DNA of 64,000 bases from Oenococcus oeni DSM 20252 = AWRIB129 (GTDB lineage: Bacteria > Bacillota > Bacilli > Lactobacillales > Lactobacillaceae): assembly GCF_000372485.1 (NCBI RefSeq), contig NZ_AQVA01000010.1, positions 1-64,000 of the forward strand, read 5' to 3'. Position numbers and translations under genes: made by a program. Under the pieces are notes generated by a model. It was not told the origin of the DNA and did no database searches. It worked only from the letters and a program-made list of their open reading frames with translations. Shown in pieces: positions 1 through 64,000 of the stretch (position 1 is the stretch's first letter; each line of letters starts with the position of its first letter).

Positions 1-20
1 TAAGAACCTGTCTAGTATCT
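1..20. repeat. IS left terminal inverted repeat
   Basis: TAAGAACCTGTCTAGTATCT, perfect inverse complement of 844-863. The stop codon of the second transposase frame lies inside it. Confidence 0.9.
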
Positions 21-482
21 TTTAAGAACTATCTTCAGGAAGGCCAATACAACCATTTGAAGACTGCTGTTAAGGGCACGTTCACAGTTTTTCCAAAGTC
101 GCCGACATTTGTCTAGCCAACTCCATGAACGTTCAACGATCCATCGTTGCGGTAACACCGTGAACATATGCAACTCGTTGCGTTTAGCTACCGTCGTCTT
201 AGCATTCAAAATGAGCTTCACCTGATCCGCAAAGTCATTGCCAGTGTAGCCACCATCAACCATGACATGCTGAACCAGCTCTAAATTTTGGCTAGCCAAA
301 CTAAACATAGCCAATGCACCTGAACGATCTGATACATTAGCTCGTGTCACGAGAATGGCTTGTGGTAAACCATTAATATCAACCGCCATATGACGCTTAA
401 TCCCTGAAATCTTTTTGCCGCCATCGTAGCCACTATTTTTCGTTAAATCAGTGGTTTTAACACTTTGAGCATCAACAATCAC
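12..482 (-). CDS. IS5-family transposase, catalytic frame (orfB)
   Basis: 156 residues carrying the DDE catalytic core: first Asp in IVDAQSVK, second in MVDGGYTG, Glu in [15 protein letters not shown]. It performs strand cleavage and transfer at the inverted repeats. The GTG at 482 could start it independently. Reading -1 from orfA at the A7 run gives a continuous protein passing through [14 protein letters not shown] into this domain, so it is most likely made as an orfA-orfB fusion by programmed frameshifting. Confidence 0.88.
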
Positions 483-799
483 AAACGACGTTCGGGCCGA
501 TCGGCCCTGTGCAAAGCGATAGGAAGCAACAGTTTTTTTAAAAGCCTTTCTAATAGCGAATCAGCTGTCGGGTCTGGTTTATCTCGCCACATATCGTAAT
601 AGCGGTAGACAGTGTGCCATTCCGGGAAATCGTGCGGTAATTCACGCCATTGACACCCTGTAGTAAGCGAGTAAAGGATGGCATTGAATACGTCATAAAG
701 ATCATAACGACGCGGTCTTGTATGCTTGCGGAAGTTTTCTAAATCAGGTTGTATTAACGCAAATTGCGCTCGAGAAATATTGCTTGGATAATCTGGCAT
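479..799 (-). CDS. IS5-family transposase, first frame (orfA)
   Basis: 106 residues corresponding to the N-terminal DUF4096-type domain of IS5 transposases: helical, with the typical [20 protein letters not shown] and [12 protein letters not shown] segments. It binds the element ends. A clear Shine-Dalgarno (GAGGAG) lies a few bases upstream of the ATG. The frame ends in a GTGA overlap with orfB. The last residues after LLKK are probably read only when frameshifting fails. Confidence 0.88.
531..543 (-). other. Probable programmed -1 frameshift site in the transposase
   Basis: On the minus strand the sequence reads TTTTAAAAAAACT near the end of orfA. Slippage by -1 on the A7 run joins orfA to orfB without an intervening stop, the standard expression mode of this IS group. 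Confidence 0.65.
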
Positions 800-843
800 G
801 ACAAACTCCTCAGTCGGTTTTCCACAATTCTACCAGATTCAGC

Positions 844-863
844 AGATACTAGACAGGTTCTTA
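844..863. repeat. IS right terminal inverted repeat
   Basis: AGATACTAGACAGGTTCTTA, perfect inverse complement of 1-20. It marks the right boundary of the element. Confidence 0.9.
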
Positions 864-1149
864 AATAGACTGTGTCCATTAAATCTCTCCATAGAAATAA
901 AATTAAGAGTCTTAAAAAGTAAAAAACTCTTTCTGATTAATCATCGAACTTTTAAAGAAAAATGTCAGGATATTTCTATAGAAAAGAGAAAGAAAATATC
1001 AATTAAAATGGTCTTTCTAAAAGATGGATGAACAATGAAGATGGAAAATCTTTTTAAGAGTACATATTCCGATCCCACAAATAATTAACTGAATTTTGAC
1101 CGCTTTAAAAAATGGCGTATAATTCCGAGATTAAAATAATGATCTTTAT
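864..1149. other. Intergenic flank of the IS; possible gene remnant
   Basis: No recognisable gene. A plus-strand frame stays open from about 870 to 1031 and reads as basic, Lys-rich protein (for example INHRTFKEKCQDISIEKRKK), which might be the tail of a gene cut by the IS. Its upstream part lies inside the IS, so it is not called as a gene. Confidence 0.3.
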
Positions 1150-1806
1150 TTAGTTAATTCCATCTGCAACCGTAAAACGCACTTGTCTGTGCACTGGTTT
1201 TTCAATTTCATCCAAAACTGCTTGCACCATTGTCCCAGAAGATGTTTCTGATTTTCCATTTTCGTTAAACAATAAATCTTCTTTTCCTTTTAAAACAGAT
1301 TTGGCTTTGCCAGCATGGAATGAAGCAGCCGGGGAAATGCCAACCCAATTGACGTTGTCGACCTCTTTTAAGAAATTAAATTCTTTCAATTGATTTTGGG
1401 GGACAGCGATAAAAGATTTGTTTTTTGGATCTTTTTCCATATCTTTAACTAGCAAATGATGGTCAGTTCCGGTGTGAAGACTGCCGGCACCTAGGATAAA
1501 TACTAGTCTTGGAGTTTCTGTTTCTCTAAAGAAGGAAATTAATTTTGCTGCCAGATCAACATGCAGGTAGGCTTTTTCTGGACGAACAGAAAAGGCGTTT
1601 ACGATTACGTCGACCGATGATAATTCTTCTTTGCTCAACTGGAAGACATCCTTAACCAATAGTTTGATTCCTGGATTCATTTTTCTTAATTCTTTCAATC
1701 TGTCTTCCGAACGAGCGAGGGCAATTACTTTATGTCCTCGGTTACTTGCGGCTTGGACAATTTCCGAACCGGCCATTCCAGTTGCGCCGATGATTAAAAT
1801 TTTCAT
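1150..1806 (-). CDS. NAD(P)-binding oxidoreductase, YwnB/atypical SDR type
   Basis: 218 residues with a Rossmann fold starting at residue 3: GATGMAGSEIVQAA is the dinucleotide-binding glycine motif, followed by a basic residue in IALARSEDR that suggests NADP(H). The protein has the length and layout of small atypical short-chain dehydrogenases such as YwnB/YhfK (NmrA-like fold), which lack the YxxxK catalytic pair. The substrate is unknown. It is monocistronic, with a Shine-Dalgarno-like AGAAAGTGAG upstream. Several bacterial relatives respond to oxidative or antibiotic stress, but nothing here shows that. Confidence 0.8.
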   Translation of the reverse strand: MKILIIGATGMAGSEIVQAASNRGHKVIALARSEDRLKELRKMNPGIKLLVKDVFQLSKEELSSVDVIVNAFSVRPEKAYLHVDLAAKLISFFRETETPRLVFILGAGSLHTGTDHHLLVKDMEKDPKNKSFIAVPQNQLKEFNFLKEVDNVNWVGISPAASFHAGKAKSVLKGKEDLLFNENGKSETSSGTMVQAVLDEIEKPVHRQVRFTVADGIN

Positions 1807-1942
1807 CGTATTGATCTCACTTTCTTTTAATTTAAAATTTATTCTTACTTACATTAGTATAGTCGCTTTATTTTTCATCTTTTTTGCTCTGTTTTTAATT
1901 AAAAACAGTTCCTAAAAGGAACTGTTAATAATAAATCAAGTT

Positions 1943-2689
1943 TTAAATTCGATTAAGGTATCGTTTTAAAAACTCTTGGGTTCTTGGATTTTCCGGTTCA
2001 CCAAAAATCTTTTCGGCGGTCCCTTTTTCGGCAATCACTCCGTTATCCATGAAAACGACATGGTCCGATACATCTCGCGCGAAACCCATTTCATGCGTTA
2101 CAAGAATCATTGTTAATCCTGTATGAGCCAGATCCTTCATGATATCAAGTATTCCATCAACCATTTCCGGATCCAACGCACTAGTTGGTTCATCGAAAAG
2201 AATTAAGTCGGGCGACATTGCCAAAGAACGGGCAATTGCGACTCTTTGTTTTTGACCGCCAGATAATTGTGCTGGTTTTGCTTTAACATATGGGGCCATT
2301 CCAACACGCTCAAGTTGTTTTAAGGCCGCTTTTTTTGCCGAATCCCTGTCTTTTTTTAAAACCGTTGTCTGAGCAACAATGCAATTATCTAAAACATTTA
2401 GATTATTGAATAAATTGAATTGTTGAAAAACCATCCCAACCTTAGCTCGATACTGAATTCGGTCGAAGTTAGGATCGAGAATATTCTGTTGCTGATAAAT
2501 TATTTGCCCACTAGTTGGCTCTTCTAAAAGATTCAAACAGCGCAGTAACGTTGATTTACCGGATCCTGAGGAACCGATAATTGTTAAAACTTCGCCATTT
2601 TCGATGTCTAGATCTATATCTTTTAAGACCTCGTGTTGACCAAAAGATTTTTTTAAATGATTAATTTTTAGGATATAATCTTTTTTCAT
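1943..2689 (-). CDS. Amino-acid ABC transporter ATP-binding protein, probably for lysine
   Basis: 248-residue ATPase of the polar amino acid (GlnQ/ArtP) family. Walker A is GSSGSGKST near residue 38, the signature is LSGGQKQR, Walker B is [14 protein letters not shown] and the switch His is in ILVTHEMGF. It energises import by the fused permease/binding protein encoded immediately upstream, whose stop overlaps its ATG by 4 bp. The operon sits behind a lysine riboswitch, so lysine is the inferred substrate; the protein itself does not reveal specificity. Confidence 0.92.
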
Positions 2690-4293
2690 TCTTCTTTTTC
2701 ACTTCCTATTTTTGGTGTGTCAACTTGAAATTCGTTGGTCATTAAATCATAGTTTTTCGGTCCGTCAAGATGTTTTTCAATCATGCGGAAGATTCGTGTA
2801 ATTGTGAAAGTCAATACTAAATAGATCAGTGAAATTGTGAGATAAGTGTGGAAGAATTGGAAATTTTGCCCGGCAATTGTCGATCCGGTGAAAAATAATT
2901 CGGAAACGGAAATTATACTGAGCACAGAAGTGTCTTTGATATTGACGATGAATTCATTTGTTACCGCGGGAATACTATTGCGAACTGCCTGTGGCAAAAC
3001 AATTTTCTCCATTTGTTGGAAATGGGTCATTCCCAAAGCACTGGCTGCTTCGAACTGCCCTTGATCAATAGAAATTATTCCACCACGGATAATTTCGGCC
3101 AGATAGGCACCGGTATTGATTGAAACGATAATCAAAGCGGAAGTCGTTCTATCCAAATTAATATTAAAGGCCTGAGCGGCTCCATAATAAAAGACTGCGG
3201 CTTGGACAATCATTGGCGTTCCTCGGAAAATTTCAATATAAACCGATAAAAGCCAATTAACAAAGTTAATCAGATACCGTCTCGGTCTTTTTTTGGCTTT
3301 GGGAATCGTTCTAACAATCCCGATTAATAGGCCGATAATAAAGCCGACAACCGTTCCGACGATTGATAGTAGTAGTGTCATTCCAATACCACGAAGCAAC
3401 ATGTTTCCGTATTGTTTCCAAATATTAATAAACCAATTTCCTTGGGTTGTTGCCTGCGGTTGATTCAAAACGGCATCATGCATTAATTTAGTTCGAGTCT
3501 TAAGTGAAATACCACTCAAAATTTGATTAATCTTAGTTTCGTTTGGATCATTTTTTCTTAAGCCAATTGCTTCTTGAGATTCAGTTGAATTGAGTTTAAA
3601 ACCTTTTTTTCCTGATAACTCAACATAAGTTGCGTTTGGATCGGCAACGGCCATGCTCAAACCTTCGGGAAGTTCGGCGACATACCCGTCGATTGTCTTC
3701 GATTCCAAGGCAACGCGCATTGAGGCAAAATCCTTCATTGCCGGTTCTTTGATGACACCTTTGATCTGCTTGATCAAACTATATTGGACAGTGCTCAGTT
3801 GAGCCGTTAGTTTAGCACCCTTGAAGTCACTTAAAGTTTTAGCTTTAGCGTATTTGCTGTTTTTATTGACAACGATAATCTGTTTGGAATTGTAGTAGGG
3901 TTTGGTGAAATCAATTGTTTTTTCTCTTTCAGGCGTAGGGGTCATCCCGGCAATGATTGCATCAATTTTTTTAGAAGTTAAAGCCGGCAAAAGTCCGTCC
4001 CACTCGGTTTTGACAACCACAACTCTTTTTCCTAGTTTTTTGGCAATTTTTTTGGCTATTTGAACATCGTAGCCATTTGCATAAAGGTTTGACCCTTGGA
4101 TTGGGACAGCACCATGCTTTTTATTTTGTTGAGTCCAATTAAACGGTGGGTAGTTTGCCTCCATCCCGACTAAAAAGACTTTATCGTCTTTTTTTGCGGC
4201 CGCTGCTTTCTCGGTTGGAAACACCGAAAAAATAAGCAATATGCCAGCCAAAATACTTATTGAAAGCATCAATAGATATTTTCTTAAATGCAT
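2686..4293 (-). CDS. Amino-acid ABC transporter, fused substrate-binding protein and permease, probably for lysine
   Basis: 535 residues. The order is a signal/anchor helix ([19 protein letters not shown]), a type II periplasmic-binding domain (about residues 35-270) and a permease with several membrane helices and the EAA loop ([20 protein letters not shown]). Fusion of binding protein to permease is common in lactic acid bacteria (GlnP-like). I chose the ATG at 4293 because GGAGGAGA precedes it. The longer in-frame start at 4338 lies inside the terminator hairpin and cannot be used. Expression depends on lysine-riboswitch read-through. Lysine specificity is inferred from that control. Confidence 0.9.
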
Positions 4294-4325
4294 CTTTCTC
4301 TCCTCCAAATTCAATCCAACCAAAT

Positions 4326-4363
4326 AAAAAACCTCCATTAATCGTTAACAGAGATTAATAGAG
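4326..4363 (-). terminator. Riboswitch-controlled terminator before the ABC operon
   Basis: Minus-strand hairpin CCTCTATTAATC / GATTAATGGAGG (one G-U-type mismatch) followed by six T. It stands between the lysine aptamer and the first gene, as expected for an OFF switch by transcription termination. Confidence 0.88.
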
Positions 4364-4403
4364 GTAAAAAGGCAATTTAAGTAAAGAAGATAAAATTCCC
4401 AAT

Positions 4404-4562
4404 TAATAGCACTCCCCGGATTGACCGAGACAGTCCATGCGGTTTTTCCACATGTCCCAACAAAGATTATATGCATTTATAATCTCGTTTCGGCGATAAC
4501 CCTTAGGACTGCTTCATCGTGAATACACACTCAGCAGTTTTTGTGATGATCGCGCCTCTATT
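4404..4562 (-). promoter_or_regulatory. Lysine riboswitch (L-box) aptamer
   Basis: The minus strand shows the conserved L-box landmarks in order: ATAGAGGCGCGATCATC at the 5' side, an internal GGGTTATCGCCGAA, the TTGTTGG and GGACATGTGG segments, ACTGTC, and the closing GGGGAGTGCTAT whose end pairs with the starting ATAG. It is followed by a terminator. It senses lysine and should stop transcription of the downstream importer when lysine is plentiful. Confidence 0.9.
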
Positions 4563-4589
4563 TTATTGCGGTTATTAGATTTCGAAAAA

Positions 4590-4618
4590 AGTATATTATT
4601 CATTCGTTAACAAGTCAA
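4590..4618 (-). promoter_or_regulatory. Promoter of the lysine importer operon
   Basis: Minus-strand TTGACT, 17-bp spacer, TATACT. The start point would fall just upstream of the lysine aptamer. Confidence 0.75.
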
Positions 4619-4656
4619 ATTCAAACTGAATTTCGAAAGTTGAATACCTATAAAAA

Positions 4657-5616
4657 TTATTTTTTAAACTGACGCATTGCTTCTGCCAAATGCACCATAT
4701 TTTGAACAATTCGTTGATTTTTGGCTTCGGTTCCTTCTCGATCAGCTAAATCAGCGATCCAACCGTTGATATAGTCGACCTCGGTTTTCCGTCCATTTGA
4801 AAAATCCTGATACATGGAAGGGTAGTGCAATGGATTGGCAATTTTTGAAACTTATTCAACTTGTGCTACCATTTCGTCCCGCGATTCAAGTAATTTGTAA
4901 CCGGCTGCCTCGGCAGCATCATAAGCTTCGTCGATTAATGGACGAGCAATACCTTCCAGGAAATTATCATAAGAAAGCAGTTCTCCCATGCGCGATTGAA
5001 ACATTGTTACGATTGAATTTTCAACCGAATTGAAGAAGACCTTCGTTAACAAGGTTCCCATAAAATTTTCTGTTATTTTTGGATTCAAATTTGCAGCCTG
5101 AAAATCTTTTTTAATTTTTTGAATCGTTTCTGAATCCTTTTCGGTTAAATTGGCGTATACCGATGTTCCGGCACCCTCAGCACCCATGAAATCAACATCT
5201 CCATAATCGTTTAGAACAGTTGCGATCATTGCGGTTCCGCCAATGATCCGATCATCGGAAAAATATTGCTGTAGTTTTTCGATATGCCCCATTCCATTCA
5301 TTGCCGCAAGTGCCGTTTGATGTGTTTTAATTTTCGGAGCTAAGCGCTCGAGTGCATTCTGAAGTTGCATTTGTTTCATAAAGAAAATCCAAACATCGGG
5401 ATTTCCTTGGTATTCCTCAGGTGAATAAACTCTAGTTTTGACTAAATGGCGGTTTTTGTGATCACGACTCTTCCAAACTTGATCGCCTTGAGCGTGAATT
5501 TTTTCAAGGCTGGCTTCTGTCGGTTCAATATAATCAACTTCGACTCCGGCATTGTATTGTAACAAGATACCATAGCGAAGGCCCATCGCTCCTGCACCGA
5601 CAACTGCGTATTTCAT
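4657..5616 (-). pseudogene. Ketopantoate reductase-like (PanE/ApbA) gene with in-frame ochre stop
   Basis: The frame starts MKYAVVGAGAMGLRYG, the NADP-binding motif of the 2-dehydropantoate 2-reductase family, and is open for 254 codons to a TAA at 4852-4854. The same frame then continues with family-like sequence (VSKIANPLHYPSMYQDF, then EVDYINGW) for 64 more codons to 4657. Total length of 319 codons fits the family, whose C-terminal domain carries catalytic and dimer residues. The stop therefore truncates a once full-length enzyme of pantothenate synthesis or a related 2-oxoacid reductase. AAAGGAG precedes the ATG. Confidence 0.82.
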
Positions 5617-5753
5617 AATTATTAATCTCCTTTAATATAAATTTCACATAGTATACAACTATGGAATATTATTAACAAGGAAATTCTTGAGAATATTTTT
5701 TAATAATATAAATTCCAAAATTTTTCATAAATAAGTTGCTTAAATCTTAAAAT

Positions 5754-5782
5754 TTGGTTATTTAACATTTTTCTTGTAAAAT
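5754..5782 (+). promoter_or_regulatory. Promoter for the YczE-like gene
   Basis: TTGGTT, 17-bp spacer, TAAAAT. The -10 ends 16 bases before the ATG at 5799. Confidence 0.6.
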
Positions 5783-5798
5783 AAATACTTTATTAGAA

Positions 5799-6719
5799 AT
5801 GTTTTATAAACGTTTATTAAATATGAAAAAAACAAATTATCTTGAAATCTTCTTAAAAGTTGTTCTTTCTTTTATCGGTATTGCAATTCTTTCCGCTGGC
5901 GCAAGCTTCTGTCGTATTAGTGGTTTTGGTCTTGACCCATTTACATCGGTAAATTTGGGTATTGCAAATCATCTGGGAATTTCTTTAGGCACTTATCAGC
6001 TAACGATTAATTTCGTTATTTTGATTTTTGTCTTTTGGCTCGATAAGGGAAAAATTGGAATTGGAACAGTTTTAAATATGGTTGGCGTCGGATTTTTGAT
6101 TGATATATTTACAAAACTGTTTATCAATCTCTGGGGAAAAGAAAGCAGCACCTGGATGAGTCTTGGTTATTTGATTATTGGTTTGATCCTCTTCACGCTT
6201 GGCAGTTCTTTATATATGTCGACCGATATGGGTGTTGCTCCTTATGACGCAATTGCACCGATTGCTACTAAAATTACTCATTTGAAATATAAAGTCTGTC
6301 GTGTAACTCAAGATATTTCTTTTATAATTGTTGGCTTCTTTGTTGGTGGCTCGGTTGGCTTGGCATCGATCATTATTGCATTTTTCACTGGTCCTCTAAT
6401 TGTTTTTTGGAATCAGAAAATTAGTTTTCCGATTAATCATGCAATTTCGGAATTTGCTCGGCAGCCTTCGGGCAAAATAGTTTCTCATGGTTTCATCAAT
6501 ATTGCTCAGTTCACTTATCGCCTTGTTGCTCGCGGTTATGATCAAACAATTCAAATGCAGCAGCAGCTTTCCAAATACTCGAATGCAGAAATCGAAACTA
6601 AAAAGAAAGACGCTCACCATACGATTGAAAATAGTAGGAATCTTTTGTCAAATGCCGAGAAACAATTGAGCATGTTGAAAAAAGAGGAGCTCAAAAGAGG
6701 CAAGAGCAATGAACGATAA
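5799..6719 (+). CDS. YczE/YitT-like integral membrane protein with hydrophilic tail
   Basis: 306 residues. The first ~210 form five or so hydrophobic helices with the family pattern SGFGLDPFTSVNLGI and a second copy MGVAPYDAIAPIA, as in the YczE/YyaS family of unknown function. The last ~90 residues are hydrophilic, Gln/Lys/Glu-rich and probably helical (NAEIETKKKDAHHTIENSR), which is unusual for the family. No Shine-Dalgarno precedes either ATG (5799 or 5823), so the start is uncertain; 5823 gives the more typical N-terminus. It converges on the AraC-type gene with only 2 bp between stops. Confidence 0.75.
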   Translation: MFYKRLLNMKKTNYLEIFLKVVLSFIGIAILSAGASFCRISGFGLDPFTSVNLGIANHLGISLGTYQLTINFVILIFVFWLDKGKIGIGTVLNMVGVGFLIDIFTKLFINLWGKESSTWMSLGYLIIGLILFTLGSSLYMSTDMGVAPYDAIAPIATKITHLKYKVCRVTQDISFIIVGFFVGGSVGLASIIIAFFTGPLIVFWNQKISFPINHAISEFARQPSGKIVSHGFINIAQFTYRLVARGYDQTIQMQQQLSKYSNAEIETKKKDAHHTIENSRNLLSNAEKQLSMLKKEELKRGKSNER

Positions 6720-6721
6720 TT

Positions 6722-7819
6722 TTAAATTGTATTATTGTTCTTTCTTTGGAAATTTTTTGGCGTGAAGCCGGTTATTTGTCTAAAAGTTTGCACAAAGTAG
6801 CTTTTGCTGCTGAATGATAAAAATTTAGAAATATCCTCTAGATTTAATATATTTGCCCGCAAAAGCTCTTTTGCTTTGCAAATTTTTTTGTTACGAATGT
6901 ATTGGTTGATTGTGATCGAATATTTTGCTTCGAAAGCTTTGTTTAAAGTTTGTTTTGGAGTATTTAAAGCAGAAGAAATCCCACTTAAAGTTATTTTTTC
7001 ACGAATATGATTCTGAATATAGTTGCTGGTTCTTTCCGAGATTGAGGAAACAGCTTTTTTTCGATGGTCCAGGAGCTGATTATAGAAAATCCAAACGATT
7101 TCTTGGATTACCTCTGTGAATAACGGCAGCGTCGGCCTGAGCTCGATCGCCTGGATTAGAGAATCTTCCAATTCATAAGCTTCTTTGGCTGGTAGCCCGG
7201 ACATAACGACTGTTTGCGTTAGTGATGCGATAAAACTGATTAATGTATCTTTTTCGCCACGGATTAAGTTATTGTTTGCAAAGATTTCGCCAATAATTTG
7301 AACGTGAGTGAGTCCTCTAAGAGCTTCTTTGACGGACTTTCGATCAAGTTTTGAAATCGAATCCAGGATCAATGATTCGTTTTTAAAAAGTAATTCTGGC
7401 GAAATGACCGTCTTTTGGCTTGTTTGCCTGCCTATTGATGAATTTTGTTCAGTATTTTTGAAGGTTATAAAAGAATACGGACAATCCTGACCGGTATATA
7501 ATTTGTAAACGAATTCACCGGTTTGGCGGACAGAGAGCAGGCTTTCAACTGAACTGAGATTGAAAGCTTTTATTTTTGAATTGTGCTTTATTTCGATGTA
7601 AATCAGAATATTTTTTGGGCAGGGAACTATCAAAGCATGTTCTGATTCGTGTTTGATTAGGGTGAAAGTATTCGTTTTCGCAAAAGCGAGTAACTTTATT
7701 ATTAAAGCACGATTTCCATTGATATTATTTTTATTGACCAGATATAAATGATTGTTTTTCCATATGTAAATCTTTTGATTAATTATTTCTGAGAAAAGCT
7801 CCAAGTCTTTTACTTTCAT
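6722..7819 (-). CDS. AraC-family transcriptional regulator
   Basis: 365 residues. The C-terminal ~100 form the double helix-turn-helix of the AraC/XylS family: ITLSGISSALNTPKQTLNKA is the first and LEDISKFLSFSSKSYFVQTF the second, ending in TGFTPKNFQ. The long N-terminal region (about 250 residues) resembles no sugar-cupin domain I can name and may be a sensor. It is divergent from the nitroreductase gene at 7999. A tandem 11-bp repeat in the shared intergenic region (7867-7888) is a candidate binding site. Confidence 0.82.
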   Translation of the reverse strand: MKVKDLELFSEIINQKIYIWKNNHLYLVNKNNINGNRALIIKLLAFAKTNTFTLIKHESEHALIVPCPKNILIYIEIKHNSKIKAFNLSSVESLLSVRQTGEFVYKLYTGQDCPYSFITFKNTEQNSSIGRQTSQKTVISPELLFKNESLILDSISKLDRKSVKEALRGLTHVQIIGEIFANNNLIRGEKDTLISFIASLTQTVVMSGLPAKEAYELEDSLIQAIELRPTLPLFTEVIQEIVWIFYNQLLDHRKKAVSSISERTSNYIQNHIREKITLSGISSALNTPKQTLNKAFEAKYSITINQYIRNKKICKAKELLRANILNLEDISKFLSFSSKSYFVQTFRQITGFTPKNFQRKNNNTI

Positions 7820-7866
7820 TATCGAACCTCATAGGTTTCATTCTATCGGAGGATGGCCAATATTAA

Positions 7867-7888
7867 ACATGTTCGAAACATGTTCGAA
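7867..7888. promoter_or_regulatory. Tandem 11-bp direct repeat, candidate AraC-type operator
   Basis: ACATGTTCGAA occurs twice head to tail with no gap. The 11-bp phase places both copies on the same helix face, as AraC-family dimers or paired HTH motifs prefer. It lies between the divergent regulator and nitroreductase genes. Confidence 0.5.
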
Positions 7889-7998
7889 GATAGATAACCT
7901 CTTTTAATTTTATAAATTTTATTCTGTATTTTTTATTTTAAAGCTTTAGCATCTTTTAAAGTTTAAAATACTTATATTGAGTAAGTAAGGAGGAATTA

Positions 7999-8736
7999 AT
8001 GAATGACCTTTTAAAAGTGATTCACAACCGTGCTTCGATTCGTAAATTTACCGGTGAACATATTCCGGAATCCGATATGGAACAGATTATGTCGGCAGCG
8101 CAGTCAGTGCCGAGTATTAATAATTATCAGCCAGTGACCTATGTTGAAATTACGGATCAATCAGTCAAAGATCAGGCCGCCGATTTGGTTAATATGCCCT
8201 ATGTCGCCAGTTCGGATCGTTTTTTTGTGATTCTTGCCGATTATCATAAATTGCTGGTTGGTTTTGAAGGAAAAGAACGCGAAATAGCCCAAACTAATTT
8301 AAGTGCCTATAACATAGCCGAAGGGGCAGCTTTGTCTGCCGGCGTTTCGGCCTATGCGGCTATCATAGCAGCCGAATCTTTAGGCTACGGTGGTGTTACA
8401 ATGGCCGGACCGGTTAGAGCCTTTCAAATTTATGAAAACTATTTGGATTTACCAGAAATGACTAAAGTTGTTTTCACATTGGCCTTGGGAGTTCCTGACG
8501 GACACCCGGGAGTTAAACCAAAACTGCCTTTGTCAACTTTTTGGCAAAAAGATTCTTATGATACGAATGTAATCGATCAAGGGATTGCTGATTATAACAA
8601 AACGATGCGTAGTTATTACGAGAGCAGAAATATCGATGAGAATTGGACGGAACATAACAAAAAAGCTTTAACGAAGGCTAAGGATACGACTGCTTTGACC
8701 GAATATGCCAAGAGAAAAGGTTTCAATCTAAAATAA
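7999..8736 (+). CDS. NADPH-dependent nitroreductase (NfsA/Frp-like), FMN enzyme
   Basis: 245 residues of the nitroreductase fold: N-terminal HNRASIRKFTGEHIP (FMN-phosphate binding Arg/Ser), central NIAEGAALSAGVSAYAAIIA, and GYGGVTMAGPVRAF, as in the NfsA/NfrA subgroup. It reduces nitro compounds, quinones or flavins with NAD(P)H in the cytoplasm. A strong AAGGAGGAA site precedes the ATG. It is monocistronic with a terminator behind, and divergent from the AraC regulator, which may control it. Confidence 0.88.
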   Translation: MNDLLKVIHNRASIRKFTGEHIPESDMEQIMSAAQSVPSINNYQPVTYVEITDQSVKDQAADLVNMPYVASSDRFFVILADYHKLLVGFEGKEREIAQTNLSAYNIAEGAALSAGVSAYAAIIAAESLGYGGVTMAGPVRAFQIYENYLDLPEMTKVVFTLALGVPDGHPGVKPKLPLSTFWQKDSYDTNVIDQGIADYNKTMRSYYESRNIDENWTEHNKKALTKAKDTTALTEYAKRKGFNLK

Positions 8737-8749
8737 TTAGATCTTTTTT

Positions 8750-8786
8750 AAAAATCATCACTTTTGTTTTATGAGTGATGATTTTT
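8750..8786 (+). terminator. Rho-independent terminator after the nitroreductase
   Basis: AAAATCATCAC / GTGATGATTTTT hairpin with a T-rich tail. Confidence 0.85.
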
Positions 8787-8884
8787 ATTTTTTATTTTTT
8801 TATTTATATTCTTAATAGTAAATATTAAAAACATTTATTTAACAAATTATTATTCCGTGATTAAATAGTATCATTGGGGTTTTG

Positions 8885-9880
8885 ATGAAAATTAAAAAAA
8901 ATATGATTAAAGGAATTCTTTTAACAACTATAGTGTCCTTTCTGGCAAAAATAGCGGCTGATTATCTGCCAAGTCTTGGCGGTGAAGCGATTGCGATGTT
9001 ATTGGGGATTCTGATTGGAAACACGGTTTTCAAGGATGAAAAATGGATGCCCGGAATTAAATGGGCCGAAAAGTTCCCGATTGAAATCGGGATTGCTTTA
9101 ATGGGACTCACGGTAACTTTACGAACCATCTCGTCTCTTAAAATTCAAGGAGTAATCTTCATCCTTTTTCAAATGATGGCTACGATTCTTTTCGTCCTTT
9201 GGGTTGGAAGACGTTTTATTAAGGTACCATCCGAATCTGCGATGCTGATGGCTAGTGGAAACGCTGTTTGTGGTTCAAGCGCGATCGCTGCTGTTGCTCC
9301 GGCAATCAGGGCAAGCGATGATCAACGCCGAACAGCGGTTGCAACTGTCTCTTTAAGTGGTGTCGTATTACTATTTCTTTTGCCTGTAATTGGTCCAAAT
9401 ATTTTTCATGGTAATAACTTGTTGATCGGTGCTTTAATCGGAGGAACTGTTCAATCAGTTGGCCAGGTGGTCGGAACCGCTTCTTTAGTAAATCAGGCAG
9501 TTGTTACCTATGCGACTTTGTTCAAAATGCTGAGAGTTATTCTTTTGTCTGTAGTTGTTTTTGTTTTTGCCCGTTTTGCTGATCGAACAAGGGCCGATGA
9601 AATTAAGACCGACAGTAAGAAAGTTGCAGTTCCTTGGTTTGTGATCGTTTTTATAATTTTTGTATTTATTAATTCTTTTTTTAATCTATCAAATACTGTT
9701 AACACGGGGGCTAAATCAATTGCTAATTTCTTTGGGATTGTTAATTTAGCCGGAATCGGTTTGAACCTTAAATGGCAAACGGTTAAAAATTCCGGACAAA
9801 AGTTTATGATTTACGGATTGGTTACAGTTTGTTTCCAAATTTTGTTTGCAGTTCTGATGATCAACGTTCTATTTGGATAA
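8885..9880 (+). CDS. YeiH/YadS-family putative sulfate exporter-like membrane protein (UPF0324)
   Basis: About 331 residues and ten or so hydrophobic helices spanning the protein. Family landmarks are GEAIAMLLGILIGN, the PIEIGIALMGL segment, and the loop SGNAVCGSSAIAAVAPAI, with a second conserved half around GTVQSVGQVVGTA. The family is annotated as putative sulfate or taurine-related exporter, but transport substrate is not established. The ATG at 8885 is preferred to the TTG at 8882. The Shine-Dalgarno is weak (TGGGGTTTTG). Confidence 0.85.
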   Translation: MKIKKNMIKGILLTTIVSFLAKIAADYLPSLGGEAIAMLLGILIGNTVFKDEKWMPGIKWAEKFPIEIGIALMGLTVTLRTISSLKIQGVIFILFQMMATILFVLWVGRRFIKVPSESAMLMASGNAVCGSSAIAAVAPAIRASDDQRRTAVATVSLSGVVLLFLLPVIGPNIFHGNNLLIGALIGGTVQSVGQVVGTASLVNQAVVTYATLFKMLRVILLSVVVFVFARFADRTRADEIKTDSKKVAVPWFVIVFIIFVFINSFFNLSNTVNTGAKSIANFFGIVNLAGIGLNLKWQTVKNSGQKFMIYGLVTVCFQILFAVLMINVLFG

Positions 9881-10116
9881 AATAAAAGAATCGGACAGGC
9901 AATGATTAAGTTTCCATTAAAGCAAATAAAGGAATTTCCAATTCCTAATTGTTCATAGAAGCGATAATAATTGTGTTTCTTACATATAATTAGTAAAATA
10001 TCGACTGCCAAATTATTTTTTGTTCTTTTGAAATAGTCGTAACACTCAAATTGTAATAATTATCTTCATAAATCTCGAATATAATTTAGGTGCATACTTT
10101 AGAAAAGAGGCAGTTT

Positions 10117-10965
10117 ATGTCGGAAAAAATATGGTTTGTTACTGGGACCAGTTCTGGCTTCGGTCAGGCATTGGTTAATGAATTAATCGCACAAAAACAA
10201 AAGATTGTTGCAACGGCCCGGCATCTTGATCAGATTGTTCACTGGCAAAAAGAATATAAAAATGTTTATACAACCAGTTTGGATGTGACTAATCATGATG
10301 ATGTTGTTAGAGCAGTCAATGAAGCAATCAAGCATTTTGGAAAGATTGATATTCTAGTTAACAATGCCGGCTGGGGATATTTTGGTTCCGTAGAAGAATC
10401 AGATGAATCAACCGTTAGGGAAATGATGGATACAAATTTTTGGGGAGCTGCCGATGTGACACGTACGGTTTTACCATTTTTCCGTAAACAACGTTCTGGT
10501 CGGATTATCAATATAACTTCGGTTGGTGGACTAGTCAGCTCCCCGGCTTTTGGTTTTTATAATGCAAGCAAATTTGCCTTAGAAGGCTTGTCTTCTGCCT
10601 TGGCCAAAGAAGTCGCTCCTTTGGAGATCTATGTTACAAATATTGAACCCGGTCCTTACAGAACCAAATGGGCTGGCTCTTCACATAAAGCAGCTATTGA
10701 AACAATTGACGATTATCAAAAAACGGCTCATGCAAATGCTAATAATACCGAATCAATATCTGGAAAACAGGATGGATCTCCGGAATTAGCTGCCAAAGCC
10801 ATTTTTAAATTGGCCAATATGACAGAACCACCATTCCATTTCTTAACCGGAATAAATGCTTATCAGCGCGGGACGGCACTTTATCAGGAAACTTTGACCG
10901 AATTTAAAAATAACGAAGCCGATAGTACTCATTTAAATTATGGGGATGAGGATTATTGGAAATAG
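10117..10965 (+). CDS. Short-chain dehydrogenase/reductase
   Basis: 282 residues of a classical SDR. The cofactor motif is TGTSSGFGQ, followed by NNAGWG, the catalytic Ser in NITSVGG and YNASKFALEG with the Tyr-x3-Lys pair. The C-terminal extension (about 50 residues) matches the oxidoreductase subgroup acting on steroid-like or sugar/aldehyde substrates; the substrate cannot be deduced. I start at 10117, preceded by AAAGAGG, rather than at the GTG at 10090, which has no ribosome site. A terminator follows. Confidence 0.88.
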   Translation: MSEKIWFVTGTSSGFGQALVNELIAQKQKIVATARHLDQIVHWQKEYKNVYTTSLDVTNHDDVVRAVNEAIKHFGKIDILVNNAGWGYFGSVEESDESTVREMMDTNFWGAADVTRTVLPFFRKQRSGRIINITSVGGLVSSPAFGFYNASKFALEGLSSALAKEVAPLEIYVTNIEPGPYRTKWAGSSHKAAIETIDDYQKTAHANANNTESISGKQDGSPELAAKAIFKLANMTEPPFHFLTGINAYQRGTALYQETLTEFKNNEADSTHLNYGDEDYWK

Positions 10966-10988
10966 TATTTAAGTTAAACTTTAAATTT

Positions 10989-11016
10989 ACGCTCAATAGA
11001 TATTGAGCGTTTTTTA
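10989..11016 (+). terminator. Rho-independent terminator after the SDR gene
   Basis: ACGCTCAATA-GA-TATTGAGCGT, perfect 10-bp stem with a T-rich tail. Confidence 0.9.
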
Positions 11017-11077
11017 TTTGGCTGATTTTTTTCGGAACAAAATTATCTGTTAATTTATATTTGTTCTCCAGACTAAT

Positions 11078-11659
11078 TTAATTTTTTTGTGGATTAAGAC
11101 TGTCGGCCAACTGACGAGCAGCCAAAAGCATGAGATCTTTAATTTTTTCTGGTGCTTCAGGGCTATCTTGTCCCAGCCACAATCTTAGGATATTAGTGAA
11201 ACCTCCCAACTGAAAAGCCATTACATAAGCAACTTGTTTGGGAGTTCCTTTAACATGCCAAGGAGCAGCAAATTGGTTGTAACGAGGAACTGCTTTTTTT
11301 TGCCAAATTTCATTCATATGATCGAAGAGACCCTGTTGAATCAATAAACGAATAATCGATCTTTGCTGCCACCAAAAATTCAAAAATATATCAAAAGTTG
11401 TATTAAGCATTGCTTCACCGATTTGTGGTTCCTGTTTCACTAGCTTTTGAAAATATTGATCAAATAATTGGTCGCACAAGTAATTAATAACCGCCTCTTT
11501 ATTTTTAAAAGAATGATAGAAGGTTTTGCGAGAAAGTTCTGCCTTTTGAGCAATTTCAGTAATTGAAATATCCTGGTAATCTTTTGTCTTCATCAATTCA
11601 ATTAGTGCTTCGCTTAACCATTGTTTAGATTGTTCAACCATTCGTTGCTTACCATTCAT
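11078..11659 (-). CDS. TetR/AcrR-family repressor, probable regulator of the adjacent efflux pump
   Basis: 193 residues. The N-terminal HTH (about residues 25-50) reads ISITEIAQKAELSRKTFYHS followed by FKNKEAVINYL, the TetR signature. The helical C-terminal domain resembles the TetR_C_7/DhaS-like ligand region. It is transcribed divergently from the DHA2 drug transporter at 11821, the usual arrangement for a self- and pump-regulating repressor. A perfect 12-bp inverted repeat before the pump gene is the likely operator. Confidence 0.88.
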   Translation of the reverse strand: MNGKQRMVEQSKQWLSEALIELMKTKDYQDISITEIAQKAELSRKTFYHSFKNKEAVINYLCDQLFDQYFQKLVKQEPQIGEAMLNTTFDIFLNFWWQQRSIIRLLIQQGLFDHMNEIWQKKAVPRYNQFAAPWHVKGTPKQVAYVMAFQLGGFTNILRLWLGQDSPEAPEKIKDLMLLAARQLADSLNPQKN

Positions 11660-11685
11660 TCCGTTTCTCCCTGAAGATCAGTTAC

Positions 11686-11714
11686 ATATCATGGCAATCT
11701 GTATCACTTGTCAA
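11686..11714 (-). promoter_or_regulatory. Promoter of the tetR-type gene
   Basis: Minus-strand TTGACA, 17-bp spacer, TGATAT, upstream of the regulator start at 11659. Confidence 0.65.
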
Positions 11715-11721
11715 GAAATGA

Positions 11722-11750
11722 TTGTCTTTGCGATTAGCTTTGATTATACT
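11722..11750 (+). promoter_or_regulatory. Promoter of the efflux gene
   Basis: TTGTCT, 17-bp spacer, TATACT. It reads toward the operator and the MFS gene. Confidence 0.65.
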
Positions 11751-11766
11751 AGAAAACGCATCAAAG

Positions 11767-11801
11767 GGTAACAAATGTATACAAAAGAAACATTTGTTAC
11801 C
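11767..11801. promoter_or_regulatory. 12-bp inverted repeat, probable TetR-type operator
   Basis: GGTAACAAATGT and its exact complement ACATTTGTTACC are separated by 11 bp, just downstream of the efflux promoter and before the ribosome site. A bound repressor here would block elongation or initiation. Confidence 0.65.
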
Positions 11802-11820
11802 GGAAAGAGGGGATTATTAA

Positions 11821-13664
11821 ATGTCGCGTTTTGTTAAAGGCATCAGTTTTATTGGATTAACTATTGCCATGTTTATGGGAACATTGGATAGTACGATTGT
11901 TAACATTGCTTTGCCTAAAATTATGACGTATTTCAATGCGAGTCTTACCGATGCTAGCTGGGTGGCAACCATTTACACCTTGGCTTTAGCAGTCTTTATG
12001 ATTACGGGATCTAAAATTGCTGACCGTTATGGACGCAAAAAAATTATGCTTTTGGGATTAGCATTATTTGGCGGTTTTTCAGCTGCCTGCATGCTGGCTA
12101 ATTCGTTGACGGAATTGATTGTTTTTCGTTTTTTTCAAGGTTTAGGCGGTGCCATTATTACACCAATCGTTTTGCCAATGGGAATTGAAATTTTCGGCAA
12201 AGAAAAAATGTCCAAAGTTGCTAGTGTTGTGGGGGCAGTGACCGCTTTAGCGGCAGCCGGGGGTCCGCCAATCGGTGGAATAATTCTTGAATACGCTTCT
12301 TGGCGCTGGGTTTTTGGGATTAATGTGCCCTTAACAATCGTTTCATTCTTCATTGCTGCAGTTTGGATAAAAGAGTCTTATGACGAAACTTTGGCTGGTA
12401 AAATCGATTTACCCGGAACGTTACTTTTAACACTGAGTTTAGGCGGTCTGACTTTCGGTTTGCTGGAGGGTCGCCAGTACGGATGGAATTCCGGAATTAT
12501 CTTAGGATCACTTGTTGTTGGCTTATTAGCTATTATTCTGTTTATTTTTGTGGAAACCAGGGTCAAAAATCCATTATTGGAATTAAAATTATTTCGTGAA
12601 AAAACTTTGACAGCTTCTAGTTTTGTTTATTTTTTAACTGGCTTTGCGTTGGTTAGTTCAACTCTTATACTGAATTACTTTTTACAGGATGTTTTGAACT
12701 ATACAGCTCTGCACGCAGCATTGATCATTGTTCCGGTTTCCTTGACGATTATGGTAGCGATGCCGTTAGGGACTAAATTATTTGATCAGGTTGGGGCTGT
12801 GCCTGTCACTTTTATCGGTATATTAACAATGGCTATCAGCTTATTACTCTTATCTTTTATTAAAACAAATACTCCAAAAGATGTGATGGTTGTTTTTTTA
12901 ATCATCAATGGAATTGGTTTTGGCTTTTCTTCAGTTTCTTTGGTAGCCTCTGTTAAACATCTTCCTAAAAATAAAAGTGGTATTGGATCAGGTATTGTTA
13001 ATGCTGCTCGTCAGATTGGAACATGCTTAGGAATTGCTATTTTGGTAACAGTACTCAATAACAACGTTAATACTGCTAAACAGAATATCCACCAAAACGC
13101 AACTGGGATTATTAATCAAGAAAAATTGTCACCGCGCGTTAAAACTACGGCACGGCAGCAATTTAATAAAGTATTTGCAATTAGTGGCTCGACGAAGTTA
13201 ACAAGCAAAAACAAAGAGGCGAATTTGAAGCGCGCTCTTAAAAGTGCTGCTAAATCAAAAAAAGATTTGCCCCAACCTAAAAGAGGGACTGATCTTTATC
13301 GGGCATATCAAGCTGAAAGCAAGCTAAATTCAGCAAATCAAATGATTGTAAAAAATAATCAAAAAATAGCAACCACTTTGGCTGTCCTTGGTAAAGAAAA
13401 TGATGCCATGGCGAAAATAGCATCATCTTCCAAACAATTGAGCGAAGGAAATCAAAGGGTTGAGCAAGGACAAAAAAGTTGCTAATTGCTGTTAAACAAT
13501 TAGCTCAAAAAGATACTTTATTGACGGCTTTGAAAAAGATTAAGCATGAAAAAAATAAGCAGCTTGCTCAAGCCTTCAGCCATACTTATCTTTTAGCTGC
13601 TTTGTTGGTTTTATTGTTCTCTCCAATTGCTTTTTTTACTGATTATAAACAGATAAATGATTAA
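11821..13664 (+). pseudogene. DHA2-type multidrug MFS transporter split by a frameshift
   Basis: The first frame (554 codons) encodes a 14-helix drug:H+ antiporter. It has motif A (GSKIADRYGRKK), motif C-like AAAGGPPIGGIIL, and the N-terminal MGTLDSTIVNIALP typical of DHA2/EmrB-LmrB proteins. A long hydrophilic Lys/Ser-rich loop precedes the last helix. The frame stops at 13483-13485 after an A6 run (13472-13477). One extra A would give EQGQKKLLIAVKQ and continue through the last helix (TYLLAALLVLLFSPIAFF) to 13664, about 614 residues. It is either inactive or switched by slippage in the A run. TetR-type control is likely. Confidence 0.8.
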
Positions 13665-14148
13665 TCACGTTCTGTTTAGTTTACGTGAATTTATTTTCAT
13701 GTTGTTTTGGCTTTTGTTTGCCAGCCTGCCGATCGCTTTAGTCGGTCTGATGATTTCGATGATTTCTAATGAAAATAATCGAGAAGTTTTTTCAAATTTA
13801 TTAGCTTTTCCCTTGATTATTGTGAGCGGACTGTGGTGGCCGCTTGACCAAATGCCGATCTTTCTGCGCTGGATTGGCCACTTTTCTCCGGTTTATGTGC
13901 TTAACATTGGTGGACAAAGGTTGTCTGATGGTGAAAATATAAAAATTATTTGTATAGTTAATTTGTTTATTTGGTTTTTTATTATTAATTGCAAAGGCAT
14001 CGGTTTCGATAAAGGGAAAGCGCGTTCAACGGTTCACGGGCTAACTGGTATCAAAGAAAGATTAGCTGCTGTAGGTGGAAAATTTAAAATTAAGAGTGGT
14101 CGGAACGGAACCGTTGCAACAATTGAATTATTCGACCAGGGAGATTAA
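13657..14148 (+). pseudogene. Chimeric remnant: ABC-2 permease end fused to histidine-kinase end
   Basis: The first ~110 codons are the C-terminal half of an ABC-2 (YvfS-like) permease: LLAFPLIIVSGLWWPLDQMP and SPVYVLNIGGQRL are diagnostic. At about 13990 the frame changes into the end of a sensor kinase ATPase domain: CKGIGFDKGKARSTVHGLTG and IKERLAAVGGKF, the G1/G2 boxes and tail of a HisKA_3/NarL-type kinase. An internal deletion has joined two neighbouring genes in frame. With the response-regulator remnant next door, this was a YvfRSTU-like ABC transporter plus two-component cassette. No function is expected. Confidence 0.8.
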
Positions 14149-14150
14149 TA

Positions 14151-14757
14151 ATGCGGGTATTTATAGCAGAAAATCAAACTATGCTGAAAACGGCTCTAAC
14201 CGGTATTTTGAATCTTGAAGATGATATTGAGGTGATTGACAGCGCCGAAGATGGCCGAACAGCCTTGACGAAAATTCGTAATTTGCAGCCGGATATTGCA
14301 ATTTTGGATATCTAAATGCCGAAAATGTCCGGACTTGATGTTGCCGAGGAACTTTTTCGGGATAAAAAATCAATAAGTAAGATTGTTATTTTGACGACTT
14401 TTGCCAAAGCCGACTACTTTCAACGGGCGGTCAATGCAAAAGTCAGCGGTTATTTGTTAAAGGGATAGTCCAAGTGACGAATTGATATCAGATTTGTATA
14501 AAATTATTGCCGGACATTCTATTTATGCGCCGGAACTGGTAACTAGTTTGATTAATTTTAAAAAAAATCCCTTGAGTAAACAAGAAAAAGATATTTTAAG
14601 ATTAGTTGAAAAAGGGCTTACTACAAAAAAGGTCGCTGGTTAATTATTTTCAAGTGAAGGTACTGTTAGAAATTATATGTCGACAATTTTAGATAAGTTG
14701 CATGCAGTTAATCGAATTACTGCAATCCAGATTGCAAAAAAGTACGATTGGATTTAG
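14151..14757 (+). pseudogene. NarL/LuxR-type response regulator, multiply disrupted
   Basis: The frame begins MRVFIAENQTMLKTALTGIL and continues to DIAILDI, where a TAA (14313-14315) follows the phosphoacceptor Asp. The receiver resumes with MPKMSGLDVAEELF and ends VSGYLLKG. An extra G near 14462-14464 then shifts the frame to DSPSDELISDLYKIIAG. The LuxR HTH follows (LSKQEKDILRLVEKGLTTKK, then SSEGTVRNYMSTIL) with a second TAA at 14641-14643. It resembles YvfU/DesR regulators. Three independent lesions show long-term loss of selection. Confidence 0.85.
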
Positions 14758-14796
14758 TCCTACCGAATGCAAAGACAATCTTTTTTAAATATTCCA

Positions 14797-14824
14797 TTGA
14801 CATTTTTTCTCATTCATGTAGCAT
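14797..14824 (+). promoter_or_regulatory. Promoter of the methionine operon leader
   Basis: TTGACA, 16-bp spacer, TAGCAT with a TG just upstream. It precedes the T-box leader. Confidence 0.6.
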
Positions 14825-14837
14825 AGTTACCAATAAC

Positions 14838-15124
14838 TATTGCATTGAGAAGATAAGTAATCCGTTAATAGTTCTAAGAAAGCCAGCGTTGATGGGAGTT
14901 GGCAGCGAAATACGGATGAAAATGGTCTTTGAGCAACGAGGGTGTGAGTGGTTTACCGCAAGCATTTTCCGGGTGCGCCCGTTATCGCGTCAGACTATAA
15001 TCTGAGGATCATTTTCCAATATGACGTAGTCGTTAAGTACATTAAAGGTGACTTTTTTGTAAAAAGCGAGTGGCAACACGAATTATCGTCCCGCAATCAG
15101 TCTATTCTGGTTGCGGGATTTTTT
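14838..15124 (+). promoter_or_regulatory. T-box leader, methionine specifier
   Basis: Stem I features are visible: an AAGTAA loop-E-like motif, AGAAAGCCAGCGTTGATGGG, GTTGGC, and a TCCGT/ACGGA helix flanking the specifier loop. The specifier loop contains ATG (14922-14924) followed by a purine. The T-box core GCGAGTGGCAACACG is at 15066-15080, then a terminator. Uncharged tRNA-Met binding would favour antitermination and expression of the methionine genes. The core departs from the textbook GGGTGGNACCGCG, and no folding was run. Confidence 0.8.
15089..15124 (+). terminator. T-box terminator
   Basis: TCCCGCAATCAG / CTGGTTGCGGGA hairpin (one G-U pair) with a six-T tail. Its 5' arm would pair alternatively with the T-box region. 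Confidence 0.88.
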
Positions 15125-15140
15125 ATTTGGAGGGGGAAAA

Positions 15141-16264
15141 ATGACTTTAGTAAAAAATAAAATTGGTTTTCAACATGTTGGTTCTTTTTTAAGGCCTCAA
15201 GCAATTAAGGTTGCTAAGAAAAAATTTGCTGATGGCGAAATATCGTATGTGATTTGCACGCTGTCGAGGACAGTGAAATAAAGAAACTGGTTCAAAAAGA
15301 GGCACAAGCAGGTCTTGATTATGTTACTGATGGGGAACTGCGGCGCAGTTATTGGCATTTAGATTTTTTCTGGGGCTTTGGTGGAGTTAAGCACGTCCAT
15401 TACGGAGAAGGATACCTGTTTGCACACGAGGAAACGCGCGACGATACAGCGATTTTAAATGGAAAACTTTCATTTGATGCCACTAAACATCCGTTTATCA
15501 ATGACTTTAAGTTTTTAAAAGAAACTGCTGAAGAGAATGGCGCGCAGGCTAAAGTCACAATTCCTGCTCCGGCACAATTTTATGCGGAGTTGGTTCGTGG
15601 GTCCAATTCAAAAACTATTCGTGATTTTTACGGTACCGATGAAGAATTGTTTTCCGACATTATCAAGGTTTATCATCAGGCGATTTTGGCTTTCTACCAA
15701 GCCGGTGCTCGTTTGCTTCAAATCGATGACTGTACTTGGGGGATGCTTGTTGATAAAAAGTTCTGGCAGACAATGGTCGGTGCTGGTTTCGATCCAGAAA
15801 AGTTAAAAGATATTTATTTGGATTTGAATAATGGAGCTATTGCCGATTTACCATCCGATTTGACAGTTAATACTCATATTTGCCGTGGCAACTACCACTC
15901 GGATTGGGCAGCGCAGGGTGGCTATGATTCGGTGGCCGATAAGTTGTTTGGCAAAGAAAATGTTTCAACCTATTTTTTGGAATACGATTCTGAACGGGCT
16001 GGGGGCTTTGAACCGCTGGCGAAGGTTTCTGGAGATAAGAACGTTGTACTTGGATTAATTACAAGCAAATCACCGATCTTAGAAGATCGCCAGTTGATTA
16101 TCAACCGTATCCATCAAGCCGAGAAGTACTTGCCGCTTGATCGTTTATGGCTTTCGACCCAATGTGGTTTTGCATCAACTGAAGAAGGAAATAAGTTGAC
16201 CGAAGCCGATGAATGGAAAAAATTGGCACTGGTTAAATCAATCATCGAGGAAGTTTGGGGATAG
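15141..16264 (+). pseudogene. Methionine synthase-like (YxjG/YxjH, MetE C-terminal type), frameshifted
   Basis: Translation starts at ATG 15141 after GGAGGGGG with KIGFQHVGSFLRPQAIK, the family N-terminus, and reads to about 15247. A one-base indel then moves the frame to DLHAVEDSEIKKLVQ. The remaining ~335 residues are a cobalamin-independent methionine synthase-like barrel: DGELRRSYWHLDFF, QIDDCTWG, zinc ligands in VNTHICRGN, the Glu in FLEYDSERAG and the Cys in LSTQCGFAS. It would methylate homocysteine or a related thiol. It is the first gene behind the Met T-box. Without the first ~35 residues, which contribute to the folate/homocysteine site, it is probably inactive. Confidence 0.82.
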
Positions 16265-16267
16265 AAG

Positions 16268-17377
16268 TTGGCACATATCGATACAATTTTGGCTCAAGGC
16301 GGAAACGGCAGCGACGATCAAAAAACCGGAGCCGTAGTCGCACCGATCTACTTTTCAACTGCTTTTCGCCATCCTGGTTTAGGCGAATCGACTGGTTTTG
16401 ATTATGCCCGTTTGCAAACACCGACATGGCAAATTTTGGAAAAACAGTTGGCGGAAATCGAATACGGCGATAATGCTTTTGCTGTTTCATCGGGAATGGC
16501 AGCTATCGATTTGCTGTTTTCGACTTTTTTGAAAAAAGGCGACAACTTCATCACTTCCGATGATTTATACGGTGGATCTTTTAGATATTTTGATGATTTG
16601 GTCGAAAAAAACGGCATTGATTATTCTCTTTGGGACGGTACTGATTTTAGTTATTTAAAGCAGAAAATCAGCCCTAAAACTCGTTTGATATGGCTTGAAA
16701 CACCCAGCAATCCGACGATGAAGATTATTGATATTAAAAAAGTTGCTGATTTTGTTCATAAAATAGATTCAAAGATACTGGTCGCTGTTGATAACACTTT
16801 TCTCAGTCCAATTCTTCAAAATCCGATTAAATTAGGGGCTGATTTGGTTGTTCACTCTGCAACCAAGTATCTTGGCGGCCACAATGATATTTTGGCTGGA
16901 GTCGTTGTTAGTTCTCGTTCAGAACTGTCGAAAAGTCTTCAAGAAAATTTAATCACGAGAGGACAGGTTCTCGATCCTTTTTCCTGTTGGCTTTTGTTAA
17001 GATCGTTGAAAACACTGTCTTTACGGGTTTAAAGGCACAGCAGCTCAGCTCAATATATTGCAAAAGTATTAACGAAAATCAATGGAGTTGATAAAATTCT
17101 TTATCCCGGGCTTGGCGGAATGATTAGTTTCTATTTAAGCGATGGCTATGATACCGATAAATTCTTACAGGGTCTTAAATTGTTTTCTTTTGCTGAAAGT
17201 CTGGGAGGTGCGGAGAGTTTGATAACGATCCCAAGCATTCAAACTCATCACGACATGAGCCAGCAGCGTCGCAACGAATTGGGAATTACCGATAATCTTG
17301 TTCGCGTAAGTGTTGGCTTAGAAGACAAAGATGACTTATTAGACGATTTAAAACAAGTGATCAAAGGAGCCAAATGA
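16268..17377 (+). pseudogene. Cystathionine gamma-synthase/lyase-family gene with a nonsense codon
   Basis: 369 codons in one frame from a TTG start. Family landmarks are FAVSSGMAAIDLLF, the PLP aspartate in VAVDNTFLSPIL and the PLP lysine in VVHSATKYLGGH. A single TAA at 17030-17032 interrupts the C-terminal domain between TLSLRV and RHSSSAQYIAKVL. Relatives usually have Lys there, so AAA to TAA is the simplest change. Downstream sequence stays family-like (LYPGLGGMISFYL, RVSVGLEDKDDLL). The stop removes about 115 residues that form the substrate pocket. It probably made cystathionine from an acyl-homoserine or cleaved it. The adjacent paralogue is intact. Confidence 0.85.
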
Positions 17378-18510
17378 CAGAATCCGATTGGACAAAATTA
17401 ATTAAATCAACTACTAAAATTGGTCCATTAAGCGGAGCGGTCAATACGCCGATTCAGTTTTCCAGTACTTTTCATCAATCGAATTTTGATCAGTTTGGCG
17501 AATCCGATTATGCACGTTCCGGTAATCCAACAAGAAAAGTTGCCGAATATGCCATTGCTGAATTAGAAAACGGTGAACGCGGATTTCTTTTTTCAACCGG
17601 GATGGCCGCCATCAGTTCAGTTTTATTGACTTTTGGACAAGGAGACCATTTGTTGGTCAGTAAAGAAGTTTATGGCGGAACCTACCGCTTGTTGAACGAT
17701 ATTCTGCCGCGTTTTGGAATAAACCATAGTTTTGTTGATTTTTCGGATTTGTCAGCGATTGAAAACTCAATCAAAAAAGAAACCAAGGCCGTTTATATCG
17801 AAACACCAAGTAATCCGACTTTGGCAGTTTCGGATATTAAAAAAATTAGTCGGCTTGCTCATCAAAATCATTTGATCGTGATTGCTGATAATACTTTTAT
17901 GTCGCCATTTTTGCAAAAACCTTTGGAACTGGGAGCAGATATCGTTGTTCATTCAGCAACCAAGTTTTTGGCTGGTCATTCCGACTTAACAGCTGGGGGG
18001 GTTGTAACGAAAACTAAAGAGTTGGGTGATCAGGTTTACTTTGTTCAAAATGCGATTGGAGCGACATTGGGAGTTACAGATGCGTGGCTGCTTTTACGAT
18101 CGATTAAAACTTTAGGAGTTCGAATTCAAAGAGAAGCAGCCAGCGCCCAGGCAATTGCCGAATGGTTTGAGAAATCAGGGAAAAAAGTCTTTTATCCAGG
18201 TTTGCCGAGTAATCCTGGATACGAAATCCACAAATCGCAGGCAAAATCCGGTGGTGCAGTCTTATCGGTTGATTTAGGCTCAAAGGAGGCTGCCAGGAAA
18301 TTTGTTGAAAAAATCAAGATTCCTGTATTTTCGGTCAGTTTAGGTGGAGTGGAAACAATTGTCAGTTATCCGCCGAAAATGAGTCATGCTGAATTATCGG
18401 CCGATGATCTGGCTGCCGATGGTATCACACCAGGTCTTTTGAGAATTTCAGTCGGCCTGGAAAATGCCGACGATTTAATTGATGATTTTAATCAAGCATT
18501 GGAGGATTAA
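17374..18510 (+). CDS. PLP-dependent cystathionine synthase/lyase (MetB/MetC family)
   Basis: 378 residues, full length for the Cys/Met metabolism PLP family. It shows the YARSGNPTRKVAEYA cofactor-phosphate loop, FLFSTGMAAISSVL, VIADNTFMSPFLQKP with the PLP Asp, and HSATKFLAGHSDLTAGGVV with the Schiff-base Lys. The C-terminal PGLLRISVGLENADDLI is typical. It catalyses a transsulfuration step, either cystathionine gamma-synthase or beta-lyase; the two cannot be separated by eye. Its ATG overlaps the preceding frame by 4 bp, indicating translational coupling in the methionine operon. Confidence 0.88.
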   Translation: MTESDWTKLIKSTTKIGPLSGAVNTPIQFSSTFHQSNFDQFGESDYARSGNPTRKVAEYAIAELENGERGFLFSTGMAAISSVLLTFGQGDHLLVSKEVYGGTYRLLNDILPRFGINHSFVDFSDLSAIENSIKKETKAVYIETPSNPTLAVSDIKKISRLAHQNHLIVIADNTFMSPFLQKPLELGADIVVHSATKFLAGHSDLTAGGVVTKTKELGDQVYFVQNAIGATLGVTDAWLLLRSIKTLGVRIQREAASAQAIAEWFEKSGKKVFYPGLPSNPGYEIHKSQAKSGGAVLSVDLGSKEAARKFVEKIKIPVFSVSLGGVETIVSYPPKMSHAELSADDLAADGITPGLLRISVGLENADDLIDDFNQALED

Positions 18511-18511
18511 A

Positions 18512-19324
18512 ATGATGGTTGGTGTTCGTAGCGGTTTTTTAAAAACAGATCATATCGCTTCAGAGGCAAAAGAAATTTTGATTTTGAATTTAATGCCTGA
18601 TCGGCGACACGTCGAAAAGAATTTTTTTGATTTGTTTAATTCAACCAAAAGAAAACTCAATCTGACTTTTATTGTCCCGGCTACTCATAAGATAAAACAT
18701 GACTCCCTGGCGGTTAGACAAGTTTATAAAACTTTTGCCGATATTAAAGACAATTATTACGATGCTTTATTGGTGACCGGTGCTCCATTGGAATTTATCG
18801 ATTTTTCTCAAATAGATTATTTTCCGGAATTTTTGGAAATTCTGAAATGGCGCAAAAAACATGTCGCTTTTTCGACTTTCGAGTGCTGGTCGGCGATGGC
18901 TCTTTCAAGAATAGAATATCATCTGGATTACAGTCTCGAAAGAAAAAAGGTTTCTGGTATTTACGAAACGCCTGTATATAGTCTTCTAAAAGGCACCAAG
19001 ACGATTCAAGTTCCCCAATCCCGCTATTTTAAAATTAACGGTCTTGCTAAGAGCTGGCAGGTAATTACTAATGACAAAGACGGTTCGTTAATTTCTTTTG
19101 ATCGAACAAATCGAACTTTTATAATTACCGGTCATCCGGAATACGATCGAGAAACACTGGCTAATGAATATACTCGTGATTTAAAAAGAGGTCTGTCGAT
19201 CGATGAACCACGTAATTATTTCGATAAAAACAAAATTCCTCAAAAAACCTGGTCAAGAAATTCTACGCTTTTATATTCGACTTGGCTTGATCTTGCGGAA
19301 AACTGCAAATTGAGACAATTTTAA
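18512..19324 (+). CDS. metA: Homoserine O-acyltransferase (MetA/HTS family)
   Basis: 270 residues. It has LILNLMPDRRHVEKNF, LLVTGAPLEFI, the nucleophile Cys in FSTFECWSAMALS and the catalytic His/Glu in ITGHPEYDRETLA, as in homoserine trans-succinylases/acetylases. It acylates homoserine, the committed step of methionine synthesis; whether acetyl- or succinyl-CoA is used is not evident. I start at ATG 18512 with GGAGG eight bases upstream; the longer frame from 18479 lies within the previous gene. It is slightly short for the family (about 300) and the region around the Cys is divergent. Last gene of the T-box operon. Confidence 0.87.
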   Translation: MMVGVRSGFLKTDHIASEAKEILILNLMPDRRHVEKNFFDLFNSTKRKLNLTFIVPATHKIKHDSLAVRQVYKTFADIKDNYYDALLVTGAPLEFIDFSQIDYFPEFLEILKWRKKHVAFSTFECWSAMALSRIEYHLDYSLERKKVSGIYETPVYSLLKGTKTIQVPQSRYFKINGLAKSWQVITNDKDGSLISFDRTNRTFIITGHPEYDRETLANEYTRDLKRGLSIDEPRNYFDKNKIPQKTWSRNSTLLYSTWLDLAENCKLRQF

Positions 19325-19417
19325 AATAGTTGCATAATACAAATACTGACAAACTTGCCTATTTCAGTGAAAAATCGTAAAATTGAACAGTATTTTTATT
19401 ATTTGAAGGAGTATAAA

Positions 19418-20140
19418 ATGTCAGGTCATAGTAAATGGCACAACATCCAAGGCCGCAAGAATGCTCAGGATGCTAAGCGTGGAAAAATTTTCCAAAAAAT
19501 AAGTCACGATTTGTATGTTGCAGCTAAGGCTGGCGGTGCTGATCCATCTGCTAATGCCAGTCTTCGTTTGGTTATGGACAAGGCCAAAGCCGCCAACATG
19601 CCAAAGGATAACGTTCAACGTGCTTTGGATAAAGCAACGGGTGCCGGCGATGTTAAGTTCGAAGAAGCAACTTATGAAGGTTACGCTCCTGGTGGCATAG
19701 CTGTTTTAGTCGAAACGTCGACCGATAATATTAATCGGACTGTTTCCAATGTAAGAAATTCTTTTAATCATCATGGTGGTTCATTGGGAACAAGCGGATC
19801 GGTTAGTTTTCAATTCGATCGCCGGGGCCATTTTGTGATTGACCGTCAATCACACCCGGATATTACTGAGGATCAAGTAATGGAGGATGCAATTGAAGCT
19901 GGAGCTGAAGATGTGCAGACTTCCGACGACGCATTTGAGATTTTTAGTCAACCGGCAGACTTCGCTGCGGTTGAGGGTGCTTTGACTGATAAAGGATATG
20001 ACTTAGCTGAGTCGGAAATTACAATGATTCCTCAAAACCCGGTTGAAGTCCCTGAAGCTGATCAGGAAAAATTTGAGAAATTAATCGACGAGCTGGAAGA
20101 TAACGATGATGTTTTAGCTGTCTATACCACTGCTGATTAA
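19418..20140 (+). CDS. yebC: YebC/PmpR-family DNA-binding or translation-associated protein
   Basis: 240 residues opening with [20 protein letters not shown], the invariant YebC N-terminus. [20 protein letters not shown] and [14 protein letters not shown] follow. The family has been reported as transcriptional regulators and more recently as factors relieving ribosome stalling. The start at 19418 has AAGGAG eight bases upstream; the extra 21 codons from 19355 are not conserved. Single gene with its own terminator. Confidence 0.93.
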
Positions 20141-20147
20141 TAATTTA

Positions 20148-20182
20148 AAGTATCTGTATACCAATTGCAGATACTTTTTTGT
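20148..20182 (+). terminator. Rho-independent terminator after yebC
   Basis: AAGTATCTG / CAGATACTT stem followed by T residues. Confidence 0.88.
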
Positions 20183-20188
20183 TATTCT

Positions 20189-20216
20189 TTGTTATCTTTT
20201 AACAATTTGCTAAAAT
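20189..20216 (+). promoter_or_regulatory. Promoter of fhs, probably giving a leaderless mRNA
   Basis: TTGTTA, 16-bp spacer, extended -10 TGCTAAAAT. The -10 ends only 7 bases before the ATG at 20224 and no Shine-Dalgarno fits between. Confidence 0.65.
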
Positions 20217-20223
20217 TGTACAC

Positions 20224-21885
20224 ATGAAATCAGATATTGAAATTGATCATAGTATCAAAGCGCTTCCGATTACAGAAATTGGCAAGCAGATTGGTTTATC
20301 GGATTCTCAACTGATACCTTATGGGCATGATAAGGCAAAAATTGATGCGTACAGCATTGCAAATATGCCCCGGCAGGGTAAATTGGTTCTTGTCACGTCA
20401 ATTAATCCAACTCCCGCCGGCGAAGGAAAAACAACTGTCACAATCGGTCTGGTCGATGCGATTAATCGTTTGGGAAAATCTGCGATTGGTGCTCTTCGGG
20501 AACCTTCGATGGGGCCGGTTTTTGGTCTCAAAGGCGGTGCGACCGGCGGCGGTTATGCCCAGGTTATTCCAATGGAAGATATTAATTTGCATTTTACCGG
20601 CGATATACATGCTGTCTCGGCAGCTCATAATCTGCTTGCAGCTGTGATCGATAATCATTTACATCAGGGGAATGAATTAAAAATCGATCCTGAAAATATT
20701 TATTGGCGCCGGGTACTCGATATGAATGATCGCGCTCTTCGCCAAATTACCCTTGGAAAAGGTCGAGTTAATGGTCCGGAACGAAATTCCGGCTTTGATA
20801 TTACTGCCAGTTCTGAAATTATGGCTGTTTTGACTCTTTCAAAGAATCTTTTTGATTTGAAAAAACGTTTGAGCCGAATCGTAGTAGCCTTGGATGTCCA
20901 GGGAAAGCCGGTTACAGTTGCAGATCTAAAAGTGGCTGGCGCGTTAACTGCGATCCTAAAGGATGCGATTAACCCGAATCTGGTTCAATCGCTAGAACAT
21001 TCTCCTTTTATTATTCATGGCGGACCTTTTGCGAACATTGCCCAAGGAACTAATTCAGTTGTTGCAACGGATGCTGCTCTCAAGCTGGCTGATTTTGCCG
21101 TGACGGAAGCAGGTTTTGGTTCAGACCTTGGCGGGGAAAAGTTCATGGATGTTAAAGTTCCTGTTTTGGGTAAAGAACCTGATGCTGTCGTAATTGTTGC
21201 CACCGTTAAGGCTCTGAAGTTTCATGGTGGGGTGGCGCTCGATCATTTGTCGGATAAGAATGTCGATGCTGTTAGAAACGGATTGGATAATTTGAATAGG
21301 CATTTAGAAGCGATGACACATTACGGCAAACCGGTTGTTGTTGCTTTGAACAAATTCCTTGATGACGATATGGAAGAAATTCAGCTGATCAAGAATTTCG
21401 TTGAAGGTGAAAAGAAACTACAATTTGAGATTGTCACTAGTTTTGTTGATGGGTTTGAAGGGTCTTTGGATTTAGCCAAAAAGGTTATTGAAGCGACCGA
21501 CAATCAACGATTCTTTATGCCACTTTATCAGGCCGATGATTCCATTGAAAATAAAATTCAAACAATTGTCGAAAAGATATATGGCGGCAAGGATTTCGAA
21601 TTATCTGATCGTGCTAAAAAAGACTTAGCCGAAGTCAAAGAAAACGGCTGGGGCAAGTTACCTGTTGTGATCGCCAAAACGCCCAACAGCCTGACCGATG
21701 ATAGCAAGATTCATGGCGCACCGACTGGCTTCACGATCCATATTCGCCGCTTTATTCCGAAAATCGGCGCTGGTTTTATTGTTGCGATGGCAGGCAAAGT
21801 TTTGATGATGCCTGGTTTAGGAAAAAATCCAGCTGCCGAAAAAATTGATGTAGATGAGAACGGCAAGATTAGTGGGTTAAGTTAA
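20224..21885 (+). CDS. fhs: Formate-tetrahydrofolate ligase
   Basis: 553 residues, the family's normal length. The ATP-binding loop TPAGEGKTTVTIGL is near residue 62; LREPSMGPVFGLKGGATGGG and TDAALKLADFAVTEAGFG are signature segments. It makes 10-formyl-THF from formate, THF and ATP in the cytosol, feeding purine synthesis and Met-tRNA formylation by Fmt. There is no ribosome binding site: the -10 box abuts the ATG, so it is probably translated from a leaderless transcript. It is single, between two terminators. Confidence 0.96.
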   Translation: MKSDIEIDHSIKALPITEIGKQIGLSDSQLIPYGHDKAKIDAYSIANMPRQGKLVLVTSINPTPAGEGKTTVTIGLVDAINRLGKSAIGALREPSMGPVFGLKGGATGGGYAQVIPMEDINLHFTGDIHAVSAAHNLLAAVIDNHLHQGNELKIDPENIYWRRVLDMNDRALRQITLGKGRVNGPERNSGFDITASSEIMAVLTLSKNLFDLKKRLSRIVVALDVQGKPVTVADLKVAGALTAILKDAINPNLVQSLEHSPFIIHGGPFANIAQGTNSVVATDAALKLADFAVTEAGFGSDLGGEKFMDVKVPVLGKEPDAVVIVATVKALKFHGGVALDHLSDKNVDAVRNGLDNLNRHLEAMTHYGKPVVVALNKFLDDDMEEIQLIKNFVEGEKKLQFEIVTSFVDGFEGSLDLAKKVIEATDNQRFFMPLYQADDSIENKIQTIVEKIYGGKDFELSDRAKKDLAEVKENGWGKLPVVIAKTPNSLTDDSKIHGAPTGFTIHIRRFIPKIGAGFIVAMAGKVLMMPGLGKNPAAEKIDVDENGKISGLS

Positions 21886-21913
21886 TATTTGTAGGCTGCA
21901 ACTAATTTAAGAG

Positions 21914-21944
21914 TAAAAAAACGATCAATTAAGATCGTTTTTTT
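21914..21944. terminator. Bidirectional terminator between fhs and rpmF
   Basis: AAAAAAACGATC-AATTAA-GATCGTTTTTTT: the stem has A and T runs on both sides, serving the two convergent genes. Confidence 0.88.
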
Positions 21945-21948
21945 ATAA

Positions 21949-22131
21949 TCACTTTTGCTTTGGCGCCGCAACAACTTGACGACCCTTGTAAAGTCCTTTT
22001 GGTGAAACATGATGTGCTACCGTGTATTCACCAGTCGTCTTATCAAGAACGATATTTGGAACTTCCAAAGCGATATGTCCGCGGCGGTTGCGCTTATGTG
22101 ACTTTGAATTTTTATTTGATATAACAGCCAT
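21949..22131 (-). CDS. rpmF: 50S ribosomal protein bL32
   Basis: 60 residues, Lys/Arg-rich, with the L32 layout: an N-terminal basic segment ([17 protein letters not shown]) and the C-terminal [18 protein letters not shown]. The zinc-ribbon cysteines are absent, as in the Cys-minus paralogue class. AAAGGAG precedes the ATG. The N-terminus after MAV differs from the common PKRRTSK form, but length and the remainder fit. Confidence 0.9.
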
Positions 22132-22213
22132 GAAGTGCTCCTTTATTTAATAACTATATAAGTTTCCCAAAAATACCCTTGAAAGTCAAGCGAAAGCTTA
22201 AATAAACTGTCAT

Positions 22214-22241
22214 TTAACAAGTTTTATTCTTATGATACACT
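22214..22241 (+). promoter_or_regulatory. Promoter of the lysine operon
   Basis: TTAACA, 16-bp spacer, extended -10 TGATACACT. The aptamer begins about 16 bases downstream. Confidence 0.6.
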
Positions 22242-22256
22242 TAATCTATCATCCGT

Positions 22257-22416
22257 AATAGAGGTGCAAATGACATCATTAGTTTATTAGATAGTCCCTG
22301 CTAGGATCTAATAAATGAAAGGGGATTTTGCCGAAATCGATTGTATGAGCAGATACTTATCGATTGAGTCGTGGTTTAATAAATCACGGATTGTCACAGA
22401 GATGTGGAGTGCTAGG
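22257..22416 (+). promoter_or_regulatory. Lysine riboswitch (L-box) aptamer of the lysine operon
   Basis: Landmarks in order: ATAGAGGTGCAAATGACATC, then a stem ending GGGGATTTTGCCGAA, GAGTCGTGG, TTGTCACAGAG, and the closing TGTGGAGTGCTA that pairs with the initial TAG. It is the same class and order as at 4404-4562 on the other strand, but the peripheral stems differ, so it is not a recent copy. When lysine binds, the downstream hairpin forms and lysA-dap expression stops. Confidence 0.92.
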
Positions 22417-22439
22417 ACGGACAAACGAGTAAGCGTAAG

Positions 22440-22477
22440 CCTCCGTTTGTTTTGTTTAGCAAACGGAGGTTTTTATT
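22440..22477 (+). terminator. Lysine-riboswitch terminator containing the lysA ribosome site
   Basis: CCTCCGTTTG (22440-22449) pairs perfectly with CAAACGGAGG (22460-22469), followed by TTTTT. The 3' arm carries GGAGG, eight bases before the lysA ATG, so the hairpin can also mask translation initiation. ACAAACGAG just upstream (about 22421-22429) can pair with the 5' arm as antiterminator. Confidence 0.88.
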
Positions 22478-23761
22478 ATGCAAATAAAAAATAATCAACT
22501 ATATATTGGCGGTGTTTCAGCAGACCAAATCGCCCAACAATTTGGAACGCCGGTCTATGTTTACGATGTTGGCCAAATTCGTTCAATTATCAGCGACATG
22601 AAAGAAGCTTTTGATGCTGAAAAGCTTAACTACCAAATTAGTTATGCCAGCAAAGCTTTCTCGACAGTCGCAATTTACGACGTCTTAAAGCATGAGATAA
22701 TTCATTGCGATGCGGTTTCTGGAGGTGAAATAGCAACGATCGCCAAAGCCGGCTTTCCGATGAAGAATGTTTCTTTTAATGGCAATAATAAATCCGCCGA
22801 TGAATTGATGATGGCGATCGACTATAAAATCGGCACAATTATTGTTGATAATTTTCATGAACTGGATTTGTTGAATGAAATTCTTAGCGAAAGAAAAATA
22901 TCTCAAAATGTTCTGATGCGGATAAGCCCGGGAATTTCTGCCCATACACATAAATTTATCTCAACTGGACAGCAGGACAGCAAATTTGGCTTTGATTTGG
23001 CTTCTGGTCAGGCGAAAAAAGCTTTTGATAAAATTCAGGCTTCCGAATATCTCAATTTATTGGGCTTGCATGCTCATATTGGTTCACAAATTTTTGAAAG
23101 CAGTGGTTATTCAAAACTAGTTGATTTGTTGATTAAAACCGCAAGCAAATGGCATTTTCAAGCAGAAATAATTGATGTGGGCGGTGGTTTCGGCATCAAA
23201 TATACTGACGCGGACGACCCGATTCCAAATGCTGAATTTATTCATTTGATCTGTCAAACGGCTAAAGCTTCCAGTCGAAAATATCATGCTAAATTACCAG
23301 AAATTTGGGTCGAACCCGGGCGCTCTATTGTCGGCCCGGCCGGTTATTCACTTTATACAATTGGTGGTCGCAAAGATATTCCTGGTATTCGTTCCTATCT
23401 GTCGGTTGATGGCGGAATGGGGGACAATATTCGTCCAGCGCTTTATCAAGCAGAATACAAAGCTGTTCTGGTCGACCAAGTCGATCTCCCTAGTGAACAG
23501 GTTGTCCGAATAGCCGGAAAATATTGTGAGTCAGGAGATGTCCTAATTCAAAAGCAGGAATTGCCCAAAACTTATCCCGGAGATTTACTGGCTGTTTTGG
23601 CAACCGGAGCTTATGGCTATTCGATGGCCTCCAATTATAATAGAAATCCACGCCCGGCGGTTGTTTTTGCGGAAAAAGGCAAGGCGAAATTAGTTGTTAA
23701 ACGAGAGACTTATGAAGATATAACCCATCTTGATTTAAATTACGAGGTAGAAAATGACTGA
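22478..23761 (+). CDS. lysA: Diaminopimelate decarboxylase
   Basis: 427 residues, fold-III PLP enzyme. Schiff-base Lys in [22 protein letters not shown], the glycine-rich phosphate loop [23 protein letters not shown], and the partner Cys in [10 protein letters not shown]. It decarboxylates meso-diaminopimelate to L-lysine, the last step of the pathway and the source of peptidoglycan lysine. It is the first gene of the riboswitch operon, which places the final enzyme first. Its end overlaps dapH by 8 bp. Confidence 0.95.
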
Positions 23762-24455
23762 ATTAGACGCACAAAAAATAATCGATTTTATTGCTAACTC
23801 AAAAAAACAAACAGCAGTTAAAGTTACTTATAAAGGTCATTTGAATGGCCGAATTCCTACTAGTATCCAAAATTTTTCCAATTCCGATTTTGGAATCCTT
23901 TACGGCGATTGGAGTGATATTAAGCCGCTATTGTCCGGTCTTAACAAAAAAGATTATTTAATTGAAAACAATGCCCGTAATTCGGCGGTTCCTTTGCTCA
24001 ATATTAAAGATATCAATGCGCGAATAGAACCGGGGGCAATTATCCGCGATCAGGTAAAAATAGCAGATAATGCTGTCATCATGATGGGAGCTGTGATCAA
24101 TATCGGGGCCGAAATAGGAGAGGCGACAATGATTGATATGGGTGCTGTTTTGGGTGGCCGGGCAATTGTTGGCAAACATTCTCATATTGGCGCCGGAGCA
24201 GTTTTGGCTGGCGTTGTCGAACCAGCCTCTGCGCAGCCTGTCCGTGTTGGTGACAATGTTTTAATCGGAGCCAATGCGGTTATTATCGAGGGAGTTCAAA
24301 TTGGCGATGGTGCGGTTGTCGGTGCCGGAGCGGTTGTCATTAACGATGTGCCTGCTCATACGGTTGTGGCTGGCGTTCCTGCTAAAGTTATTAAACAAAT
24401 CGATGAAAAGACAGAAAATAAAACAGCCCTCATTGATGCCTTAAGGAGCCTTTGA
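23754..24455 (+). CDS. dapH: Tetrahydrodipicolinate N-acetyltransferase
   Basis: 233 residues. A short N-terminal domain precedes a left-handed beta-helix of hexapeptide repeats ([35 protein letters not shown] and onward). It acetylates L-2,3,4,5-tetrahydrodipicolinate using acetyl-CoA, which marks the acetyl branch of lysine synthesis as in Bacillus. It overlaps lysA and touches dapL (TGATG), so the operon is tightly coupled. Confidence 0.94.
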
Positions 24456-25603
24456 TGCTTAGTGACGAGCAGTTAATCAAAATTCGCCGGCATCTTCATG
24501 CTAATCCGGAAATCGGTATGCAGGAAGTAAAAACGCATCAGTTTTTGCTGGAACAGATTGCAAAATTTCCGCAAGAAAATTTGACAATTGAAACGATTTC
24601 AGAAATACCAACGGCGCTTTTAGTTCGGATCGCTGGATCAGATCCAAAGAGGACAATTGCTTTGCGGACTGATATGGATGCTTTGCCGATTCAAGAAGAG
24701 ACTGGTTTGGATTTTGCCAGTAAAAACGATCATGTTATGCATGCCTGTGGCCACGATATTCATATGACAGTCGCGCTTGGTATTCTCTCTTATTTCGCCG
24801 AGCATCAGCCAAAAGATAATTTATTAGTATTTTTCCAGCCGGCCGAGGAAAACGAATTCGGTGGCAAGCGTTTCTATGACGCCGGTGGTTTTCAGGGTGA
24901 ATATCTTCCTGACGAATTTTATGCTCTGCATGTTAACCCACAGCTGCCGGCTGGCCAGATCGCCAGTCGCAAAGGGACGCTCTTTGCCGGTTCAAATGAA
25001 CTGCGTATCAGTTTTATCGGCAAGTCCGGCCATGCCGCTTATCCACAAAATGCTAAGGATTCAATTGTTGCAGCAGCGAATTTTGTTACGAATGTTCAGA
25101 CGGTGGTCTCTCGGAATGTCGATCCTATTGAAGGTGGTGTCGTCACGATTGGTAAATTTAATGCTGGAAAAGCGATGAATATTATTGCCGGAAAGGCAGA
25201 CATTGAGGGGACAATCCGCAGCTTTACCCAATCTGGCATGGAAATTATGACAAAACATATACGCATGATTGCCGAGGGCATTGCTGGCGCCTTTGGCCAG
25301 GAATTGAAGATTAATTTTCGTCAGGGCGGTTATATGCCGGTCGTTAATGATGAACGAACGACAAACTTTTTTATCGATTATATGAAAAATGCCGATGGAG
25401 TTGATTTCAAAATTGTCCAACCGGCGATGATTGCTGAAGATTTTGGTTTTCTTTCGAATCAATTTGAGGGAACAATGTGTTGGTTGGGTGTTAACGACCC
25501 TAAGCACAGTTTGCATTCTGACCATTTAAATCCGGATGAATCAGCAATCACAAAGGGCGTTGAGGCCATAAAGGGCTTTTTGATAGCGAGGATGCAAAAA
25601 TGA
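24455..25603 (+). CDS. dapL: N-acetyldiaminopimelate deacetylase (M20 family)
   Basis: 382 residues of the M20D amidohydrolase family: RRHLHANPEIGMQE, metal ligands in MHACGHDIHM and PAEENEFGG, and the late His in SLHSDHLNPDE. It removes acetate from N-acetyl-LL-diaminopimelate. The operon position, between dapH and dapA, separates it from related hippurate-type hydrolases. I take ATG 24455 rather than TTG 24452; AAGGAG lies upstream and the start overlaps the dapH stop. Confidence 0.92.
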   Translation: MLSDEQLIKIRRHLHANPEIGMQEVKTHQFLLEQIAKFPQENLTIETISEIPTALLVRIAGSDPKRTIALRTDMDALPIQEETGLDFASKNDHVMHACGHDIHMTVALGILSYFAEHQPKDNLLVFFQPAEENEFGGKRFYDAGGFQGEYLPDEFYALHVNPQLPAGQIASRKGTLFAGSNELRISFIGKSGHAAYPQNAKDSIVAAANFVTNVQTVVSRNVDPIEGGVVTIGKFNAGKAMNIIAGKADIEGTIRSFTQSGMEIMTKHIRMIAEGIAGAFGQELKINFRQGGYMPVVNDERTTNFFIDYMKNADGVDFKIVQPAMIAEDFGFLSNQFEGTMCWLGVNDPKHSLHSDHLNPDESAITKGVEAIKGFLIARMQK

Positions 25604-26478
25604 CAAATTTACTAGAAAATACAAATTTATTGACAGCAATTATCACGCCGTTTGATAAAAACAATCGGATTGATTTTCAGGTTTATCGTCGTCTGATTGA
25701 TTCGCAAATTTCAGATGGAGTAAAAGGCTTCGTTATCTCTGGTACTACCGGTGAAGCACCGACTTTGAGCCACGATGAGAAAATTGAGTTATTTAAAAGA
25801 ACAGTTGATTTTGTGTCTGGAAGAGCGAAAGTGATTGTCGGCACTGGTTCCAATAATACAAAGGAAACTATCGAATTTACAAAAGAGGCGGGCCGGATTA
25901 ACGGAATCGATGCAGCGTTGATCGTCACGCCTTATTATAATAAGCCTGACCAGGCCGGCATGATTGCTCATTTTTCAACTATTGCTGACGAGAGCCCGCT
26001 TCCAATTGTTATTTATAATATTCCCGGTCGAAGTATATCTGCTTTAACGGTCGAATCGCTTTTAAAGTTGGCCGATCATCCAAATATTATCGCTGTTAAA
26101 CAGTGCAATTCCGATTATGATATGTCTGAATTAATCGAGCACGCTCCAAAAGATTTTCTCGTTTATACCGGAGAAGACGGGCAATCATTTTTAAATTATG
26201 CTCTTGGCGGCGCAGGGACAATTTCGGTTGCTTCACATTTTTATGCCAAGGAATTTGCTGATATGTTTTCCGCAATTGATAATGGAGATTTTAAAAAAGC
26301 AGCCGGAGATTTCCGTTTCATTAATCCGAGAGTTAAGGCACTTTTCAGTTATCCTTCGCCGGCCCCGGTAAAAGCTGTTTTTAAGCGTTCGGGAATTGAT
26401 GTTGGAATTCCCCGCTTGCCGATTCTTCCTTTGGACAAGGCACAGACTGATGGAATTATGCAGGTGTTAAAGCTATGA
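25600..26478 (+). CDS. dapA: 4-hydroxy-tetrahydrodipicolinate synthase
   Basis: 292 residues, TIM-barrel aldolase. GFVISGTTGEAPTLSHDEK and VGTGSNNTKETIEF are signatures, Tyr is in LIVTPYYNKPDQ, and the Schiff-base Lys is in IIAVKQCNSDYD (family usually KEAS/KDA). It condenses pyruvate with aspartate semialdehyde. A 4-bp overlap on both sides (ATGA) couples it to dapL and dapB. Confidence 0.95.
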   Translation: MTNLLENTNLLTAIITPFDKNNRIDFQVYRRLIDSQISDGVKGFVISGTTGEAPTLSHDEKIELFKRTVDFVSGRAKVIVGTGSNNTKETIEFTKEAGRINGIDAALIVTPYYNKPDQAGMIAHFSTIADESPLPIVIYNIPGRSISALTVESLLKLADHPNIIAVKQCNSDYDMSELIEHAPKDFLVYTGEDGQSFLNYALGGAGTISVASHFYAKEFADMFSAIDNGDFKKAAGDFRFINPRVKALFSYPSPAPVKAVFKRSGIDVGIPRLPILPLDKAQTDGIMQVLKL

Positions 26479-27233
26479 AATCAATTTTACTGGCTGGTGC
26501 TTTTGGAAAAATGGGTCGAGAGATCCAGAAGCTAATTGCCGAACATAAGGATTGGTCTTTAGACGCAATTTTGGTTCATGAACATTTTCCGGAAAATTAT
26601 TCCGGCAGGGCGAAAATTTTCCGGCAATTAAGTGAAATAAATCAACATTATGATCTTTGGATCGATGTAACGAAGCCGGATTCGGTCTTTGAAAATGCTG
26701 TCTGGGCGATTGAACATAATACTTCACTGATTATTGGTACTAGTGGTCTAAAAAACGATCAAATTACAAAGTTAAAGTCGCTTGCCGATAAGAATTCCGT
26801 TAGCGGCATTATTGCTCCTAATTTTAGTATTTCGGCGGTTTTAATGATGTATTTTTCCGGTATTGCGGCGAGATTTATGCCAAATGTTTCGATCGAAGAA
26901 ATTCATCATCCGGATAAGCTTGATGCTCCCAGTGGAACAGCCAGAATAACCGCCGGAATTTTGGCAGATAATGGGGCCAGCACGAAAACTGTTTCAACGT
27001 CAGCTGACGGCGATAAAAATATTATTGAAAAGGTTCTAATTACTTCCAAGCGAAAAAAAGACTATGTCGCCTATCAATCAGTGGATTTCGTTAATGAATA
27101 TGAAACTTTATCGATATCACAGAATAGTTTGGACCGTAAGTCTTTTATGCCTGGCGTTGAATTAGCAATCAAAAAAGCTAACCAACAGCAAGGTTTAGTT
27201 GTAGGATTAGATAAAATAATGGGGTTGAAATAA
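26475..27233 (+). CDS. dapB: 4-hydroxy-tetrahydrodipicolinate reductase
   Basis: 252 residues. The N-terminal NAD(P) motif is AGAFGKMGREIQ, IIAPNFSISAVLMM follows, and EIHHPDKLDAPSGTA contains the catalytic His-His and Lys of the DapB signature. It reduces the DapA product to tetrahydrodipicolinate. It is a few residues shorter than the E. coli enzyme, as is usual in Bacillota. Confidence 0.95.
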   Translation: MKSILLAGAFGKMGREIQKLIAEHKDWSLDAILVHEHFPENYSGRAKIFRQLSEINQHYDLWIDVTKPDSVFENAVWAIEHNTSLIIGTSGLKNDQITKLKSLADKNSVSGIIAPNFSISAVLMMYFSGIAARFMPNVSIEEIHHPDKLDAPSGTARITAGILADNGASTKTVSTSADGDKNIIEKVLITSKRKKDYVAYQSVDFVNEYETLSISQNSLDRKSFMPGVELAIKKANQQQGLVVGLDKIMGLK

Positions 27234-27238
27234 GTTAA

Positions 27239-28339
27239 ATGGTCAAAGAATACAATGTAGCAATTCTAGGTGCGAGTGGCGCAGTCGGTACAAGAATGCG
27301 CGAACAATTGGAACAATCGACAATTCCGGTCAAGTCACTGAAACTGTTGGCTTCCAATCGTTCGGCAGGTAAAAAAAGTACTTTCAGAGGAAAAGAATAC
27401 ACGATTGAAGAAACTAAACCGGAATCTTTTGACGGTATTGATCTGGTCTTATCTTCAGCCGGAGGATCGGTTTCCAAACGCTTTTTACCGGAAGCAGTTC
27501 GGCGTGGCGCAGTTGCAGTTGACAACACTTCATATTTTCGAATGGACAAAAACGTTCCATTAGTTGTTCCTGAAGTTAATTCCGGGGTTTTAAAGAATCA
27601 TCATGGGATAATTTCCAATCCAAATTGTTCCACGATTCAAATGGTTGTTGCCTTGAAACCCATTTTTGATGCTTTCGGTCTAAAACAGGTAATCGTTTCG
27701 ACTTATCAGGCAGCTTCCGGAGCTGGTCAATCTGCTTGGAATGAATTGGAAAGGGAAAGTTCCGAGTATTTAAAAGATCAAAAAATGCAGGCAAAAATTT
27801 TGCCTGTTAAGGGGGCTGAAAAGCATTATCCACTTGCATTTAATCTTTTACCACAAATCGATGTTTTTGAAGACGACGCTTATACTCACGAAGAATGGAA
27901 GATGATTCACGAAACGAAAAAAATTTTTTTTGATGACATGAATTCGTCTAAAATTAAAGTTACAGCTACAACTGTTCGTGTCCCTGTTCCGGTTGGCCAT
28001 GGCGAGACAGTCTACTTTCAAGTTGAAAAGGCTAATGAAGCTTCTGCTGAAGCAATTCAAAATGCGGTTGCCGATGGTGCTGGTTTGGTTTTGCAGGATG
28101 ACCCTTCACAACAACTTTATCCGCAGCCGATCAATGCGGCGGGCAAACGAGAAACATTCGTTGGCCGGATTCGTCCGGACTTAGAAAATGATGGCAGCTA
28201 CTGGATGTGGGTTGTTTCCGACAATCTTTTAAAAGGGGCAGCTTGGAATGCCGTGCAGATTGCCGAAGAACTTGTTAAAAAAGATCTTGTACGTGTTGCG
28301 GATCCGGAAAAATCATACGAAATGTATAAGGAGAACTAA
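27239..28339 (+). CDS. asd: Aspartate-semialdehyde dehydrogenase
   Basis: 366 residues. NADP-binding VAILGASGAVGTRM, active-site Cys in IISNPNCSTIQMVVAL and a C-terminal domain with TTVRVPVPVGHGE. It reduces aspartyl phosphate to the semialdehyde, the branch point to lysine, methionine and threonine. Being inside the lysine operon, it also makes supply to methionine subject to lysine control. The ATG follows the dapB stop by 5 bp with only a weak ribosome site, suggesting translational coupling. Confidence 0.94.
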   Translation: MVKEYNVAILGASGAVGTRMREQLEQSTIPVKSLKLLASNRSAGKKSTFRGKEYTIEETKPESFDGIDLVLSSAGGSVSKRFLPEAVRRGAVAVDNTSYFRMDKNVPLVVPEVNSGVLKNHHGIISNPNCSTIQMVVALKPIFDAFGLKQVIVSTYQAASGAGQSAWNELERESSEYLKDQKMQAKILPVKGAEKHYPLAFNLLPQIDVFEDDAYTHEEWKMIHETKKIFFDDMNSSKIKVTATTVRVPVPVGHGETVYFQVEKANEASAEAIQNAVADGAGLVLQDDPSQQLYPQPINAAGKRETFVGRIRPDLENDGSYWMWVVSDNLLKGAAWNAVQIAEELVKKDLVRVADPEKSYEMYKEN

Positions 28340-29511
28340 TGCCAGAATTAAAAGAGGGCGTCATTAATAGTGTTCGATCGGATGTTAGAAACATTACGAC
28401 CAATAAAATTCGTGCTGTTGATATGGAATTCCGCAAAATTGACGGACTACTTCGTTTAACATTGGGTGAGCCCGACTTCAATGCTCCGGAATTAGTTAAG
28501 AAGGCGATGATTAAATCGATTGAAGATAATGAATCGCATTATTCAACTGCGCGTGGATCAATTGAATTTTTAAAAGCGGCAGCTGATTTTTTAAAGCGTA
28601 ATTACGATTTAAATTACGATCCGAGGACCGAAATTTTGTCGACAGTTGGATCGACCGAAGCGATTTTTTCAAGTTTATCAACGATTTTAGAAGAAGGTGA
28701 TGAACTTTTGGCACCTTCGCCGGCCTATCCTCTTTATGAACAGCTTGCTCATGTTAACCATACGAAAATGGTTTATATTCCGACCAATGATACGAATTTT
28801 GTTTTAACTCCCTCTAAACTGCAGAATGCAATCGAGCAGCATCCACGGGCAAAGGCAATCGTTTTGACCTACCCAAACAATCCGACTGGTGTCGATTATT
28901 CTGTTGAACAGCTAAAAGAGCTTGCCACTGTAATTGCCAAGACTAATTTATTAGTTGTTTCCGACGAGATTTATTCAACGCTTAATTATGTCGGAAAACA
29001 TGTTTCGATTGCTTCATTGCTTCCGGAACAGACGATTGTTTTAAATGGTGTATCCAAATCCCATGCGATGACAGGAGACAGAATTGGTTTTGTTGCAGCG
29101 CCAAGGGATTTAATCTCTCAAATTGTTAAAATTCATCAATTTGCAATCACGGCCGTTTCAAATCCAGCTATGGCCGGTGCAGTGGCTGCCCTGAATCAAG
29201 GGGATGCTCTGACTGAAAAAATGCGTCAGGAATATATGAAACGGCGTAATTATTTGATTCCGGAATTCAAAAAAATCGGTTTTGATGTAGCAGCCCCGGA
29301 TGGTGCTTTTTACCTTTTTTTGAAAATTCCTGCCGATCAAAACCAGGATGATTTTGCTTTTGCCAGGGAACTTGCCCATAAAGCTCTCGTCGGATTAATT
29401 CCCGGCTCTTGCTTTGGCCCTGGAGGAGAAGGATATCTGCGTTTGAGTTACGCTGCTTCTGAAGAGACTCTCCATGAAGCTTTGAGACGTTTACAAAATT
29501 ATTTGGCATAA
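28339..29511 (+). CDS. patA: Class I aminotransferase, probable N-acetyl-LL-diaminopimelate aminotransferase
   Basis: 390 residues, aspartate-aminotransferase fold: LTYPNNPTGVDYS, LVVSDEIYSTLNY, the PLP Lys in LNGVSKSHAMTGDRIGF, and RLSYAASEETL with the carboxylate-binding Arg. The lysine acetyl branch needs exactly one aminotransferase between dapH and dapL, and this last gene of the operon is the obvious candidate. A general aromatic or aspartate aminotransferase is the alternative. It overlaps asd by one base. Confidence 0.88.
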   Translation: MPELKEGVINSVRSDVRNITTNKIRAVDMEFRKIDGLLRLTLGEPDFNAPELVKKAMIKSIEDNESHYSTARGSIEFLKAAADFLKRNYDLNYDPRTEILSTVGSTEAIFSSLSTILEEGDELLAPSPAYPLYEQLAHVNHTKMVYIPTNDTNFVLTPSKLQNAIEQHPRAKAIVLTYPNNPTGVDYSVEQLKELATVIAKTNLLVVSDEIYSTLNYVGKHVSIASLLPEQTIVLNGVSKSHAMTGDRIGFVAAPRDLISQIVKIHQFAITAVSNPAMAGAVAALNQGDALTEKMRQEYMKRRNYLIPEFKKIGFDVAAPDGAFYLFLKIPADQNQDDFAFARELAHKALVGLIPGSCFGPGGEGYLRLSYAASEETLHEALRRLQNYLA

Positions 29512-29615
29512 TTATTTGCTGTTTTTTAATTACATTTTTCTGTCAGTTTTCTTGACCAATTAAATTCTATTTAATCTCTCAAATGCTAAACTGAAAAGGA
29601 TTTTAAGGAGTAGTG

Positions 29616-30860
29616 ATGACAAAAAATTTTTTGGATCCTCAATTGGCAAAAGCTGTTTCGGGCGAGGAAGAACGGCAGCGGCATAACATTGAATTGGTTG
29701 CTTCCGAGAATTTTGTCTCAAAAGCTGTCCGCCAAGCACAGGGCAGTGTTTTGACGAATAAATATTCTGAAGGTTATCCGGGGAAACGCTATTATGGCGG
29801 TAATGAATATATCGATATTGCCGAAAATTTAGCGATTGAACGAGCAAAGGAACTGTTTGGTGTTAGTTATGCTAATGTTCAGCCGCATTCCGGTTCCAGC
29901 GCGAATTTTGAAGCATATATGGCTTTTCTGCATCCTGGCGATAAAATCCTTGGAATGAACTTGGATTCCGGGGGCCATTTAACTCATGGAGCCAGTGTTA
30001 GTTTTTCAGGCAAAATGTACGAAGCTCAGTCTTATAAAGTTGATTCAGAGACTGAATTACTTGATTATGATGCGATTTTAAAACAGGCAAAAGAATTTAA
30101 GCCTAATTTAATTATTGCCGGCGCTTCGGCTTATTCCCGAACGATCGATTTTCAGGCTTTTCGTGATATAGCTGATGAAGTCAATGCTTATTTGATGGTT
30201 GATATTGCTCATATTGCTGGTTTAATTGCGGCTGGATTGCATCCAAGCCCGGTTGGATTGGCTGATATCATTACAACAACTACCCATAAAACTCTTCGAG
30301 GACCTCGCGGCGGTATGATTTTGGCTGACGAAAAATATGCTAAGAGGATTAATTCGGCCGTTTTCCCGGGATCACAAGGTGGCCCTTTGGATCACGTGGT
30401 TGCGGCCAAGGCAGCGGCCTTTTATGAAGATTTGCAGCCTGATTTCAAGACTTATTCTGCTCAGATCATCAAGAACGCGAAAACAATGGCCGATGCTTTT
30501 TCCAAAGAGCCGGATGTGCGTGTTGTTTCCGGTGGTACTGACAATCATATGTTCACTCTCGATTTAACCAAGACTGGTTTAAATGGCCGACAAGTTCAAG
30601 ATTTGTTGGATTCTGTTTCTATTACTCTTAATCGCGAGGCCCTTCCGAACGAGAAACGTTCGCCCTTTGTCACTTCCGGTGTTCGAATTGGTACTCCAGC
30701 CATGACTACCAAGGGCTTAAAAGAAAACGAAATGCTGCAAATCGAACACTTGATTATGCGGGCTATTCACGCTCATGATGACAAAAATGAATTAACAAAG
30801 ATTAAGCGGGATGTTTTTGATTTGATGGATAAATTTCCTTTTGATTCCAATCCCTTCTGA
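29616..30860 (+). CDS. glyA: Serine hydroxymethyltransferase
   Basis: 414 residues. [39 protein letters not shown], the PLP Lys in [17 protein letters not shown], and a C-terminal PAMTTKG. It interconverts serine and glycine while charging THF to methylene-THF, the donor for thyA. ATG 29616 is chosen over GTG 29613 because AAGGAG sits 5 bases upstream. It is followed after 13 bp by fau, a folate-linked pair. Confidence 0.96.
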
Positions 30861-30873
30861 ATATTTTTAAACT

Positions 30874-31422
30874 ATGAATATTATCGAAGAAAAACAAAAA
30901 TTACGTCGACAGCAAAAAAAGCGTTTAGACAGTTATGACCCAGATGATAAGAAAGATCAATCGATTCTTCTCTATCAGGCTCTTTTTGAAAGCAATGATT
31001 GGCTAAATTCGGAAACGATCGCTGTAACTCTTAGTTTGCCTTTGGAATTAAATACAAAGCCAATCGTTAAACAGGCGTGGGAATTAGACAAAAGGGTTCT
31101 TGTTCCGAAGATTATCGATAAAAAAATGATTTTTGTTGAATTTGACGAAACAAGTAAACTTGCCCCGGGGAAATTTCATACTTTGGAACCTGAAACTTCT
31201 GTTGAGATCCCTAAAGAAGAAATTGAACTGATGATTGTTCCTGGATTGGCTTTTACGAAGTCTGGCAAAAGATTAGGCTTTGGTGCTGGTTTTTATGATC
31301 GTTACTTGGCTGATTATTCCGGCCGAACGGTTTCTTTGGTCTTGAAAGATCAGTTATTGGAAAATATACCAAATGATAAATTAGACATTCGCATAAAAAA
31401 AATTCTAACGCCCAAAGATTGA
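30874..31422 (+). CDS. 5-formyltetrahydrofolate cyclo-ligase
   Basis: 182 residues of the MTHFS family (YqgN/YgfA): N-terminal basic KQKLRRQQKKRLDSY, and the nucleotide/substrate signature GLAFTKSGKRLGFGAGFYDRYL. It converts 5-formyl-THF to methenyl-THF with ATP, rescuing a by-product of SHMT, whose gene is directly upstream. The stop codon lies inside the terminator hairpin, and the 3' end overlaps the convergent yitT-type gene by 18 bp. Confidence 0.93.
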   Translation: MNIIEEKQKLRRQQKKRLDSYDPDDKKDQSILLYQALFESNDWLNSETIAVTLSLPLELNTKPIVKQAWELDKRVLVPKIIDKKMIFVEFDETSKLAPGKFHTLEPETSVEIPKEEIELMIVPGLAFTKSGKRLGFGAGFYDRYLADYSGRTVSLVLKDQLLENIPNDKLDIRIKKILTPKD

Positions 31423-32286
31423 GCGTTTTTTTCTTAAGTAAGTAAAGCCTTCGCCCAACTGTTCGGAAACTATTCTAATGGAAACAAAAGCTTTAGGATC
31501 TATTTCTTCGATAATTTCTCTGACCTGACGGACTTCCGATGGGTCGACAACAACATATACTGCTTTACCGGGAGTTCTTTTATAAGCGCCTTCGATATTT
31601 ATATATGTTGAGCCTCTTTCGAGATCTTTCATGATTTTGTCGGCGATTTCAGCTGGTTGACTGGAAAAAATCATGAATTCACGGGCGGAGTAACCGCCAT
31701 CCTGAATAAAATTAATCACATTGGCGGAAACAAAAGACATAATCAATGTATACATCATTTCTGCAAAATTTAGGTAAATCAGGGACATCGCCAAGACGAT
31801 TGCATCAATTGCAAACAAAGATTTTCCCATCGTAACACCAAATTTTTGTTCGATGATTCTGGCAATAATATCCGATCCACCGGTAGTTGACCCAAAACGA
31901 AAGACCAATCCAAGTCCAATTCCAATCAACAGGCCGGCTAACAAAGCTGATATCAGCTTGTCATGATCAAGATTTATTAAAATCGGGAATTTTTGAAAAA
32001 GCCATAGCCAAAAAGATAATAGGATAATACAATAAAAAGTCGATAGAATTTGTCTTTTTCCTAATTTTAAAAAGCCGATTATTAAGATAGGTACGTTAAA
32101 AATAATATTTGTGATCGCTGGATTAATCGAAAACAAAGCGCGAAAAATCAACGTAATTCCGGTTACACCGCCCTCAGCCAATTTATTGGGAATATTAACG
32201 TAAATTAAAGCAAACGCATAAAAAGCGCAGCCGATCGTATAAGCAACAAAATTTAATGGTTTAATCTGCTTGAAAAAAGAAGTCAT
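31405..32286 (-). CDS. YitT-family membrane protein (DUF161/DUF2179)
   Basis: 293 residues. About five membrane helices (DUF161) with ANKLAEGGVTGITLI-like N-terminal pattern and FRFGSTTGGSDIIARIIEQK, followed by a soluble DUF2179 domain (YINIEGAYKRTPGKAVYVVV). Function is unknown in the family. It is intact, unlike the second copy at 52571-53494. It shares its 3' end with the cyclo-ligase gene. Confidence 0.88.
   Translation of the reverse strand: MTSFFKQIKPLNFVAYTIGCAFYAFALIYVNIPNKLAEGGVTGITLIFRALFSINPAITNIIFNVPILIIGFLKLGKRQILSTFYCIILLSFWLWLFQKFPILINLDHDKLISALLAGLLIGIGLGLVFRFGSTTGGSDIIARIIEQKFGVTMGKSLFAIDAIVLAMSLIYLNFAEMMYTLIMSFVSANVINFIQDGGYSAREFMIFSSQPAEIADKIMKDLERGSTYINIEGAYKRTPGKAVYVVVDPSEVRQVREIIEEIDPKAFVSIRIVSEQLGEGFTYLRKKRSIFGR
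31407..31432 (+). terminator. Terminator spanning the cyclo-ligase stop codon
   Basis: AACGC-C-CAA / TTG-A-GCGTT with a seven-T tail. The stem includes the last codons and TGA of the upstream gene and the last codons of the convergent gene. Confidence 0.8.
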
Positions 32287-32313
32287 GTCCTAAGTATATG
32301 ACATGAGGCTTAA

Positions 32314-32384
32314 GCGAACAGCGGGGATCGGACCCGTGACCTCCACCTTGGGAAGGTGGCGTTCTACCACTGAACTATGTTCGC
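32314..32384 (-). tRNA. tRNA-Gly (CCC)
   Basis: 71-nt cloverleaf on the minus strand. The acceptor GCGAACA pairs perfectly with TGTTCGC, the D arm is GTTC-AGTGGTA-GAAC, and the anticodon arm CCACC-TTCCCAA-GGTGG gives anticodon CCC. The T arm is unusual: the outer pair is A-C and the loop TCCGATC has C where position 55 is almost always U. CCA is not encoded. The anticodon is read directly from the loop; function is likely but the T arm is a caution. Confidence 0.88.
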
Positions 32385-32418
32385 ATACAGCGGAAAAAAG
32401 TTTCCGCAAATCATTATA

Positions 32419-33378
32419 TCAAACAGCGATCGGAGCTTTAATTACATCTTCGTGAATATAATTCTCAAGTTTAATATCGCTCATTTCATAATCGAAAATT
32501 GACTTCACGTCTGGATTAAGCTTCAGAGTCGGAAGTTTATGTGTTGGTTTTGACAACTGCTCTTTAATTTGGTCAACGTGGTTATTGTAAATATGGGCAT
32601 CACCAATCGTATGAATAAATTCACCGACTTCTAATCCGGTTTGTGCGGCAACCATTGAAAGCAGAAGCGAGTAACTGGCGATGTTAAAGGGTACTCCCAA
32701 AAAATAATCGGCCGATCTTTGGTACATTTGTAGGCTAATTTTTCCGTCTACTACATAAAATTGACTCATAACATGACATGAAGGCAGAGTGGCAAACGGC
32801 GTTGTTTCGGGATCCCAAGCTGTTAAAATTAAACGACGGGAGTTGGGATTAACTTTAATTTCATTGATTAAACGGGTTATTTGGTCTACGCTGCCATCGT
32901 CGTTGGCATCCGGCCAATGACGCCAAAGCTTTCCGTAAACATCCCCGATTGTTCCGAATTTTTTGCTGAATTCGTCATCGTTTAAAATTCGATCAACAAA
33001 GATTTTCTTTTGCTCTTTATACTGTTCGGCGAAAATTGGATCTTTTTGCGTGCGCAAACCAAAATCAGTCATATCGGGGCCTTTATACTCATTGCTTTCG
33101 ACCCATTTTTTAAAGGGCCATTCGTCCCAAATATGATTGTGGTGTTGCAGGAGAAAACGAATATTATTGTCACCGCGCAAGAACCACAATAATTCCGATT
33201 TAATTCGTCCAAATGCGACTTTTTTACTGGTCAGCAAAGGAAACCCCTCAGAGAGATCAAAACGCATTTGCGCACCAAAAATCGAGTGTGTTCCAGTCTT
33301 GGTCCGATCCATTTTCGAGGCCCCGGTTTCCAAAATACGTCGGGCAAGGTTTAGGTATTGTTCTTCATTTCGGCTCAT
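32419..33378 (-). CDS. thyA: Thymidylate synthase
   Basis: 319 residues: DRTKTGTHSIFGAQMRFDLS, the folate/dUMP Arg region, the nucleophile Cys in LPSCHVMSQFYVV, QRSADYFLGVPFNIASYSLL, and GDAHIYNNHVDQI. It makes dTMP from dUMP and methylene-THF. The start at 33378 fits homologues (EEQYLNLARRILETG). A promoter with -10 at 33386-33391 places transcription within a few bases of the ATG, and there is no ribosome site, so the mRNA is probably leaderless. No dihydrofolate reductase gene follows, although it often does in this order. Confidence 0.94.
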   Translation of the reverse strand: MSRNEEQYLNLARRILETGASKMDRTKTGTHSIFGAQMRFDLSEGFPLLTSKKVAFGRIKSELLWFLRGDNNIRFLLQHHNHIWDEWPFKKWVESNEYKGPDMTDFGLRTQKDPIFAEQYKEQKKIFVDRILNDDEFSKKFGTIGDVYGKLWRHWPDANDDGSVDQITRLINEIKVNPNSRRLILTAWDPETTPFATLPSCHVMSQFYVVDGKISLQMYQRSADYFLGVPFNIASYSLLLSMVAAQTGLEVGEFIHTIGDAHIYNNHVDQIKEQLSKPTHKLPTLKLNPDVKSIFDYEMSDIKLENYIHEDVIKAPIAV

Positions 33379-33385
33379 GAATAAT

Positions 33386-33414
33386 ATGTTAATGATATTT
33401 TTGTTTCCACGCAA
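33386..33414 (-). promoter_or_regulatory. Promoter of thyA
   Basis: Minus-strand TTGCGT, 17-bp spacer, TAACAT; the -10 ends 7 bases before the ATG. Confidence 0.5.
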
Positions 33415-33467
33415 GCGTGTTCGGAAATTAGAAATAAAATAGATTTATAAATTCAAAATATATAAAA

Positions 33468-33492
33468 AAAACTCGTCAAAGACGAACTTTTT
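33468..33492 (-). terminator. Terminator after the NCS2 permease
   Basis: Minus-strand GTTCGTC-TTT-GACGAGT hairpin with a long T tail; an A run on the other side makes it partly bidirectional. Confidence 0.65.
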
Positions 33493-33509
33493 TAAGATAT
33501 TCCTTTAAA

Positions 33510-34805
33510 TTAAACTAAAATTAGAAAACCGACAAAGACAATTCCTAGGCCATACATGACCGGCGTGACCTCCTTGGCCCGACCGGTTAAGATCATCAAC
33601 AATGGATAGGTGATAAAACCAAGTGAAATGCCATCTGAAATACTGTAAGTTAACGGCATGCCGATCGCAATCAATAAAGCAGAGGCAGCAACTGGAAAAT
33701 CCTTCCAGTCGATGTCTGCCAAATTCGAAGCCATCAATACACCAACTAAAATTAAAGCTGGAGCAGTGACCTGGTCAGTGACAACCGCCAACAACGGACT
33801 GAAAATCAATGAAAAAAGAAATAAAATTCCAACGAAAATTGCAGTTAGACCGGTTCTTCCACCGACAGCAATTCCGGCAGAAGATTCGATATAAGCAGAA
33901 GTTGGCGAGGTCCCCAAGATTGGCGCGATTAACATTCCAACCGAGTCCGACATCAAGGCTTCCCCGACTCGAGGCAGTTCGCCCTTTTTATTCAGAAATC
34001 CGGCGTTTTTAGCCAAACCAACCAAGGTTCCGGCTGTATCAAAGAAAGTAACCAGTAGAAAAGTAAATACTGCGATCCATAATTGAAAAGTATTGATATC
34101 TCCAAGGTGCGACAAGGCTTTTCCAAAAGTCGGCGCCAAAGACGGGGCTGCAGAAACGACCGCCTTGGGCAAAGCGATTAATCCGGTTAGGATACCGACA
34201 ACTGTCGTACCAACCATACCTAAGAAAATAGCAGCTGGAACGCGCCTAGCGTATAAAATAAAAGTCAAAAGAACTCCAAAAATTGTTAGCAAAGTTGTTG
34301 GTGTCCCAAAGTTTCCCAAGGTAACCATTGTGTCTTTTGACGAAGCAACAATTCCGCCGTCCTGGAAACCGATAAAAGCAATGAATAAACCGATTCCAGC
34401 AGCAATTGCAGCCTTTAAGTCATGTGGAATTGAGTTAATAACGATTTCACGAATTTTAAAGATTGTTAAGATGAAGAACAAAACTCCAGCAATGAAAACA
34501 GCCGCCAGAGCAGTTTGCCAAGGAACCTTCATGCCAACAACAACCGTATAGGCGAAGAAAGCATTGATTCCCAGCCCGGGTGCAATCGCAAACGGGTACT
34601 TAGCTACTATTCCCATAAAGATAGTTGAAATTGCCGTAATTAACCCCGTTGCGACAAAGACAGCACCTTTATTCATTCCAGCAACGCCAAGCACGCTTGG
34701 GTTAACGAAAAGAATATAGGCCATCGAGACGAAAGTGGTCAGTCCGGCAACAAATTCCCGACCAATCGTCGTATTATTCTTTTTTAGTTCGAAATATTGA
34801 TCCAT
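33510..34805 (-). CDS. NCS2-family purine permease (AzgA/PbuG-like)
   Basis: 431 residues with about 12-14 membrane helices. Family landmarks are the N-terminal EFVAGLTTFVSMAYILFVNP, the GLGINAFFAYTVV motif, FFDTAGTLVGLAKNAGF and GTSPTSAYIESSAGIAVGGR. It is a hypoxanthine/guanine/adenine:H+ symporter, in the membrane. A GGAGGG site precedes the ATG. No purine riboswitch is visible in its 110-bp leader. Confidence 0.92.
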   Translation of the reverse strand: MDQYFELKKNNTTIGREFVAGLTTFVSMAYILFVNPSVLGVAGMNKGAVFVATGLITAISTIFMGIVAKYPFAIAPGLGINAFFAYTVVVGMKVPWQTALAAVFIAGVLFFILTIFKIREIVINSIPHDLKAAIAAGIGLFIAFIGFQDGGIVASSKDTMVTLGNFGTPTTLLTIFGVLLTFILYARRVPAAIFLGMVGTTVVGILTGLIALPKAVVSAAPSLAPTFGKALSHLGDINTFQLWIAVFTFLLVTFFDTAGTLVGLAKNAGFLNKKGELPRVGEALMSDSVGMLIAPILGTSPTSAYIESSAGIAVGGRTGLTAIFVGILFLFSLIFSPLLAVVTDQVTAPALILVGVLMASNLADIDWKDFPVAASALLIAIGMPLTYSISDGISLGFITYPLLMILTGRAKEVTPVMYGLGIVFVGFLILV

Positions 34806-34919
34806 TTTCCCTCCAGAAGGGATTATTAACCACTAAAACACGAACATTTAAATTATTTTTTTCACATTATCAACAGATAATAAAATAGAAATTTACTTGC
34901 AGATTGATAAGATTAATGT

Positions 34920-35534
34920 ATGAAGTTTGTCACATCGGATACACATTTTTTTGATGCAGGTTTAATGAACCATCCTAATTTTGCTCCGGCTCGACAAAAT
35001 TTTTTTCAAGTCGAGGATATGAATCAGGCAATCATTGATGCTTGGAATAAGGTTGTTTCGCCAATCGATACCGTATATCATTGTGGGGATATAGGTATTT
35101 TTTATAAGCATGGCAGTAAGGAAGAGATGCTGAAAATATTAAAGCAACTGCATGGAAACATTATTTTTGTTAAAGGGAATCATGACAGCCAGGATTTTTT
35201 TAAGTATCTGGCAGCCAATAATTATCGAATTGAAAATCAACAACTTAAATTCAGTTTTCACTATGTTGGTGCATATTTCAAGTATGATCATCGCCAATAT
35301 TTTTTGACTCATTACCCTCTGATTTTCGGTATCACGCCTAATAGCATTAATTTACATGGCCACATTCATCACAATTCGGTAGATATTAAAGAAAATATCA
35401 ATGTTGGGATCGATTCTGCAGATTTTGATTATTTTCCAACTGACCGACAGCCGGATTTTGGAGCGCCTTTATCAATGAAGCAGATTGAATATCTAGTTAA
35501 TGCTAAGAAAAACGACTTTGCTAAAAGAGCTTAA
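34920..35534 (+). CDS. Calcineurin-like metallophosphoesterase
   Basis: 204 residues with the five metallophosphoesterase motifs in order: TSDTHFF, CGDIG, GNHD, LTHYPL, LHGHIHH. It is a cytoplasmic dinuclear-metal phosphoesterase of unknown substrate, similar in layout to phage and bacterial orphan phosphoesterases. No ribosome site precedes the ATG. The stop is 5 bp before the next phosphatase gene, forming a phosphoesterase pair leading into priA. Confidence 0.88.
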   Translation: MKFVTSDTHFFDAGLMNHPNFAPARQNFFQVEDMNQAIIDAWNKVVSPIDTVYHCGDIGIFYKHGSKEEMLKILKQLHGNIIFVKGNHDSQDFFKYLAANNYRIENQQLKFSFHYVGAYFKYDHRQYFLTHYPLIFGITPNSINLHGHIHHNSVDIKENINVGIDSADFDYFPTDRQPDFGAPLSMKQIEYLVNAKKNDFAKRA

Positions 35535-35539
35535 TACAT

Positions 35540-36883
35540 ATGACGCATGAATTTGTAACAATCTTGCATACTAATGATCTTCACAGCCATGTCGAACATT
35601 GGCCGAGGATCGCCAATTGGATTAAAACCCGTCGAGCGCAATTACAAGCTGCTGGTCATTTTGTTTTAACTTTCGATGTTGGAGATTTTATTGATCGCTA
35701 CGATGCTAATACTCAAGCTACTTGGGGCAAAGCGAATGTTGAACTTCTAAACGACTGTACTTTTGACGGAGTCACAATTGGCAATAATGAAGGTCTTGGC
35801 CTCCCGCGTGATCGAATGGAAGACATTTATTCGGAACGCAGGTTTGCTGTTTTACTAGCAAATATTTTTGAAAATGATCATGGTTTGCCTAAATGGGCAG
35901 AAGAATATCGAGTTTTTGTAACTCCGAAAGGAACTCGAATTTCGGCTTTTGGCCTGACGGCCGCTTACGATCTTACTTATCCATTGCTCGACTGGTTGCC
36001 GGCACAACCGGTTGAAACACTCGAAAAATTATCCGACCGGGTTATTGCACAATCCGATATTAGAATTTTGTTGTCACATTTGGGTTTGCCGACAGATCAA
36101 TCCTTGGCGCGGCGTTTTAAAGAAATATCGGTAATTTTAGGCGCTCACACGCATCATTTACTGCCCAAAGGTCAGATGGTCGAAAATACTTTGTTGGCCG
36201 CCGCTGGTAAATATGGTGAAAACGTTGGCGAAGTTGATCTGGAAATTGATGAAAAGCATCAAGTCGTAAGCGAAAGGGCTCATACGATTAAATTTGACAA
36301 TCTTCCGGAAGTCGAGTCTGCTTCTGCCTTTTTGGAAAATTGGCGTGAATCCGGTCGAAACATTCTCGAAAACCAAATTATTAGCAATTTGCCGACAGAT
36401 CGTTCGACTTTGCAACAAATAGATGATTGTGCCGATGCTTTGATGGAGAAATTTCAAACAAAAATTGCCATGATATCCAGCGGTATGTTTTTAGATGAGC
36501 TGCCGGCTGGCCAATTAAACGCTTTTCAGCTTTTAAAGGATCTGCCGCATACAATTCATCCAATGAAAATCGATATCCTTGGTTCTGATTTATTGAAGTT
36601 ATTTGATGAAATAAATTTGCAGCACGATCATCTTTTAAATCAACATATTAATGGTTCCGGATTCCGCGGGGATAAATTTGGCGAAATAAAATTTTATGGT
36701 CTTCATGAAAAACAAGTTGATCCAAAGCAACATTATGAAATTGCCAGTTTGGACCATTATTATTTTTTGCCTTGGTTCCATTCTTTACAGTCAGCCGACG
36801 TTTCTTTTGATTTTAAAAATATCTTGCGAGAATTAACGGCTGGCTATTATCGTGAAAAATACAGCCATCAGGAGGCCGTTTGA
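35540..36883 (+). CDS. YunD-like bifunctional metallophosphatase/5'-nucleotidase
   Basis: 447 residues. The N-terminal metallophosphoesterase domain (ILHTNDLHSHVEHWPRI, TFDVGDFID, TIGNNE, LLSHLG, LGAHTHH) is followed by a 5'-nucleotidase C-terminal domain (about 260-430) with the substrate stack around NGSGFRG. No signal peptide is seen, so it acts inside the cell, unlike secreted UshA. It hydrolyses nucleotides or nucleotide sugars. Its last 4 bp overlap the TTG start of priA. Confidence 0.9.
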   Translation: MTHEFVTILHTNDLHSHVEHWPRIANWIKTRRAQLQAAGHFVLTFDVGDFIDRYDANTQATWGKANVELLNDCTFDGVTIGNNEGLGLPRDRMEDIYSERRFAVLLANIFENDHGLPKWAEEYRVFVTPKGTRISAFGLTAAYDLTYPLLDWLPAQPVETLEKLSDRVIAQSDIRILLSHLGLPTDQSLARRFKEISVILGAHTHHLLPKGQMVENTLLAAAGKYGENVGEVDLEIDEKHQVVSERAHTIKFDNLPEVESASAFLENWRESGRNILENQIISNLPTDRSTLQQIDDCADALMEKFQTKIAMISSGMFLDELPAGQLNAFQLLKDLPHTIHPMKIDILGSDLLKLFDEINLQHDHLLNQHINGSGFRGDKFGEIKFYGLHEKQVDPKQHYEIASLDHYYFLPWFHSLQSADVSFDFKNILRELTAGYYREKYSHQEAV

Positions 36884-39291
36884 GAACTGCTTCTGTAATT
36901 GTAGATTTACCAACCCGTCAAACCAATCAGCCCTTTACTTATTTAATTCCGGATGATTTGCTTGATTTTAACTTGCTCGGCCATCGTGTCCGGGTTCCTT
37001 TTGGCAAACGGAATTTAATGGGATATGTTGTTGCAGTTGGTCAAAGCGAACGGAGTGATTTTCAGTTAAAAAAAATTGAATCGATTATTGACGAAAAACC
37101 GGTTCTTAATTCTGAAATGTTGAAATTATCCGAATGGCTGTCAAACTATGTTTTTTCTTATCGCGTTCAAGTAATTCAAACGATTTTGCCGAATGCTTTT
37201 AAACCAAAATATTTGAAGGGCTTGAAAATCGTTGATCAAGTTCCGGAAAAAATAAAAGAAAATATTTTTCTCAATAATCAGGAAATTGAATTTTTGCCGA
37301 AAAATTATACTTCCGAACAAATTAAAGTGATCAATAGCTTGATTAGACAAGGAAAAATTGTTCAAACGACTACGATTCAGAAAAAGAATAAAGGCAAAAA
37401 AGTCAAAGTCCTTTCCAATAATTTGAACGATAATGATATTGCAACAAATCTAAATAAAAAATCTCTGAGTGATTCACAGAAAAAGCTTTTAATTTTTTTG
37501 TCCGGTCATCGGGATGGTTTTTTTCAGGTAAAGGAGTTAGCCGAAATTTTGGATATTTCCAAATCGACTATTTTGACAGCTGAAAAAAAATCCTGGCTTA
37601 AAAAAAGCGAAGTTAGGATGACGAGGAACCCGGTAAAAAAAATTGCCGTTACAAAGACTAATGCAGTCGAGCTGAATTCCGATCAGAAGAAAGTTTTTAA
37701 TTCAGTCGAAAGCGCAATCACTAAAAACGAAAACAAAACTTTTCTTCTTGAAGGAATTACCGGGTCTGGAAAGACAGAGGTTTATCTTCAACTAATCGAA
37801 AAGACAATTGCCCAAGGGAAAACGGCCTTGCTCCTTGTTCCGGAAATCGCTTTAACCCCCCAAATGATTCGCCTGGTAAAATCCCGTTTTCTTGATTCGG
37901 TCGCTTTGCTTCATTCCGGATTATCCGATGGCGAACGTTTGGATCAGTGGGAAGAAATTCGCGATGGAAAAATCAAGATTGTAATTGGTACGCGTTCGGC
38001 GGTTTTTTCGCCGCTAACCAATATCGGTTTAATCATTATGGATGAAGAACACGAAACGAATTATAAGCAGGAAGGCAATCCCCGCTATCATGCTCGCGAT
38101 ATTGCTTTGTGGCGGGCAAAATATCATCAAGCGGTCACTTTACTGGGCTCTGCCACTCCGAGTTTGGAATCACGTGCAAGAGCTCAAAAAGGGATTTTTA
38201 AGTTATTAACGATGAATCACCGAGCAGTTAGCGGGGCGAAACTTCCGGATGTTTCAATCGTTGATATGCGCGAAGTATGGCAAAAAGAGCATGCTGATAA
38301 CGACTTTAGCCCCACTTTGCTTAAAAAGATCGAAGAACGTAAAGAAAACCACGAACAAACGATTCTCTTATTAAATCGTCGAGGATTTTCTTCTTTCGTC
38401 ATGTGCCGTAATTGTGGCTATGTTCCTCGCTGCCCGAATTGCAATCTATCTTTGACTTTACATATGGACAGCCACTCTTTGAAATGCCATTATTGCGGTT
38501 ACGAGGAAGCGATTCCTAAAAAATGCCCGGTTTGCGGAAGCCCACAGATTCGTTACGTTGGCACCGGGACGGAAAAAATCGAAACTAAACTAAATAGTTT
38601 AGTCAATGGAATTCGGGTTGCTCGTTTGGATCAGGACACTACGAAGAGAAAGGGCAGCCTTGAAAAAATTCTTAGAGATTTTGGGAAAGGAAATTACGAC
38701 GTTCTGCTCGGTACGCAAATGGTTGCCAAAGGTTTGGATTTTCCCGATGTGACCCTAGTTGGTGTGATTAACGCTGACATCGGCTTGAATTTACCGGATT
38801 TTCGGTCTGGAGAAAAAACTTTTCAATTACTAACACAGGTAGCCGGCCGATCGGGAAGAGCCGGAAAAACCGGGGAGGTAATCATTCAGACTTTTAACCC
38901 AGATAATTACGCGATTAAATTAGCTGCCGACCAAAATTACGAAGGATTCTATAAAACAGAAATGTCGATTCGCCATATTGCCGACTATTCACCATATTAT
39001 TACACGATTCAAGTTGGAATTGACGGACCTGATCAATTTCCGGCCAGTCGGGCGATCGATGAAGTTGCGGAATTTATTAAACCGAAATTGGCTAAAGAAA
39101 CAATTGTTCTCGGGCCCACGCCAAAAGCTATTGCCAAGTTACGTAATCGCTATTATTTTCAAATAATTTTGAAATACAAAAAAGATCCTAATATCGAATC
39201 CACTTTAAGTGAGCTTCAAACTGTGTTTGGAGAAAAATTGCCAAAAGATATTTACTTGAGTATTGATCGTGATCCGGTATCATTTATTTAA
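36880..39291 (+). CDS. priA: Primosomal protein N' (replication restart helicase)
   Basis: 803 residues. An N-terminal DNA-binding domain (VIVDLPTRQTNQPFTYLIP), Walker A GITGSGKTEVYL, DEEH box in IIMDEEHETNYK, four CxxC pairs of a zinc insertion (CRNCGYVPRCPNC, CHYCGYEE, CPVCGSPQ), and late helicase motifs LLGTQMVAKGLDFP and QVAGRSGRAG. It unwinds stalled forks and reloads the replisome. Translation starts at TTG 36880 behind AGGAGG, overlapping the previous stop. fmt follows directly. Confidence 0.95.
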   Translation: MRTASVIVDLPTRQTNQPFTYLIPDDLLDFNLLGHRVRVPFGKRNLMGYVVAVGQSERSDFQLKKIESIIDEKPVLNSEMLKLSEWLSNYVFSYRVQVIQTILPNAFKPKYLKGLKIVDQVPEKIKENIFLNNQEIEFLPKNYTSEQIKVINSLIRQGKIVQTTTIQKKNKGKKVKVLSNNLNDNDIATNLNKKSLSDSQKKLLIFLSGHRDGFFQVKELAEILDISKSTILTAEKKSWLKKSEVRMTRNPVKKIAVTKTNAVELNSDQKKVFNSVESAITKNENKTFLLEGITGSGKTEVYLQLIEKTIAQGKTALLLVPEIALTPQMIRLVKSRFLDSVALLHSGLSDGERLDQWEEIRDGKIKIVIGTRSAVFSPLTNIGLIIMDEEHETNYKQEGNPRYHARDIALWRAKYHQAVTLLGSATPSLESRARAQKGIFKLLTMNHRAVSGAKLPDVSIVDMREVWQKEHADNDFSPTLLKKIEERKENHEQTILLLNRRGFSSFVMCRNCGYVPRCPNCNLSLTLHMDSHSLKCHYCGYEEAIPKKCPVCGSPQIRYVGTGTEKIETKLNSLVNGIRVARLDQDTTKRKGSLEKILRDFGKGNYDVLLGTQMVAKGLDFPDVTLVGVINADIGLNLPDFRSGEKTFQLLTQVAGRSGRAGKTGEVIIQTFNPDNYAIKLAADQNYEGFYKTEMSIRHIADYSPYYYTIQVGIDGPDQFPASRAIDEVAEFIKPKLAKETIVLGPTPKAIAKLRNRYYFQIILKYKKDPNIESTLSELQTVFGEKLPKDIYLSIDRDPVSFI

Positions 39292-40241
39292 TGACTAATT
39301 CAGTGATATTTTTTGGGACTTCTGATTTCAGTAGAGCTGTTTTGCAGGGATTGATTGCCGATGATGATTTTGAAGTAATCGCCGTTGTCAGCCAGCCGGA
39401 TCGTCCGGTTGGCCGAAAAAAACTTTTGCAGCCTACAAAAATCAAACAATTGGCTTTAGAGTATCGAATCCCGATTTTTCAACCGGAAAAACTTTCCCGA
39501 TCAGAAGAAATGGATCGACTGATTTCTATGCAGGCCGATTTTTTGGTGACAGCGGCTTTCGGCCAATTTGTCCCCTCTAAATTATTGAAATCCGCTAAAA
39601 TTGCCTCGATTAATGTTCATGCCAGTCTGCTGCCAAAATATCGCGGGGCTGCGCCGATTAATTGGGCCTTGATTAACGGTGACAAAGAGACCGGCGTTTC
39701 AATTATGTATATGGTAAAGGAAATGGATGCTGGCGATATTATCAGTGTTAAAAAAATGCCGATTAAAGAAAACGATAATGCCGGTTCTTTGTTTGAAAAG
39801 CTGGCGGTTGTCGGTCGTGATCTGCTCTTAAAAACGATGCCAAAAATGGTTAGCGGCGATATTTCTCCAATTCAGCAGGACGAAGAAAAAATCACTTTGG
39901 CACCAAAAATCGATTATAAGTTGACTGAGCTGGATTTTTATCATCAGAAAGCTGAAAAAATTGTTGATTTAATTCGCGGCCTATCACCGAAACCGGGAGC
40001 CAGCCTCCAAATTGCCGATGAGAAAATTAAGGTTTTTAAAGCAAAAATCGGACCCTGTCAAGGTGAAGTTGGTTCGATTGCAATTAAATCCAAACACGAT
40101 CTTGCAATCACGGCAGCTGACGGCCGAACGGTTTTTTTGCAGAAAATTCAACCGATTGGTAAAAAAATAATGGATGTTTCTTCCTTTTTGAATGGCGCCG
40201 GGCAAAAGCTTCATGTCGGTAACATGGCAAATAGGATATAA
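39291..40241 (+). CDS. fmt: Methionyl-tRNA formyltransferase
   Basis: 316 residues. It has VVSQPDRPVGRKKLL, the catalytic Asn-His-Asp set in INVHASLLPKYRGAAPINW with GDKETGVSIMYMVKEMDAGD, and a C-terminal OB-like domain. It formylates initiator Met-tRNA using the 10-formyl-THF produced by Fhs. It overlaps priA by one base. The rsmB gene that usually follows fmt in related genomes is absent here. Confidence 0.95.
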   Translation: MTNSVIFFGTSDFSRAVLQGLIADDDFEVIAVVSQPDRPVGRKKLLQPTKIKQLALEYRIPIFQPEKLSRSEEMDRLISMQADFLVTAAFGQFVPSKLLKSAKIASINVHASLLPKYRGAAPINWALINGDKETGVSIMYMVKEMDAGDIISVKKMPIKENDNAGSLFEKLAVVGRDLLLKTMPKMVSGDISPIQQDEEKITLAPKIDYKLTELDFYHQKAEKIVDLIRGLSPKPGASLQIADEKIKVFKAKIGPCQGEVGSIAIKSKHDLAITAADGRTVFLQKIQPIGKKIMDVSSFLNGAGQKLHVGNMANRI

Positions 40242-40267
40242 TATTACGTTAGTGTTACGGATATCTT

Positions 40268-41011
40268 ATGCAAATCGCCTATTTAAGTGATATTGGAACT
40301 AGAAAAAAAGAAAACCAGGACTTTGTCGGGATTTTCACGAATAAAAGTCAGTATAAATTGGCCATTGTCGCTGATGGGGTTACCAGTGAAAAAGGTGGTG
40401 ATATCGCCGCAGAGATGGTTGTCAATAATTTTGGTTTTGGCTGGCGCCAGACTGATATTTCTTCAATCGAAGAAGCGAAGACCTGGATTTCTAAGAAGGC
40501 CCGTGAAGAGAATAGCCGAATTTTAATGGCTGGGAAACGTTTTGATGATTTGTCCCAAATGGCAACCACGATGGTTTTAACGGTTGCCATTAATAATGAC
40601 GTTTTGATTGGCAATTTAGGCGACTCGAGAGCTTATATCTTTGATGGTAAAATTCTAAAACAACTTTCATTCGATCATTCCTTTGGTAATGAATTAATTC
40701 AAAATGGACAAATTTCAAAGGAAAATGTCAATAATGTTCCTCACCATCAAAGCATTACGCGTTATTTTGGTTTGAATGCGCAAACCGAAATGTCTTTTGC
40801 TGTCGACAAGGTAAAAAACAACGATATTATCATGCTTGCAACGGATGGCTTGACTAAGCAGGTTAAAGAATCGGATATTTTGCATGTTATTAAGTCAAAG
40901 CACAAATCTCTCAGCGAAATGGTGGCTCGGCTGATCAATATGGCTAACGAACAAAGCGGTTTCGATAACGTCACGGTTCTGTTGATGTCGCAATTTTTGG
41001 AGGATAATTGA
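40268..41011 (+). CDS. prpC: PP2C-family Ser/Thr phosphatase (Stp/PrpC)
   Basis: 247 residues with PP2C metal-binding motifs: SDIGTRKKENQDF, VADGVTSEKGGDIAAEM, IGNLGDSRAYIF, MLATDGLT and GFDNVTVLL. It dephosphorylates targets of the PASTA kinase encoded next, with a TGATG overlap between the two genes. The cognate pair controls cell-wall and division proteins in Bacillota. Confidence 0.94.
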   Translation: MQIAYLSDIGTRKKENQDFVGIFTNKSQYKLAIVADGVTSEKGGDIAAEMVVNNFGFGWRQTDISSIEEAKTWISKKAREENSRILMAGKRFDDLSQMATTMVLTVAINNDVLIGNLGDSRAYIFDGKILKQLSFDHSFGNELIQNGQISKENVNNVPHHQSITRYFGLNAQTEMSFAVDKVKNNDIIMLATDGLTKQVKESDILHVIKSKHKSLSEMVARLINMANEQSGFDNVTVLLMSQFLEDN

Positions 41012-42855
41012 TGAATCCTGGATCAACATTTGCAAACAGATATCGAATCATTCGGCCACTCGGTGAAGGGGGGATGGCTAATGTTTATTTAGCTGTCGAT
41101 ACAAAGAACAACCAGCAGGTTGCTATCAAGGTTCTTCGATTGGATCTCCAAAATAATCCAGATTTTGTTCGTCGTTTTCAAAGAGAAGCTCAGGCCGCTG
41201 CTCAGCTGCTTCATCCAAATATTGTTAAAGTTCTCGATGCTGGTTCTTTTGATGGCGTGCAGTATTTAACGATGGAATACGTCGATGGGATGGATTTAAA
41301 GAAATACATCTCTCAGTATTATCCGGTTCCATACGCACAAGTCGTCAATATTATGGAACAGGTCTTGTCTGCCGTGTCAATGGCGCATAACCACGGGATT
41401 GTCCATCGTGACTTAAAGCCACAAAACATTCTTGTCGGCAAGGACGGATCAATTAAAATCGTTGATTTCGGGATTGCAATCGCTCGAAGCGAATTTGGGA
41501 TGACCCAGACAAACGCCGTCCTGGGATCGGTTCATTATTTGAGTCCCGAACAAACGCGTGGTGGCATGGCGACCAACAAATCCGATATATACGCTTTGGG
41601 TGTGATTTTATTTGAAATGTTGACTGGCCAAGTTCCTTATAAAGGCGAGACCGTGGTCTCGATCGCTATGAAACATTCTTCCGAACAGATGCCTTCTGCT
41701 AAAGATATTGATCCAAATATTCCCCAGGCTCTTGAGAATGTTATTTTACGTGCAACTGCTAAGAATCCTGATAATCGTTATCTGACGGCTGAGGATATGG
41801 CTAACGATTTGAGAACCAGTCTTTCTCCCCGTCGGGCTAATGAAGCAAAACTTCCGCCTTTTACCGACGATCAGGCTGAGACAAGGACGATTCCAATCGA
41901 CGATCTTAAATCACAGGTCGCCAGCGGCATTCAACGTCTTGACCCGGTTTATACTCCCTTGAAGGACAATCCAGATTCGACTTCAGACTCAAAAAAAGTT
42001 GTCCCTGGCAAGAAGAAAAAAAGAAAGCATAAGATTTGGCCTTGGATTTTAGCTGGTCTTTTGGCGATTGGTTTTGGGGTTATTTTGGTGGCAATGTTTT
42101 GGCCTGGTAGAGTTCAGGTCCCCGATACGGCAAATTACAAACTCAGTGTCGCCGAAAAATTAATTCGTGAAAATGATCTTGAGGTTGGCAGTATTAGCGA
42201 AACGACTTCTCGAAAAGTCAAGAAGGGTCGAGTTATTAAATCCGATCCTAAAATTGGATCGCACGTTGCTAAAAATACCAAAATTGATTTAATTGTTTCC
42301 AATGGGGCTAAAAAACTAACTTTTGGCGATTATGTTGGTTCTAATTACAGCGATGTCGCCAGCGTTTTGAGGAACCAGGGTTATAAAGTCAAGAAGGTCG
42401 AAAAATATTCTAATTCTGTTTCCAGTGGACAGATAATCAAACAATCGGTTGACGCCGATAAGAAAGTCGATCCTTACGAAACAACTGTTAAATTTACGGT
42501 TTCCAAAGGTGCCCAAAAAATAACCGTGCCAACATTCGACAGTTTGTCCGAAGCACAGTCTTGGGCTGATCAAAATGGTATTACTTTAAAAATTGCCTAT
42601 AGTCAATCGTCCGACACCGATACCGGCTATGTTATTAGTCAGAATCCAAATGGCGGGACGGAGATTTCTTCTTCGACTGTTGTTCATATCCTGGTGGCTC
42701 AAAGAGTCGATAATTCTTCAAGCAGTTCTTCTTCGGCTGTACCGTCGTCAAGTTCCAGCATGAGCTCTTCGTCAAATGGAAGCAGCAGTAGCAGCAGTAA
42801 TAGCAGTAGCAGCAGTAGCAGCAGTATTTCTAGCAGTTCTTCTCCTCAAAAATAG
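41011..42855 (+). CDS. prkC: PASTA-domain Ser/Thr protein kinase
   Basis: 614 residues. The cytoplasmic kinase domain is about 1-265 (GEGGMANVYLA, VAIKVLRL with the ATP Lys, VHRDLKPQNILV, IVDFGIAIA). A basic juxtamembrane stretch and one membrane helix (WPWILAGLLAIGFGVILVAM) follow, then three extracellular PASTA repeats that sense muropeptides. The last ~45 residues are almost pure Ser, encoded by AGC/AGT repeats (about 42712-42850), perhaps a wall-spanning spacer. Start ATG 41011 lies 7 bases after GGAGG. Confidence 0.95.
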   Translation: MNPGSTFANRYRIIRPLGEGGMANVYLAVDTKNNQQVAIKVLRLDLQNNPDFVRRFQREAQAAAQLLHPNIVKVLDAGSFDGVQYLTMEYVDGMDLKKYISQYYPVPYAQVVNIMEQVLSAVSMAHNHGIVHRDLKPQNILVGKDGSIKIVDFGIAIARSEFGMTQTNAVLGSVHYLSPEQTRGGMATNKSDIYALGVILFEMLTGQVPYKGETVVSIAMKHSSEQMPSAKDIDPNIPQALENVILRATAKNPDNRYLTAEDMANDLRTSLSPRRANEAKLPPFTDDQAETRTIPIDDLKSQVASGIQRLDPVYTPLKDNPDSTSDSKKVVPGKKKKRKHKIWPWILAGLLAIGFGVILVAMFWPGRVQVPDTANYKLSVAEKLIRENDLEVGSISETTSRKVKKGRVIKSDPKIGSHVAKNTKIDLIVSNGAKKLTFGDYVGSNYSDVASVLRNQGYKVKKVEKYSNSVSSGQIIKQSVDADKKVDPYETTVKFTVSKGAQKITVPTFDSLSEAQSWADQNGITLKIAYSQSSDTDTGYVISQNPNGGTEISSSTVVHILVAQRVDNSSSSSSSAVPSSSSSMSSSSNGSSSSSSNSSSSSSSSISSSSSPQK

Positions 42856-42902
42856 TATTTCTGAGAGGTGTTTTATTATATATTTGTAATAAGGAGATAA
42901 AT

Positions 42903-43574
42903 ATGAGTGTAATTGTGGCACCGTCCATTCTGGCGGCGGATTATTTAAATTTAGGCGAACAGATTAAATTGGTTGAGGGGGCCGGGGCTAAATATTTACA
43001 TATCGATATAATGGATGGCGATTTTGTCCCTAGCATTTCTTATGGCCCACAGTGGGTCAAACAAATTAAAGCGAGCGGCAGCAAGCTGGTCTTGGATGTC
43101 CATTTAATGGTTAATCATCCGGAAAAGTTAATTGATTCGTTTGTTTCGGCTGGTGCCGATATTATTGGCGTTCACGTTGAGGCTACAGCACATATTCATC
43201 GCGCTTTGCAAATGATTAAAAATGCCGGAGTTCATCCAGAAGTAGTTATTAATCCAGGAACGCCGGTTTCGGCTATTTTACCAATTTTATATATGGTTGA
43301 TCAGGTTTTGGTCATGACTGTTAATCCCGGATTCGGCGGCCAAAAGTTTTTGCCTGAAGAAATTTCTAAAATTTCCGAACTTCATGAATATAAAAAAGAG
43401 CATGGACTTGATTTCGATATTGAAATTGATGGTGGAGTTAATAATCAAACACTGGTAAAAGCTTACGAAGCAGGTGCAACTGTTGCAGTTGCCGGATCTT
43501 ATGTATATGATAAAGTCGATCCAGCTGCTAAAGTTAAAAAACTGCTCGAGGTTACCAACTTTGAAGTCGATTAA
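42903..43574 (+). CDS. rpe: Ribulose-phosphate 3-epimerase
   Basis: 223 residues, TIM barrel: APSILAADYLNLGEQI, LHIDIMDGDFVPSIS, VHLMV, MTVNPGFGGQKF and IEIDGGVNNQT carry the metal and substrate residues. It interconverts ribulose-5-P and xylulose-5-P, serving the phosphoketolase pathway of heterofermenters. AAGGAG precedes the ATG. In most relatives rsgA sits between prkC and rpe; here there are only 47 bp. Confidence 0.95.
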   Translation: MSVIVAPSILAADYLNLGEQIKLVEGAGAKYLHIDIMDGDFVPSISYGPQWVKQIKASGSKLVLDVHLMVNHPEKLIDSFVSAGADIIGVHVEATAHIHRALQMIKNAGVHPEVVINPGTPVSAILPILYMVDQVLVMTVNPGFGGQKFLPEEISKISELHEYKKEHGLDFDIEIDGGVNNQTLVKAYEAGATVAVAGSYVYDKVDPAAKVKKLLEVTNFEVD

Positions 43575-44223
43575 TATTCTTGCCGGCGGACCAGAGAATA
43601 ATTTTCCAAAAAATTTTGCTGATTTTCTCACAGATGAAAATGAGTGGATTGGTGTCGATGCCGGTGCTTTTTATTTATTAAAGCATGGTGTTAAAGATAT
43701 CACGGCAATTGGGGATTTTGATTCTTTGACGAGAGAGGAACTTTTTTTTGTAAAAGACAAAGTTGATCCGAAACATTTTTCTCAGGCCAAACCGGAAAAA
43801 GATTTCACGGATACCGAACTAGCTTTGCGTTGGATTGAAGAAAAACTGGATTATCGAAAATACGATTCGATTAATATTTTTGGCGCAACAGGTTCTCGTC
43901 TTGACCACGAATTTAACAATTTTTTGAATTTATTTTTGCCTGAATATAAAAATATATTGGATAAGGTTGAAATTTTCGATTTGGAAAATGTTGTTAGTTT
44001 TTTTAACCCCGGAGATTATCTTTTAGAAAACAAGTATAAAAAGAAATATCTCGGTTTTGTTGTTTTAAATAATATTGTAAATTTTTCAATTCATGGAGCA
44101 AAATATGATTTGTCAAATTTCTCTTCGAAAATCGATCGAGTTTTTGCTTCGAATGAATTTTTAGATAATCAAAACATCGAAATTCATTTTGATGCAGGAA
44201 ATGTTATGGCTATTTATAGTTAA
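43561..44223 (+). CDS. thiN: Thiamine pyrophosphokinase
   Basis: 220 residues. INILAGGPENNFPKNF, WIGVDAGAFYLL, AIGDFDSLTREE, the FTDTELALRW segment and FGATGSRLDHEFNNF match thiamine pyrophosphokinase. It transfers pyrophosphate from ATP to thiamine to make TPP, a cofactor phosphoketolase needs. The best start is TTG 43561, ten bases after a GAGG, overlapping the rpe end by 14 bp; upstream codons in this frame lie inside rpe and are not conserved. Confidence 0.9.
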   Translation: MKSINILAGGPENNFPKNFADFLTDENEWIGVDAGAFYLLKHGVKDITAIGDFDSLTREELFFVKDKVDPKHFSQAKPEKDFTDTELALRWIEEKLDYRKYDSINIFGATGSRLDHEFNNFLNLFLPEYKNILDKVEIFDLENVVSFFNPGDYLLENKYKKKYLGFVVLNNIVNFSIHGAKYDLSNFSSKIDRVFASNEFLDNQNIEIHFDAGNVMAIYS

Positions 44224-44270
44224 AAGAAAGCTAAAGACTTGATATATTTTGTTTTTCAGGCTTACTTTTG

Positions 44271-44276
44271 TATAAT
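44271..44276 (+). promoter_or_regulatory. -10 box of the tuf promoter
   Basis: Perfect TATAAT preceded by TTTTG. The -35 is not clear (TTGTTT at 44249-44254 with 16-bp spacing is the best fit). A ~100-base leader follows. Confidence 0.55.
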
Positions 44277-44382
44277 AGTTAAGGCTTTTTACTTTTAGTG
44301 CAATTGCCATAAAGTATAAGCTTAAAATTTTAAGCCTACATCATTATTTTTTTGATGAACTATTAAAATGGAGGAAACCAAA

Positions 44383-45573
44383 TTGGCTGAAAAGGAACAT
44401 TACGAAAGAACTAAGCCGCACGTTAATATTGGTACTATCGGTCATGTTGATCATGGTAAAACCACTTTAACGGCTGCTATCACTAAGGTATTGTCTGAAA
44501 AGGGCCTTGCGCAAGCTCAAGATTATGCCTCAATTGATGCCGCTCCTGAAGAGCGTGAACGTGGAATCACCATCAATACTGCCCACGTTGAATATGAAAC
44601 TGATAAGCGTCACTATGCACACATCGATGCACCAGGTCACGCCGACTATGTTAAAAATATGATCACTGGAGCCGCACAAATGGATGGAGCCATCCTTGTT
44701 GTTGCTGCTACTGATGGTCCTATGCCACAGACTCGTGAACATATTTTGCTTGCCCGTCAAGTTGGTGTTAACTATATTGTTGTCTTCTTAAATAAGACTG
44801 ACCTTGTTGATGATCCAGAATTAATCGATCTTGTTGAGATGGAAGTTCGTGAACTTTTGTCTGAATATGATTTTCCTGGAGATGATATTCCTATTATTCG
44901 CGGTTCTGCTTTGAAGGCTCTTCAAGGCGATCCGGAACAGGAAAAAGTTATCTTGCACTTAATGGATGTTATCGATGAATACATCCCAACTCCAGTTCGT
45001 GATGTTGATAAGCCATTCTTGATGCCTGTCGAAGATGTCTTCACTATCACTGGACGTGGTACTGTTGCGTCTGGACGTATCGATCGTGGAACTGTCAAGA
45101 TTAACGATCCAGTTGAAATTGTTGGTTTGAAGGATGAAGTTAAAAACACTGTTGTTACCGGTGTTGAAATGTTCCGGAAGACTTTGGATCTTGGTGAAGC
45201 CGGAGATAATATCGGAGCTCTGCTTCGTGGAATTGATCGCGATGGTGTTGAACGTGGACAAGTTTTGGCAAAGCCAGGTTCAATTCAGACCCATAAAAAG
45301 TTTAAGGGTGAAGTTTATATCCTTACTAAGGAAGAAGGTGGACGTCATACTCCATTCTTCACTAACTATCGTCCTCAATTCTATTTCCACACGACTGATG
45401 TTACCGGTGTCGTAGAATTGCCTGAAGGTGTTGAAATGGTTATGCCTGGTGATCACGTCACATTTACTGTTGAATTGATGAAACCAGTCGCTATCGAAAA
45501 AGGTTTGAAATTCACTATCCGTGAAGGTGGCCACACTGTTGGTGCCGGAACTGTCTCTGAAATTGATGACTAA
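44383..45573 (+). CDS. tuf: Elongation factor Tu
   Basis: 396 residues. G1 loop [46 protein letters not shown], and the C-terminal barrels. It delivers aminoacyl-tRNA to the ribosome. The start is TTG 44383, eight bases after GGAGG, giving [16 protein letters not shown] after Met; the ATG at 44368 overlaps the ribosome site and is not used. It stands alone, not in a str operon. A terminator follows. Confidence 0.97.
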
Positions 45574-45582
45574 TTCTAATTA

Positions 45583-45617
45583 AAATCGTCTTGCTTTACG
45601 GCATGGGCGATTTTTTT
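45583..45617 (+). terminator. Terminator after tuf
   Basis: AAATCG / CGATTT stem with inner GC pairs and a seven-T tail. Confidence 0.78.
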
Positions 45618-45704
45618 ATTTTTAGGCCGAAAAATGACAAACGATTGACTTTATCTTTTTATCTTGTTAAGATAATTAAAATTATTACTCTGAGGTAGCG
45701 TATT

Positions 45705-46553
45705 TTGAAATTAACCATTGATGGCAATTTGTTTAGAAACAGAAGAAAAGAACTAAAAATGACTCAGGTGGAGCTTGCATCGAACCTAACTTCTCAAACA
45801 GTTGTTTGTTCTTTAGAACACGGCGTGATACCTAAATTAGAAGTTTTGGCGGAAATAATGCAGCGTTTGTCTTTATCCCTTGAGGATGTTTTTCCTAATA
45901 GTCCTTTTTGTTTAAGTAAACTTGATGAATTGAAAATCAAGTTAGATAACGAGAATTATCGACAGGTTTGGTCGGGATTAGAAAAGATTAAAAAAACAGC
46001 TTTGGTATCTTCGGTAGAAAAACAGAAATTTTATTATTTATCGGCATCCTCGGCTTTTCATGATGGTCGAATTGAAGATGCCGATTTTGCTTGTTATGAA
46101 TTGCTTGGTTTTTCCGAAAAAGAAAAATTGTGGTTTTTTGACGCTCTGGCCAATACGATTAAAGCGCAAATTTGGCAACTTAAGGAAGATTATTCAAAGG
46201 CGGAAAATTGTTTTAAAAGAGTAATCAAGATTTTAAATGATTATCCTTACGAGAAAGAGACAGTTCCTTCGATGATTAGCTATATTAGAATTTATCAAGC
46301 CCTTGCGGAGCATTTTTTGCTGCTTGAAAATTTTAAGCGTGCCGCTTCTTATATTGACAAGGCCTTAAAAATATTATCTGAAGAAAAATCCACTTGGCAC
46401 CTTGGTGAATTGCTGTTGCTTAAATCGAAAATTGCTGACGAGAGTGGTTTAAATGAACAAAAAGAAAAATTGATTTTAACGGCCGAACAACTATATGAGT
46501 TTGGTAAGAGCCCTCAACTAGGTCGAATGCTCAATAAAAGCAAGTCCAATTAA
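45705..46553 (+). CDS. XRE/Rgg-like regulator with helical repeat domain
   Basis: 282 residues. The N-terminal XRE helix-turn-helix (about residues 8-60) reads RRKELKMTQVELASNLTSQT then VCSLEHGVIPKLEVLAEIMQ. The rest is all-helical, TPR-like (EDYSKAENCFKRVIKILNDY and FKRAASYIDKALKIL), the architecture of Rgg/PlcR-type regulators that often bind peptide pheromones. No small peptide gene is evident beside it. The start is TTG 45705 with GAGG upstream. Target genes are unknown; the next gene is the LexA-type mutagenesis operon with its own promoter. Confidence 0.78.
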   Translation: MKLTIDGNLFRNRRKELKMTQVELASNLTSQTVVCSLEHGVIPKLEVLAEIMQRLSLSLEDVFPNSPFCLSKLDELKIKLDNENYRQVWSGLEKIKKTALVSSVEKQKFYYLSASSAFHDGRIEDADFACYELLGFSEKEKLWFFDALANTIKAQIWQLKEDYSKAENCFKRVIKILNDYPYEKETVPSMISYIRIYQALAEHFLLLENFKRAASYIDKALKILSEEKSTWHLGELLLLKSKIADESGLNEQKEKLILTAEQLYEFGKSPQLGRMLNKSKSN

Positions 46554-46591
46554 TCAGACATTTTATTATTTTTTTAGTTTTTTTATTTTGC

Positions 46592-46619
46592 TTGACATAC
46601 GAACACATGTTCGTATTAT
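46592..46619 (+). promoter_or_regulatory. SOS-controlled promoter of the Y-polymerase operon
   Basis: TTGACA (46592-46597), 16-bp spacer, TATTAT (46614-46619). The -10 ends 11 bases before the ATG, so the leader is only a few bases and no ribosome site is present. Confidence 0.72.
46600..46613. promoter_or_regulatory. LexA (SOS) box
   Basis: CGAACACATGTTCG, a perfect match to the Gram-positive CGAAC-N4-GTTCG operator, placed exactly between the -35 and -10 boxes. Confidence 0.88.
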
Positions 46620-46630
46620 TTTATATGTAG

Positions 46631-47926
46631 ATGCCTAATTATTTTGACAATGAAGATCATCGAGTGATTTTTGCTATTGACAGCAAATCTTTTTATGCCA
46701 GTGTCGAGGCTCGCTCTTTGGGTTACGATCCTTTGCATGTTGCTTTGATAGTAATTTCGACGGGACCAAATGTTGGCGGTGGTGGTTTGATTTTAGCGAC
46801 TAGCCCATTAGCGAAAAAGTCTTATGGCCTCAAATCAAATGTCAGTCGTTTGCGCGACATGCCAAAAAATGCCGATAAATTAATAATGACATCGCCACAC
46901 ATGAATCTTTATATTTACATCAATACGAAAATCAATAACATTTATCGAAGATATGTCGATGAAAAAAATTTGCATATTTATTCAATCGATGAAAGCTTTT
47001 TGGATATGACTAGTACATGGAAATTGTTTGGCAATAGCAAGAAACAAATTGCCAAACAAATTCAAAAAGAAGTTTTGGATGAGACGGGCATTTATACAAC
47101 GATTGGAATTGGAGAAAACCTAACTCAGGCTAAGATTGCAATGGATGTATATGCAAAGAATAACGATAGCCGTCTTGGAGAAATAAATTATGCATCGATT
47201 AAAGAACGATTATGGCCAATCAAAAATTTAAATTCCGTTTGGAGCATCGGTAATAAAACTGCCAAAAAATTGCAAAAAATTGGAATAAACTCTTTGGATG
47301 ATTTGGCCCACTATGATCCTTATAAATTAGAAAAAAAATTTGGAGTTATCGGCGGACAACTATATCTTTTGTCTTGGGGAATCGATCGGGCAGTTATTAG
47401 TCAGAAAGCATATCCAAAAGAAAAATCTTATGGAAACTCACAGGTTTTGCCGAGGAATTATACTAAAGCCGATGAAATCGAGGTTGTTTTAAGGGAAATT
47501 TCCGATCAGGTTGCTGCTCGTATTAGGAAACACCATTTTCAGACCGGTCTGGTTCATGTTTGGGTTGGCAATGAGTATACAAATGGCGGATTTTCTAAAC
47601 AAAATAAAATTACACCAACTAATGAAAGCAAAATTTTAAATCAGATTGTGGTTGATATTTTTCATGCTAATTGGAAAGGTGACAAGATTCGTAATATTTC
47701 TGTTTACTTTGGTAATTTAATTCCGGACAATAGTCAACAATTTGACTTGTTCAGAACTTCCGAACAACAAATTGAAGAGCGAAAATTGGATCGGATTACC
47801 GATTCTTTACGTTTAAAGTTTGGTTTTTCAAAGCTAGTCAAAGCTTCATCGATTTTACCTGGTGGTACCGCCATTGAAAGAGCTGGCTTGGTTGGTGGAC
47901 ATAATGGAGGAAATAGCTATGAATAG
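46631..47926 (+). CDS. Y-family DNA polymerase (UvrX/UmuC-like)
   Basis: 431 residues. The catalytic N-terminus FAIDSKSFYASVEA has the first metal Asp and steric-gate region, IYSIDESFLDMTSTW carries the Asp-Glu pair, and a helix-hairpin-helix (VWSIGNKTAKKLQKIG) precedes the little-finger domain. It performs error-prone translesion synthesis. This subfamily is typical of plasmids, phages and Bacillota SOS loci such as UvrX/YqjW. LexA control and the downstream YolD-like partner support this. It ends overlapping that partner by 8 bp. Confidence 0.93.
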   Translation: MPNYFDNEDHRVIFAIDSKSFYASVEARSLGYDPLHVALIVISTGPNVGGGGLILATSPLAKKSYGLKSNVSRLRDMPKNADKLIMTSPHMNLYIYINTKINNIYRRYVDEKNLHIYSIDESFLDMTSTWKLFGNSKKQIAKQIQKEVLDETGIYTTIGIGENLTQAKIAMDVYAKNNDSRLGEINYASIKERLWPIKNLNSVWSIGNKTAKKLQKIGINSLDDLAHYDPYKLEKKFGVIGGQLYLLSWGIDRAVISQKAYPKEKSYGNSQVLPRNYTKADEIEVVLREISDQVAARIRKHHFQTGLVHVWVGNEYTNGGFSKQNKITPTNESKILNQIVVDIFHANWKGDKIRNISVYFGNLIPDNSQQFDLFRTSEQQIEERKLDRITDSLRLKFGFSKLVKASSILPGGTAIERAGLVGGHNGGNSYE

Positions 47927-48296
47927 CAAATATCCGAATTACGATCCGAAAATTCGTGATCGTTTTATCCGTTGTTTTCAAGATCGCGGCATGTTGAAAT
48001 GGGGAGGTTTTTATTTATCTGATCATACCAGGGTTATTGAAAAATCGGCTAAATATCGGGCGGAAAAACAATCTCGATATTTAAAAGAACAAATGAATTT
48101 TCACAAGATTTCAGAAGTACTTTTTAGAGCCTTTTCAAATGAACGAGAAGTTGAAATTCAACTAGCCGATGAAAATCAAGAACACGGAATTGCAAAAACA
48201 ATTGTTGGTTTTGTTGAAGGCTATGATCGAGATGGAATTATTGTTGCAAATAATTTTTTCTCCCTTGATGATATTTGGCGTTGCGAGTTGGTTTAG
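47919..48296 (+). CDS. YolD-like protein
   Basis: 125 residues from ATG 47919, which has GGAGGAA upstream and overlaps the polymerase stop. IRDRFIRCFQDRGMLKWGGF matches the YolD-like N-terminal pattern (DRG.xKW), and the C-terminal part has the beta-rich layout of the family. YolD-like proteins are encoded next to UvrX/YqjW polymerases and are thought to act as UmuD-like partners. Co-transcription under the SOS box fits. Confidence 0.82.
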   Translation: MNSKYPNYDPKIRDRFIRCFQDRGMLKWGGFYLSDHTRVIEKSAKYRAEKQSRYLKEQMNFHKISEVLFRAFSNEREVEIQLADENQEHGIAKTIVGFVEGYDRDGIIVANNFFSLDDIWRCELV

Positions 48297-48308
48297 GATT
48301 AAATTGCA

Positions 48309-48942
48309 TCATACAAATAACGTTGAAAGAAAAAATCCAATTGCCAAAAAGGGAATAAAAGCAAGACTATGTTTTTTACGAAGTAAAAATATCAGAATTG
48401 TTAGACAACTGGTAATTAGTATCGATACGCTGAATTGAAAAACCGGTAGAGCTATATATATGAGCAAAATTACCGGCAAATCACCATTTCCTAATGCTTT
48501 TCTATAGTATATGAAAAACAGCAATAAGCTTGTTAATATGAACAAACCGATTACTTTTTCGCTTGGAAAATTTACGATGAATTCAAAAAATATAATTGGG
48601 TACAGTATGACTGGTATGATCGTAGATGTCTTCACAACTAAGAAACAAAAGCAAACAATAAATAATTACGAAATGGTAATTATCTTTTGAGTTCATAAAA
48701 CAGATAGCAAATAAAAACTCTATTAAGGGGTAATAAACCGAAATTGAATTTTTGCAATAGCGACATTTGCCCATTGATAGCAGCCAACCAATAATCGGGA
48801 CTAGAGCAATCAATGGGAGTCGTCTGCCACAATAATCACAGCAGGATAGACCTCCAAGCTGCTTTCGACGATTAATTCGGTAGGCTAGACAAATAATAAA
48901 AGATGCTGAACAACTTCCCAAAATAAAACAAATAAATTCCAC
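48309..48942 (-). pseudogene. Competence prepilin peptidase (ComC/PilD, A24), frameshifted
   Basis: The 5' frame encodes helix one, then the paired cysteines CDYCGRRLP and CRYCKNS of the methylase/zinc domain, and runs to the first catalytic region CEDIYDHTSHTVPNYIF, where it stops at 48583. The second frame carries the rest, including the GNGD motif with the second catalytic Asp. Removing one T from the T6 run (complement of 48585-48590) joins them. The intact enzyme would cleave and methylate ComG pseudopilins for DNA uptake. As sequenced it should be inactive unless slippage restores it. Confidence 0.83.
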
Positions 48943-48972
48943 ATTTTTTTATACGTATTTTTATAATTAGTT

Positions 48973-49899
48973 ATGAATAATATGGAAAGTAATTTTAAAA
49001 TCGGCGATGAGGAATTCTTTAAAGCTTGGTCTTCTATGAAAATTTCCGATCAAAAATCAGCTGAAAAAATTTTAAAGTGGCTTTTTCATATTGCTGATTT
49101 TAAGACCGGGGAAGATATTCGCAATTTAAAGATTACAGATATTTTTTCCTCTGATTTGTCACCAAAAAATTTCTTTTGGCGCGACTTTGCTCATCTGGTT
49201 CAAACGGCTTTTCCTAAGGGTCTTGTTGATGAAAACTTATCTGAAAGTGAAATCGATTTAGCCAAAAGAACGCATCAATTCAGATATCTAATTGATGAGC
49301 AAATGGTTTTTTATGTTAGGCGATCGTTCAGGCTTAAAGAACTTAGATTGAACGATTCTCAGAAACTGGCAGCTTATCTAAGCTCTTTTCCGGAGACGAA
49401 AAAATTTAACTTAAATTTATTGGCTGAAAATAAAAAAGATTTTTATTGGGCGATTGAAAGTGCTCGTTTGCATGAAAAAATTTCTTTGAAAGATCTGGCC
49501 AATCGGAGAAATTTTCGAATATTCAGACCTAATTTAAAAATAGTGATTGATTTTCATATTGAATTTGTTTTAGATTCCCAAGGAAATTTTCTGTATATAC
49601 TTGGATCTGGCAATAACGGTCCAATTAACGGTGCTTCTTACAATTTTGCTGATTATAATGATTCCAAAATTAGTTTGGGCAGATCTTGTAATCACGAAAA
49701 TAGTCGTCATTTCAATCTTGATATCGAACCAATTAAATATTATGACCCGCTTTTCCGATCAGAATTATTAAAGAATTATCGAGCGCCCACTTTAAAAGAA
49801 TTTAAAAGAAGTCCTTTTTTTCATCACAGTATCGAATATCAAAGCAAAAGGGCGGCATTAAAATTTGAGAGAATGGTTAATAAAAGCTCTGTCAAGTAA
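48973..49899 (+). CDS. Unrecognised protein, 308 aa
   Basis: I do not recognise this family. The protein is soluble, charged, about pI-neutral to basic, with a helical first half (FFKAWSSMKISDQKSAEKIL, IDLAKRTHQFRYLIDEQM) and a more beta-like second half containing IVIDFHIEFVLDSQGNFLYI and LGSGNNGPINGASYNF. That glycine/asparagine-rich segment plus a His/Asn cluster (SCNHENSRHFNLDIEP) could be a binding site. No signal peptide or membrane helix. It has codon use like its neighbours and no disruptions, so it is probably expressed. It lies between the broken prepilin peptidase (divergent) and rpsP. No function is proposed. Confidence 0.7.
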   Translation: MNNMESNFKIGDEEFFKAWSSMKISDQKSAEKILKWLFHIADFKTGEDIRNLKITDIFSSDLSPKNFFWRDFAHLVQTAFPKGLVDENLSESEIDLAKRTHQFRYLIDEQMVFYVRRSFRLKELRLNDSQKLAAYLSSFPETKKFNLNLLAENKKDFYWAIESARLHEKISLKDLANRRNFRIFRPNLKIVIDFHIEFVLDSQGNFLYILGSGNNGPINGASYNFADYNDSKISLGRSCNHENSRHFNLDIEPIKYYDPLFRSELLKNYRAPTLKEFKRSPFFHHSIEYQSKRAALKFERMVNKSSVK

Positions 49900-49905
49900 A
49901 AATAC

Positions 49906-49934
49906 TTGACAAGTATTTTTATAAAGTATATATT
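49906..49934 (+). promoter_or_regulatory. Promoter of rpsP
   Basis: TTGACA, 17-bp spacer, TATATT. The upstream AAAATACTTG / CAAGTATTTTT inverted repeat overlaps the -35 and may end the preceding transcript. Confidence 0.82.
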
Positions 49935-49963
49935 ATGACAGTAATATTTTTTAGGAGAAATAT

Positions 49964-50254
49964 ATGTCAGTTAAAATTCGTTTACATCTGATGGGTACTA
50001 AGAAGCGTCCATTTTATCGTATTGTTGTCGCTGATTCACGTGCTCGTCGCGATGGCCGTTTTATTGAAGAAGTTGGTTACTATAATCCAATTACAAAACC
50101 GGCTGAAATCAAGTTGAATGATGACCAGATCTTTAATTGGTTAATGAAGGGCGCTCAACCAACAAATACTGTTCGTAATTTTCTTTCAGATGCTGGCTTG
50201 ATGAAAAAACTTCACGAAGCGAAACTTGCCGCTAAAAAGGAAAGCAAAAAATAA
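49964..50254 (+). CDS. rpsP: 30S ribosomal protein bS16
   Basis: 96 residues: [37 protein letters not shown] and a basic tail. It is a structural protein of the 30S platform. Strong promoter and AGGAG site upstream. A terminator directly after it separates it from ogt-rimM-trmD, so part of transcription ends here. Confidence 0.97.
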
Positions 50255-50257
50255 TTT

Positions 50258-50281
50258 CCGTCGTTTCTGACGGTTTTTTTG
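50258..50281 (+). terminator. Terminator (partial) after rpsP
   Basis: CCGTC / GACGG stem and an eight-T tail within the rpsP-trmD cluster; likely lowers expression of the modification genes relative to S16. Confidence 0.8.
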
Positions 50282-50294
50282 TATTATTTGATAG

Positions 50295-50798
50295 ATGAAA
50301 GTAAATTATCGTCAACAAATAAACTACAGCTCGATTAATTTTCTCGACTGGAAATTCTCATTTTTTTCTTCTGATAAAGGTTTAATTTTTACTACTTTTC
50401 AAGATGATCCGATTGCTGATTTTTCCAAGTGGTCCGGAATTTCAAAATTAGTCAATAGAGAGAATCCTAAAATCAGTTCTGCTTTTTTGGATTATTTTTC
50501 TGGGAGAAGTAGCAGTCCAAAAATTTCTATTGACTGGAATTTCTGGCAATTCTCGAATTTTCAGATACTCATTTTAAAAAAATTGCTGGAGATTGATAAA
50601 CCTGTTAGTTATAGCGAATTTGCAAGGCGAATTGGTAATCAAAAGGCGGTTCGAGCTGTTGCAACAGCTGTTGGCAAAAATCCATTTGAAGTGGTTGTTC
50701 CTTGTCATCGAATAATTACTAAATCCGGGAAAATTGGTAAATATCGTGATGGTTCGAACATTAAAGCTGCTTTGCTTCAACTGGAGAAACAATTATGA
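50295..50798 (+). CDS. ogt: Methylated-DNA-protein cysteine methyltransferase (Ogt type)
   Basis: 167 residues. The C-terminal domain has the active site VVPCHRIITKSGKIGKYRDG with the acceptor Cys, preceded by the helix-turn-helix YSEFARRIGNQKAVRAVATA. It removes O6-alkyl groups from guanine in a suicide reaction. The N-terminal ~70 residues are divergent. It overlaps rimM by 4 bp, an unusual insertion into the rpsP-rimM-trmD-rplS order. Confidence 0.93.
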   Translation: MKVNYRQQINYSSINFLDWKFSFFSSDKGLIFTTFQDDPIADFSKWSGISKLVNRENPKISSAFLDYFSGRSSSPKISIDWNFWQFSNFQILILKKLLEIDKPVSYSEFARRIGNQKAVRAVATAVGKNPFEVVVPCHRIITKSGKIGKYRDGSNIKAALLQLEKQL

Positions 50799-51295
50799 AA
50801 GAATTACGAATCGGCAGGGTCATCAATACTCACGGAATAGCGGGTGAGTTAAAAATTGATTTCAATACTGATTTCCCCGAACAACGTTTTGCTAAAAATT
50901 CCGAACTGCTGATTGCCGGGGAAAAGTTAGTCGTTCAATCCAGCCGTCCTTTTAAACAATTCTGGTTGGTAAAATTTTCAGATCATGAAAATATAAATTT
51001 GGTTGAGAAATATAAGGGAGAAGATATTTTTATCAATGAGCGAAAAGAGCCCCGATTATCCGAAGGAGAGTTTCTTGTTTCTCAAATTATTGGTTTAAAA
51101 GTGATTGATGAAAAAGGAAATTCGATTGGCGAAATAGCTGATTCTTTTCATACCGGTGCAAATGACGTTTGGACGATCAAGAAAAGCAATGGCAAAGAGA
51201 TTTTGATCCCTTATATTGATCAAGTGGTCAAAAAAGTCGATCTTCAAACCTCGACTGTCACAATTGAATTGTTGGAGGGGCTTGATGAAGATTGA
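50795..51295 (+). CDS. rimM: Ribosome maturation factor RimM
   Basis: 166 residues: [15 protein letters not shown] starts the N-terminal barrel, and a PRC-barrel domain ([34 protein letters not shown]) ends it. It assists 30S head assembly with S19/S16. It overlaps ogt and trmD on either side, so the three are translationally coupled. Confidence 0.95.
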
Positions 51296-52034
51296 TGTTT
51301 TAAGTATTTTTCCGGACATGTTTGATCCTTTACGCCAATCAATGATCGGCAAAGCGATTGAAAAAGGCTTAATTGATTTTAAAGTAACCGATTTTCGCGA
51401 ATTTACGACCAATAAGCAAAGACACGTTGATGACGTCGTTTATGGCGGAGGAGCCGGAATGCTCTTAATGCCTCAACCGATTTTTGATGCGATGGAGGAA
51501 GTTAAAAAAGAGAATAATGGCGATAAGGGTCATGTGATTCTCGTCGATCCGGCTGGTCGGAAATTTGACCATCATGTGGCAAAAAAATTGTCCACATATA
51601 ATCATTTAACTTTTATTTCCGGACACTATGAAGGCTATGATAATCGAATCCGCAATTTGGTCGATGAAGAGATTAGCCTGGGTGATTATGTTTTAACCGG
51701 CGGGGAATTAGCAAGTATGGTGATTATTGATGCAACCGTTCGTTTTTTGGATAATGTTTTGGGAAATTCCGAATCGGCAGCAGACGATAGTTTTCAAAAC
51801 GGTTTATTAGAAGAGCCTCAATATACTCGCCCGGCAAATTTTCGCGGAATACAGGTTCCGGAGGTTTTAACTAACGGAGATCATGAAAAGATTCGTAAAT
51901 GGCGTTTAAAGGAGTCTTTGCGGAAAACCTTCTTGCGACGTCCGGACTTATTAGAGAAAAGAAGTTTCAATAAAGAAGAACTTGATTTTCTCGATGACAT
52001 AAAATATGAAGAATCACTTGATTCTGATCAGTGA
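51285..52034 (+). CDS. trmD: tRNA (guanine-N1)-methyltransferase
   Basis: 249 residues. [34 protein letters not shown], the trefoil-knot SAM site [13 protein letters not shown] and [17 protein letters not shown]. It methylates G37 of tRNAs reading CNN codons to prevent +1 frameshifting. The start is ATG 51285 with GGAGGGG upstream, overlapping rimM by 11 bp. Confidence 0.96.
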
Positions 52035-52132
52035 AAACTGATACAATATTTTTTGGCTATTTTTTGCCAATTACTGACATTGCGCTGTTGTACCAAGGTA
52101 TTGAATATCAATGTTTTCGTTGGGAGTATAAA

Positions 52133-52519
52133 ATGAAACAGAATCAAGTACTAGAAAAATTGACGCAATCACAATTACGCTCAGACATTCCCGATTTTCG
52201 TCCGGGAGATAATGTCAGAGTTTATGCTCGAATCGTTGAGGGTGAACGCGAACGTGTCCAATTATTTGAAGGCGTAGTTGTTAAACGCAAGGGATTTGGA
52301 ATATCAGCTAGTTATACCGTTAGAAAAGTTTCTTCCGGTGTTGGCGTTGAACGTACCTTTCCATTAAATTCTCCACGTGTTGATAAAATCGAAGTTACTC
52401 GTCATGGTCATGTACGTCGCGCTAAATTGTATTACTTGCGTGCACTTCGTGGTAAGGCTGCTCGTATCAAGGAAAGTCTTAATACCAAGGCGACTAATAA
52501 GAAAACTCAAACAAAGTGA
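52133..52519 (+). CDS. rplS: 50S ribosomal protein bL19
   Basis: 128 residues: [33 protein letters not shown] and [18 protein letters not shown]. It sits at the 30S-50S interface. ATG 52133 has GGGAGT upstream; the additional frame from 52031 is not conserved. The ~100-base gap after trmD contains a TTGGC/GCCAA inverted repeat with T run that may act as attenuator or processing site. Confidence 0.96.
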
Positions 52520-52527
52520 TTTTAGAA

Positions 52528-52555
52528 ACGGACTGATTCAACGGTCTGTTTTTTT
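52528..52555 (+). terminator. Terminator after rplS
   Basis: ACGGAC / GTCTGT stem (one G-U) with a seven-T tail. Confidence 0.78.
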
Positions 52556-52570
52556 CTCGGAAAATAAATA

Positions 52571-53494
52571 ATGACAATTAAAAAAATTCAAAATTCCTTT
52601 CCACAATTAGTGGTCCAATTATTTATTCTAATTTTTACGGCTTTATTAGAAGTAATTGCTATGAATATGTTTTTGAATCCAAATCATATTTTTACCGGTG
52701 GTTTTAACGGAATCTCGCAGTTGCTTTCAATAGCGAGTAAACATTTATTTGGTTTTCAAATAAATACCGGTATTTTTATACTGCTGACAAGCGTTGTAAT
52801 TGGTTTTTTGGGTGGAAAATGGTCGGTTTGCGTTTCACGATTTTAAGCACGGCCAATTCTGTTCTAACGTCTTTGTTTATTGTCTATTTTCCCGTTATCA
52901 ATATCGCCAAAAGTGTTTTGCTTGCTTCGCTTTTTTCGGGTGTGTTAATGGGTTTGGCGACTGGTTTGTCGATGCGTTTCGGTCTCTCTACTGGCGGAAT
53001 GGATATTATCGCAATGATTGTCCAAAAAAAGACCGGACGATCTGTCGGTGTTATTAGTAATACAATTAATGCTTCAATTGTTTTGATTGCCGGTATTTTT
53101 ATTGGCTGGCCGAATGCTTTATATACTTTAATCGGAATTTTTGCTACAGGCCAGGTTATAGATGCAATTTATACCGGTCAACGAAAATTAACCACCTTGA
53201 TTGTGACGGAGAAAGCCGACCTTTTAACTAAAGCATTACAGGACGAATTGGTTCGTGGAATCACAATTCTTCCTTCGACGGGAGCTTTTTCTCATCATGA
53301 GTCTTCTACTTTATTCATGGTGATTAATCGTGTTGAACTTTATGAAATGGAAAGATATTGCTCGTGAAAATGATCCACATGCTTTTATTGATATATTGAG
53401 TACTGTTTCAGTTAGTGGACTATGGCTTGATCCCGATCGCCAAGCTGATATTAAAAAAGGAAAGGTAAAAATCGATGCCGGAAATTCAAATTGA
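52571..53494 (+). pseudogene. Second YitT-family membrane protein gene, two frameshifts
   Basis: Frame one encodes the first helices (QLFILIFTALLEVIAMNMF, NPNHIFTGGFNGISQLL) and is broken at the A4 run 52816-52819. Frame two continues FTILSTANSVLTSLFIVYFP, FGLSTGGMDIIAMIVQ and the DUF2179 domain (LVRGITILPSTGAFSHHE). A second indel near the GG at 53349-53350 moves to a third frame (DIARENDPHAFIDILSTV) ending at TGA 53494. Adding one A and removing one G restores a normal ~308-residue YitT protein. The intact paralogue at 31405 probably makes it dispensable. Confidence 0.82.
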
Positions 53495-53660
53495 TATGCT
53501 AAAAGGACGTTCTCATGAACAAATTAAACAAATTGTAAAGGACATTACCGCTGTAATGGTTAAAGATACCAAGGCTAAACCTGAAGCGGTTCATATAGTA
53601 GTTCGCGAATTTGAAGCGAATCATTACGCTTTGGGCGGTGTGCTTAAGTCGGATATGTAA
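53475..53660 (+). CDS. 4-oxalocrotonate tautomerase-family protein
   Basis: 61 residues with the catalytic Pro directly after Met (MPEIQIDMLKGRSHEQ) and the small beta-alpha-beta layout of 4-OT/YwhB enzymes (VHIVVREFEANHYALGG). It tautomerises 2-hydroxymuconate-like enols; the physiological substrate in lactic acid bacteria is unknown. A likely ribosome site (AAAGGAAAGG) precedes the ATG. It begins 20 bp inside the third frame of the broken yitT gene, so it may lack an independent promoter. Confidence 0.9.
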   Translation: MPEIQIDMLKGRSHEQIKQIVKDITAVMVKDTKAKPEAVHIVVREFEANHYALGGVLKSDM

Positions 53661-53680
53661 TCTTTTTGTAATATATACAA

Positions 53681-53713
53681 AGCACTATTTTTTAATAAAG
53701 TAGTGTTTTTTTA
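53681..53713 (+). terminator. Terminator after the tautomerase gene
   Basis: CACTA / TAGTG stem with flanking A and T runs. Confidence 0.7.
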
Positions 53714-53793
53714 AACAAAATGTAAATTTGTAATATGCAACTCAATTTTTTTCAACCGTGTGTTCGTAAAAATTGAAATTTTTTTAAAAAAAT

Positions 53794-53809
53794 TCAAACG
53801 TATGTTTGA
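53794..53809. promoter_or_regulatory. Palindrome in the wall-hydrolase leader
   Basis: TCAAAC-GTAT-GTTTGA, 6-bp arms and 4-bp spacer, 83 bp upstream of the LysM gene. It has the same 5-N4-5 geometry as the LexA box but differs at the critical G/C positions. Downstream are two more hairpins (GCGAG/CTCGC near 53816-53841 and ACGCC/GGCGT near 53849-53880), suggesting a structured 5' leader. Confidence 0.4.
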
Positions 53810-53891
53810 GAGAGGCGAGAAAAAAATGTAATCTCGCTGCAACCCAAAACGCCCTCAAAGCGTCTAAAATTAATAGGCGTACGAGGTGGAA

Positions 53892-55079
53892 ATGAAAAAA
53901 TCTTCTTTAAAATCAAAAGCATTGATTACGGCGATTTCTGCATTGGGCGTCACCGGAACGGCTGCGGTAACAGCCCAAGCTAAATCGTATACGGTTAAAA
54001 GCGGTGATACGTTGTGGAGCTTGGCCAATGATAACAACACTTCTGTTAACGCTTTAGCATCGGAAAACAAAATTTCCGATCCGAATTTGATTATTACAGG
54101 GGACACATTGGTACTTCCTGATGACGATGCAACGACCACACCGGCGCAAAAAACTGCTGAAAGCAGCGCGGCTTCATCTTCAGCTAGTCAAGCCTCAAGT
54201 TCTACTTCTGTTGCAAGCGGCAACTACACTGTTCAAGCAGGTGACTCTCTTTGGTCGATTGCTCAAAAAACAGGTGCTGATGTTAATCAATTAGTTGCTA
54301 ATAATGGCGGCAAAAGTCTAATTCAGATTGGACAAATAATTCAAATTCCAACGAGCACAACTTCTTCGGCCGCTAGCGATTCTGTGAATGATGTTGCAAG
54401 TTCGTCTGCTTCGGTCGTTTCCAGCTCTGCTGCTGTTTCTTCGGCCGCTTCTGCTGCTGTTAGTTCCGCTCCTTCCAGCGCATCGGTCGTCAGCTCTTCT
54501 GCTGTGGTTTCTTCGGTCGCTTCTGCTGTAAGTTCGTCTGCTTCGGCTGCTGTTAGTTCCGCTTCATCGGTGGCGAGTTCGTCTGCTTCGGTCGCTTCCA
54601 GTTATTCAGCCGCTGCTAAAGCTGCCTCCACGTCTTCTTTGAGCAAAACCAACGTCACAACCACTACTGCTTCTCAAGTCAGTCAGACCAGTACGACTTC
54701 TACTTCTACTTCGACTGCTCAGGCTGTTGTTAACTTAGCGATTCAATTGTCCAAAGAAAATATTCCTTATGTTTGGGGTGGCAGTACAACTGCCGGGTTT
54801 GATTGTTCCGGATTAGTCTCGTATGTATACCAACATGCTGCAGGGATTACTCTCCCTCATTACACAGTTTCTCAAGAAAGTTATGTTTCAAAGCATTCTG
54901 TATCCCAGGCAAAGCCTGGAGACCTCCTGTTCTGGGGCAGCGCGGGGGCGACATATCACGTTGCTATCTATATCGGAAATAATCAATATGTAGCTGCACC
55001 GGAACCAGGTATGAATGTTGAAGTTGAAACGATTTCTTCATACTTCATGCCAAGTTTTGCAGGAACGGTTATTAAGTAA
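53892..55079 (+). CDS. Secreted LysM / NlpC-P60 cell-wall hydrolase
   Basis: 395 residues. A signal peptide (KALITAISALGVTGTAAVTA, cleavage after AQA) is followed by two LysM repeats (YTVKSGDTLWSLANDNN and YTVQAGDSLWSIAQKTG). Next come a ~150-residue Ser/Ala-rich linker and a C-terminal NlpC/P60 domain with catalytic Cys in GFDCSGLVSYVY, His in YHVAIYIG and a downstream polar third residue. It is a gamma-D-glutamyl-type or related peptidoglycan endopeptidase acting outside the membrane, tethered by LysM. ATG 53892 lies 6 bases after GAGG. The long leader suggests specific control. Confidence 0.93.
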   Translation: MKKSSLKSKALITAISALGVTGTAAVTAQAKSYTVKSGDTLWSLANDNNTSVNALASENKISDPNLIITGDTLVLPDDDATTTPAQKTAESSAASSSASQASSSTSVASGNYTVQAGDSLWSIAQKTGADVNQLVANNGGKSLIQIGQIIQIPTSTTSSAASDSVNDVASSSASVVSSSAAVSSAASAAVSSAPSSASVVSSSAVVSSVASAVSSSASAAVSSASSVASSSASVASSYSAAAKAASTSSLSKTNVTTTTASQVSQTSTTSTSTSTAQAVVNLAIQLSKENIPYVWGGSTTAGFDCSGLVSYVYQHAAGITLPHYTVSQESYVSKHSVSQAKPGDLLFWGSAGATYHVAIYIGNNQYVAAPEPGMNVEVETISSYFMPSFAGTVIK

Positions 55080-55100
55080 TTTAATATTTTAGCCACATTA

Positions 55101-55131
55101 AAAAACGAGTTTCCAAATGGAACTCGTTTTT
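55101..55131. terminator. Bidirectional terminator between the wall hydrolase and def
   Basis: AAAAACGAGTTTCC / GGAACTCGTTTTT, long perfect stem with A and T runs on the two sides, serving convergent genes. Confidence 0.9.
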
Positions 55132-55153
55132 AATTTGCCAATATAATAATAAA

Positions 55154-55720
55154 TTACTTAATTAAGACAACATCTTCAGAAACTGCCCAAGGATCTAATT
55201 CATTGATGTGATCGTAGTACATAATTCCCTTTAAGTGATCGATTTCATGTTGAAAAACAATCGCTGGATAATCTTTTAATCGAATCGAATGGTGCTCGCC
55301 GTTTTCATCATCGTAGTCGACAGTAATCTTATCGGCTCTGAGGACGATTCCGGGGGTATCTTCGTCTTTTGACAAACATCCCTCTCCGGCTTCCAGTGCT
55401 GCTCTTTTCATTGATTCACGGGTAATTTTTGGATTATAAACGATTCCGCGGAAATACGGTTTCGAATCTTCTTCAGGATTCAAAGAAGGGATTAGCAAAG
55501 CTGTCATCTGCAAAGACTTATTAACTTGCGGACCAGCGAGGCCGACACCCGGACGTAAATGATAGGTTTCGTTTTTTTCTTTATCCTGAGAAACCTCAAG
55601 AAATTCAAGCATCCGATGACCAAGTTTTTTTATTTCTAAATCAAGCGGAAAAGTAACTGGTTTGGCTTTCGCACGCAAAACCGGATTACCATCACGTGTA
55701 ATATCTTCCATTAGTATCAT
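55154..55720 (-). CDS. def: Peptide deformylase
   Basis: 188 residues with the three iron/zinc motifs: GVGLAGPQV, AGEGCLSKDED and VFQHEIDHLKGIM. It removes formyl groups from nascent proteins, the partner step to Fmt. The long insert before motif 1 (residues ~45-55) marks a type 2 Gram-positive enzyme. An extended -10 (TGGTATACA) lies about 8 bases before ATG 55720 and no ribosome site is seen, so the mRNA may be leaderless. ATG 55711 is an alternative. Confidence 0.94.
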   Translation of the reverse strand: MILMEDITRDGNPVLRAKAKPVTFPLDLEIKKLGHRMLEFLEVSQDKEKNETYHLRPGVGLAGPQVNKSLQMTALLIPSLNPEEDSKPYFRGIVYNPKITRESMKRAALEAGEGCLSKDEDTPGIVLRADKITVDYDDENGEHHSIRLKDYPAIVFQHEIDHLKGIMYYDHINELDPWAVSEDVVLIK

Positions 55721-55781
55721 AATTTTATTGTATACCAGGCTAGCCAAGCGGCTATTTTTCGTGTATTATAAACTATCAGTG

Positions 55782-55800
55782 GCTGCATAAGCAGCTTTTT
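55782..55800 (+). other. Short hairpin with T run in the typA leader
   Basis: GCTGC-ATAA-GCAGC-TTTTT lies between a probable -10 (TATTAT near 55764) and the typA start. It has terminator form but a stem of only 5-6 bp; it could be an attenuator. Confidence 0.4.
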
Positions 55801-55819
55801 GTTTGTAAAGGAATTATGA

Positions 55820-57655
55820 ATGGCAAAAACGAGAGAAGATATTAGAAATATTGCGATTATCGCCCATGTTGATCATGGTAAGACTACTTTGGTTAACGAA
55901 ATGCTGAAACAATCAGATACTTTTGATTCACATACGCAAATTGCTGATCGAGCAATGGATACGAATCCAATTGAAAAAGAACGTGGAATTACCATTCTTT
56001 CAAAAACGACAGCAATCAGAGTTGGCAATAAACAGATTAACATCGTCGATACACCGGGCCATGCCGATTTTGGCGGTGAAGTTGAACGTATCATGACGAT
56101 GGTTGACGGTGTTTTGCTTGTCGTTGATGCTTTTGAAGGAACGATGCCACAAACACGCTTTGTTTTAAAAAAAGCTTTTGAACAACATTTGACTCCAATT
56201 GTAATCATTAATAAAGTTGATCGTCCCGGTGCTCGTCCACAAGAAGTGGTCGATGAGGTTTTGGATTTGTTTATTGAATTGGGTGCTGACGATGAGATGC
56301 TTGATTTCCCAGTTATCTATGCATCCGCAATGAATGGGACAAGCAGCTACTCGGCTGATATAAGCAAACAAGAACATACAATGAAGCCTATTTTTGATAC
56401 GGTCTTTAAAACAATCCCGGCTCCAATCGATAATTCTGACGAACCAATGCAGTTCCAAGTTGCTATGCTTGATTACAATGACTTTGTTGGTCGTATCGGA
56501 ATTGGCCGTGTTGTTCGCGGAACAATCAAAGTCGGCGATAATGTTACTGTTCTAAAACTTGATGGTTCACATAAAGATTTTCGTGTGACGAAATTAATGG
56601 GTTTTTTGGGCTTGAAACGAATTGATATAAATCAGGCCGAAGCAGGAGATTTGATTGCTGTTTCCGGAATGGAAGAAATTAATGTCGGTGAAACAGTTGC
56701 TGCTTCCAGCCACCCTGACGCTCTGCCTCCGCTGAGAATCGATCCACCAACTTTGCAGATGATTTTTAGAACCAATGATTCGCCCTTTGCCGGTCGGGAA
56801 GGAAAATTCGTAACCGCCCGTCAATTGGAAGATCGGTTGAAGCAGGAGCTTCATACAGACGTTTCACTACGAGTAGAAGATACGAAAACACCTGGTGTCT
56901 GGACTGTTTCCGGTCGTGGAGAACTACACCTTTCAATTTTGATCGATACATTGCGCCGAGAAGGATTTGAGTTGCAGGCTGGTCGTCCAAAGGTTATTTA
57001 TCGTGAGATCGACGGAACGCGTTGCGAACCGTTTGAAGATGTACAAATCGATACGCCTGAAGAATATACTGGTTCAATTATTCAATCTTTGTCGGAACGC
57101 AAAGGAGAGTTATTGAATATGGAACCACAGGGTAACGGTCAGACGCGTTTACACTTTGTTGCCCCTTCACGCGGCCTGATTGGTTATTCTAGCGAGTTTT
57201 TGAGTTCTACTCGTGGATATGGTATCTATAACCATACATTCTTGGATTATCGCCCGGTTATTACCGGATGGAACCCGGGTCGTCGTAATGGTACTTTGGT
57301 TGCAATTGGTCAGGGAACGGTTACGACTTATGCAATCATGCAGGTTGAGGATCGCGGTACTATTTTTGTTGATCCCGGCACCGAGGTTTACGAGGGTATG
57401 ATTGTTGGTGAAAATTCCCGTGAAAATGATATCTCAGTTAACATTACCCGTATGAAAGCGCAAAGTAACGTCCGTTCTTCAAATAAAGACCAAACGGCTA
57501 TTATCAAGACGCCAACTCATTTGACTCTTGAAGAGTCGATCGAGTTCTTGAATGATGACGAATTAGTCGAGGTTACCCCTGAAAATACCCGTCTTCGCAA
57601 GATAATTCTGAAGACCAATGAACGTGAAAAAGTAGCTCGTCATCGAAATAATTAA
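55820..57655 (+). CDS. typA: Ribosome-binding GTPase TypA/BipA
   Basis: 611 residues. G domain: [49 protein letters not shown]; then EF-G-like domains and the TypA-specific C-terminal domain. It binds ribosomes and supports 50S assembly and growth at low temperature or under stress. AAAGGAATT precedes the ATG. Monocistronic with a terminator. Confidence 0.96.
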   Translation: MAKTREDIRNIAIIAHVDHGKTTLVNEMLKQSDTFDSHTQIADRAMDTNPIEKERGITILSKTTAIRVGNKQINIVDTPGHADFGGEVERIMTMVDGVLLVVDAFEGTMPQTRFVLKKAFEQHLTPIVIINKVDRPGARPQEVVDEVLDLFIELGADDEMLDFPVIYASAMNGTSSYSADISKQEHTMKPIFDTVFKTIPAPIDNSDEPMQFQVAMLDYNDFVGRIGIGRVVRGTIKVGDNVTVLKLDGSHKDFRVTKLMGFLGLKRIDINQAEAGDLIAVSGMEEINVGETVAASSHPDALPPLRIDPPTLQMIFRTNDSPFAGREGKFVTARQLEDRLKQELHTDVSLRVEDTKTPGVWTVSGRGELHLSILIDTLRREGFELQAGRPKVIYREIDGTRCEPFEDVQIDTPEEYTGSIIQSLSERKGELLNMEPQGNGQTRLHFVAPSRGLIGYSSEFLSSTRGYGIYNHTFLDYRPVITGWNPGRRNGTLVAIGQGTVTTYAIMQVEDRGTIFVDPGTEVYEGMIVGENSRENDISVNITRMKAQSNVRSSNKDQTAIIKTPTHLTLEESIEFLNDDELVEVTPENTRLRKIILKTNEREKVARHRNN

Positions 57656-57678
57656 TTTTTTATTTTTAATATTTTTTA

Positions 57679-57713
57679 AAACCTTGGAATGTGATATAAC
57701 TTTCAAGGTTTTT
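57679..57713 (+). terminator. Terminator after typA
   Basis: AAACCTTG / CAAGGTTT stem with T-rich tail. Confidence 0.82.
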
Positions 57714-57822
57714 ATTTATCTTCTTTTTGATATCTAATTTGTAATATTTTTCTTTTAGAATGATGATATCTTAAGTTGACTTGCACATATCAAAATAAAA
57801 ATTTAGGAGCTATATAATCACA

Positions 57823-58854
57823 ATGGTCACGATAAAAGAAATAGCCGACAAAGTTAATTTAAGCCCAACAACAGTCTCTAACGTGATTCATGGCCGCAAA
57901 GGGAAAGTATCGCCTGATAACTATAAAAAAATAAGTAGAGCCCTGGAAGAAAGCAAATATGTTTCTAATATGGGAGGACGGCTCTTAGGACGCCATGGGT
58001 CAAAAATTATCGCTGTCATTTTGAATTATGAACGACGGTCTGAAATGAATGTTGTTTCGGATCCTTTTTATAATCAAATTGTTGGATTTCTTGAGGAAGA
58101 AATTCGTAAAAAAAGCTATTTTATGATGCTTTATACTTCTGGAAGCGTGACAGAAAGTTTACGATTGGCCACTGCTTGGGATATTGAAGGGTTGATTGTC
58201 CTTGGTTCACATCCTGATGATGCTAAGAACTTTATTAAACAGCAGAAGAGACCGGTAGCTTTTATCGATACTTATGTTGATAAGGAATCGATGACTGACG
58301 ATTTTATTAATGTTGGTTTACAGGATTTTAAGGGTGGTTATCAGATCACAAATTATTTGATTGGCCTTGGTCATAGAAGAATCGGTTTTTTTGCTGACGG
58401 CAATCAACTACTTGGTGTTGATCAGCAACGTTTTGCTGGTTTTAAAAAGGCTTTATCGGAGGCTGATATTAATCTTGAAAATCCCGGTTTTTTTGGTCTC
58501 GATTATCGAACTAATCAGCGTCACATTTTTCTAAAAAAATTTTCTGAAACAAAGCTAAAAGATTATACGGCGCTTGTTTTTACTTCAGACTTTTTAGCCG
58601 TAGATGCTATAAATGTTTTTCTTGATAACGGATTTAAAGTTCCGGAGGATATTTCAATTATGGGATTTGATCACAATATTTTCTCTGAGCAGTGTCGACC
58701 AAAATTGACTACGATCGGTCAGAATGTTCAAAAAAAAGCCGTTTTAGCGGTAGATTTTTTGACAGAGAGAATTCAAAGCAAACAAGCAATTAAAAAAATC
58801 AATCTTTTGTTAGATGCTGAATTAATTGTGCAGGACAGTACTGCTCGAGTGTAA
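57823..58854 (+). CDS. LacI-family transcriptional regulator
   Basis: 343 residues. The N-terminal LacI HTH (VTIKEIADKVNLSPTTVSNV) and hinge are followed by a periplasmic-binding-like ligand domain (FINVGLQDFKGGYQITNYLI, GLGHRRIGFFADG, ISIMGFDHN). It is the likely repressor of the sugar ABC/GH31 locus downstream, with an operator-like TGTAAGCGCTTTAC at 59269. TTTAGGAG precedes the ATG. The gene is intact while its presumed target operon is decaying. Confidence 0.92.
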   Translation: MVTIKEIADKVNLSPTTVSNVIHGRKGKVSPDNYKKISRALEESKYVSNMGGRLLGRHGSKIIAVILNYERRSEMNVVSDPFYNQIVGFLEEEIRKKSYFMMLYTSGSVTESLRLATAWDIEGLIVLGSHPDDAKNFIKQQKRPVAFIDTYVDKESMTDDFINVGLQDFKGGYQITNYLIGLGHRRIGFFADGNQLLGVDQQRFAGFKKALSEADINLENPGFFGLDYRTNQRHIFLKKFSETKLKDYTALVFTSDFLAVDAINVFLDNGFKVPEDISIMGFDHNIFSEQCRPKLTTIGQNVQKKAVLAVDFLTERIQSKQAIKKINLLLDAELIVQDSTARV

Positions 58855-58897
58855 TTAACATGGATTTCTTTATTGTGTTCGTTTTTTATTCATTTTC

Positions 58898-58927
58898 AGT
58901 GCTGTCGATTAATATCAGCACTTTTTT
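58898..58927 (+). terminator. Terminator after the LacI-type gene
   Basis: AGTGCTG / CAGCACT stem with six T. Confidence 0.88.
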
Positions 58928-59005
58928 AATTTATTGTTTTTCGATGTCTAATCATAAAAGCAATTGTGGTGGGACAATTAACTTTATTCATTCTTTCGGA
59001 TTCAT

Positions 59006-59260
59006 TTAACTATATTTGTTTTTAGGATTTAAATACGATAATTTAATTCTTTTTTGAATCGGAGCATTGCAAAGCGATTTTTTAAAATAAATTTCATTAG
59101 CTGCTTTTATATCTGTATATAGCAACTCAGGCGTAACGCCAACGTTTTTAAAAATTATAAACTCAAGAGATTGTGGGAAACGGATTTAGGGTCATAAATT
59201 CTTTATGTGACTGAATTTTAATATAAAATTGCCGGTTCAAAGTTAGCCAGGTTATATATT
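59006..59260 (-). pseudogene. Degenerate coding remnant, unidentified
   Basis: On the minus strand a frame of about 55 codons ending at TAA 59006-59008 reads like protein (LEFIIFKNVGVTPELLYTDI and onward to YLNPKNKYS). A second frame upstream (FYIKIQSHKEFMTLNPFP) can be joined to it by one frameshift. No start codon or known family. It is probably the tail of a lost gene. Confidence 0.3.
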
Positions 59261-59267
59261 TTCGTTA

Positions 59268-59296
59268 TTGTAAGCGCTTTACTTTTATGTTAGGAT
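59268..59296 (+). promoter_or_regulatory. Promoter with LacI/CcpA-like operator for the sugar operon
   Basis: TTGTAA, 17-bp spacer, TAGGAT. TGTAAGCGCTTTAC (59269-59282) overlaps the -35; its near-palindromic AAGCGCTT core is typical of LacI-family or cre sites. Confidence 0.5.
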
Positions 59297-59625
59297 ATAT
59301 TTTGTTACTTAGGTGTTACGTGACACTTATTTCCGTCAACGAGGGGGTGAGGAGGATAAAACGGGAAATTGGTATTGGGAATTATTAATTTCATTAGGAA
59401 CTGTTTATAAAAACAAGGCCTAGATGAAATATTTAAAGATACTATTGAATATCTGAAATAAGAATAATTTTATGTCGGGATTCGGAAAAGCACACGGCTG
59501 AAAAAGTTTTTTACGCTTGTTCACTCTGATTATTTAGCAGATATCGTATCAGTTGATATCAGTAGTTTAAGAGAATTATTTGCCAGTGGCGCACCGTATT
59601 TTAGACATGACTAAAGAGGTATCAA
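59297..59625 (+). other. Leader region of the sugar operon
   Basis: 329 bp without a gene. It contains the imperfect palindrome GTGTTACGTGACAC (about 59313-59326) and a GAGGGGGTGAGGAGG stretch resembling ribosome sites, but every frame is closed by stops. It may be the remains of a short gene. Confidence 0.3.
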
Positions 59626-60897
59626 ATGAATAAAACGATTAAATTGGTTACTGGCGTTTTGGCTTTCCTGATTCTGATCGCAGTTACCGTTTCGATGTTT
59701 CTGACGAGTGGTCCGAATCTGAATGGCAAGACCGTGATCCAGCTCTTTTCGACAAAGACTGAAAACGCCGCCACTTATAAAGAATTGATCAAAGCTTTTG
59801 AGAAGAAATACCCGTCAATTGAAGTTCAGCTTTCTTCTCCATCCAGCGCCGCAACTGTACTGCGAACCGATTTGGCCAAGAACAGTTTGCCGGATGTGAT
59901 TGCTGTCGGTGGCGACAATAATTTGGTTTCGCTGGTCAGTTCGGAAGGTTTGAGAAATTTAGCCGGTCAATCATATGCCAAAACAACTTTGCCAGCCTAC
60001 CGGAAGATGATCACAAGTCTTTATTCCAAAAAATCCCTATATGCGGTACCTTATGCGACCAATGCGGCTGGAGTTATCTATAATAAGGCCCTGTTTAAAA
60101 AAGCCGGTATCAAAACGGTTCCGACGACTTAGAATGAATTGATCGCCGATGCCAAGATTCTAAAAGCCAAGGGAATTACGCCCTTTGAATCGGCCTACAA
60201 GGATACATGGACGACGATGGCGACTTGGAATCCAATTGTTTCCAATACGATTCCTTCGAGTTGGATAAAAAAACGTCTGGAAAATAAGACAACTTTTGCT
60301 GCCACACATCAAACTGCGATGAAAAAATGGCTGCAGATTGCCCAGTATTCGCAAAGTGATTATATGGGAACTTCTTATGATTAGGCCAATATTGATTTTG
60401 CTAAAGGAAAGGTGGCCATGATTATCAATGGCAATTATGAAATACCGGCTTTTATTTCTTTGAATAAGAAAATCGACGCAGACATGTTTATGCTTCCTGT
60501 CTCGAACAATGCGAAGGCCAATAAAGTGACTTCGGGTATCGATGTTGCTTTTGCCATTTCGAAGGTTTCCAAGCACTTTTCCGCCGACAATAAGCTAGTT
60601 GCTTTTCTAATGGACAAGAAGAATGCGGCAATCTATAACAAAGAGCAATTTTCTTTTTCTGCGATCAAGGGCGTAAAACAAAAAAGCCGGTTCGTTGCCG
60701 GTATAGCTGATCAAATTAATCGGGGCAACGTAATCAACTATCCGGACCACTATTATCCATCAGCTTTGGATTTAACGCAGATGTTAACTCAGGCGGGTTT
60801 AAACGCTGCTAATCATATGAACGAGCAGAAGAACATCAGGATTTCTTTAAGAAGGGCTGACACAGCTTTTAACGCTGCTAATGTCGGGGAGAAATAA
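59626..60897 (+). pseudogene. Sugar ABC substrate-binding protein with two amber codons
   Basis: 423 codons in a single frame. The N-terminus has a membrane helix (LVTGVLAFLILIAVTVSMFL) but no lipobox Cys, then an extracellular solute-binding family 1 fold (LPDVIAVGGDNNLVSLV, SLYAVPYATNAAGVIYNKAL). TAG codons interrupt it at 60130-60132 (PTT*NEL, where relatives have Trp) and 60382-60384 (TSYD*ANIDF). Sequence between and after remains normal (GKVAMIINGNYEIPAF). Both fit single transitions from TGG and CAG. The protein should be truncated, disabling uptake. AAAGAGG precedes the ATG. Confidence 0.85.
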
Positions 60898-61777
60898 CTA
60901 TGAAACAGGGTCGAAAAAAATAAGTTTGACTTTTTATTTAATGACAGTGCCGATGGCAATTCTCTTTTTCATTTTTCATACGATACCTTTTCTCAGAGGC
61001 GTCTTTTATAGTTTTACGGATTGGAAAGGTTTTGGAAACTGGCATTTTGTCGGTTTGCGCAATTATGGATATATGTTTTCGAATGCCGATATCGGCAGTG
61101 CTTATGGTTTTACCTTTAAATTCGCTGTTTTTGCGACAATCTTTGTCAATGTAATTGCTTTATTGATTGCTTTGGGCCTGACCAGCAAGATCAAATTTCA
61201 AAATACTTTAAAGGCTGTTTATTTTCTTCCTTACATGTTGGGTACTTTGATCGTTGGTTTCATCTTTAACTTTATTTTTGGCAATCTGTTGCCGGACTTG
61301 GGTAAAGCATTGCATTGGTCATTTTTGACCACAAACATCTTGGGTACGAGTCATGCCTGGATTGGGATTTTGATCGTCACGATCTGGCAGGGACTGGCTT
61401 TTAATACATTGATTTATATGTCGGGTTTGCAATCCGTCAGTCCGGAACTTTACGAAGCGGCGTCTTTAGATGGCGCAGGAGCCTGGAAGAAATTCTGGCG
61501 GATTACTTTTCCTTTGATTGCACCCTTTTTCACGATTAATCTTGTGCTGTCTGTTAAAGGCTATTTGATGGTATTCGATCAGATCATGGCCATGACCAGT
61601 GGCGGCCCCGGCAACAGTACGACGTCAATTTCAGTGTTGATTTACACGCAAGGTTTTCAGGGGTCACAGTTTGCCATTCAATCAGCCAATGCCGTCGTTT
61701 TGTTCTTGATTGTTGCAGGTGTTTTCCTGTTCCAATTGAATGTGTTAAATAAAAGAGAGGACAGGATTGAAAACTGA
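60881..61777 (+). CDS. Sugar ABC transporter permease (MalF/MsmF-like), start region altered
   Basis: 298 residues, six membrane helices, EAA loop ELYEAASLDGAGAWKKFWRI. It is the first permease of a carbohydrate importer. The natural start appears to be ATG 60900, preceded by GGGGAGAA, but that frame ends after seven codons at an A7 run; eight A would continue into ISLTFYLM. Translation can still enter the correct frame from ATG 60881 inside the preceding gene, giving a different N-terminus (MSGRNNYETGSKK). Whether it is made is doubtful. Confidence 0.7.
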   Translation: MSGRNNYETGSKKISLTFYLMTVPMAILFFIFHTIPFLRGVFYSFTDWKGFGNWHFVGLRNYGYMFSNADIGSAYGFTFKFAVFATIFVNVIALLIALGLTSKIKFQNTLKAVYFLPYMLGTLIVGFIFNFIFGNLLPDLGKALHWSFLTTNILGTSHAWIGILIVTIWQGLAFNTLIYMSGLQSVSPELYEAASLDGAGAWKKFWRITFPLIAPFFTINLVLSVKGYLMVFDQIMAMTSGGPGNSTTSISVLIYTQGFQGSQFAIQSANAVVLFLIVAGVFLFQLNVLNKREDRIEN

Positions 61778-62652
61778 TGTCGATTATGCATGATAAAAAC
61801 AATTTACTTAAACCGGCTAAAATAAAGGCAATTAAACATCCTAACTACACTGTTACGGCTGTTTTAGCTACGATTGCTGTTTTTGCCATTCTTGGCGCAT
61901 TATATATGACGATGATGATCGCCTTGAAAAGCCCTTCGGATATGACGAATGTTTTGGCTTGGCCGAAACAATTCCAGTGGAGCAACTTCACGAGTGCTTG
62001 GCAGATGACAGATTTTCCATTGATGTTTAGAAATACGCTTTTCATTACAGCTTGGAATATTATTTTTACGATTATTACCAATTCGGCTGCGGCCTATGCT
62101 ATCACGCGTTATCGCAAACAAAGCCGTTTTTTCAATCTACTTTATTACTACTTCATTTCGGCAATGTTTATTCCTTTCAACGTCATTATGCTGCCCTTGG
62201 TGCGTGAAGTCTCGGCTTTCCATATGGACAATGATTTCGGCATGACCTTTTTATATATCATTTTCGGCATGCCTTTGAATATTTTTCTTTATTCAGGCTT
62301 TGTTAAGCAGATCCCGGTGGCCTTGGAAGAGGCAGCTGTAATGGATGGCGCCAAACCCTACCAAGTCTTCTTTAAAGTGATCTTTCCTTTGATGGCACCG
62401 ATGCATGCGACCGTAGCGATTTTGTCCTTTATGTGGACATGGAATGATTTCTTGATGCCTTTGGTGTTGTTAAGCGATCCCAAACAGCAGACGCTGCAGC
62501 TGGCACAATATGTCTTTCAAGGTCAGTTCTCAACCAACTATAACCTGGCCTTTGCTTCGTATGTGCTGGTTTTGGCCCCGGTTCTGATAATGTATGTATT
62601 TTTCCAGCGCTACATTATTTCCGGCGTTTTGACCGGATCTGTTAAGGGATAA
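61777..62652 (+). CDS. Sugar ABC transporter permease (MalG/MsmG-like)
   Basis: 291 residues with six membrane helices and the EAA loop ALEEAAVMDGAKPYQVFFKV. It pairs with the upstream permease (TGATG overlap). This gene has no visible lesion. No ATPase gene is in the locus; such importers usually borrow a shared MsmK/MalK-type ATPase. Confidence 0.9.
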   Translation: MSIMHDKNNLLKPAKIKAIKHPNYTVTAVLATIAVFAILGALYMTMMIALKSPSDMTNVLAWPKQFQWSNFTSAWQMTDFPLMFRNTLFITAWNIIFTIITNSAAAYAITRYRKQSRFFNLLYYYFISAMFIPFNVIMLPLVREVSAFHMDNDFGMTFLYIIFGMPLNIFLYSGFVKQIPVALEEAAVMDGAKPYQVFFKVIFPLMAPMHATVAILSFMWTWNDFLMPLVLLSDPKQQTLQLAQYVFQGQFSTNYNLAFASYVLVLAPVLIMYVFFQRYIISGVLTGSVKG

Positions 62653-62890
62653 GTACTCACATTGGCCAAAGGTTACATTGAATATTCTTTTCGTTCAGAT
62701 TCAACGACTGGATATTTTTAAAAAAAGTCGCTTATTCTATCTCTTTGGGCCCTTGAGGTACTTTCGTTTTGATATTCTTGTTTTCTGTTTCGACTTCTGG
62801 ATCGGCAAACACAAAAAATCAAAACAGCTTAAAAAACTATTCTAATAAAATTTGAATCAAAAATTTCAATTGAAAGGATTACAGGGGTTT

Positions 62891-64000
62891 ATGTTTGGAA
62901 AAATAAAGTTTTACGAAAAAAAGAGTAATGACGTTTCAATTGAATTCGAAAATGGTCGAGCATCGGTTGATATTATTACCCCTTCGATCATCAATTTTTT
63001 CTCGCCACTGTCTACTGAACGCCGCGCTTCAAAGGCTGTTGAAAATTTAAAAAGAATGCCCGGAAAAATTACGGTCGATTTTATCGATGGACAAGTCCTT
63101 GTTTATACGGAAAAACTAAAAGTATCAATTACCGATAATTTTATGGTTGATATATTTGATTTGAACGGTAAACGAATCTGCAGCGATTATCGAGGCGAGG
63201 ATAAACCGTTTGTTCGACGCGGCAACGATGATGACGGCAATATCGCGGCTGAAGAAGGCCATCAATTAGAAGAGGAACGTAAATCGCAAAAAATCAAGAT
63301 TTTGAAACAGTTGAATCCGGGCAGCTATTTTTATGGTTTGGGCGATCGGACTGGCCATTTAAATAAATTGGGCTACCACTATAAAATGTGGAATACCGAT
63401 AATCCGAATCCGCACGTTGAGAGTTTTGAAACAATGTACAAATCGATTCCATTCTTTGTGGCACTTGAGAAAAAACCGCTTATGGCATATTTTTCGACAA
63501 CAGTTATGAAACGGTTTTTGATTTTGGCAAAGAAAACAGAAACTATTATTCTTTTAGCGCCGTTGATGGAAATCTTGATTATTACTTTATTTATGGTCCA
63601 TCTGCTAAAGAAGTTATTTTCGGGTATACTCTTCTAACCGGTACTACACCGCTCCCACAATTATGGACATTGGGCTACCAACAGTCCAGGTGGTCTTATG
63701 CGCCAGAGAAAAGGCTGCAGGAGATTGCCAACAATTTTAGAAAAAAAGATATTCCCTGCGATGTTCTTTATTTGGATATCGATTATATGGACGGATATCG
63801 GGTTTTTACTTGGGATCAACAGAAATTTCCCAATCATGAAAAAATGTTGGACCGTTTAAAGGGACAAGGATATAAAATCGTCACGATTATCGATCCGGGT
63901 GTTAAAAAAGATAAAGGTTATTCAATTTATGATCAAGGGCTAAAAAATAATTATTTTGCGACTGATAGAGATGGTATTCCTTATGTTAATCGTGTCTGGC
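62891..64000 (+). pseudogene. Glycoside hydrolase family 31 (alpha-glucosidase/xylosidase type), frameshifted, cut by window end
   Basis: The frame opens at ATG 62891 (AGGGG upstream; TTG 62852 is an alternative) and encodes the GH31 N-terminal beta domain (SYFYGLGDRTGHLNKLG, MYKSIPFFVALEKKP). A missing base at about 63476-63478 shifts the frame; the other frame continues AYGIFFDNSYETVFDFG, PQLWTLGYQQSRWSY and LDIDYMDGYRVFTWD to the window end. The catalytic Asp region lies beyond the window. The intact enzyme would release glucose or xylose from alpha-linked oligosaccharides brought in by the adjacent importer. Confidence 0.85.

Follow-up and report, generated by a model that had tools for sequence, protein, structure and literature searches.

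A lysine riboswitch with a predicted dual expression platform upstream of lysA in Oenococcus

The leader of the lysA gene in Oenococcus oeni raises the question of whether a single RNA hairpin might both terminate transcription and hide the ribosome site of the gene that follows it. The locus lies in the window, by which we mean the whole 64,000-nucleotide stretch of DNA that was analysed, and a first-pass annotation had proposed that a lysine riboswitch upstream of lysA, the second in the window, carries such a hairpin. Both copies were recovered with the covariance model RF00168 (Table 1). The match in the lysA leader extends over the full length of the model, scores above its curated threshold of 30 bits, and is located upstream of genes identified by NCBIfam models as lysA, dapD, dapA, dapB and asd. 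By the model this aptamer is a lysine riboswitch, and it is likely to bind lysine. The extent first given for the element, 22257-22477, picked out the right region, but the aptamer match begins at 22251 rather than 22257. The same search of the entire source assembly (1.74 Mb in 28 contigs) yielded these two lysine riboswitches and no third. One genome contains two copies of one sensor, which differ in whether the ribosome site lies inside or outside the terminator.

The seven lysine-pathway genes downstream of the riboswitch (22478-29511) are tightly packed, and one of them starts with TTG. From lysA on, their six junctions comprise overlaps of 8, 4, 4 and 4 nt, a 5-nt gap and a 1-nt overlap. 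Given these overlapping junctions, translation of the later genes may be coupled to that of lysA, and the seven genes may be carried on a single transcript. The aminotransferase scores below the cut-off of its best NCBIfam model. A promoter scan of the 22.7-21.8 kb region found 3 sites against 2.8 expected, and is uninformative.

Table 1. Features of the two lysine riboswitch loci in the window
Feature	Position	Strand	Evidence
Lysine riboswitch aptamer (RF00168), lysA copy	22251..22422	+	cmscan 87.4 bits, full model 1-182
P1 3' strand	22412..22421	+	pairs with 22252-22261; fold
Predicted antiterminator 5' strand (P1 3' strand and linker)	22415..22434	+	pairs with 22439-22457; fold of 22405-22458, pair list
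Intrinsic terminator hairpin and start of U-tract	22437..22472	+	terminator scan, 15 pairs; hairpin -21.7 kcal/mol
lysA GGAGG ribosome site, in terminator 3' arm 22458-22469	22465..22469	+	8 nt 5' of ATG; sequence
lysA, diaminopimelate decarboxylase, first gene of putative lysine operon	22478..23761	+	TIGR01048 457.2 bits, cut-off 297.9
Rest of putative operon: dapD (N-acetyltransferase), amidohydrolase, dapA, dapB, asd, aminotransferase	23754..29511	+	NCBIfam
Lysine riboswitch aptamer, importer copy	4399..4568	-	cmscan 84.1 bits
Importer terminator hairpin	4331..4365	-	-15.3 kcal/mol
Separate importer GGAGG ribosome site	4302..4306	-	ATG 4293; sequence

An intrinsic terminator follows the lysA-leader aptamer on its 3' side, and its core stem is formed by 12 pairs between 22440-22451 and 22458-22469. 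The GGAGG that the first-pass annotation had placed in the 3' arm of this hairpin, eight bases ahead of the lysA ATG, is indeed found there, separated from the start codon by the spacer TTTTTATT. It is complementary to the 3' end of the 16S rRNA of the same genome, with a pairing energy of -8.7 kcal/mol for GGAGGT. An in-frame TAG stands seven codons ahead of the ATG at 22478, which is the first start after that stop, and the 29 codons next in the window are devoid of any other ATG, GTG or TTG. With the stop on one side and the start-free codons on the other, the hairpin-borne GGAGG is the only ribosome site at hand for lysA. This arrangement matches the platforms called 'dual' in the accessible portion of Barrick and Breaker's 2007 paper, namely those whose terminator comes so near the gene that its 3' side includes the ribosome site (PMC2258182).

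The region containing the hairpin and the bases downstream of it (22440-22500) folds with a z-score of -5.82, and none of 200 shuffled sequences is as stable; for the longer segment 22405-22480 the z-score is -3.51, with 1 of 200 shuffles as stable. The predicted accessibility of the lysA ribosome site is 0.003 against a median of 0.35, the lowest value in a script-chosen comparison set of 41 genes of the window that have a ribosome site and do not overlap one another. The predicted competitor of the terminator is an antiterminator that uses part of P1: seven bases, 22415-22421, are common to the P1 3' strand and this antiterminator, and the terminator 5' arm is common to the antiterminator and terminator folds. 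The antiterminator emerges when the fragment 22405-22458 is folded, with a z-score of -0.40 that is matched by 62 of 200 shuffles. Under an energy model that has no ligand term, no tertiary contacts and no kinetics, the free and terminator ensembles of the full-length leader lie at -76.4 and -76.3 kcal/mol, respectively, with the antiterminator less favourable by about 9 kcal/mol; in a nascent leader ending at 22458, with the 3' arm not yet made, the antiterminator exceeds the free ensemble by 2.6 kcal/mol. When the antiterminator is imposed, the lysA site is predicted to be 0.03-0.33 unpaired with 23 nt of lysA included, and 0.41-0.62 unpaired with 53 nt. At equilibrium, therefore, the lysA site is predicted to be closed whether or not lysine is present. 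For the block of read-through RNA to depend on lysine, either the antiterminated fold would need to be kinetically trapped or a ribosome would need to load before refolding. Likewise, given the large predicted advantage of the hairpin over the antiterminator in stability, a single choice between them would have to be made during transcription.

To see how widely this layout is shared in the genus, seven Oenococcus genomes can be compared, of which G005 has no riboswitch match and G006 has a single one, apparently that of the importer (completeness 68 and 65%, respectively). The dual lysA layout and the separate importer site recur together in all five genomes that carry both riboswitches. All five lysA leaders found place the ATG 55 nt after the aptamer, with the in-frame TAG seven codons upstream and no intervening start, and the ensemble accessibility of their sites is predicted at 0.0002-0.0009. 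In a five-sequence alignment, all 12 pairs of the stem form in every sequence and 11 are invariant. The one variable pair, at the second G of the ribosome site, is C-G in two sequences, U-G in two and U-A in one. As a proof of the stem by covariation this single varying pair was discarded, since 304 of 500 shuffles reach it and it is not significant. In G003, which has the U-A form, GGAGG is changed to GAAGG and the predicted pairing with 16S rRNA weakens from -8.7 to -3.0 kcal/mol; by these energies the stem is preserved at a cost to the ribosome site.

The importer copy was said to keep terminator and ribosome site apart, and this holds: its terminator is followed by a GGAGG of its own and the ATG at 4293. 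The 3' arm of this terminator also carries a GGAGGT, which is apparently unused. The fold of 4290-4365 has a z-score of -1.72, and 13 of 200 shuffles are as stable. The gene resembles a fused binding protein and permease, and its probable substrate is suggested by the riboswitch. The listed start at 4338 falls inside the terminator and was not taken as real, the ATG at 4293 being preferred. The importer frame remains open through the terminator (4338-4293, reverse strand), and an automatic gene caller would start inside the hairpin. A separate ribosome site precedes the ATG in all six Oenococcus importer leaders found, the identity of the five from other genomes having been judged by eye from position and N-terminus.

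The idea that the two copies represent two designs of one sensor is borne out by the position of the site and is weaker on accessibility, as the unpaired fraction predicted for the importer site is only 0.03 in this genome and ranges from 0.34 to 0.58 in the other five Oenococcus. In the fold, it pairs with a pyrimidine-rich linker near P1. We considered whether the importer might be a hidden second dual switch and rejected this, because the duplex between site and linker is no stronger than with shuffled linkers (L002, this genome, p 0.775) and was judged compositional. The corresponding p values are 0.505 in L004, 0.475 in L005, 0.325 in L007, 0.05 in L008 and 0.705 in L009; in the same test of other leaders, 4 of 90 gave p < 0.05, two of them < 0.01. 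Though not beyond shuffled controls, the predicted pairing stays a caution on the contrast in accessibility.

Beyond the genus, a scan of named records provided the best 80 of 557 lysA loci; the stretch examined includes a lysine riboswitch at 69 of these and lacks one at 11. In 10 of those 69, all Weissella and Periweissella records (L154, L156, L157, L159, L160, L166, L174, L181, L189 and L201), some 1.2-1.3 kb separate the riboswitch from the lysA match downstream of it, and the first gene of the operon may be another one. The remaining 59, which include a leader from O. kitaharae, were classified along with five further Oenococcus leaders. Six of these 64 are dual and all six are from Oenococcus, O. 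kitaharae being counted twice (L011 and L152). In every one of the 58 other Lactobacillaceae leaders drawn from the best 80 of 557 loci, the ribosome site lies at least 11 nt beyond the hairpin, and from this the merger of site and terminator looks specific to Oenococcus. A further observation, on L214 and L198, is that a record titled Faecalicatena absiana has a lysA as close to the query as those of Lactobacillus; its tRNA score equals that in Lactobacillus nasalidis, which points to contamination or transfer.

A second set comprised 110 Lactobacillaceae riboswitches, partly overlapping the genomes of the first: the 30 best-scoring and 80 of 120 further matches listed, 39 of the 80 taken in score order (one near-duplicate skipped) and 41 for spread over genera. 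As these were drawn from among the matches listed, with more existing, the sample leans to high-scoring aptamers. From this set 108 could be classified, and the script flagged five as dual, all rejected on inspection. In a family-wide census of 121 leaders, in which starts picked more than about 200 nt downstream are doubtful, the script flagged 11 of the 119 that were classified (no start was found in L020 and L049), and five of the 11 are the Oenococcus lysA leaders. The remaining six candidates were dismissed by eye. In L009, an Oenococcus importer, an upstream TTG had been picked and the true ATG has its own AAGGAG; in L066 and L067 inspection by eye also traced the call to an upstream TTG. 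For L065 and L099 the script had picked a second hairpin, and both have their own GGGAG beyond the terminator; in L065 a stop follows the upstream TTG. The hairpin of L094 has only -6.1 kcal/mol, and a better terminator is located upstream. A distinct feature of L065, L066, L067 and L099 (genus g17, Leuconostoc) is that the GGGGC of the terminator 3' arm is succeeded by the U-tract and then by GCCCC; in the first 80 nt after the aptamer, a second hairpin could thereby compete with the terminator.

At the level of the phylum, 30 loci were returned from 199 genomes and 28 were classified, L263 being unreliable. One of the 28 looks dual, namely L244 (genome G525, from a family outside Lactobacillaceae, at about 1677-1785), in which CTCCTCC and GGAGGAG enclose a loop and a run of T leads straight into the ATG, apparently a dual hairpin of independent origin. 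Across the lysine riboswitches of these sets, the dual design is rare, is common to Oenococcus, and seems to have had at least one other origin.

Taken together, these observations make it probable that the lysA leader is a lysine OFF-riboswitch with a dual expression platform, a reading directly supported by the identity of the aptamer by model, the hairpin, the position of the ribosome site and conservation in the genus. A platform of this kind would be expected to act on transcription as well as on translation (PMC2258182). The lysine binding, termination, translational block and kinetic decision that we infer would proceed as follows. Bound lysine would hold P1 together and so deny the seven shared bases to the antiterminator, whereupon the 22440-22469 hairpin would form; RNA polymerase would halt in the U-tract, and any read-through RNA would have its lysA ribosome site locked in the stem. 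Without lysine, the antiterminator would capture the terminator 5' arm during RNA synthesis, so that the polymerase passes and the GGAGG is free for a ribosome. The decision would be taken only once, co-transcriptionally. We further suggest, tentatively and as a proposal that could well prove wrong, that the Oenococcus lysA hairpin is so stable that only a ribosome loading on nascent antiterminated RNA can translate lysA, that a one-time decision thus sets termination and translation of the seven-gene operon together, and that the importer is a leakier, transcription-type switch.

The more serious competitor of a dual platform is a transcription-only attenuator, in which the terminator regulates by itself, the site came to lie inside it merely through shrinkage of the leader, and too little read-through occurs at high lysine for the hiding to matter. 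Transcription attenuation dominates in Firmicutes, according to the accessible text of Barrick and Breaker (PMC2258182), and the lysA terminator is strong. For the pT181 attenuator too, earlier work cited in the available part of a study of that system put the main level of control at transcription, and in its dual construct transcripts fell by 84% and protein by 97% (PMC5435934). Against this, none of the five Oenococcus leaders leaves the site outside that stem, and spontaneous opening of the stem is predicted to be very rare, which makes it difficult to see how read-through RNA could stay wholly unaffected; we regard a purely transcriptional switch as rather unlikely.

The near-zero accessibility of the site in the unconstrained ensemble, computed with no ligand term, could instead be taken to mean that the hairpin is present in every finished transcript, giving a low, fixed lysA output and no response to lysine in translation. 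Yet equilibrium energies are silent on the order of folding: a growing transcript folds stepwise, with the antiterminator strand available before the terminator 3' arm, and a bound ribosome would keep the site open, all of which make constitutively weak translation a distinctly improbable account. The GGAGG could also be ordinary terminator sequence, with lysA using another start or a leaderless route, and the apparently unused GGAGGT in the importer terminator shows a case of that kind. For lysA this chance overlap is barely credible, since the ATG at 22478 is the first in-frame start after the TAG with none in the codons behind it, no strong site other than the GGAGG lies at a proper distance, and the layout is conserved in the genus.

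The two copies in one genome, together with the relatives examined, whose lysA leaders have terminator and site apart, provide a natural matched comparison. Such a comparison could tell what the dual hairpin adds, be it tighter repression or merely a shorter leader. Because the site is predicted to be closed at equilibrium, the moment at which a ribosome loads can be tested directly.

In kind, the lysA leader is no different from the dual platforms of Barrick and Breaker, and the accessible text of their paper notes that the same categories of mechanism had been predicted earlier for lysine riboswitches (PMC2258182). The lysA-dapD-dapA-dapB-asd operon of O. oeni with its lysine riboswitch has also been published, in a study of lactic acid bacteria that, in its available text, deals with the same sensor, kind of operon and genus (PMC5584792). 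The words 'terminator' and 'Shine' are absent from that text, and its Oenococcus passages concern the operon rather than the expression platform. Among the titles and abstract openings listed, none describes the dual lysine hairpin of Oenococcus, and an earlier description is possible in a 2003 comparative paper on lysine regulation. The repC attenuator of pT181 offers a parallel in layout, as both leaders hide the ribosome site in the 3' half of the terminator; in the available portion of the pT181 study the site is AGGAG, 12 nt from the start, against 8 nt in lysA (PMC5435934). In E. coli it acts on transcription and translation, and use of the native in-hairpin site raised repression from 85% to 98%, part of this gain being due to a higher ON level, as far as that portion reports (PMC5435934). 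There the setting is a plasmid and the trigger an antisense RNA, as opposed to a metabolite for lysA (PMC5435934). We rejected the lysA leader as a pT181-type attenuator, as an aptamer upstream of lysA stands in place of the antisense RNA trigger and the repC target; the two may work alike but are unrelated. In the E. coli lysC riboswitch a lysine aptamer controls access to the ribosome site, as proposed for lysA, according to the accessible text on lactic acid bacteria (PMC5584792). Its second output is RNase E cleavage, unlike that of the lysA leader. To our knowledge, the lysC riboswitch has no terminator. The vmlR and tlrB (yxjB) leaders of Bacillus subtilis, in the parts of the reports available, resemble the lysA leader in combining a terminator and a ribosome-site block in one leader (PMC9226507, PMC6851288). 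Their trigger is a stalled ribosome; in vmlR, unlike lysA, a separate hairpin covers the site, and in tlrB the site-covering hairpin is distinct but has its apex in common with the terminator (PMC9226507, PMC6851288). The class of mechanism is thus already known, and the present analysis adds a view of it across the genus Oenococcus, along with the contrast between the lysA and importer copies.
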